This document shows positions 1 through 25,688 of a stretch of 25,688 nt of DNA, piece after piece. This DNA is from a virus. The translations under genes were made by a program, and so were the position numbers. Within the stretch, counting starts at the first letter, position 1. Every line of letters begins with the position of its first letter. Under the pieces are notes generated by a model. That model saw only the letters and a list, made by a program, of their open reading frames with translations, ran no database searches and was not told where the DNA came from. The stretch lies in IMG/VR virus record IMGVR_UViG_3300044631_003191, positions 1 to 25,688 of that record; one strand, written 5' to 3'.

Positions 1-201
1 AAACTTTTTCTTTGCTTTTTCTCCTCTAAAAACTTCCATCTCTTCGGCAATATCAAGAACCTGCCCCGCGTCTAGTTTCTCCTGTAGCTCAATCAGCCTT
101 TGAACCAGCCGCCCCAGCGCAAGCTCTTCGTCCGCCTCCAGGAGCGGATACCTGCCCACCTCATTGAGGTAGGCCTTGAGACTCGGGTCGCTCTGCTTCA
201 C
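1..201 (-). CDS. Phage sigma-70-family factor, N-terminal part (runs off left edge)
   Basis: The frame is open from a GTG at 201 to the window edge (67 codons), with an in-frame TAG a few codons upstream of the GTG. The protein reads DPSLKAYLNEVGRYPLL followed by EADEELALGRLV, the signature of sigma-70 region 1.2 (D..YL.EIGR.PLLT.EEE). It then reaches RGEKAKKKF, which matches the residues just before region 2.1 (normally followed by NLRLVV). There is no region 1.1, as in cyanobacterial group 2 sigma factors. It should bind host core RNA polymerase and redirect it to phage promoters. The start is inferred: there is no good Shine-Dalgarno, and the preceding small ORF overlaps it by 41 nt. The rest (regions 2-4) lies outside the window, so completeness cannot be judged. 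Confidence 0.8.
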   Translation of the reverse strand, partial: MKQSDPSLKAYLNEVGRYPLLEADEELALGRLVQRLIELQEKLDAGQVLDIAEEMEVFRGEKAKKKF

Positions 202-349
202 AGGCGGATGCTAGCTCCAGCCAGTGAACTTTCCACTCGGCCTGCCATTGGTGGCGATGGATGAACACCATGCCAAGACCGTAACACACCCATTGCCAAT
301 TGTTCGCAGGGCACGGCGCCTCCAGCCAAACGCGAGTATTGTTGGACAC
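161..349 (-). CDS. Small Trp-rich hypothetical protein
   Basis: This is a 62-residue ORF with a GTG start, rich in Trp (NWQWVCYGLG, HQWQAEWKVHW) and without a recognised domain. It lies directly upstream of the sigma-factor gene on the same strand and overlaps its start by 41 nt. That overlap is longer than the 1-8 nt overlaps usual here. The tryptophan pattern looks like many small phage proteins, but the long overlap and GTG start keep the call uncertain. It is divergent from the plus-strand gene starting at 363. Confidence 0.4.
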   Translation of the reverse strand: MSNNTRVWLEAPCPANNWQWVCYGLGMVFIHRHQWQAEWKVHWLELASACEAERPESQGLPQ

Positions 350-362
350 ACGCCTGCTATCA

Positions 363-626
363 ATGAATCAGCATCATTATCGCCAAGAAGACCAATTTAC
401 TGAGGCGAGCAACTCAATGAAACTGAAGCAGCTCCACCGCAATGGAGATTACACGGGGTTACTGGAGTTTGCACTGCTATTGAATCACCAGGCCTGTTCT
501 GGCAATAGCAAAGTAAGATGGATGATGAAAGAGGTTCTTGACGCAACAAGGCCTGGCAATACTGAATACCAGATTCCAGAGGAACTGAAAGAAGATCTTG
601 AATCGATGGGCTGGAGGGAAGGCTAA
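363..626 (+). CDS. Hypothetical protein, plus strand
   Basis: An 87-residue protein with no recognised family. The sequence is mixed alpha-helical in character (GLLEFALLLNHQA in the middle, EELKEDLESMGW at the end). The ATG at 363 has no clear Shine-Dalgarno; an alternative ATG at 417 (MKLKQLHRNGDY) has GAGG 11 nt upstream. The frame is open back to 300. The stop overlaps the stop of the convergent dCTP-deaminase-like gene by three bases. It is one of a few isolated plus-strand genes in a minus-strand region, which suggests separate timing or later acquisition. Confidence 0.55.
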   Translation: MNQHHYRQEDQFTEASNSMKLKQLHRNGDYTGLLEFALLLNHQACSGNSKVRWMMKEVLDATRPGNTEYQIPEELKEDLESMGWREG

Positions 627-1141
627 CCCTTGCTCGGTTCGACCGTGGGGCAATTGTTGTATCGCCCCACGAGAGAATAACTTTTTTCCGGGGGCTGAGA
701 CATGTCACCAAAAATCATTTGCCCGATAGGCATCCCATGCCAGATGAGAATTGAGTGATGCTGTCGGACAGAGTGAAGCTCAAGTGTAAGGCGGCTATTG
801 TTCCAGCCCGCATCACAGAACCCAGCGAGAACATGAGATATTCCTTCACGCCCCCGACTGCTTTTTAGCGCGAAGAAAGCACAGAGCGTATCTGGTATGT
901 TGAAAAGTTCAATTGTGTGGGCGAGGATAAATTGTTGAGGCACTAAGAGGTAGGGATACTGCCTGCTTGTGCCAGCAATAGAGACTCTTTCAAGGTCTGG
1001 CGAATATGGTGTTTCCACCATAATTTCCGCCCCAAGGCGGACATCGATGGAGCAGGGGCCGATGAGTTCATCGAGATAGTCTTCAACAAGTTTGTTCTCC
1101 TGGCACTGTTTTCTGATCTGGGCGTCACTAAGAAAAGCCAT
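623..1141 (-). CDS. dcd: dCTP deaminase / dUTPase superfamily protein
   Basis: A 172-residue protein of the DCD/dUTPase fold, close to the usual length for dCTP deaminase. The N-terminal LIGPCSIDVRLG matches the family start (..pSIDLRLG). The core KSSRGREGISHVLAGFCDAGW (S94-W113) matches the Dcd motif R-S-S-x-x-R-x-G...D-P-G-W better than the PRSG motif of true dUTPases. LTLEL supplies the expected catalytic glutamate (about E121). The C-terminal YNNCPTVEPS resembles the family tail. The expected reaction is dCTP to dUTP plus ammonia, or dCTP to dUMP in bifunctional members, feeding dTTP synthesis in the cytoplasm. ATG start; it is last in the MazG/NrdR-like cluster, 5 nt after the preceding gene. 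Whether it also hydrolyses dUTP cannot be told from sequence. Confidence 0.8.
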   Translation of the reverse strand: MAFLSDAQIRKQCQENKLVEDYLDELIGPCSIDVRLGAEIMVETPYSPDLERVSIAGTSRQYPYLLVPQQFILAHTIELFNIPDTLCAFFALKSSRGREGISHVLAGFCDAGWNNSRLTLELHSVRQHHSILIWHGMPIGQMIFGDMSQPPEKSYSLVGRYNNCPTVEPSKG

Positions 1142-1146
1142 TGTGC

Positions 1147-1506
1147 CTAGCGTTGGTCAAACAGAGTGCATTCTTCCGCAAATCTACCACCTGCCTCCGG
1201 GAAATCAAAAGCGCAAGATCCATTTTTCCAATTGGAACAGGAATCATGGCATGTGAGTTGCTTTTGAGATGCGACCTTTCCGCCGGATGAGAAAATCTTC
1301 TCAACCTGTCTTGCTTTTTCGAGAAACCGATAATCCGACGAGCTTATCTCGTAAGTTGTTTCTCGATGGTCGCAGTCAGAGTCCCCGCAGCGCCTTCGCC
1401 TTCGCTTGACTCCGTTGACGTTCCGACTCTCTATAACTCGAAAAAGATGCTGTCCGCACTTGGGGCATTTTGCAGACTTCTCAAATCTGCTGGTGTCTTC
1501 GATCAA
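1147..1506 (-). CDS. NrdR-like zinc-ribbon protein with a second cysteine cluster
   Basis: A 119-residue protein. Residues 14-48 (CPKCG...ESRNVNGVKRRRRRCGDSDCDHRETTYE) closely resemble the N-terminal zinc ribbon of the ribonucleotide-reductase repressor NrdR (CPxC, D/E-SR, RRRRxC..C..RFTTYE). The ATP-cone that follows in true NrdR is absent. Instead the C-terminus has a second cluster (C..C.NW..G.C..DFPEAGGRFAEEC) like small phage cysteine proteins that bind zinc or iron-sulfur. It may act on nucleotide-metabolism genes, fitting its place between the MazG-like and dCTP-deaminase-like genes, but this is inference. The start is TTG, overlapping the previous stop as TTGA; no ATG lies before the zinc ribbon. 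Confidence 0.65.
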   Translation of the reverse strand: MIEDTSRFEKSAKCPKCGQHLFRVIESRNVNGVKRRRRRCGDSDCDHRETTYEISSSDYRFLEKARQVEKIFSSGGKVASQKQLTCHDSCSNWKNGSCAFDFPEAGGRFAEECTLFDQR

Positions 1507-1694
1507 GTTCTATCGTCGCAATCGAGTGAGGTATCGGTATCGAGAGGTGCAAACTGCTTCAATGCCTCTTGGGCAAACTCAACGTGCGACTGAACTGTGC
1601 GACTAGAGGGGGTGATCCTGGGATAGCTACCAATAAACCATTCGTAGAAGAAGTCTGACAGCTGCTGTTCTGTGGGAAGGTTGTGATTGCTCAT
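1503..1694 (-). CDS. Small hypothetical protein
   Basis: A 63-residue protein with no recognised domain. An aromatic N-terminal half (LSDFFYEWFIGSYP) is followed by a polar, acidic C-terminus. The reading frame is supported by 4-nt overlaps on both sides: its ATG overlaps the MazG-like stop (ATGA) and its stop overlaps the TTG of the NrdR-like gene. It is therefore probably translated by coupling within the nucleotide-metabolism cluster. Confidence 0.6.
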   Translation of the reverse strand: MSNHNLPTEQQLSDFFYEWFIGSYPRITPSSRTVQSHVEFAQEALKQFAPLDTDTSLDCDDRT

Positions 1695-2089
1695 TGTGAA
1701 ACGCGGGCATCGATTACCAAGTCTGATAGATTCGGGGGTTGATAGTTTGGCCCCTTTAGCACTTTTCCATCTTCGCGGCGAAGAGGCTTGCCATCATCGC
1801 CCAGTTTACTCATATTGCTTTCAAACACTCGTCTCATCGCCTCGTCCAGGTCGAGTCCAAGATACGCAGCCATTTGATAGCAAACAAAAACAAGATCGCT
1901 GAGTTCTTTCAGAAGCTCAATCTTGCTACTAGCATTAAAACTTCTAGCATTGCATTCTTCACACGCAGAGATCACTTCATAGTATTCTTCATTGATCAAG
2001 CGTTTCTGCAACTGAAAGCCGGCAATGCTGAAATCATTGCTAAAGCCAAAAGCCTCTCTGAATGCGTGAGCCTGTTCAATAAGTGACAT
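1691..2089 (-). CDS. MazG-like nucleotide pyrophosphohydrolase
   Basis: A 132-residue all-alpha protein from the ATG at 2089. The open frame continues to 2296, but that extension reads through the terminator hairpin and the end of the cyAbrB gene and looks non-coding. NEEYYEV (E.xxE) and later KELSDLVFVCYQMAAYLGLD contain the EExxE...ExxD pattern that binds magnesium in MazG/phosphoribosyl-ATP pyrophosphohydrolase proteins. Such enzymes cleave NTPs or dNTPs to the monophosphate plus pyrophosphate. Cyanophage MazG proteins have been linked to control of nucleotide pools or ppGpp, though the substrate here is unknown. It is first in a coupled group with the NrdR-like and Dcd genes. No Shine-Dalgarno is visible; a terminator-like hairpin ends about 15-20 nt upstream of the ATG. 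Confidence 0.75.
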   Translation of the reverse strand: MSLIEQAHAFREAFGFSNDFSIAGFQLQKRLINEEYYEVISACEECNARSFNASSKIELLKELSDLVFVCYQMAAYLGLDLDEAMRRVFESNMSKLGDDGKPLRREDGKVLKGPNYQPPNLSDLVIDARVSQ

Positions 2090-2103
2090 GGTTGAAAACG
2101 GAT

Positions 2104-2130
2104 AAAGAAAAGGCCCGATGAATCGGGCCT
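2104..2130 (-). terminator. Rho-independent terminator after cyAbrB
   Basis: A perfect 9-bp stem (2111-2119 with 2122-2130, AGGCCCGAT/ATCGGGCCT) closes a 2-nt loop. On the minus strand it is followed by TTTTCTTT. It lies 26 nt after the cyAbrB stop. The MazG-like gene starts only about 15 nt past the T-run, so that gene must depend on read-through, processing or a promoter inside this region. Confidence 0.85.
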
Positions 2131-2156
2131 GAGACTCCCATGACTCCTCTGTTGTA

Positions 2157-2702
2157 TCAGAGGTCCATCTGGTCATCAGTATCGCTGGCGTCATCGTCTT
2201 CATCCGCCCACGCAACGATGGTGATGCGCCCAGGCTCGGACTCCACCTTGACCTTGCTGCCGGGCTCAAAGCCGGCCACGCCACTGTGGCGACCACCGAC
2301 CACGATGTTGCCGTTCTTGCCCAGCTTCACCACGGGGGCGCGGTTCTTGCGGGGGGCGTAGGTGCGAGTGGCTGGGGCCAGGTCGATGCCGTTGGCACGG
2401 TTGATGGCCTCGTGGAATGCAGGCTTCTGATAGGTGATCTTTTCTTCACCCGTTTCAGGATCGATCTTCTTGGTGTAGTAACCAGCCTCGAAGGCCAGTT
2501 CATTGACGGGGCGCTCGCGATTGGCAAGCACGAAGTCGAGCAGGGCCTGACCAGTCAGGCGTTCGCCCTTGATGACGGTGGCCTTGGGTGCAGCCTCGGT
2601 GACTTCAGAGGTCTCGGGGGCTTCGATTTCAGCGGTAGGCATTTCGGTGTTAGCAGAAAGGGCTTGGTCGGTTTCTTCTTGGGTGGGTTTGCGACGAGGC
2701 AT
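2157..2702 (-). CDS. cyAbrB-type transcriptional regulator
   Basis: A 181-residue protein. After a low-complexity acidic N-terminus (about 1-45), residues about 46-110 match the conserved cyanobacterial AbrB region (LTGQALLDFV, FEAGYYTKK, FHEAINRANGIDL). The C-terminal AbrB-like part follows (KLGKNGNIVVGGRH, GFEPGSKVKV, about 125-165), then an acidic tail. cyAbrB proteins are global DNA-binding regulators of carbon/nitrogen and stress genes in cyanobacteria. A phage copy could imitate or titrate the host regulator, or control phage genes. The long acidic N- and C-terminal extensions are unusual against the roughly 130-residue host proteins. Its own promoter (2727-2755), AAAGG 5 nt before the ATG, and the strong terminator downstream make it a single-gene transcription unit. 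Confidence 0.85.
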   Translation of the reverse strand: MPRRKPTQEETDQALSANTEMPTAEIEAPETSEVTEAAPKATVIKGERLTGQALLDFVLANRERPVNELAFEAGYYTKKIDPETGEEKITYQKPAFHEAINRANGIDLAPATRTYAPRKNRAPVVKLGKNGNIVVGGRHSGVAGFEPGSKVKVESEPGRITIVAWADEDDDASDTDDQMDL

Positions 2703-2726
2703 TTGCCTTTCGTTGGTTACCTGCTA

Positions 2727-2755
2727 ATCGTACAGCATGGGGCGAGACCTTGCAA
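2727..2755 (-). promoter_or_regulatory. Promoter of cyAbrB
   Basis: On the minus strand TTGCAA (2750-2755) is separated by exactly 17 bp from TACGAT (2727-2732), which continues TTAGCAGGTA. The T of the -10 box is 30 nt before the cyAbrB ATG. The same -10 and downstream sequence with one mismatch, the same 17-bp spacer, a TTGC -35 and the same 30-nt distance occur at 20501-20529. Confidence 0.65.
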
Positions 2756-2763
2756 GTGTTTGG

Positions 2764-3297
2764 TCACAGGCCCAGTGATTGAATGGCGGCTGCGGCCTTG
2801 GCTTCATCAAGACGGGCGACAAGGATTCTTGCCCCCTCGCCATCGCCTTCGGGATTGCAGTAGAGCTTGAGACCTTCATCGAAAACGAGCAAGCAGTCGT
2901 CCTCGTAGCAGACTTCTGTCAGCGCATCGCCAACAGCGCGTATCATTTTATCACAGTCCTTGCGTTTTGAATGAAAGAGTGGGGCGTCGGACCTGAGCCC
3001 ACCCCTGCTGTCAAAGTGGCTTTTGGGGCGTGGCAGGTAAAAGATCGCTCGAAGCATGAAGATCCCCTGCCTCGACCAACCCTTGGGCCTCATCAGGCGT
3101 CCCATCTGAGACACCGAATACCTCCACTCGCCCAGCCCCTTGTCCTGCTCGACCATGTTGACGATGGCCTTGGGCCTGCCGTCTGAGCCCTTGACCACTC
3201 GCCCAAACGCTGTCTTGCTGCCCTGGACGGCCGGGGGGCCAGCAACGAAAAACTCGAAACTACTCGTCGCTGTCTTGAGAAGGGTTGATGACAACAT
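2764..3297 (-). CDS. rusA: RusA-like Holliday junction resolvase
   Basis: A 177-residue protein. The N-terminal FEFFVAGPPAVQGSKTAF matches the RusA start (F.v.G.P...Gr.R). FYLPRPKSHF is the typical central strand. HSKRKDCDKMIRAVGDALTE with YEDDCLLV matches the RusA metal-site region (KPD.DK....LDAL....YxDD), giving aspartates for magnesium binding. RusA is a small homodimeric enzyme that cuts four-way junctions and so helps resolve recombined or branched phage DNA before packaging. It is slightly longer than E. coli RusA (120 residues). The ATG at 3297 overlaps the upstream gene by 38 nt; the open frame extends to a TTG at 3333. No clear Shine-Dalgarno is visible, so the start is moderate. 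It fits functionally with ERF, exonuclease and SSB in this window. Confidence 0.8.
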   Translation of the reverse strand: MLSSTLLKTATSSFEFFVAGPPAVQGSKTAFGRVVKGSDGRPKAIVNMVEQDKGLGEWRYSVSQMGRLMRPKGWSRQGIFMLRAIFYLPRPKSHFDSRGGLRSDAPLFHSKRKDCDKMIRAVGDALTEVCYEDDCLLVFDEGLKLYCNPEGDGEGARILVARLDEAKAAAAIQSLGL

Positions 3298-4006
3298 GGT
3301 GTTCGAGCGCTTCGTTGATCTTGTAGATCTCAATCAGCTTAGCAATCAAAACACGATTCTTGAGCTTGTCCAGCCTGGAGTTCAGTTCTCTGGCAAGCTT
3401 TTCGACTTCTTTGTAAGTGGGATACTGGGAAAGTCTTATTGATTTGAGTCTTTTGGGCTCTATTATGTATCCTTCTTTTTTGTAGGCCTCTGGAATTGAT
3501 TCGTATTTACGCCCCGGCCCTATGTCTTGCAGGATTTCGGGGTGCGTGTCATACATCTTTTTCATCATGCCGTAATACCTATTCTTTTTATCGGCTGCCC
3601 ACTTCATTTCGTTCAGCGCTGTCATCAGGCGCCTGTACTCCCAGTAGGGGGCGGGAAAAGCAAAAGACTCCGGGTCTTCTTTTCTCAGCCAGTCAATAAA
3701 TCTTCTGGCGTGCTTCTGTTTTGAACTATCTCGTGATTCCAGGTGGGCGCAACAACCTAAAAAGTCTGGCAAATCTCTAATGCCAAGCCCATAGTGGTAG
3801 TTGAAAAAGAAATCCTTTATGCCACTTAGCTTAACTTCCTTGCCTTTGATGCTTTTATAGCCTCTATAGATTCTTTTTTCAATTATCTCGCCCATCACCT
3901 CAAAAAAGAATGGGGATTTTTGCTTTGCCATGACAGATGGCAGATGCAACCTTGCAGTTGCTACAAGTCTCGCCCCATAAAAATCGTCATTCTTGTCCTT
4001 TAGCAT
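3260..4006 (-). CDS. Hypothetical protein, basic and helical
   Basis: A 248-residue protein not recognised. It is rich in Lys/Arg and aromatic residues. A middle segment GIKDFFFNYHYGLGIRDLPD has a helix-turn-helix-like spacing. The C-terminal about 50 residues (VEKLARELNSRLDKLKNRVL) look like an amphipathic helix or coiled coil. It overlaps the dNMP kinase stop by 20 nt and the RusA-like start by 38 nt, so it is embedded in a coupled cluster of DNA-metabolism genes. A DNA-binding role is possible but only from composition and context. ATG start at 4006. Confidence 0.7.
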   Translation of the reverse strand: MLKDKNDDFYGARLVATARLHLPSVMAKQKSPFFFEVMGEIIEKRIYRGYKSIKGKEVKLSGIKDFFFNYHYGLGIRDLPDFLGCCAHLESRDSSKQKHARRFIDWLRKEDPESFAFPAPYWEYRRLMTALNEMKWAADKKNRYYGMMKKMYDTHPEILQDIGPGRKYESIPEAYKKEGYIIEPKRLKSIRLSQYPTYKEVEKLARELNSRLDKLKNRVLIAKLIEIYKINEALEHHVVINPSQDSDE

Positions 4007-4544
4007 CGCCCAGGATCAGGTCAAGCTTGCAATACAGGTGATCAAGCGATCCATCGTTTACGATAACACGAGAGAAGCCATCCCAATGATCAAGCTGCCC
4101 CTCGGAGGAGTGATTTTCGCTATTTTCTACGCCGGGACGAACAACCTTCCACACTTCCCCGCCCATTTCCCTAATGGTAGCTGCCTCGTTCGGGAATCTT
4201 GCGTCGTCTGCAACTATGAGGCTCCCGCAAGATTTCACTTTCTCCTTCCAGCAGTTAATCCAGAAATCCTGATCTAGCGTATTCCGCCCCCACTCAGTAC
4301 CAAGTGTCTGCATCAGAGTTCTCATTCTGATATTGATACCTGGAACAATAAAATCTTTTTGCTTGATGATTTCGGTCGCCCGTGCTGGTGTGTACCCAAG
4401 ATCAACCAATAGCGCTCTAGCCATTCCCTTCAGAAAGCGAGCAAAGGGAACAACGCTGTAGCCGTAATCTTCTAGGCAGGTGGCAATAGTTGATTTACCA
4501 GAGCCGGGGGCGGGGCTGTAAAGACCGATAACCTTGGGGAGCAT
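3987..4544 (-). CDS. Deoxynucleoside monophosphate kinase (phage type)
   Basis: A 185-residue P-loop protein. Walker A is at the N-terminus (SPAPGSGKST, residues 10-19). RTLMQTLGTEWGR and VADDARFPNEA are the hallmark motifs of phage dNMP kinases such as T4 gene 1 product (LQ.LGTE.GR...DDvRFpNEa). It phosphorylates dNMPs to dNDPs with ATP and works with the Dcd and MazG-like enzymes of the window to supply dNTPs. No lid insertion or extra domain is seen and the length is usual for short phage members. ATG start 4 nt after the preceding gene, with GAAGAG about 8 nt upstream. Confidence 0.85.
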   Translation of the reverse strand: MLPKVIGLYSPAPGSGKSTIATCLEDYGYSVVPFARFLKGMARALLVDLGYTPARATEIIKQKDFIVPGINIRMRTLMQTLGTEWGRNTLDQDFWINCWKEKVKSCGSLIVADDARFPNEAATIREMGGEVWKVVRPGVENSENHSSEGQLDHWDGFSRVIVNDGSLDHLYCKLDLILGDAKGQE

Positions 4545-4548
4545 GAGA

Positions 4549-4779
4549 TTACTCTTCTGTGATAAGTTTAACTGTCCAGGGATTTACATTGTGATCAACA
4601 ATTCCGGGACGACCCAAAAACCTGAATTCCATCTTAGGTGAATCGCAAAGCACGGAATTGTCTCGCAAAAGCCAAAGATAAGCCTCCAGGCCAAAAATCC
4701 ACGACTTTGGCTCAAGACCAAGATCAATCGCCCACTTGACCTCCTCGCGGGCAAGTCTCATTGCATTAAAATCTTCCAT
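4549..4779 (-). CDS. Small conserved-looking phage protein
   Basis: A 76-residue protein from the ATG at 4779; the open frame runs to 4893 but would read through the 4799-4825 hairpin. Trp and Leu are rich in the centre (WAIDLGLEPKSWIFGLEAYLWLL), followed by FRFLGRPGIVDHNVNPW. No domain is recognised. It is first in the cluster leading to the dNMP kinase, unknown protein and RusA. The start codon sits 20 nt after a terminator-like hairpin and lacks a Shine-Dalgarno. Confidence 0.65.
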   Translation of the reverse strand: MEDFNAMRLAREEVKWAIDLGLEPKSWIFGLEAYLWLLRDNSVLCDSPKMEFRFLGRPGIVDHNVNPWTVKLITEE

Positions 4780-4798
4780 GAAAGTAAAATAGTATTTG

Positions 4799-4825
4799 AA
4801 AGCCCTCCTGTTACAGAGGGCTTTT
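4799..4825. terminator. Bidirectional terminator-like hairpin
   Basis: A perfect 9-bp stem AAAGCCCTC/GAGGGCTTT (4799-4807 with 4816-4824) closes an 8-nt loop. The plus-strand side ends in TTTT and the minus-strand side in TTT CAAAT. It sits between the SSB operon and the 4549-4779 gene. On the minus strand it could end transcripts coming from SSB, or act as an attenuator or processing site for the downstream cluster. Confidence 0.7.
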
Positions 4826-5032
4826 CCTGGACTTACAAGCTTATTTTCTTGATGTCGCCCAAGTAAGCCCGACCGGGCCCGGAACTGCGACACTCTCGGA
4901 AGAGACCGCTGGCTTGCACTTTGGCCTGTCGATCTACCGCTTAGCCCGAGCAGTAGAGGCGTTGGTGCGCGGAGAAAAAGCCCCTCGTCGGACCTCCATG
5001 CTCCAGGGGGCGTTCGCTATGCCAGGGGCGGG
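4826..5032. other. GC-rich gene-free stretch
   Basis: This is the longest stretch without a convincing gene. It contains a 10-bp perfect palindrome CCGGGCCCGG (4873-4882), a CTCT-CGGA-AGAG mini-hairpin near 4893-4904, and an imperfect hairpin CTACCGCT/AGCAGTAG around 4934-4956. I found no tRNA cloverleaf, no good promoter and no ORF with protein-like composition. It could hold an untranslated leader, a structured RNA or a replication signal. Nothing more specific can be supported. Confidence 0.5.
4975..5011 (-). terminator. Possible terminator after SSB
   Basis: On the minus strand GCCCC (5007-5011) can pair with GGGGC (4980-4984) across a 22-nt loop and is followed by TTTTT. The stem is short and the loop long, so it is weak. 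The position 22 nt after the SSB stop is right. Confidence 0.35.
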
Positions 5033-5410
5033 TCAGAAGGGCACGGAGTCCTCATCTTCCTCGTCAGAGGGCGGCAGAGGTCGCAGAGGGGCTGCAGCAT
5101 CCTTCAGAGCGGGGTTGGGCGGGATAGAGAAACTCGATCCCGTCATGTAAATCTGGGCATACTTGGTCCCGTCCCGCTTGGTCTTTTCGGTTGCCATCGA
5201 AATCATGCCAGCAACCGTTACCTGATCGCCGTCATTGATGTACTTTTCGATGACACCCATCTTTTTGCCATAGAACTTGGCATTAACGTAGAAAACGTTT
5301 TTGCCGCCTTCACCTTTGCAGCGAATGCCGATGGAGATGGAGTCTCCGTAGTCGCCGTTTTCGATTTTGGGCTTACCGGAAACATACCCGGTAGCAGTGA
5401 GAGAGAGCAT
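5033..5410 (-). CDS. ssb: Single-stranded DNA-binding protein
   Basis: A 125-residue protein from the ATG at 5410. It has one OB-fold-like domain (LTATGYVSGKPKI, FYVNAKFYGKKMGVIEKYI, DQVTVAGMISM, TKYAQIYMTGSSF, about 3-98). A Pro-rich linker and an acidic tail follow, ending DEEDEDSVPF, equivalent to the bacterial SSB tip (DDDIPF) that recruits partner proteins. The length is typical of phage SSBs. It coats single-stranded DNA during replication and the ERF/exonuclease recombination pathway. It starts 19 nt after the exonuclease stop in the same orientation. The open frame extends to 5524, but that part overlaps the exonuclease and does not resemble SSB. Confidence 0.85.
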   Translation of the reverse strand: MLSLTATGYVSGKPKIENGDYGDSISIGIRCKGEGGKNVFYVNAKFYGKKMGVIEKYINDGDQVTVAGMISMATEKTKRDGTKYAQIYMTGSSFSIPPNPALKDAAAPLRPLPPSDEEDEDSVPF

Positions 5411-5429
5411 TGTGTGTTTTGCGAGAGTG

Positions 5430-6203
5430 TTAGATAGAAAGCTCTTCAGCTTCTTCTTGTACGGGGCGAGGGAGACTGCAGCCAATGAGTTCGCAGTAAG
5501 CGGCAAATCGCTCAACAAATCCAAGCACTGCCTTCTTCAGATCGTCCCCGTCCAGGATGTGGAGCTGAGGTTCTCTCCAGTCGTAACAGACACAGATTAC
5601 ACCACGCTCGATCAAAGTGTCAAGTTCGCCATTCCTGACCCCAATATTGTGAGCCAGGGCATAGGCCCCGATCTGAAGGAAAGCATCTTTGTACTTGGAT
5701 TTTGGCTTGGTTTTTTTGCCCTTTTCCTCGCTCTCGTACTCTTTGTAAGATCTCACCGTCTTCCAGTCCCACATAGAGTATTTCTTTCTGAACATAAAAT
5801 TTGCATCTTTCGTCCCTGCGTATCCGTGTGGGCAAAAAACAACCTGCTCAAGATGCGCATCCTTTCTGCCCTCGTTCTCTGTTTTTATCTCTTCCAGCAA
5901 AGGCGCTAAATACATCAGGTATTCATTGATGTTATATCTTACAATCTCTTCGTAGGTCGCCTCATCTTCATGCCCCGCTGTCGAGATACCTAGAAGAGTT
6001 GCCTCTATCTCAGCGTGAATAATTTTGCCCCTCCTCTGAGCCCTGATAACTATCTCCTCCCAGTCCGGTTCATTCCTTCGCCAAAACTGAAGCCCCTTCT
6101 CTTTGGAGGGGTCGAACATTTGACTTGTCGCCCCCAGCACAAGACTGACGGAGGCGTACTCCTGTTTGTCTTTGACGTAAAAGCCTGAAGCGGGGTGAAC
6201 CAT
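5430..6203 (-). CDS. PD-(D/E)XK exonuclease (RecB/Cas4-like)
   Basis: A 257-residue protein. RRGKIIHAEIEATL (about 57-70) matches the N-terminal RG..IH..IE motif. Next come HLEQVVFCPHGYAGTKDANF with D133 and MWDWKT with D146/K148, the nuclease D...(D/E)xK core. FLQIGAYALAHNIG is the conserved Q..AYA helix. Such nucleases resect double-stranded ends to give single strands for an annealing protein, and here SSB follows and ERF is encoded nearby. The motif order and spacing agree with phage RecB-like exonucleases. The ATG at 6203 faces the divergent HNH gene, with 42 nt between the start codons. Confidence 0.8.
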   Translation of the reverse strand: MVHPASGFYVKDKQEYASVSLVLGATSQMFDPSKEKGLQFWRRNEPDWEEIVIRAQRRGKIIHAEIEATLLGISTAGHEDEATYEEIVRYNINEYLMYLAPLLEEIKTENEGRKDAHLEQVVFCPHGYAGTKDANFMFRKKYSMWDWKTVRSYKEYESEEKGKKTKPKSKYKDAFLQIGAYALAHNIGVRNGELDTLIERGVICVCYDWREPQLHILDGDDLKKAVLGFVERFAAYCELIGCSLPRPVQEEAEELSI

Positions 6204-6215
6204 CTCTGAAAAATC

Positions 6216-6225
6216 GGCTAGGGTT
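6216..6225 (+). promoter_or_regulatory. GGCTAGGGTT element between divergent genes
   Basis: GGCTAGGGTT lies between the divergent exonuclease and HNH genes and ends 21 nt before the HNH ATG. The identical 10-mer occurs at 15906-15915, also between divergent genes and also 21 nt before a plus-strand ATG. It could be a -10-like element (TAGGGT) or an operator. No matching -35 box was found. Confidence 0.35.
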
Positions 6226-6245
6226 TAAGCAAATGACTGACTCAA

Positions 6246-6551
6246 ATGCAGTCCACGATCGAGGAAACGGTTCTTGTCGATTCTCGCACTCTTCGCTCTC
6301 GATTCAGGCAAAGCATTTTTCAGAATTGGAATTACAAATGCGCTTACTGTGGTGAGCCTGCAGAAAGCCTTGACCACGTTCAGCCGAAAATGAAAGGAGG
6401 GCTGACCGTTGCCAAAAACTTAGCACCCGCCTGCCTTTCCTGTAACAGGAAGAAGGGACATCGAGAGGTGTTTAGTTGGTGGCGAGAGCAGCCCTACTGG
6501 TCTGAGACTGGGCAAGCCAAGTTGATTGATTGGCTTACTGGTCGAAATTGA
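6246..6551 (+). CDS. HNH endonuclease
   Basis: A 101-residue protein with a complete compact HNH motif: C32xxC35, D43-H44 (LDHVQPKMKGG), N58 and C63xxC66N67. The four cysteines bind structural zinc, while H44 and N58 form the metal-dependent nicking or cutting site. It is free-standing with no intron or intein visible around it. It is the only plus-strand gene between the exonuclease and the SPFH-like gene, and its stop codon directly abuts the convergent stop at 6552. This fits a mobile homing-type nuclease, although small HNH proteins also serve in phage packaging or host-DNA degradation. ATG start; the Shine-Dalgarno is poor. Confidence 0.85.
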   Translation: MQSTIEETVLVDSRTLRSRFRQSIFQNWNYKCAYCGEPAESLDHVQPKMKGGLTVAKNLAPACLSCNRKKGHREVFSWWREQPYWSETGQAKLIDWLTGRN

Positions 6552-6950
6552 TCATTTCACTCTGCCGGCCTCTGATATAGGCAGCGGAACCAGTCCATCC
6601 GTGGGAATGTAAACCACAGTTTTCTCGCCTTGACCATTCTGCTCTTGCAGGCCCTGAATATAAAGCCAACGAAGGTAGGCATCGCTGCTACCTAATTCAG
6701 CCTTCAGGGCGGCGATAGCCTTGGCACTACCTTCGGCTTTTGTAACTTCTGCCTGGGCTTCAAGCGTTGCCGACTCCTGCTTGGCCTTGGCTTCGAGCAC
6801 TCGAACCTGGCGAGTGCTCTCAGCTTCCATCAGGGCGGCACGACCAGAGAGGGTGCGGTTGTAGACGCCGAGCTGGGGAAGCCCCCACAGAACAAAAGCC
6901 AATGCAGCTGCAATGCCAGTGCTGGACAAAATAATAGTAGTTCGATTCAT
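6552..6950 (-). CDS. SPFH/prohibitin-tail-like membrane protein
   Basis: A 132-residue protein. One transmembrane segment (IILSSTGIAAALAFVLWGL, about 5-24) is followed by a charged Ala/Glu/Lys coiled coil (ALMEAESTRQVRVLEAKAKQ onward, about 38-85). The C-terminal block YLRWLYIQGLQE...VVYIPTDGLVPLPISEAGR matches the tail of band-7/SPFH proteins (LRWLYIQAL, vvYIPtdg.lP). The globular SPFH domain itself is missing. It probably forms inner- or thylakoid-membrane oligomers, with the coiled coil in the cytoplasm. Many phages carry such short forms and their function is unknown (host protease control or superinfection effects are guesses). ATG start 3 nt after the upstream gene. Confidence 0.7.
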   Translation of the reverse strand: MNRTTIILSSTGIAAALAFVLWGLPQLGVYNRTLSGRAALMEAESTRQVRVLEAKAKQESATLEAQAEVTKAEGSAKAIAALKAELGSSDAYLRWLYIQGLQEQNGQGEKTVVYIPTDGLVPLPISEAGRVK

Positions 6951-6953
6951 TGT

Positions 6954-7208
6954 TTAAGGTTTTGAATTGTTGGAGTTGATGCAAGCCGGGGGCGGAGGAA
7001 ATCCCGGCAATCGATAGTCCCCGTCGAAGCGCGGGCGAAGGTGAATATCGCCCTCCTTGGGCACGTAGGCGCGAACATCTCCATAAACGCAATCCCGAAG
7101 CCTTACGCCATAAAGGCGAGCTAGCCGAGGACCACCAATAAAGTGCTCATCGCCATCGTTCTTACTGCGTATGTAGCCTGGGTGCAAGACATACCTAGCA
7201 GATGTCAT
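6954..7208 (-). CDS. Conserved small phage protein (HPGY..DGD.HFI type)
   Basis: An 84-residue protein. YVLHPGYIRSKNDGDEHFI, then LARLYGV, and DIHLRPRFDGDYRLPG resemble a widespread small phage protein of unknown function that I recall only by sequence pattern. The C-terminus is Pro-rich (PGFPPPPAC). It is coupled to the upstream gene by an ATGA overlap at 7205-7208. Confidence 0.7.
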   Translation of the reverse strand: MTSARYVLHPGYIRSKNDGDEHFIGGPRLARLYGVRLRDCVYGDVRAYVPKEGDIHLRPRFDGDYRLPGFPPPPACINSNNSKP

Positions 7209-7516
7209 AACCCCATCTCCACGGCTTTGTGTTTTTCGACAAGGCCAAGGATTTTCGTTGCCTGCTCTTCGTTGAGATACTGCTCTACTCGTACTTTCAC
7301 AGCTTCACCAGCATCAACCATGATGCAAATACTTACCACGCCCCCACCAAGCCCAAGGGCCTTGACCAGGCCCTCCGCAAAGTCGCCATGCCCCGTGACA
7401 AAAGTATTCCTGGGGCGGGACTTGTAGCTCTTGGGGGCGTAGACAAATTGAATTGCAATAAGCGCCGGAAGAGTAAGAGCTAGGCAGCAAATCGCATACT
7501 GAAAGGTATCAACCAT
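7205..7516 (-). CDS. Small membrane protein
   Basis: A 103-residue protein from the ATG at 7516, which overlaps the ERF stop as TGATG; a GTG lies one codon upstream. It has a hydrophobic N-terminal segment (YAICCLALTLPALIAIQFVY, about 7-26) and a weaker one near 50-65 (GLGGGVVSICIMV). A charged helical C-terminus follows. The family is not recognised. It lies between ERF and the HPGY-type gene. Confidence 0.65.
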   Translation of the reverse strand: MVDTFQYAICCLALTLPALIAIQFVYAPKSYKSRPRNTFVTGHGDFAEGLVKALGLGGGVVSICIMVDAGEAVKVRVEQYLNEEQATKILGLVEKHKAVEMGL

Positions 7517-8289
7517 CACTCCTCCTCATCGCCTTTGAACAAAGCAGAGGCTGCGCGTTCCAGGTCTTCAATTTTGTCCTTGGGCTTGGCAGTGGTGGGA
7601 GGCTGCAGAATCTGTTCGTTTTTGCTGTTCTTGCCAGCATTGAGCTTAGCAACAAGATCCTCGTTCGCAATCTTGTATGCCTGAGCGGCCTTCGAGTCAG
7701 CAATGGTGCTGAAGGATTCAGCCTTGCAGAGCTGCAGGAATGTCTTCTCGCCGAAAGCCGTAAGGCCCAGCTCCTTCATCTTCATCTCCAGGTCTTGCTG
7801 AATGGGCGCCTGGCGGGCCGGGGCGACCGAATCCCCAGGGGAGTAGGTGCGCTGCTTCTTCGGGGCGGGGGCGGCCTTCTCGGGGGCGGTGGAAGCCTCC
7901 TTGGGCGCCCCAAGCGTGGCGTCCAGCTCGTCGTGCTCAACGATCTCCATGGCCGTCACCCAAAGATAGCGACGCAAGTACGTTTGTACTGCGCCCAGGT
8001 TCTGAATGTCATGAGCCCCCTTGAGAGCAGCAGAACTCATGGGGCTGCTGATTACAACATTTGCGTCGTCGGGGGCTTCTACATCAATAATCGTGAGAGT
8101 TGCGGCTTCCGCCCCATAGCTCACAATTCCGCACAAACCAGTCTGGGCAAAGATTTCTTGCACTGTTGGCAGGAAGTCGCCAAGCTCAAAGTATTTGTAA
8201 CCTGCAAACTTGTTGTGCCCGGTCTTTTTCAGCTCACGCCGCTGAAGCCCGGTACGGGCCTGGTTGAGTTTCGAGTAGACGTTGGCCAT
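7516..8289 (-). CDS. erf: ERF-family single-strand annealing recombinase
   Basis: A 257-residue protein from the ATG at 8289. The N-terminal half carries the ERF core: LNQARTGLQ, HNKFAGYKYFELGDFLPTVQ, a hydrophobic strand pair, then HDIQNLGAVQTYLRRYLWVT and EHDELDAT (ending near residue 125). A disordered Pro/Ala/Lys linker follows, then a C-terminal helical part. ERF proteins anneal complementary single strands, and here they would partner the PD-(D/E)XK exonuclease and SSB. The open frame reaches a GTG at 8343, but the likely transcription start (from the promoter at 8344-8372) lies inside that extension, favouring the ATG at 8289. Confidence 0.85.
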   Translation of the reverse strand: MANVYSKLNQARTGLQRRELKKTGHNKFAGYKYFELGDFLPTVQEIFAQTGLCGIVSYGAEAATLTIIDVEAPDDANVVISSPMSSAALKGAHDIQNLGAVQTYLRRYLWVTAMEIVEHDELDATLGAPKEASTAPEKAAPAPKKQRTYSPGDSVAPARQAPIQQDLEMKMKELGLTAFGEKTFLQLCKAESFSTIADSKAAQAYKIANEDLVAKLNAGKNSKNEQILQPPTTAKPKDKIEDLERAASALFKGDEEE

Positions 8290-8343
8290 AGGTTTCTGGG
8301 TGACCGAGGGACTATAGGATGATGGCGCCCCCTCCTGATCCAC

Positions 8344-8372
8344 AAATTAGGACCATTGGCCCCATCTGTCAA
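8344..8372 (-). promoter_or_regulatory. Probable promoter of the ERF operon
   Basis: On the minus strand a consensus -35 TTGACA (8367-8372) is followed by 17 bp and TAATTT (8344-8349). The -10 is weak but the spacing is ideal. It sits in the short divergent gap between ERF and the plus-strand gene at 8384. It predicts a leader of about 45 nt before the ATG at 8289. Confidence 0.5.
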
Positions 8373-8383
8373 GGGCAAGAGAT

Positions 8384-8671
8384 ATGCACACAAGAGGAAG
8401 CACCAATCTGAATCGAATCCTTCGTGTTACCGCCCACCTGCTTTACGAGAAGGGGCAGGACGTAAGCGAGGTGCATGGATTGATGCAGGGTTTTGTTGAC
8501 AGGTCCATGCTGCAGAAATGGTACGAGGCCTACTGCTCGCATAACGGACTGCCAAACGACGTGAACAGAAGCAAAAACAAGTACCGCCTTCCCATGCCGC
8601 CCATCAGCTGGGACGACATCACGGTGGAGGCCCTTGAGGAGCGAACACAGTCTCACGTCGATTGGCTCTGA
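8384..8671 (+). CDS. Hypothetical protein, plus strand
   Basis: A 95-residue protein without a recognised domain. The N-terminal half is helical and mildly hydrophobic (ILRVTAHLLYEKGQDVSEVH). The C-terminal half is Pro- and acid-rich (LPMPPISWDDITVEALEE). ATG preceded by GGGCAAGAGAT, a weak Shine-Dalgarno. It is first of three consecutive plus-strand genes divergent from the ERF operon, separated from the second by 3 nt. Confidence 0.6.
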   Translation: MHTRGSTNLNRILRVTAHLLYEKGQDVSEVHGLMQGFVDRSMLQKWYEAYCSHNGLPNDVNRSKNKYRLPMPPISWDDITVEALEERTQSHVDWL

Positions 8672-8674
8672 GCC

Positions 8675-8941
8675 ATGCCCCCGGCTATGGTGAGGAATGC
8701 CGACCCGCTAGCCCCAGTCATGGCATCAGCCCTCGCTCTTGAAAGCTACAGCAACCAGGGCGAAGAAAAGGAAAAGAAAGTAAGCAATACGATTCCCCCA
8801 ACCATCAAAGAACTCTTCAGGGATCTTGCTGAGATCAGAAGGGTTGCACTCGTTGAGTCGCCCCAAATCCTTCCTCTGATCGCTCCCTCCTTGATCGAGG
8901 CCGAAATTCACATCAGGCAGCTCTGGGCTGCACAAATGTAA
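8675..8941 (+). CDS. Hypothetical protein, plus strand
   Basis: An 88-residue protein, not recognised. The C-terminal part (IPPTIKELFRDLAEIRRVAL, then LPLIAPSLIEAEIHIRQL) is predicted helical and is the most protein-like section. The true start could be the ATG at 8687 or 8720 instead of 8675. It is the middle gene of the three plus-strand genes, 5 nt before the next start. Confidence 0.5.
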   Translation: MPPAMVRNADPLAPVMASALALESYSNQGEEKEKKVSNTIPPTIKELFRDLAEIRRVALVESPQILPLIAPSLIEAEIHIRQLWAAQM

Positions 8942-8946
8942 CTATC

Positions 8947-9210
8947 ATGGCTGGTCAGAGCAGGACATCTCGCTACTACTCTGAGAATCCAGAGGCTAGG
9001 CGCAAGAGGAATGCGTATCAGCGCAAGTACAACAAAAAGCCTTCTGTCAAGAAGGCTTCCGAGGAAAGGTGGAGCGAAAGGAAGAAGCGGGGGATCGCTG
9101 GCAAGGGCGGGAAAGATCTCAGCCATACCAAGGATGGGCGCATGGTGCTTGAAAATCCCCGGACTAACAGAGCGAGAAATGGGAGTGGGGGCAAACCCAA
9201 AAAGAAGTAG
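8947..9210 (+). CDS. Small very basic phage protein, HNH-like degenerate motif
   Basis: An 87-residue, strongly Lys/Arg-rich protein. The N-terminus ENPEARRKRNAYQRKYNKKP, the centre GIAGKGGKDLSHTKDG and the tail NRARNGSGGKPKKK match a common phage family of unknown function. The D-x-S-H-T...N-R pattern recalls a degenerate HNH site (D-x-D-H...N-R). The charge suggests nucleic-acid binding. ATG at 8947, last of three plus-strand genes. A weak inverted repeat GAGTCT/AGACTC (9215-9242, loop 16) follows the stop. Confidence 0.65.
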   Translation: MAGQSRTSRYYSENPEARRKRNAYQRKYNKKPSVKKASEERWSERKKRGIAGKGGKDLSHTKDGRMVLENPRTNRARNGSGGKPKKK

Positions 9211-9250
9211 ACGCGAGTCTCTTTCACTAGATAGGTAGACTCACAAGGAA

Positions 9251-9595
9251 CTAAGGGGGATTCTCCAGATAGTGATCTGTCTCCGTTAGGCTTATACTTG
9301 ACAGCGCCTCTATGGAATCAAAGATCGTTGACCAATAAGCAGAGAGAGAGCGTATTGCTTCTTTTTGTTCGATGAAGCTGCCGTCTTCTTTGCCTTCAAG
9401 ATCATCCAGGAATTTGGTAAGCCTTCTTTCGCATCGTAGAAGAGCAACTTGACCAAGCTTCAGCGTTTCGGCGAAGGAGAGATCCAGGTTCTCCATCATG
9501 CTTACAACTAGACTCAGTGAAGCAGTTGCTTCAAAAATTTCTGGGTCGTCTAATTGCTCCTTGAACTCATCATCATCACTGAGATAGCTGTTCAT
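9251..9595 (-). CDS. Acidic helical hypothetical protein
   Basis: A 114-residue acidic protein from the ATG at 9595. It is nearly all helical by pattern (LSLVVSMMENLDLSFAETLK, LRCERRLTKFLDDLEG). No domain is recognised. It overlaps the preceding gene by 20 nt and is the last gene of the minus-strand group 9251-11950, ending convergent to the plus-strand trio. Confidence 0.6.
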   Translation of the reverse strand: MNSYLSDDDEFKEQLDDPEIFEATASLSLVVSMMENLDLSFAETLKLGQVALLRCERRLTKFLDDLEGKEDGSFIEQKEAIRSLSAYWSTIFDSIEALSSISLTETDHYLENPP

Positions 9596-9791
9596 CTTGC
9601 GAAACGCAAGTTGCACTTTCAGTGTAACAGGTGGCGGGTCGCTTCCATGCAGAGCTATGCGACCAGAACTCGTTGGCCCTCACTCCTCTCCAATTCATGA
9701 GCATCCCAGGCTGATTCTTGCCCCAGCGCACCATCCCGTGAAGATCTGCATCTTCAAGAGTCGGCAGTCTGCTGTTGATCCAGGTACTCAC
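9576..9791 (-). CDS. Small phage protein (RLPTLEDAD..G type)
   Basis: A 71-residue protein with a GTG start overlapping the previous stop as GTGA. RLPTLEDADLHGMV, NWRGVRANEFWSHSSAW resemble a recurring small phage protein (RLPT..DAD..G.V...W..V...W). The function is unknown. The motif plus the coupled start support it as a real gene despite its small size. Confidence 0.65.
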   Translation of the reverse strand: MSTWINSRLPTLEDADLHGMVRWGKNQPGMLMNWRGVRANEFWSHSSAWKRPATCYTESATCVSQDEQLSQ

Positions 9792-10216
9792 TTGAAACAG
9801 TCCTCAATCATTTCAGCAAACAGCAATGGAGATGCCTGTTTAAGACCTTTCTCGTGAAGATCTTTAAGCATTTTGGCTACGGCTTTGATTCCAGTGTCAA
9901 CACCAATTCGAGCACCAATTCGAGTAGCGTCTTTGTTGACTTTCTCAAGAGCAGCACTGGCGGTTTCGTGATACAACCTGATCTCCGCTCTGATTCCAGA
10001 TTCATGGGCTTCCATCTCTGTCAACAATGAGCAGGAGAGGTTGTCAATCCTGGCGTTACAGCTGTCCGCCCCACAGTTGCAATCTTCTCCCTCGCTCTCG
10101 TTTGAGCATCCACCTGGAGACTTGGGGCAGGAGTACCAAGGGTCTTCACATTCACGATGAGAACGCTTACCTGCTTGAGCTAAGTCCTTAGCTAAGCTCT
10201 TCAGCTTATTGTTCAT
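9788..10216 (-). CDS. Cys-rich (zinc-binding?) phage protein
   Basis: A 142-residue protein. The N-terminal part has a cysteine cluster HRECEDPWYSCPKSPGGC...CNCGADSCNA (about 20-55), likely a zinc site of the kind seen in small phage proteins. The C-terminal part is helical and Ala/Lys-rich. A 12-nt in-frame repeat (9901-9924) encodes RIGARIG. The ATG overlaps the previous stop (ATGA). Confidence 0.65.
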   Translation of the reverse strand: MNNKLKSLAKDLAQAGKRSHRECEDPWYSCPKSPGGCSNESEGEDCNCGADSCNARIDNLSCSLLTEMEAHESGIRAEIRLYHETASAALEKVNKDATRIGARIGVDTGIKAVAKMLKDLHEKGLKQASPLLFAEMIEDCFK

Positions 10217-10566
10217 TGATCTCTCTCGTTCATTTTTTGAAAAGCTACAGCCAGTAAATCGTTCACAGACATTGATTCCGCTGTTCTAAATAGTTTGTGA
10301 GCTTCTTTCAGCGGGAGTTGTTCCATCTGCCCGCATCGAATGCGAAGATCTAGGGTTATCGATCTGCCTATTGACATGGAACGCGGATAGCGATCCCCGT
10401 AGCCCGCTATATCAATAGTGTTTTCGCGCATTTCGCACTGAAGCTCAGTAACGTCAAAATCATCGAAAAACAAACAGCGATCCCAGCTCGGCCACTCAAT
10501 AGCAAGCCTGCTGCCATCAGAAAGCAACAGGCTTTTGCCACTGAAAGAACTGCAAAGCGCGGCCAT
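10213..10566 (-). CDS. Hypothetical protein
   Basis: A 117-residue protein, not recognised. The first 75 residues look like beta strands (GKSLLLSDGSRLAIEWPSW, ITLDLRIRC), followed by a helical C-terminus. The start overlaps the previous stop by one base (TGATG) and the stop overlaps the next start (ATGA). It therefore sits firmly in the coupled chain. Confidence 0.6.
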   Translation of the reverse strand: MAALCSSFSGKSLLLSDGSRLAIEWPSWDRCLFFDDFDVTELQCEMRENTIDIAGYGDRYPRSMSIGRSITLDLRIRCGQMEQLPLKEAHKLFRTAESMSVNDLLAVAFQKMNERDQ

Positions 10567-10808
10567 CAGTAATCAAGCATCAGGATTTCCTGCTCGCCCT
10601 TCTGAACAAGAGAGGCAAGATCAGCTTTGGCCTTCTCCAGGAGAACCTCAAGGCGGCGAATCTCGCGAAGTCGTTCTTGAATGATCAGCTTTGCCTTGTT
10701 GCGCTCGGCAGACTCGAATTCAGCAAGAGCTTCATCGAGGAGTTGCTGAGACTTGGGCGAGAGAGAAAGCGTGCTTTGGACTTCGGCGATGGAAGAAATG
10801 GGAGTCAT
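10566..10808 (-). CDS. Coiled-coil small protein
   Basis: An 80-residue protein from the ATG at 10808. Most of it is one charged amphipathic helix (LLDEALAEFESAERNKAKLI, then LREIRRLEVLLEKAKADLAS), so a coiled coil is likely. The start has no Shine-Dalgarno; instead five TCAA repeats abut the ATG (10809-10828). The frame stays open upstream to 10910 through the repeat and over the neighbouring gene, which looks non-coding. Confidence 0.6.
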   Translation of the reverse strand: MTPISSIAEVQSTLSLSPKSQQLLDEALAEFESAERNKAKLIIQERLREIRRLEVLLEKAKADLASLVQKGEQEILMLDY

Positions 10809-10828
10809 TTGATTGATTGATTGATTGA
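10809..10828. repeat. Tetranucleotide repeat (TTGA)5
   Basis: Five perfect TTGA units on the plus strand (TCAA on the coding strand) end directly at the ATG of the 10566-10808 gene. They fill most of the 28-nt gap to the previous gene. Such tracts change length by slippage; here that would alter leader spacing, or the frame if translation starts upstream. Confidence 0.9.
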
Positions 10829-10836
10829 TCAGTTGC

Positions 10837-11004
10837 TTAAAAGTAGTCGGGATGCTTTGCCCACTGCCCACACCAATTGGTTGCTGGCAGCGGAACAGGC
10901 TGATTGTCAAGACAGCAAAGTCGAATCAGACTGGTTGGATGCTCGCGCTTGTAATAGCAGTTGAGGCAATTTTGCTGGTCCGGTGGAACCTCTTCGATTT
11001 TCAT
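10837..11004 (-). CDS. Small four-cysteine protein
   Basis: A 55-residue protein from the ATG at 11004, whose ATGA overlaps the preceding stop. It contains NCLNCYYK...RLCCLDN...NWCGQW, the C-x2-C..C..WCG-x-W pattern of small phage zinc or iron-sulfur proteins. It is comparable to the C-terminal cluster of the NrdR-like protein at 1147-1506. The function is unknown. The longer frame to 11055 is less likely because the ATGA start fits the local pattern. Confidence 0.6.
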   Translation of the reverse strand: MKIEEVPPDQQNCLNCYYKREHPTSLIRLCCLDNQPVPLPATNWCGQWAKHPDYF

Positions 11005-11216
11005 TCTTTTCCAAGAATTGGTTTGATGGTAATACCATGATCCGGCAGCCTCCAAATCATGGTGTTTGTCTTCCGATCATCAAGAACGTGAAACCTGACT
11101 CCGTTATCAAGAATCACGTAATTGCCAAGCCTGGACTTGACAGAAACGATTTCCTCTTCGCCGTCATCGGTTGTAACGAAAGCGGCACTGTCAGGCCGGA
11201 ACAGCGGCTTCTGCAT
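11001..11216 (-). CDS. Hypothetical small protein, beta-rich
   Basis: A 71-residue protein, not recognised. Several short strands are likely (AAFVTTDDGEEEIVSVKSRL, YVILDNGVRFHVLDD), as in a small SH3-like barrel. The ATG overlaps the upstream gene by 26 nt and the stop is shared with the next start (ATGA). Confidence 0.55.
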   Translation of the reverse strand: MQKPLFRPDSAAFVTTDDGEEEIVSVKSRLGNYVILDNGVRFHVLDDRKTNTMIWRLPDHGITIKPILGKE

Positions 11217-11535
11217 TGATCCCCTTGGCAGCTTCTTCGTTGTAGCACCAGCAGGACAGCTTCCGATCGTAAGAAACCAGCCCCTTGCGCTTGAGTGCTT
11301 TCATGCGGCACTCAACGAGAAAATAGAAACGGGGCGGAACAGAACCTTCTTCTGGCTGCCGAGTGTTGATGGGGAAATTCCGCCCAACGTAAAGAAAAAC
11401 ATCATCAAAAGAGAGGCCATTGCGAGAAAGGCACTCAACAATCAAGGAATCGATCAGTCGGCTTGCTTTGTCTTTGCCCATAACGAGGCGGTTGGTGGAC
11501 CAACGAATAATGGCACCATCAGCCCCTTCTGTCAA
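11191..11535 (-). CDS. Hypothetical protein, possible winged helix
   Basis: A 114-residue protein with a TTG start overlapping the previous stop (TTGA); an ATG at 11481 (MGKDKASRLIDS) is the alternative. The C-terminal part CRMKALKRKGLVSYDRKLSC resembles the last helix and wing of a winged helix-turn-helix. It could therefore bind DNA or protein, but there is no firm family match. Confidence 0.5.
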   Translation of the reverse strand: MTEGADGAIIRWSTNRLVMGKDKASRLIDSLIVECLSRNGLSFDDVFLYVGRNFPINTRQPEEGSVPPRFYFLVECRMKALKRKGLVSYDRKLSCWCYNEEAAKGINAEAAVPA

Positions 11536-11720
11536 CCATTGGCCGCCAGGCTCGGGTCGGGGGCGAGCAATGAAAGCTGAGTAGGCTTTTGTAGCTTTGG
11601 TTTTCGAGCTTTAATTTTCTTTTTCTCGCCCCCACCAATCTCTGGGGCTTCCGTAAAGAAAACCGCTTCTATGCCAGGTATAAGAATTTGATCACCTCGG
11701 AAAAGCTTAATCTTGCTCAT
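11532..11720 (-). CDS. Small basic hypothetical protein
   Basis: A 62-residue protein from the ATG at 11720. It starts SKIKLFRGDQILIPGIEAVF and continues into a Lys-rich stretch (GGGEKKKIKARKPKLQKP). The family is not recognised. It is 20 nt after the preceding gene and coupled to the following one by TTGA. The open frame continues to 11837 but overlaps the neighbour. Confidence 0.5.
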   Translation of the reverse strand: MSKIKLFRGDQILIPGIEAVFFTEAPEIGGGEKKKIKARKPKLQKPTQLSLLAPDPSLAANG

Positions 11721-11740
11721 GATTTTAAGACAGAAATAAA

Positions 11741-11950
11741 TTACTTTTGGTTGCGCCCTAGCCCTTTCTTTTTCTTTTTGTCGAGGCTGGCTTCCCACAT
11801 TAACTCTTTTTTCTTCTTTTTGGGGTTGTTGACGCAATCGAGAAAAACTTCATCATAGCCTGGGGGCGACAAATCGTATCGGACGCTGAAGATCGCTGTC
11901 CAATTTGGGGCAGGAGAGATTTTCGATCGCTCTTGACTTTGCTCTGGCAT
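11741..11950 (-). CDS. Small hypothetical phage protein
   Basis: A 69-residue protein from the ATG at 11950. PNWTAIFSVRYDLSPPGYDE resembles a recurrent small phage protein pattern. The C-terminus has two lysine runs (PKKKKKE, DKKKKKG). It is first gene of the 9251-11950 group and divergent from the RHH gene. The frame is open to 12049, but that extension overlaps the RHH coding region. Confidence 0.6.
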   Translation of the reverse strand: MPEQSQERSKISPAPNWTAIFSVRYDLSPPGYDEVFLDCVNNPKKKKKELMWEASLDKKKKKGLGRNQK

Positions 11951-11961
11951 TAGCTTAGTGT
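11933..11961 (+). promoter_or_regulatory. Possible promoter of the RHH gene
   Basis: TTGACT (11933-11938), 17 bp, then TAGTGT (11956-11961). The -35 matches 5 of 6 consensus bases and the -10 only 3 of 6. It predicts a leader of about 33 nt before the ATG at 12002. Confidence 0.35.
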
Positions 11962-12001
11962 AGAGTCCCTGTTGGTTCCCCTTTTCGAGCCAAATCTTAG
12001 C

Positions 12002-12211
12002 ATGATGACGGAAGAAGCAAACAAAACCAAGGTGGAGACCAAAAGGCACTCCCTGATGACCGTGAAAATGCGGATCGAAGAGGAGACTGCTGTAAAGATC
12101 GCAGCAATGAAACCGCGCACTCTTTCAATGAGCACTTTTTGCGCCCTGCTTGTTGAGTACGGATTCGAGAGGTGGGCGAAGGCGAACCTGGCCGGTCAAG
12201 AGGAAGGCTGA
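12002..12211 (+). CDS. Ribbon-helix-helix-like protein
   Basis: A 69-residue protein from the ATG at 12002 (a second ATG follows at once). VKMRIEEETAVKIAAMKPRT then LSMSTFCALLVEYGFERWAK fits a beta strand plus two helices, as in CopG/Arc-type DNA-binding proteins. It is small, on the plus strand, and lies between two long minus-strand groups, typical for a local repressor. Its last 16 nt overlap the end of the convergent zinc-finger gene. The RHH call is from pattern only. Confidence 0.55.
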   Translation: MMTEEANKTKVETKRHSLMTVKMRIEEETAVKIAAMKPRTLSMSTFCALLVEYGFERWAKANLAGQEEG

Positions 12212-12822
12212 ACCTGCGCTTCCTCCGTGCCCTGTGAAGGGGCCTGAACCGGTTCCCCCAGGAATTGCCGCCTGAAGTGCTCCAGGTCCCCCTGTAAGCC
12301 CTTAAGCAGCCCCCTCATCTGCTGCAGCCTGCCCCTAATCGCCCCCAACTGCTTGATGTGAATTCTGTTGAGAGAGAGAAAGTCTTCCAGGTTTTCACAC
12401 AGCTCGATCAACTTGTTACCAAAGGCTTCGACGCAATCAATTTCGTCGGGGGCGAGAGAAAGCAAATCTCGTGGGGCGAGAAACAAAAAGAAGTTATCTT
12501 CAATCTTTCTAAAGGCAAGTATTGCTTTTCTTGCCAGAGCGACCTTCTTTCGGTTGAGTTGGCTTTTTTCTTGGGGCGACAGCTTTTTGTATCTTCCGTC
12601 ATCTATGACAAACAGATACGAGGTTGCCGAGAAACCCGCGTTATAGGAGATAAGTATCCAAGTCTTGCCAAGGGCCTGAATACTGTCGCCTTTCTTTAGA
12701 CTGTGGCTTGGGCCGAAGCTATCCCCAGAGTAACACAGAATACTTTCCTCGTTCCACCTGCACTTACTGTCAATGTGCCGGCCGCATATAGGGCATGGGG
12801 ATTTTTTCGATGAAGCTTTCAT
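12196..12822 (-). CDS. Zinc-finger protein next to DnaB
   Basis: A 208-residue protein. The N-terminal CPICGRHIDSKCRW (about 10-24) followed by SILCYSGDSFGP gives a C-x2-C..C..C zinc knuckle of the kind seen at the N-termini of phage primases and replication proteins. A beta-rich stretch (KTWILISYNAGFSATSYLFV) follows. From about residue 80 on it is long helices with coiled-coil character and a Pro/Gln-rich tail. No TOPRIM or polymerase motif is present, so it is not a complete primase. Its start directly abuts the DnaB stop (12822/12823), suggesting a helicase partner. The function is inferred from context. Confidence 0.6.
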   Translation of the reverse strand: MKASSKKSPCPICGRHIDSKCRWNEESILCYSGDSFGPSHSLKKGDSIQALGKTWILISYNAGFSATSYLFVIDDGRYKKLSPQEKSQLNRKKVALARKAILAFRKIEDNFFLFLAPRDLLSLAPDEIDCVEAFGNKLIELCENLEDFLSLNRIHIKQLGAIRGRLQQMRGLLKGLQGDLEHFRRQFLGEPVQAPSQGTEEAQVQPSS

Positions 12823-14244
12823 CTACCACTGGCGAGACTCAAACATTGCATAGCACTCAGCAGCAAAGTTGATATTACATGTTCCCGTCGCCCCCTTTCT
12901 ATTTTTGGCAATGGCGTACTCATAAATCATCTGATCCTGTGTTTTATCGTAGTAGTACGGCCAGTAATTAAAGACAACCATGTCAGCGTCCTCTTCGATC
13001 TTGCCCGACTCCCTGAGGTCCGAGAGCATGGGGCGCTTATCTGTGCGACTTTCGACCCCCCTGTTTAGCTGACAAACAAGCAGAATATCAACACCAGTAC
13101 GTGTTGCTGCTATTTTGAACTTTCTCGTTGCCGCCCCAACCGCTAAAGCTCTGTTTTCGGCTTTTGTGGTATCAGAGTCCATGTCCATCAGCGTCAGATA
13201 GTCGATTACGACCAAGGCCAGATCTGGATGCTTTCTTTTTTCGGACTTGATTTTGCTAACAACCTGAGAGGCAGTCGTTTCAAAAGTGTTAGTGAATATG
13301 AGGTTTTGAGCTATCGGTTCAACTTCCGTATCAAGAATTCGCTGTTCTTGTTTCTCGTCCTTGGCCTGCCTGATGACATGCCCGTAGGTCAAAGGGCTCC
13401 CCCCTTCCTCCAGACACCTGAGATAGTCCATGCAGGACAACATCCTTTGACACACCTCGCTATCTGGCATTTCCAGTGTGTAATACAAAACCTTGTAGCT
13501 CTTGATTGCAACGTCAAGTGCAAGATTCATCGCCCAGGTCGATTTACCACTGCCGGGGCGCCCCGCAACAACAATCAGCCGCCCCCCTTTGCCCATGTCG
13601 GGGTGATTCAGTCCGCCCCCAAGTGAGGCATTGAGCCCAGTGAAGCGAGTTCTGATCACTCGATTATTGATTTTCGGCCCCAGAAACATCTCTTTGGCCG
13701 CAATAAGAGGATGAACCTCTTTCTTGTAAACTTCCGCCCCCTCAATCAAATCAACTGCTTGCAGCAGGTAAGAGGTTGCAACCTTTGATTCTTTGATGTT
13801 GCAGCTCTTGCTGACAATATCAGCTGAGTTCTGAATATAGTCCTTGACTCTTGAGCGAGAATGATGAAAGTACCAGATAGGCATTATTTTTTCCGCCCAC
13901 ACATCTAGGTCTTTCTCTATGGGATAAGAGGCGATTTGCTCAATGTAGTCTTCGGCAGCTCTTATCTCACAACCGGAAACATCTCTCAGGCGAGCGGCGA
14001 GCGTAATATCGTTTGTTGGCGACTGATGAAAGGTCCCATATTCCTCTTCGAGGCAGTCAAACATGTATCTGTTGAATGGGTCCGAGAATAGCTCTCGCCC
14101 CTTTAGCATCTCCATGAACTTATCCGCCCACTCCTGCTCTCCAAAAGCAAAACAGAAGTGATTGTAGGCGGCAGCAAGAAAGTGCTTTTCAATTTCACGG
14201 GAATCTTGCTGTGATTCAAATTCTTCGAGGTTGATAATGCTCAT
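12823..14244 (-). CDS. dnaB: DnaB-family replicative helicase
   Basis: A 473-residue protein from the ATG at 14244; a TTG two codons upstream is possible. The N-terminal helical domain (about 1-190) precedes a RecA-like domain with Walker A AGRPGSGKST (about 227-236), YYTLEMPDSEV (motif 1a), Walker B LVVIDYLTLM, LLVCQLNRGVESR and the DNA-loop/arginine-finger region SDLRESGKIEEDADMVVF. All canonical DnaB motifs are present and the length is usual (about 470). It unwinds DNA at the fork as a hexamer. It starts 2 nt after the initiator-like gene and abuts the zinc-finger gene, forming the replication cluster. The N-terminal domain is diverged, as is usual in phage helicases. Confidence 0.95.
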   Translation of the reverse strand: MSIINLEEFESQQDSREIEKHFLAAAYNHFCFAFGEQEWADKFMEMLKGRELFSDPFNRYMFDCLEEEYGTFHQSPTNDITLAARLRDVSGCEIRAAEDYIEQIASYPIEKDLDVWAEKIMPIWYFHHSRSRVKDYIQNSADIVSKSCNIKESKVATSYLLQAVDLIEGAEVYKKEVHPLIAAKEMFLGPKINNRVIRTRFTGLNASLGGGLNHPDMGKGGRLIVVAGRPGSGKSTWAMNLALDVAIKSYKVLYYTLEMPDSEVCQRMLSCMDYLRCLEEGGSPLTYGHVIRQAKDEKQEQRILDTEVEPIAQNLIFTNTFETTASQVVSKIKSEKRKHPDLALVVIDYLTLMDMDSDTTKAENRALAVGAATRKFKIAATRTGVDILLVCQLNRGVESRTDKRPMLSDLRESGKIEEDADMVVFNYWPYYYDKTQDQMIYEYAIAKNRKGATGTCNINFAAECYAMFESRQW

Positions 14245-14246
14245 TT

Positions 14247-14993
14247 TCAAAAGCCTGCAATGTCCTCTTCAAAAGTGCTAACTATTTGCTGAGTGGAGGG
14301 CCTGGTGTTTTGCTCCCAGTGAGGTTTCTTCTCTCTGCCAAATTTGTCCCAATTCTGATAGGTGATTGAGTCCCACTTTTTCTCGCCCGACTTCGATTTT
14401 TCAATAGCGGAGTCAAGCTGCTTCCTCACTGCTTCGATGCCGCCCCCTGGGTCCTCAAGTATCCGAACCAAGGAATCAAGCAAGCTGTAAAAAGATCTTT
14501 TTGTCTTTACACCCCCTTTGTGATTGTTGAAAAAATCGCAAATGCTTGAAGCAACCGTCGAGAGCTGTGGGGGAATTGTGACACCCTCACTCCCCGAGAG
14601 AGTTGCAATAAACTTCCTACTTTTTGCTTTGATGGGCTCCGCTGAGCGCGTGGGGCGAGGCAGTTGATTAGACGAGGGGCGAAGATTATTGGAGACTTCA
14701 TGTGGCAGTGCCCCCTCCACGCTCAAGAGATAGACACTCTTGGCCCTCTCTTCGGAGTACGCCCTTCTGACGTAACCATTTAACATCAGCCAATACAAAG
14801 TGTCTCTTAATTCAGTGGGGGGAAGACCTGACAACTCAACAAGTTCATCACCAGAGATTACCGTAGACCTCTGATTGTTTGCTTTGTTCATCAATATCAA
14901 GAACACCCAGATATAATTTCTGTTGTGCTGAAGAAGATTTGCGGGGGCGACAAGAAATCTGTCAGATACAACGGGTACTGTTTTGTTACTCAT
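14247..14993 (-). CDS. Winged-helix replication initiator (O-like)
   Basis: A 248-residue protein from the ATG at 14993. The N-terminal part (NYIWVFLILMNKANNQRSTV, GDELVELSGLPPTELRDTLY, LNGYVRRAYSE, about 25-95) has the layout of the winged helix-turn-helix found in phage O proteins and DnaD/DnaA-N-like initiators. A Pro/Ser linker follows, then a C-terminal helical domain (about 150-225). The position immediately before DnaB fits an origin-binding helicase loader. No origin iterons were recognised inside the gene. The start overlaps the preceding stop by 8 nt. Confidence 0.6.
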   Translation of the reverse strand: MSNKTVPVVSDRFLVAPANLLQHNRNYIWVFLILMNKANNQRSTVISGDELVELSGLPPTELRDTLYWLMLNGYVRRAYSEERAKSVYLLSVEGALPHEVSNNLRPSSNQLPRPTRSAEPIKAKSRKFIATLSGSEGVTIPPQLSTVASSICDFFNNHKGGVKTKRSFYSLLDSLVRILEDPGGGIEAVRKQLDSAIEKSKSGEKKWDSITYQNWDKFGREKKPHWEQNTRPSTQQIVSTFEEDIAGF

Positions 14994-15213
14994 TTTCGCC
15001 CCCACGCTCTTGAATTTCGTTTTCAAGCTCAACTATCAGATCACGCCCAAGCACTGCAAGCTCAAGTTGCTGTTTGTGAATATGGTTTACTCTACTGCCT
15101 TGGTCAGAAGCTTTGATTTTCCTGACCGCAAACCTGCAAAGCTTGTCTGATATTTCGTCTGCTCTTCTGGCTTGGTCAACTGTCATGAGCGGATTCAGCT
15201 CACTCAAGCGCAT
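14986..15213 (-). CDS. Small helical protein
   Basis: A 75-residue protein from the ATG at 15213 (overlap of 14 nt with the upstream gene). Other starts are an ATG at 15297 (103 residues, 98-nt overlap) and an ATG at 15186. It is mainly helical (VDQARRADEISDKLCRFAVR, QLELAVLGRDLIVELE), with a Glu/Gly tail. No domain is recognised. It belongs to the replication cluster. Confidence 0.5.
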   Translation of the reverse strand: MRLSELNPLMTVDQARRADEISDKLCRFAVRKIKASDQGSRVNHIHKQQLELAVLGRDLIVELENEIQERGGENE

Positions 15214-15532
15214 CGCTACCAATGTATGGAAGAAGGGGTCCGATGGATTCAAATCTTCGCTGAACAACTGACTTGATTGTTTTGTCGATCTGTTCATCAG
15301 CAAGTGAAAGAAAATTTCTAAGTTGACAGTAGCATGAAAACTCTTTGCTGTCAAGTAAATCTAACTGTCGGTAAACTTCATTCATTGCTGGCGTATCCTC
15401 TTCTAGCTGAGCTGCTTTGTAGAAAAGATTTGCACGCTCGTCATCAATGTCAGCAATTTTCTTCTTGTGGTTTTCTTTTTTTGACTTGATAGATTGATGC
15501 AGTTCAACAAGCTGTTTAAGCAAATCAGTCAT
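15200..15532 (-). CDS. Coiled-coil hypothetical protein
   Basis: A 110-residue protein from the ATG at 15532, with GAGGGGG immediately upstream. Long helices with heptad-like spacing (LHQSIKSKKENHKKKIADI, KAAQLEEDTPAMNEVYRQL) indicate a coiled coil. The family is not recognised. It overlaps the alpha-CTD-like gene by 8 nt and is likely co-translated with it. Confidence 0.6.
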   Translation of the reverse strand: MTDLLKQLVELHQSIKSKKENHKKKIADIDDERANLFYKAAQLEEDTPAMNEVYRQLDLLDSKEFSCYCQLRNFLSLADEQIDKTIKSVVQRRFESIGPLLPYIGSDALE

Positions 15533-15863
15533 CCCCCTCAAGCAGATCTGTTCTAACAGCTATACAATTAAGCTCTGTACCGCCCCTCTCGAACTCATCA
15601 AGTGCGGCTGCAATTTCAACAAGAGAGCCAAATCCTATAAGCGGAATAGTCCTAAGCTCTTTTTCACTGGCTTCAGTCAGATCTTCAATTGTTTCATAGC
15701 CCGCTCTGAGCAAGGCGTGCAAAGTCCTGGTGCAAAGATTTAACTGCTTAACAGATCGCCCATCGACAAGCTTTACAATCTCGTGAAGGGCGTATTCCGG
15801 CTCTATTTCTCCATTTACCCACTGATAAACAATAGAGCGTAGTTTAACGCGAAACTTTTTCAT
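15525..15863 (-). CDS. RNA polymerase alpha-subunit C-terminal-domain-like protein
   Basis: A 112-residue protein. Residues about 37-92 (VKQLNLCTRTLHALLRAGYE, TIEDLTEASEKELRTIP, IGFGSLVEIAAALDEF) align along their whole length with the bacterial RpoA CTD (L.L..R..N.L...GI.ti.dL...se.eL...p.fG.kSL.Ei...L). Relative to E. coli, R46 corresponds to R265, G77 to G296, S80 to S299 and E83 to E302, key DNA-contact positions. N268 is replaced by H49 and K298 by G79. No assembly (N-terminal) domain exists. The N-terminal 36 residues are a basic helix. It may contact UP elements, sigma region 4 or activators. It is first gene of the replication cluster; ATG at 15863. Confidence 0.75.
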   Translation of the reverse strand: MKKFRVKLRSIVYQWVNGEIEPEYALHEIVKLVDGRSVKQLNLCTRTLHALLRAGYETIEDLTEASEKELRTIPLIGFGSLVEIAAALDEFERGGTELNCIAVRTDLLEGDD

Positions 15864-15905
15864 GTTAAAAACAAAAGACAGTGGTGGTGGCTGGCGCGGC
15901 TCGGT

Positions 15906-15915
15906 GGCTAGGGTT
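15906..15915 (+). promoter_or_regulatory. Second GGCTAGGGTT element
   Basis: This is identical to 6216-6225 and again lies in a divergent gap (alpha-CTD-like gene leftward, Gly/Lys peptide rightward), ending 21 nt before the plus-strand ATG. A possible promoter or operator core. Confidence 0.35.
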
Positions 15916-15935
15916 GAATCAGTTGCACGAAAACA

Positions 15936-16007
15936 ATGATGAACAGCAAGGGCGGCAAAGGCAAGGGCAAAGGCAAAGACTATAAAAATGGTGGAAAGAA
16001 AAAATAG
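15936..16007 (+). CDS. Tiny Gly/Lys-rich peptide
   Basis: A 23-residue ORF (ATG ATG ... TAG) with a repeated Gly-Lys pattern (KGGKGKGKGKDYKNGGKKK). Such minute basic peptides recur in phage genomes and may bind nucleic acid, but no function is known. An in-frame TGA lies shortly upstream, so the start is fixed to one of the two ATGs. Its stop directly abuts the convergent stop at 16008, leaving no spare DNA, which supports it as a real unit. No strong Shine-Dalgarno. Confidence 0.5.
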   Translation: MMNSKGGKGKGKGKDYKNGGKKK

Positions 16008-16331
16008 TCATTGAATGTGACGGGGTAGCGGCTTTTGTTCCTTAATGTACGTGCCAAACCCGTAAGGAGAATCTAGTGACTGCAACTGCGCCTTCTCTAT
16101 CGCATCAGCGAGAGCTGTAATGCGCCGGAACAGCCTGATGCGTTCAGCCAGTACGGCTCGCTCAAGTTCTGGCGGCATCACATCGGGCCTGTCTTGCGCT
16201 AGCTGGTCTTCCAGTGTGCGGAACGCAGCGGCGAGCCCAGCCCGTCGTGGATCGACTTTATAGGGATCGCAATCAGCTTGCTCGTAGGCATCCCAAATCA
16301 CCTGAGCGCTTGAGAGGAGGGGCGTGGTCAT
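16008..16331 (-). CDS. Hypothetical helical protein
   Basis: A 107-residue protein from the ATG at 16331, overlapping the preceding stop (ATGA). It is helical and Ala/Arg-rich (AQVIWDAYEQADCDP, RRAGLAAAFRTLEDQLAQ, LFRRITALADAIEKA). This resembles Ala-rich helical modules of uncharacterised cyanobacterial-phage proteins. The codon choice is GC-rich like the genes to its right. Confidence 0.6.
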   Translation of the reverse strand: MTTPLLSSAQVIWDAYEQADCDPYKVDPRRAGLAAAFRTLEDQLAQDRPDVMPPELERAVLAERIRLFRRITALADAIEKAQLQSLDSPYGFGTYIKEQKPLPRHIQ

Positions 16332-16474
16332 CGAATACACTCCAGCGAGGCCAAGCCGCGCACCACAATACCTCCTGAGCTGTAACAGGACATGGACTGG
16401 CGGATAGTTAATCCAGAAACTATCAACGCGAAAGTGAAAATGATGGCAATCAGGAGTGCTTCTATTCGGTTCAT
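16328..16474 (-). CDS. Small single-pass membrane protein
   Basis: A 48-residue protein. NRIEALLIAIIFTFALIVSG gives one transmembrane helix at the N-terminus, followed by a short polar tail with two cysteines. Both ends are shared with neighbours by 4-nt ATGA overlaps. The function is unknown. Confidence 0.6.
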   Translation of the reverse strand: MNRIEALLIAIIFTFALIVSGLTIRQSMSCYSSGGIVVRGLASLECIR

Positions 16475-17379
16475 CGGTTGGCCTCCCGTCGCAGCACTGC
16501 AACGCTGAGCCAATGTGCGCTTCCGCGTGCTTCTAGCCACGCCGCCACCTCGCGGATTGCGGCGCACATTTCGCCGGAAGTGGGATCTCTGCCTGACTGC
16601 TTATAAACGGCATCGCGCATCCTCTCCATCAACCCGCCAGGCCGGGCCTCGGCGGCAGGCGCAGCCCCCTGCTGCGCTAGATGGGCCTGCCATTTTATCC
16701 CGGCATGAAACCCTGCCGAATAGAGCCGGGCCATGGCATCGCCAGACTCTTCATTTGGATCTTGGTTGTCGTTCCAGATGCGGGCTAATTCGCGGCGCGT
16801 GATCTCTGGCTCCACCAACCCACCAGGCCGTGCTTCGGCGCTGGCGGCGCGGAGTTCGTCCATTGTGGTGGCGGGCTCGGGGGCTTGCTCCGCACGGGTC
16901 TGGTGAGCGGCATAGGCGGCCTCTGGAGTGGGGAACTCCTCGAACGGACTGACGCGGCGAGAGTTACGGACCACCCAGCAGGCCTGCCCGGTTTCCTCTG
17001 CTGGTTCCATCAGAATCCTGATGCCGTCACCATCGGCATCGACATACTCCACGGGGAAAAACCCACCAGGCCGGGCCTTGGTGGTGGGGGCGGTGTGCTG
17101 CTCCGCCAGCCGGCAGTAGCTGGTGCCCTCATCGCTGCTGACGATGTGGGGGCAGGTGGTGGCGGTTTCCAGCGCCTCGATGCGACTCCCGTGATCGTTG
17201 CCAGCTTTCGCAACTGTGCCGACTAACGACAGTAGAGAGGCTTTTAATGCTTCTACATAGGCGTAAAGCTTGTTAATTTCAGCGACCACCTTTTCGGGAC
17301 TTGCAACGTCATCGCCTGGGTAGGCGCACATTGAAATTTGCTCAGGCGTGATGCTGTGTGATTGAGATTCTTGGTTCAT
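16471..17379 (-). CDS. Modular protein with ARPGG linkers
   Basis: A 302-residue, Ala/Glu-rich protein built from several segments joined by a repeated linker: KARPGGFF, AEARPGGLVE, AEARPGGLME. Between them lie a helical N-terminus, a beta-like module (EYVDADGDGIRILMEP, CWVVRNSRRVSPFEEFPTPE) that looks like a small strand-rich domain, a helical module (RRELARIWNDNQ, AGFHAGIKWQAHLAQ) and a C-terminal helical module (IREVAAWLEARG). No catalytic motif is recognised. The repeated linkers at DNA and protein level suggest assembly by module shuffling. GC content is visibly higher than in the replication cluster. Coupled on both sides by ATGA. Confidence 0.65.
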   Translation of the reverse strand: MNQESQSHSITPEQISMCAYPGDDVASPEKVVAEINKLYAYVEALKASLLSLVGTVAKAGNDHGSRIEALETATTCPHIVSSDEGTSYCRLAEQHTAPTTKARPGGFFPVEYVDADGDGIRILMEPAEETGQACWVVRNSRRVSPFEEFPTPEAAYAAHQTRAEQAPEPATTMDELRAASAEARPGGLVEPEITRRELARIWNDNQDPNEESGDAMARLYSAGFHAGIKWQAHLAQQGAAPAAEARPGGLMERMRDAVYKQSGRDPTSGEMCAAIREVAAWLEARGSAHWLSVAVLRREANR

Positions 17380-17870
17380 GAGTAGTAGTAGCGCGAATGT
17401 CTAGTGGGGTTATTGGGGCACCGGCAGGGCGTCGGGGGGAGTACCTCAACGCGCCGAATCTCTAGGGAATGTGGGCCGTCCTGTGAATACATGGCCAAAT
17501 AGTGCTGCCCTTCGCTCAGCGCCTGGCTGTATGTCGGGGCAGTGCCACCAGCTTGCTCTGCGTATTCGCTGTCGAACACTGAGAACTCAAACCTCTCACT
17601 GGCGCACCCCGGCAACCGCTCGCTCACCAGCGCGGGCTCGATGGTGGGGCGGACGTAGCGGGAGCGATCAGCAGCAATTACGGCGCGGCCAAAGGCAATC
17701 AGCAGGTCGTCTAGGGGATCTTCGTCTCCCGCGAATGGCAGGTAGACCTCTTCCACGTCTGGATGAGGCTGGAAAGCCAGGCCAACAGTGATCGCCTGCT
17801 TTATTAGCTCTTCATCCGTCAGTGCTTGGGGCTCCGGTCGAGCCAGCAGATCGGTGAATGTTTCTTCCAT
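17376..17870 (-). CDS. Modular protein, VSERLPG family
   Basis: A 164-residue protein. The N-terminal half is helical (TDEELIKQAITVGLAFQPH, LLIAFGRAVIAADRSRY). RPTIEPALVSERLPG then introduces a C-terminal strand-rich module (QHYLAMYSQDGPHSLEIRR). The RPxIEPxxVSERLPG segment recurs in the genes at 18077 and 18735 and resembles DUF551-type modules of phage proteins. The function is unknown. It starts 33 nt after the small gene at 17904 and is coupled to the next gene. Confidence 0.6.
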   Translation of the reverse strand: MEETFTDLLARPEPQALTDEELIKQAITVGLAFQPHPDVEEVYLPFAGDEDPLDDLLIAFGRAVIAADRSRYVRPTIEPALVSERLPGCASERFEFSVFDSEYAEQAGGTAPTYSQALSEGQHYLAMYSQDGPHSLEIRRVEVLPPTPCRCPNNPTRHSRYYYS

Positions 17871-17903
17871 TAGTTGAAATCTCTAGTGGGTGGGATGAAT
17901 GAG

Positions 17904-18080
17904 CTATGGGCTGAATCCTGGTGGCTTGGTGGTCAGCAAAGAGGCGGCATACTGGATGACATTTTCCCACCTCACAAACACCTTTGGCGGTGTTCCCCTG
18001 GGTGGAACTTGCTTGACAATCCATCCGTTCTCGGCTGCCTCAATCTGCACAGTGAGATACTCTCCTTTAGTGGTCTTCAT
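17904..18080 (-). CDS. Small hypothetical protein
   Basis: A 58-residue protein from the ATG at 18080 overlapping the preceding stop (ATGA). EYLTVQIEAAENGWIVKQVP and KVFVRWENVIQYAASLL form a strand-strand-helix pattern frequent in small phage proteins. The longer frame to 18203 runs over the C-terminus of the neighbour in a different frame and is rejected. Confidence 0.65.
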   Translation of the reverse strand: MKTTKGEYLTVQIEAAENGWIVKQVPPRGTPPKVFVRWENVIQYAASLLTTKPPGFSP

Positions 18081-18742
18081 TGCGACACCTCCGCGCCGGG
18101 CACTGGCAGGGCGTGGTGGGGGAGCAGCCATCCGGCGTCCACCCTTGCCGGGTTGACCATCGCCCAGCTCGCAACCCCACACAGCTCGCAACCCCACCAG
18201 CACTCCCCATCAAGGTCACACCACCCCTCGCGTTCCCATGGCCGCTCACTCACCGGCACCGGCTTAATGGTGGGGCGGCCCCAGCGGGCAATGGCGTACT
18301 CGATGGCGGGAATCAGGTCTCCATCGCAGTGCTTTTTCTTTATCAGATACCGCGCAGCCGCTCTGATCTCTGCTTCGGTGGCGATCTCCTGCACGCGGTT
18401 GTAGTTGGGTGATGGTTTACTCCCCACCGGCTCGGGCTGGGCCAGGGCGTCCAACTCGTCTATGACCACCTCGGCCATCTCTGATGCCACTTCATCAGGG
18501 TCTCCGTAATGGCCGTCAACCGTTGCGTCGTGCACGGCCATGTACCCAAAACGGATGCCAGCAGCCACCAAGCGCAACCTCTCATTGCCAGCGTCAATCA
18601 ACGGCGCCAGCGGCTCGGACTGAGCCAGGGCGGCGTGGGCGCGGTTTACAGCAGCCTGAAACCTTAGGCCATCATTGGTGTCGATTACATCGTTTTCAAC
18701 TGCCCCCAGCAAGCGCTGCAGCTCGGCGCGGTAGTCAGTCAT
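18077..18742 (-). CDS. Modular protein, VSER..LPHHALPVP family
   Basis: A 221-residue protein from the ATG at 18742. Helical modules come first (YRAELQRLLGAVE, AAVNRAHAALAQSEP, VVIDELDALAQPEPV, EIRAAARYLIKKKHC). Next is RPTIKPVPVSER and the C-terminal module WCDLDGECWWGCE...NPARVDAGWLLPHHALPVPG, Trp-rich and of the type repeatedly joined to helical modules in uncharacterised picocyanobacterial-phage proteins (from memory, unchecked). A 17-bp tandem duplication lies within the Trp-rich module. The N-terminus and leader are paralogous to the gene at 18735. Function unknown. Confidence 0.65.
   Translation of the reverse strand: MTDYRAELQRLLGAVENDVIDTNDGLRFQAAVNRAHAALAQSEPLAPLIDAGNERLRLVAAGIRFGYMAVHDATVDGHYGDPDEVASEMAEVVIDELDALAQPEPVGSKPSPNYNRVQEIATEAEIRAAARYLIKKKHCDGDLIPAIEYAIARWGRPTIKPVPVSERPWEREGWCDLDGECWWGCELCGVASWAMVNPARVDAGWLLPHHALPVPGAEVSQ
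18165..18197. repeat. 17-bp tandem duplication inside a coding region
   Basis: A 16-bp sequence (CAGCTCGCAACCCCAC) occurs at 18165-18180 and again at 18182-18197, a period of 17. Since 17 is not a multiple of three, loss or gain of one copy would change the reading frame of the 18077-18742 gene. Confidence 0.85.
18426..18449. repeat. 24-bp dispersed repeat, copy 1
   Basis: Identical over 24 bp to 18967-18990. Both encode the linker ALAQPEPV in neighbouring paralogous genes. A second pair of 19 bp links 18246-18264 with 18763-18781, encoding the PVPVS linker. Confidence 0.85.
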
Positions 18743-19142
18743 TTGGTGTCTCCAAGTGGTGGTCACTCACCGGCACCGGCTCGATGGCGGGGCGCCACCT
18801 GCTGCCGGGGTGCGACAGAATCGCCTCAGCAAGCGCTGCGGCGCCCAGGCCGTGGCTGCCATCAACCTCACGGATGATCTCAGCCAGCCTCAGGACGTGG
18901 CCGACTCTTGGGGGCAGATCATCATCCGCCAAAACTTCCGGCCCCGGCAGGCGCTCAGCGACGGGCACCGGCTCGGGCTGGGCCAGGGCGATGCTCACGT
19001 CTTGAATAGCGCTCTCAAGTGGCTGCAGCGTGAAAAAGTCAGGTTTGTAGCTGCCTTCCATAATGGCTGGGATCAAGTCGCGCAGTTCGCCTAGGGCACC
19101 AGTCAGCCGCTGGATCAGCTCTCGGGGGGTGGGATTGGTCAT
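18735..19142 (-). CDS. Modular protein, paralogue of the 18077 gene
   Basis: A 135-residue protein from the ATG at 19142. PRELIQRLTGALGELRDLIP is followed by SIALAQPEPVPVAERLPGP, the helical module HVLRLAEIIREVDGSHGLGA and the end RWRPAIEPVPVSDHHLE. It thus contains the VSER-type linker twice but stops where the 18077 protein has its Trp-rich module, so it looks like a shortened or rearranged relative. The leader before its ATG (GTGACCACC..CTT...ACCAATG) resembles the leader before 18742, supporting tandem duplication. Its stop overlaps the next start by 8 nt. Confidence 0.6.
   Translation of the reverse strand: MTNPTPRELIQRLTGALGELRDLIPAIMEGSYKPDFFTLQPLESAIQDVSIALAQPEPVPVAERLPGPEVLADDDLPPRVGHVLRLAEIIREVDGSHGLGAAALAEAILSHPGSRWRPAIEPVPVSDHHLETPND
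18967..18990. repeat. 24-bp dispersed repeat, copy 2
   Basis: This is the partner of 18426-18449. The direct repeats could recombine and swap or delete the module between them. Confidence 0.85.
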
Positions 19143-19173
19143 TGGTTTCACAGAAGAGGTGGTCACTTGTGGG

Positions 19174-19374
19174 TCAAAGGAGTAAATCGTCAACATCTTC
19201 GATAAATTGCTCTATTTTTTTGTTGACTGGGCCAAAACCCTGATCTTTTTCTTTGCCATCTGTTTGATAAATTGGCCAGTAAGTGTGGAGAACACTACGA
19301 AGCTCTCCCTTTGCTCGCTCCCAGGCCATATACCTCATTGTCTCGGCAACGCTGCGATTTGAAATGTCAAACAT
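19174..19374 (-). CDS. Small hypothetical protein
   Basis: A 66-residue protein. It is helical (VAETMRYMAWERAKGELRSV) with an acidic C-terminus (IEQFIEDVDDLLL). The ATG at 19374 is preceded by GAGGAG with 5-nt spacing, one of the better Shine-Dalgarno sites here. The leader sequence ACCCACAAGTGA is repeated before the next gene (19142). No domain recognised. Confidence 0.6.
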   Translation of the reverse strand: MFDISNRSVAETMRYMAWERAKGELRSVLHTYWPIYQTDGKEKDQGFGPVNKKIEQFIEDVDDLLL

Positions 19375-19395
19375 TAGTTCTCCTCACTTGTGGGT

Positions 19396-19569
19396 TCAGG
19401 GAAGTCGGGGGACATTTGGCAGTGGCTGCCAAAAGCATGGATAGAAGAAGTCGCCGTCGCGGGTTTCCCAGTGGCGGCCAACGGCGTGGATGATGTCGAT
19501 GGAGTCGTAGTCAGTGGCGAGAATCTCTGTGCCGTCAAGTGGAGCAATGTCAATGAGCTTCCAGTTCAT
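19396..19569 (-). CDS. Short DUF551-like protein
   Basis: A 57-residue ORF from the ATG at 19569. WKLIDIAPLDGTEILATDYD matches the very common phage/prophage pattern W.pIdtAP.DGTeIL, followed by a Trp-containing strand module (HWETRDGDFFYPCFWQPLPN). The function is unknown. Its start overlaps the stop of the upstream small gene by one base (TAATG). The motif and coupling make it a confident gene despite its size. Confidence 0.75.
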   Translation of the reverse strand: MNWKLIDIAPLDGTEILATDYDSIDIIHAVGRHWETRDGDFFYPCFWQPLPNVPRLP

Positions 19570-19736
19570 TAGTGCGTTCCACTACGGTGGGTTGATTTGT
19601 AGATCGTGTCGGCAAACGCCTGATCCCAGCGTCGCCTTTCGTCGGCGCACTCCTTTTCGTTGAAAAGCTGGTAAAGCTCCAACGATCCAGCAGGAGGCAA
19701 GTCCTTGGTGAGATCAAGTAAGTCTTGTAGGTCCAT
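19569..19736 (-). CDS. Short hypothetical protein
   Basis: A 55-residue ORF from the ATG at 19736 with a clear Shine-Dalgarno (AAGGAG, 4-nt spacing). LQDLLDLTKDLPPAGSLELY then a charged helix (NEKECADERRRWDQAFADTI). No family recognised. The stop overlaps the next start (TAATG). Confidence 0.65.
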   Translation of the reverse strand: MDLQDLLDLTKDLPPAGSLELYQLFNEKECADERRRWDQAFADTIYKSTHRSGTH

Positions 19737-19766
19737 CAGTCTCCTTCAATAGTGTGGTTGGCTTGA

Positions 19767-20267
19767 TTACTCATGACGGCTGAACTCTCCGTGTAACGAC
19801 TCTCTGAGCTTGCGGACAGCGGCAGCACATTCGTGCTTGCAATCAAAAAGACGTGTCCTGTAGAGCTGGCCTTTGTGCCAGACCTGCCCAGTCCATCTGC
19901 CGGTATTTCTTATCTGGCTGACACCCTTGACTCCTGAGGTGCTGTCCTTCCTGATGCGCATGTTACGCATGTTGATCCCAGGATCCGCTTCTCGCAGATT
20001 TTCAATCCGGTTGTCCAGTCGATCACCGTTGATGTGGTCGAGCAATGCCACAGGGCTGTTTCCATGCATAACCCATATCAAACGATGCGCAAGATATTTC
20101 TTGCGGTTGATCCCGACAAGCCAATAGCCTTCAGTATTAACAGCGCCAGCCCTGGAGCCCTTTTGTGCTTTGGGACCCTTATTGACGCGCCAATACAGAA
20201 AACCATCAGCATAGTCAAAGAGTTCACGAAGAAGCTCTATTGACGGCAGTTCGGCTGGGGCTGGCAT
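19767..20267 (-). CDS. HNH homing endonuclease with AP2-like DNA-binding domain
   Basis: A 166-residue protein from the ATG at 20267, which overlaps the previous stop (TGATG). The N-terminal part GFLYWRVNKGPKAQKGSRAG is typical of HNH_3 proteins. The HNH core is YLAHRLIWVMHG...LLDHINGDRLDNRIENLR (about 58-92; H, D-H and N). SGVKGVSQIRNTGRWTGQVW with the following strands and helix (about 110-155) is an AP2-type DNA-binding domain. This architecture is usual for free-standing phage homing endonucleases and intron-encoded relatives. It probably spreads itself by cutting phages that lack it. No intron boundary was recognised nearby. Confidence 0.9.
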   Translation of the reverse strand: MPAPAELPSIELLRELFDYADGFLYWRVNKGPKAQKGSRAGAVNTEGYWLVGINRKKYLAHRLIWVMHGNSPVALLDHINGDRLDNRIENLREADPGINMRNMRIRKDSTSGVKGVSQIRNTGRWTGQVWHKGQLYRTRLFDCKHECAAAVRKLRESLHGEFSRHE

Positions 20268-20476
20268 CACTCGTAGTCCCCCTGTCTAATAGGCAGCGTC
20301 AAATAACGCAAAATAGGAATAGATCCAGCCCAGGCAGAATTAAAGTCCTTCAACACCTTGTCGGTAATCCAATAATTTCCGCCCCAGCCATCACAACCAG
20401 TTCCGCCGGCATTTCCCCAGAACCACCGCCCAAGGAAGCCGCCTTCACTGGTTATGCGGAAGAAGTGATTGCCCAT
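20267..20476 (-). CDS. Small Gly/Trp-rich hypothetical protein
   Basis: A 69-residue protein. The central FLGRWFWGNAGGTGCDGWGG is unusually rich in Gly and Trp, and strands flank it. No family recognised. It is the first gene behind the promoter at 20501-20529 and shares its stop with the HNH start. CAGGGG lies upstream of the ATG. Confidence 0.6.
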   Translation of the reverse strand: MGNHFFRITSEGGFLGRWFWGNAGGTGCDGWGGNYWITDKVLKDFNSAWAGSIPILRYLTLPIRQGDYE

Positions 20477-20500
20477 GCCGCCCCTGTGAACTACCTGCCA

Positions 20501-20529
20501 ATCGTAGCACCATTAGTCCCAGGCAGCAA
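20501..20529 (-). promoter_or_regulatory. Promoter matching the cyAbrB promoter
   Basis: On the minus strand TTGCTG (20524-20529), 17 bp, TACGAT (20501-20506), continuing TGGCAGGTA. The 15 bases from the -10 box onward differ from the cyAbrB promoter at one position. The -10 starts 30 nt before the ATG at 20476, exactly as for cyAbrB. Confidence 0.6.
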
Positions 20530-20532
20530 CCC

Positions 20533-20856
20533 CTAACCCTCTAGCTTTGGAAAAGAGATTCGCTCAGCGACTACCAGATCGCCCTCCCTTCTGAATCTGT
20601 AAACGCACTCGCCCTCAGCGGCAAGAAGCTCAAAGCATCTTCCACTGAAACGCATACCGTGAATTACATAGGTGTCAGTCAGTATGTCGTAATGATTTTG
20701 TCTCGTCAGCGCCCAGCCGAGCATTTCAACCGGAAACAAAGCAAATCTGATACAGCGAGCCCACCAGGGAAGGGTTACCCCCTCTGGCAAAGAAAAGAAA
20801 TCACAGATTTGATTAAAAGCTTTTACCCTGAACCTGAAGAAAAAATCTTTTTTCAT
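20533..20856 (-). CDS. Hypothetical protein
   Basis: A 107-residue protein, not recognised. The N-terminus is basic and aromatic (KKDFFFRFRVKAFNQICDFF), with a mildly hydrophobic helix (CIRFALFPVEMLGWAL) and a strand-rich C-terminus (ECVYRFRREGDLVVAERISF). It could associate with membranes. ATG at 20856, 12 nt after the preceding gene. Confidence 0.6.
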   Translation of the reverse strand: MKKDFFFRFRVKAFNQICDFFSLPEGVTLPWWARCIRFALFPVEMLGWALTRQNHYDILTDTYVIHGMRFSGRCFELLAAEGECVYRFRREGDLVVAERISFPKLEG

Positions 20857-20868
20857 TGTTATACGGGT

Positions 20869-21141
20869 TTAGCAGTCCCACTCCGTTTGACGTGGCTCAG
20901 CGCCTTGAGAGCGAAGCCAGGGCAAAAGCTTTGAATTAAAGCAGTCGGGACATAGGTCAACCTCGGTGTACTCACCAAATCCGCCATCTGGATACGACAT
21001 GCCTGTGCGACACTGAACTTTTACATCTTGGATAGCCCAGTTTTCTTTTGTCTCAATCTTTTCTTTGCACAGATCACAAGTTGCTGAAGTCAAAACCTCT
21101 TTAACTTGTTGTGGAACGATTGTTTTTTCGTAGTGTTTCAT
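20869..21141 (-). CDS. Zinc-finger phage protein
   Basis: A 90-residue protein with paired cysteines TCDLCKEK (about 22-25) and DLCPDCFNSKLLPWL (about 67-70), forming a probable zinc ribbon around a strand-rich middle (SYPDGGFGEYTEVD). The pattern matches a recurring phage/bacterial small protein of unknown function. The ATG overlaps the previous stop (ATGA). Confidence 0.7.
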   Translation of the reverse strand: MKHYEKTIVPQQVKEVLTSATCDLCKEKIETKENWAIQDVKVQCRTGMSYPDGGFGEYTEVDLCPDCFNSKLLPWLRSQGAEPRQTEWDC

Positions 21142-21377
21142 TTGAAATTAACAGAATCGGAGTAGCCATCAAAAAGCACGGGCGGCTTTTCAGCTAAAAG
21201 CTTAGCGCATTGATTTTGTAAAAGCTCGATCTCGTGCAAAAGAACATGAATTGTTCCAAGCTGATCAAGGCCAGCTCGAACACAGCGGTTGGCGAGAGCT
21301 GAAGTCAAGTAAAACTCTCCAGCATCTTCTACTGTAAAACGAGGTGAATTGCGAGAAGCAGAATGGCTAGTCATCAT
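21138..21377 (-). CDS. Small hypothetical protein
   Basis: A 79-residue protein from the ATG at 21377 (a second ATG follows directly). The helical middle (EFYLTSALANRCVRAGLDQL, IHVLLHEIELLQNQCAKLLA) suggests a coiled coil. No family recognised. Overlaps the previous stop by one base (TGATG). Confidence 0.6.
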   Translation of the reverse strand: MMTSHSASRNSPRFTVEDAGEFYLTSALANRCVRAGLDQLGTIHVLLHEIELLQNQCAKLLAEKPPVLFDGYSDSVNFK

Positions 21378-21856
21378 CAAAAGTGATGGTTTTTAATATC
21401 GGTAAGAAGAATTTCTTTCGTTTTCAACAACAAGTCTTTTTCGCCCCCATCAAGAGCCTCGCACAAAGCATCGATTCTTTTTTCAATAATGCTTCTGCAA
21501 GTATTCACGGCTTTATTTTGCGATACAAGAGCAACTGACTTGACCGAGGAAATAAACGTAGTAAGAGTTTGAATTTCGTTCTCTGGTGAAAACTCACGAA
21601 GAAAGCTGCCTGCGCTAGACAGTAAATCATCTTGATGGCTTCTTACACATCTTTCCCCAAAATCATTAAACCTAAGCCAAAATGCAGAAACACGGTGGCT
21701 AGAAACCTCTACAATCTGGCACGTTTTAAGTGGATCTGAATTCAACCTCCAAAGAGAGCCAGGTTCCAGACAGTTGCGATAGCTGTTGAACAAAGTCTGT
21801 TCGTCAAAGGAAGATACTTCACTCAGTATGTCAGAGATGGATTTGATTTGAGTCAT
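21377..21856 (-). CDS. Hypothetical protein
   Basis: A 159-residue protein. The N-terminal half contains a strand-rich segment (PGSLWRLNSDPLKTCQIVEV, AFWLRFNDFGE) like small SH3-type domains. The C-terminal half is helical (FISSVKSVALVSQNKAVNTC). No family recognised. Coupled on both sides. Confidence 0.6.
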   Translation of the reverse strand: MTQIKSISDILSEVSSFDEQTLFNSYRNCLEPGSLWRLNSDPLKTCQIVEVSSHRVSAFWLRFNDFGERCVRSHQDDLLSSAGSFLREFSPENEIQTLTTFISSVKSVALVSQNKAVNTCRSIIEKRIDALCEALDGGEKDLLLKTKEILLTDIKNHHF

Positions 21857-22059
21857 CTATCAAATAAAGCTGATTTAATGACCGACAGGCACTCAGGGCA
21901 AGGAACTTGTCGGCTTTGATTTTCTTCTGAGTAGGCCGCGTGATCTATACTTTGAAAACACCAATCGAAACTAGATACTCTTTGCCCGCACCAGGAGGTC
22001 TTCCGCCTGTCAGCGTGCGTGTGCTGAATACACTTGACGTGCTCAGGTCTGTTATTCAT
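21853..22059 (-). CDS. Small Cys/His protein, probable zinc site
   Basis: A 68-residue protein from the ATG at 22059. HVKCIQHTHADRRKTSWCGQ, FQSIDHA and VPCPECLSVIKS give the C..H..WCG...DHA...CPxC layout of small phage zinc proteins. Function unknown. Overlaps the preceding gene by 8 nt and couples to the next by ATGA. Confidence 0.6.
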   Translation of the reverse strand: MNNRPEHVKCIQHTHADRRKTSWCGQRVSSFDWCFQSIDHAAYSEENQSRQVPCPECLSVIKSALFDR

Positions 22060-22405
22060 GCTTCTGAAATTGCTCAATTTCCTCAACCGTAGTAAATTCT
22101 GTTTGACTCTTGTGCCCCTGTAGCATTTCAGATGTCAGGTAGACAAACTTATTCCACTCACAGAAACGCTTGCTAATGTTATTTTCTTTCATCCAATGTG
22201 TAAAAGCCCAGACATGACCGAAATAAGGCTTGCCATCGCCCCAGGACATTTCCACCTCGTCAAGGGTTGGTTTGTATTTTTCGATAAACTGCTTCGATAA
22301 CAGCTCTCGCTTTGCTTTCCGTAGCTCGTCAACCACGACCTGATAACCTTTAATCTGATTAACAGCAGATTCGATGTCAGCTTCAATCTGTTCGAGTTCA
22401 CTCAT
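22052..22405 (-). CDS. Coiled-coil plus Trp-rich hypothetical protein
   Basis: A 117-residue protein. Residues 1-45 are a clear coiled coil (LEQIEADIESAVNQIKGYQV, ELRKAKRELLSKQFIEKYKP). The second half is aromatic (YFGHVWAFTHWMKENN). No domain recognised. The ATG overlaps the previous stop (ATGA). Confidence 0.6.
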   Translation of the reverse strand: MSELEQIEADIESAVNQIKGYQVVVDELRKAKRELLSKQFIEKYKPTLDEVEMSWGDGKPYFGHVWAFTHWMKENNISKRFCEWNKFVYLTSEMLQGHKSQTEFTTVEEIEQFQKHE

Positions 22406-22572
22406 TCCATTACTCCCGCACAGTAAGCCCCATTGCTCCAGGCAATAGCAGAAATTCGCTTGACATGGATTTCCGCATCCTCGCCAGGCTTTGGTGGCAT
22501 ACCAGATCCCTCATTGTGCCACCATTTTTCAAACAGTTCCATGACTTCTTTTTGTGTTTTCAATGGTTTCAT
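22402..22572 (-). CDS. Small phage protein (WWHNEGSG type)
   Basis: A 56-residue protein from the ATG at 22572. VMELFEKWWHNEGSGMPP and VKRISAIAWSNGAYCAG match a small protein seen repeatedly in phages (WWHNEGSGM...IAW.NGAY.A). Function unknown. The ATG overlaps the stop of the 39-residue membrane peptide (ATGA). Confidence 0.7.
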   Translation of the reverse strand: MKPLKTQKEVMELFEKWWHNEGSGMPPKPGEDAEIHVKRISAIAWSNGAYCAGVME

Positions 22573-22688
22573 TTGTTCATAGCTCCTGTAAGAAAAGCCG
22601 CGACTAAAAATCCAGTAACGAAGCCCAGCGACATTCCAGTTGTAATGGTTTGGACTGAGTGGCAAACAGCAAATGCCTGAGTGATCAT
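22569..22688 (-). CDS. 39-residue membrane peptide
   Basis: A short ORF with one transmembrane segment (TGMSLGFVTGFLVAAFLTGA). It is linked by 4-nt ATGA overlaps to genes on both sides (22685-22688 and 22569-22572), which strongly supports translation. Function unknown. Confidence 0.65.
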   Translation of the reverse strand: MITQAFAVCHSVQTITTGMSLGFVTGFLVAAFLTGAMNK

Positions 22689-23008
22689 CTCTTTGCCTCG
22701 TGAAACATTTCCATCAAATGCAAAAGATTTCTTTTTTGGATCTCGGTGAGGATACTTTCGTAAATAGGATAAACATCAGAGACATCTGATTCCTGCAACG
22801 CCAGCCAGTCCTGATCAGCAAGCCAGTCAGCGATTTCACCAGTAAAGCCAGGGGGCGGAGATGTGTCAAGAAGATCTCTGTGTTTCTTCCAGAGAAAAGC
22901 TTCAACATTCAGAAGATGAATGTCCCCCATCTTTGAGATTGGGATTATTCGTCCATCTTTGGTTTTCCAGACGGATTCTTCGATTGCGGTTTTTGTTGAG
23001 TTTTTCAT
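22685..23008 (-). CDS. Conserved-looking phage protein
   Basis: A 107-residue protein. VWKTKDGRIIPISKMGDIHL followed by LNVEAFLWKK matches a widespread small phage protein (W.tk.G..i.i..M...HL.N). The middle is Asp/Trp-rich (ADWLADQDWLALQES). Function unknown. ATG at 23008, 20 nt after the preceding gene. Confidence 0.65.
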   Translation of the reverse strand: MKNSTKTAIEESVWKTKDGRIIPISKMGDIHLLNVEAFLWKKHRDLLDTSPPPGFTGEIADWLADQDWLALQESDVSDVYPIYESILTEIQKRNLLHLMEMFHEAKR

Positions 23009-23028
23009 GTGATGACGTAAAGCAAAAA

Positions 23029-23253
23029 CTAAAGTCGTTCAACGCGCATTTCACGCCAACGATACCTGTAAGTCACTGGTGTTAAATCGCCAGTGTCCCG
23101 ATAACCTGGTTGAGTTCGATCTGGCTTAAACATTCCAGTGCCATCACCGTTGTTTTTGACAAGGATGAAGCTGCCAAGATCAAACTCGTGGCGATAGGCA
23201 CGAGTTGGCGACCTGAAATACCTATCTCGATTTGGATCAGCCGCAAAATACAT
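23029..23253 (-). CDS. Small basic hypothetical protein
   Basis: A 74-residue, Arg/Tyr-rich protein (RDRYFRSPTRAYRHEFDLG, VTYRYRWREMRVERL) with a probable strand core (SFILVKNNGDGTGMF). No family recognised. ATG at 23253, 5 nt after the previous gene. Confidence 0.55.
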   Translation of the reverse strand: MYFAADPNRDRYFRSPTRAYRHEFDLGSFILVKNNGDGTGMFKPDRTQPGYRDTGDLTPVTYRYRWREMRVERL

Positions 23254-23258
23254 GCTGT

Positions 23259-23486
23259 CTATTTCTCCAAGCGATACTGCAGAAACTCGGGCTCAATCAT
23301 TCCATCTCGCTGATTGATATACTGCCACGCCTCATTCCATGTAAAACAGGGGCGAGTGCAAGATTGCCACCATTTACGCGCCAGAGAGCGACGCTCTGAG
23401 CGAAGCGTTTTGCCCCAGTCAAGTTGCAAGAAACGAAGGCGATTGAGCAGTGAATCGGTTTCTAGCTGAGGAGTGAGGCTGGTCAT
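23259..23486 (-). CDS. Small hypothetical protein
   Basis: A 75-residue basic protein with helical segments (LLNRLRFLQLDWGKTLRSER, FTWNEAWQYINQRDGM). No domain recognised. The 66-nt gap upstream (23487-23552) is GC-rich with short self-complementary pieces (CGGC/GCCG) but no clear terminator or promoter. Confidence 0.55.
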   Translation of the reverse strand: MTSLTPQLETDSLLNRLRFLQLDWGKTLRSERRSLARKWWQSCTRPCFTWNEAWQYINQRDGMIEPEFLQYRLEK

Positions 23487-23552
23487 GGCTGGTAAATAGC
23501 GAGTGGTGATTGCCGGATTGGGGACGGCTCCGGCGGGCCGCGTGGTCAGGGC

Positions 23553-23966
23553 TCAGACAGCCTCAAGGGCAGCCAGTTGCAGCTTCAGCTCATCGAGCGA
23601 AGCAGACTGCAACCCCTCTTGCTCCTTGACCTCGATCGCTTCCATGATCTTCTGGCGCTTGGTTGCACGCTCAGTAGCCTCGGAGGCCTTCTGAGCCTCC
23701 TCCTGGCGCACGGCGATCACGGTCTTCAGAAGCTCCAACATCGCCCTCAGCGTGTCCCTGCGGGGGTTCTTGGAGGTCTCCACGAAGCTCTCCTCCTCCA
23801 GGGACTTCAGCTCGCGGTTCACCTCGATGGCGATGTTGTTGACACTGAAACCGCTACGAGAAGTAAGAGGAATGTCCCAGAGCTGTTCAACAGTCAGCTC
23901 GCCCCGCTCAGAGGGGAAGCGAAACTTTTTGCGAGAGGCGAGAAGAAACAGATTAACTTCAGACAT
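23553..23966 (-). CDS. Widespread phage early-region coiled-coil protein
   Basis: A 137-residue protein from the ATG at 23966. LFLLASRKKFRFPSERGELT, VEQLWDIPLTS, NNIAIEVNRELKSLEEESFV match a very common phage early protein. The C-terminal half is a coiled coil (VRQEEAQKASEATERATKRQ, then SLDELKLQLAALEAV). Function unknown; often found with recombination and replication genes. The open frame to 24038 runs over the gap to the next gene and is less likely. Confidence 0.75.
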   Translation of the reverse strand: MSEVNLFLLASRKKFRFPSERGELTVEQLWDIPLTSRSGFSVNNIAIEVNRELKSLEEESFVETSKNPRRDTLRAMLELLKTVIAVRQEEAQKASEATERATKRQKIMEAIEVKEQEGLQSASLDELKLQLAALEAV

Positions 23967-24003
23967 GGTGCGTAAAAAGTGATGTGTGTTTGAAAAATGA
24001 TGA

Positions 24004-25688
24004 TCAGAACTTGATTGTAAACGGTCGCCCATCCGCAATCACGTTCACAGAGTCAGAGCGAGTGGAAGAGAAGCCAACACCAGAGAGTTGATTGTTGCTC
24101 GGCTGGCACTTGGTTTTGTTGCCAAGCACCTCGAACACTCTGCGATGCTGCTCAAGTGAACTCATTAGAAATTCATTGAAAATCCCCCTTGCAGGTTCTG
24201 GATTGAGGCACTTGTCGAGAATGAAGAAGTAGTGCCGGTTGCCCGTCTTGCTTGAATTCTCCCAGTGATTAGGGGAAAGCATCAGGACATTGACCTTCGT
24301 TGGCGTATTAGTTTTCACGCCCCACTTCTCCCGTGCAATGGCTGCACTTCCACTAAGTTTACCATGAGTCTTGATTTCTGCAAGCTCCCCGCCCTCAACG
24401 ACAAGTGTCAGACAATGAACCCCAGGATCAGGATGCCCCTCACCAGGCATGGGCGAGGCGTCGCAAGAGAATTCATGGATGCTGCCAGCAAATTCAACCT
24501 GAAGCTGAAAACCTGGATCAGCGGTTTCACGGCGACAGAAGTTATTGACGTAAATCTTGTATTCGCCATCGGTAATCTGATTCCAGCTCAAATTCTCGAC
24601 AGGTTCCCGTGAACGACCAAGGCCAGCGTTCATGTCAACATCAAGAATACCTCTTGTAGCGGCGTAGTAAATATGAGTTCCACGAGGATCAATGCAGTGA
24701 ATGTCAAGATCGTCGTAATTGAACCACGCAAGAGAGCAGCGAAGCAGTGCATTGATGTTACCACCAGCAATTTTCACCCGCTCCTTGATCGAGTCAGCAA
24801 CATCACCGTCATAGGACCAACCAAAAGCGTTGTCCCACTTGAACAGTGAGGGCGAGTCAGGAATGGCTGGGGCCGTAATACTTACAAAGTTATTCAGGTG
24901 ACGGTTTTCAAGAACCAGCTCGATTCGCTTGCTACGCATTGCAATGAACTGCTCAATCCCAATCTCCTCACCCTTGCGTGTAGAAGCGGTGGGGCGCACC
25001 TCTTCCATCAAGAGATCGGTCAGGCCGCCCTTTGCCTTGCCCCGCACATCGTTGTCGATGAAGATAATGTCATTGACGCTGATGTCTTCGATCGAGGCGA
25101 AGCGACGGCTGATTGAATCCTCCAGATCAAGGCGCTTGAGTGTTGCAACAGCATCTTCAATCATGCGGGGCGTGATCAAAGCTTTGGGGCGCTTGTAGTT
25201 TGCCGGGGCAACCTTGCTTTCAAAGCTCTTAATAGCTTTCTCTTGTTCCGCCCCCTCGGAAAGATCAACAGCAAGTGTGCCAATCACCGTGTTCTTGAAG
25301 AGAGCAGCGGGATTGCCAACATGCTCCCAAGCATAAAGCTCTTTGTTTTCCGCTCTTTCGTAGCCTCGCTTCAGAGAGCGAAACTCAGCAACAAAGTTGC
25401 GATGTTCTTCGCCCCGATAGATTTGGTTGTCATCGATCAGAGTGATAATTTCATCCAGATCAGAAGAGTTAATAATTTCAAGCCCCCGCTTGAATACATG
25501 GTGAACAGAATTGACCTTGCCAATATCCTCGCCCGGCGAACGAGAGATGCAGCGACTTGGGGTATTGCCGTAGAAATGATACCAAGTAATTGCAGCATGA
25601 GAATCAAAGTTTTTCTCGTGCCCAAAACTTACTTCTTTGGTGCGAAAAACAGAAAGAATGGGGCTATTTCGCACAACGCGATCCATTT
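24004..25688 (-). CDS. Large phage protein with DUF2135/YfaP-like domain (5' end probably off-window)
   Basis: At least 560 residues; an ATG lies at 25686, but the first residues continue a fold-like sequence, so the true start is probably to the right. Residues about 150-250 (PANYKRPKALITPRMIEDAV, RRFASIEDISVNDIIFIDND) match a large phage protein family of unknown function. Residues about 318-405 (LRCSLAWFNYDDLDIHCIDP, THIYYAATRG, LDVDMNAGLG, GEYKIYVNNF, FQLQVEF) have the pattern of DUF2135/YfaP beta-sandwich domains. The C-terminal part (VLMLSPNHWE, HYFFILDKCLNPEPARGIFN) completes the family. No catalytic motif is recognised. It is first visible gene of the right-hand minus-strand chain. 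Confidence 0.7.
   Translation of the reverse strand, partial: MDRVVRNSPILSVFRTKEVSFGHEKNFDSHAAITWYHFYGNTPSRCISRSPGEDIGKVNSVHHVFKRGLEIINSSDLDEIITLIDDNQIYRGEEHRNFVAEFRSLKRGYERAENKELYAWEHVGNPAALFKNTVIGTLAVDLSEGAEQEKAIKSFESKVAPANYKRPKALITPRMIEDAVATLKRLDLEDSISRRFASIEDISVNDIIFIDNDVRGKAKGGLTDLLMEEVRPTASTRKGEEIGIEQFIAMRSKRIELVLENRHLNNFVSITAPAIPDSPSLFKWDNAFGWSYDGDVADSIKERVKIAGGNINALLRCSLAWFNYDDLDIHCIDPRGTHIYYAATRGILDVDMNAGLGRSREPVENLSWNQITDGEYKIYVNNFCRRETADPGFQLQVEFAGSIHEFSCDASPMPGEGHPDPGVHCLTLVVEGGELAEIKTHGKLSGSAAIAREKWGVKTNTPTKVNVLMLSPNHWENSSKTGNRHYFFILDKCLNPEPARGIFNEFLMSSLEQHRRVFEVLGNKTKCQPSNNQLSGVGFSSTRSDSVNVIADGRPFTIKF

Follow-up and report, generated by a model that had tools for sequence, protein, structure and literature searches.

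The window, by which we mean the whole stretch of DNA analysed, is a 25,688-base virus record from IMG/VR. On its minus strand an ORF that starts with an ATG at 15863 and ends with a stop codon at 15525-15527 encodes a protein of 112 aa, here called P0001 (Table 1). The first-pass annotation had placed this ORF correctly, with no strand given, and had read it as a stand-alone mimic of the C-terminal domain of the RNA polymerase α subunit (α-CTD) that heads a replication cluster. The gene is indeed the first of a minus-strand replication run. Downstream of it lie two small genes of unknown function, a possible replication initiator, a DnaB helicase and further small genes, and the run continues through Erf, an exonuclease, an SSB-like gene, a deoxynucleotide-kinase-like gene and a dCTP deaminase to a sigma factor, the last gene; members of the run without a family match were named by reading of the sequence. 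The start of the gene adjoining that of P0001 overlaps the P0001 stop by 8 bases, and the two are likely to be translationally coupled. Three consecutive plus-strand ORFs (8384-9210), the third of which encodes a very basic protein, lie within the minus-strand run in a region that is conserved in sister contigs.

Table 1. Features of the α-CTD locus and of the associated gene run (positions in the window).
Feature	Position	Strand	Basis
Phage sigma-70-family factor, first 67 aa, cut by the window end	1..201	minus	Sigma70_r1_2, E=2.7e-10
DnaB-like helicase	12823..14250	minus	Pfam DnaB_C, E=1.5e-55
Possible replication initiator	14247-15032		No family match
Function-unknown gene next to the α-CTD gene	15200..15532	minus	Sequence; conserved in all sisters
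Stand-alone α-CTD gene (P0001)	15525..15863	minus	ORF, Pfam, structure model, hhalign
α-CTD proper, residues 36-94	15582..15758	minus	Pfam PF03118 and predicted helices
N-terminal helical hairpin, residues 1-35, without known family	15759..15863	minus	Model helices 2-16 and 22-34
Gap from the α-CTD gene to a short divergent ORF (plus strand)	15864..15935	.	Sequence

Five intact homologues of P0001, with 90-98% identity, were found on other IMG/VR contigs. The dN/dS ratio between variants (Nei-Gojobori) is 0.06-0.17, indicating purifying selection, and we therefore regard the ORF as a real, selected gene. Its phage neighbours and the five syntenic phage contigs exclude a fragment of host rpoA. 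Upstream, the gap that separates the gene from a divergent ORF is likely to hold a candidate promoter of the run; a promoter scan upstream of the α-CTD gene, with a list of intergenic gaps, gave none above chance. The divergent ORF (15936-16007, plus strand) encodes a Gly/Lys-rich product of 23 aa and has longer forms in the sisters that carry the α-CTD gene, while a locus that lacks this gene (L007) has a long Gly/Arg/Ser-type repeat in its place. The region upstream of the α-CTD gene varies from contig to contig, and the gene lies exactly at the border of this variable region. A variable cassette of related minus-strand genes with a common EPVPVSERLPGP-like motif occupies 16471-19196, its copies differing among sister contigs, and a gene at 19767-20270 (minus), judged by eye to encode an HNH-type homing endonuclease, is absent from the sister contigs compared. 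Towards the end of the window, the product of 24004-25686 (minus; 560 aa) belongs to phrog_1735, a family of unknown function, and shares about 47% identity with proteins from DSS3_VP1, Zuri and further unrelated phages.

The identity of the domain was assessed with sequence profiles. P0001 matches Pfam RNA_pol_A_CTD (PF03118) over residues 36-90 with E=3.9e-11 and 42.9 bits (cut-off 23.8), and its sister homologues score 43.5-46.2 bits. The generic helix-hairpin-helix (HhH) models HHH_5 (23.1 bits) and HHH_2 (14.0 bits) both fall under their cut-off of 27. Comparison with an α-CTD alignment by hhalign gave a probability of 95.6% (E=1.2e-8, 55 columns). In a phmmer search of the PDB every match at E<0.01 was an RNA polymerase α subunit, the best being 1doq (E=1.6e-5). 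The top NCBIfam models are likewise RpoA, with alignments confined to the C-terminal part of the models and scores far under their full-length cut-offs.

The predicted structure points in the same direction. An AlphaFold2 model built from 22 rows, of which 18 are viral α-CTDs so that the model is biased to this fold, has a pLDDT of about 90 across most of residues 11-92 and contains the four α-CTD helices (45-53, 59-64, 67-71 and 78-92) together with an N-terminal hairpin, also predicted with high confidence. A run with four near-identical rows was weak (53.6) and gave a similar order of helices. The top PDB matches of the 22-row model in Foldseek are α subunits at 0.8-1.8 Å, among them 7vpd_S (0.8 Å, 54 columns), 1z3e_B (1.2 Å, 57 columns) and Synechococcus 9dvt_A (1.8 Å, 59 columns). 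The first Rad51 match stands at rank 43, and an HhH protein of NAD-ligase or Rad51 type, the alternative raised at the outset, is not upheld. Taken together, sequence profiles and model indicate that residues 36-94 of P0001 are a free-standing RNA polymerase α-CTD.

As the first-pass annotation had stated, the N-terminal assembly and dimerisation domain of RpoA is absent from P0001. The idea that residues 14-33 are a remnant of the last α-NTD dimerisation helix is unsupported (1.4 bits, equalled by 4 of 2000 shuffles), and a dozen or so unrelated ORFs from these phages reach the same α-NTD-helix score. Recent capture from a host is also unsupported, since the best pairwise match is a Thermus α-CTD and P0001 sits on a long branch of unsure placement; a pattern scan of genome contigs yielded no close cellular relative.

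The surface of the domain departs considerably from that of host α. Equivalents of R265, G296, S299 and E302 (E. coli numbering) had been reported as retained, and correspond to R46, G77, S80 and E83. The reported replacement of N268 by His and of K298 by Gly is also borne out, and to these we add C269 to Ala, K271 to Leu and N294 to Leu. At positions 258/259 P0001 has KQ where picocyanobacterial RpoA has EE; residue 261 is Asn in both. The states of the key residues are identical in all variants compared. The full 265 determinant (R265, N268, N294, G296, K298, S299 and E302) is incomplete in P0001, and the canonical DNA-contact face is thus about half lost.

These features bear on the earlier proposal that a free α-CTD competes with host α for UP elements. 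Four contact residues are kept, which agrees with the proposal, but it is weakened by three features: five residues of the DNA face differ, the domain has an acidic pI of about 5, and the dimerising domain through which α brings two CTDs to one polymerase is missing. Such competition by P0001 is possible but not favoured. A wider version, in which the free domain, as a decoy, sits on UP elements or on sigma region 4 and reduces the use of host promoters, would gain from the same four residues and from the leading position of the gene, which may make P0001 an early product. It is set back by the loss of the N268, C269, N294 and K298 equivalents, by the acidity of a domain that is monomeric as judged by sequence, and by the fact that an isolated α-CTD is a weak DNA binder, and we consider it improbable. 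A replication-side function, in which the α-CTD-like fold would serve as a clamp on DNA or as the partner of a helicase, also looks unlikely. DNA binding by HhH folds is often independent of sequence, the gene lies in the neighbourhood of DnaB and the possible initiator, and gp51 of Mycobacterium phage Marley1013 adjoins a helicase; however, PF03118 clearly outscores the HhH families on P0001, and basic DNA-contact residues are absent.

We then considered the sigma factor at the other end of the run. The window and the sister contigs G001, G003, G004 and G005 have the same-strand run from α-CTD to sigma, and the sigma gene is full length in sister contigs, where regions 1.2, 2 and 3 score above the Pfam cut-off and region 4 below it. 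Among NCBIfam models Sig70-cyanoRpoD fits it best (E=5e-63, under that model's own cut-off), and cyanophage sigmas are among its best named phage relatives; on these grounds the host is probably a cyanobacterium. At the position equivalent to R596 the phage sigma has Asn, a comparison to be read with the fact that Arg is not universal there among host sigmas. With the change of EE to KQ at 258/259, residues on both sides of the canonical α-CTD/sigma contact thus depart from the usual state.

Loss of the α-CTD gene can be seen in G006 (IMGVR_UViG_3300042366_001387), whose DnaB is 99% identical to that of the window and in which the α-CTD gene is reduced to its last 31 codons. The sigma of G006 has 74% identity to those of the α-CTD-positive sisters, compared with 95-100% among these sisters; for region 4 the values are 66% and 98%. 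In comparisons with G006, no other sense gene of 90 aa or more in the shared early block is as poorly conserved as sigma. The correlation between α-CTD loss and sigma divergence comes from one event (n=1), the gene adjoining sigma has been exchanged in G006 as well, and another gene also drops to 74% between two α-CTD-positive sisters. More distant cousins (DnaB 81% identical) have other cassettes in place of the α-CTD gene and a related sigma wherever the contig extends that far, indicating that the sigma can work without the α-CTD. Replacement in the cousins, loss in G006 and the location at the variable border would fit a dispensable accessory cassette with a minor or host-specific role. 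Given the constant position of the gene and its low dN/dS in the sisters, we regard this as very improbable.

In order to place P0001 among viral proteins, IMG/VR was scanned with an α-CTD alignment, which gave 32 loci. All 25 distinct viral α-CTD proteins matched PF03118 and none (0/25) an α-NTD family; 12 of the 25 have Sigma70_r4 in the same chain, the rest including others with repressor-type HTH domains. The scan patterns contained [VI]R[SA]YNCLK, so that host-like α-CTDs were sampled and the conservation of 264-271 is partly by construction; an alignment of eight diverse α-CTDs had no conserved stretch. Sigma-70 region 4 and α-CTD are joined in one chain in L070, L071, L077, L086, L092, L093 and others, and from their sequences such fusions may constitute a broad class of phage transcription factors. 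A bacterial protein other than RpoA (L046; G033, family of Synechococcus sp. AG-673-A03) carries two tandem α-CTDs preceded by a long, repetitive Ala/Glu/Arg-rich stretch.

P0001 resembles RpoA in sequence family, helix pattern, fold and the four retained residues; it differs in the absent assembly domain, the changed N268, C269, K271, N294 and K298, the non-acidic 258/259 and the extra N-terminal hairpin. Among named phages, PF03118 scores are 78 bits for Bacillus phage Goe8 (c00050), 50.5 for Microbacterium phage Mazun gp26 and 28.2 for Marley1013 gp51, and BFVD contains entries named as α-CTD proteins, for example from Mycobacterium phage Mithril. Like P0001, these proteins have the PF03118 domain without an α-NTD. 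Their extra regions, in contrast, are unrelated to that of P0001, a tblastn search with P0001 against named phages gave no match, and Goe8 c00050, unlike P0001, is close to host α-CTD with canonical residues. A 429-aa protein (P0002) encoded by P1-like phage-plasmids (L008:6999-8288) ends in an α-CTD with 37% identity to that of P0001 and shares the motif TRxLxALxxAGYET. It differs in its long coiled-coil-like N-terminal part, in its enterobacterial host and in that no sigma was noted nearby; twelve IMG/VR loci (L104-L115) have a similar CTD. The cyanophage group-2 sigmas of S-CBS1, S-CBS3, KBS-S-2A and MaAM05 are 34-40% identical to the present sigma, whose region 4 is under the Pfam threshold, and these phages gave no match to P0001. 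In the viral sigma-region-4/α-CTD fusions (L070, L077, L086, L092, L093 and others) a virus-supplied α-CTD likewise accompanies a sigma part. These are single chains with host-like α-CTDs, whereas here there are two genes and a full sigma with regions 1.2-3.

The reading we prefer, with a probability of roughly 0.42, is that P0001 is a trans-acting α-CTD and works on host RNA polymerase as a partner of the phage sigma. It is favoured because a sigma lies in the same run, because sigma4-αCTD fusions recur among viruses and because both sides of the canonical α-CTD/sigma contact are changed. The identity of the domain, the selection on its gene and the divergence of the G006 sigma also count for it; counted against it are the single event behind the loss/sigma link, the cousin sigmas without an α-CTD, the variability of Arg 596 in hosts and the sampling of the fusions with one pattern. 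The free α-CTD, as the product of the gene that opens the run (the order of expression being presumed), would bind the phage sigma. It would sit by sigma region 4 and the upstream promoter DNA, beside or in place of the host α-CTD, and could help host RNA polymerase with the phage sigma to start at phage promoters, its putative targets. The suggestion in the first-pass annotation that the domain might contact sigma or tether another phage protein to promoters is indirectly supported by the sigma that the phage itself encodes in the run and by the viral fusions.

A role as activator trap or adaptor is rather unlikely. P0001 might trap host activators (of CRP or RpaA type) or, through its N-terminal hairpin, serve as an adaptor that tethers a phage protein. 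Activators usually dock on α-CTD, the RpaA/α-CTD structure 9dvt is among the fold matches, and the confident prediction of the hairpin would suit an adaptor; the surface of P0001, on the other hand, has low identity to that of host α-CTD.

A more far-reaching form of the sigma-partner reading, which we hold to be doubtful, is that a matched pair of phage sigma and free α-CTD re-equips host RNA polymerase with a mutual contact rewritten relative to that of the host, as a split form of the sigma4-αCTD fusions.

Phage factors are known to modify, cleave or contact the host α-CTD, and phage α-CTD proteins as a kind are already known from automatic database annotation. In the open-access literature we found no functional study of a free phage α-CTD. 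What is new here is the combination of a stand-alone α-CTD whose DNA face is degenerate with a phage sigma encoded in the same run. If the sigma-partner reading is true, a phage that supplies an α-CTD beside its own sigma would represent a different route to the takeover of initiation, and it would become testable whether an α-CTD works when unjoined to polymerase. A class of viral proteins that at present has an automatic domain name only would also acquire a meaning.
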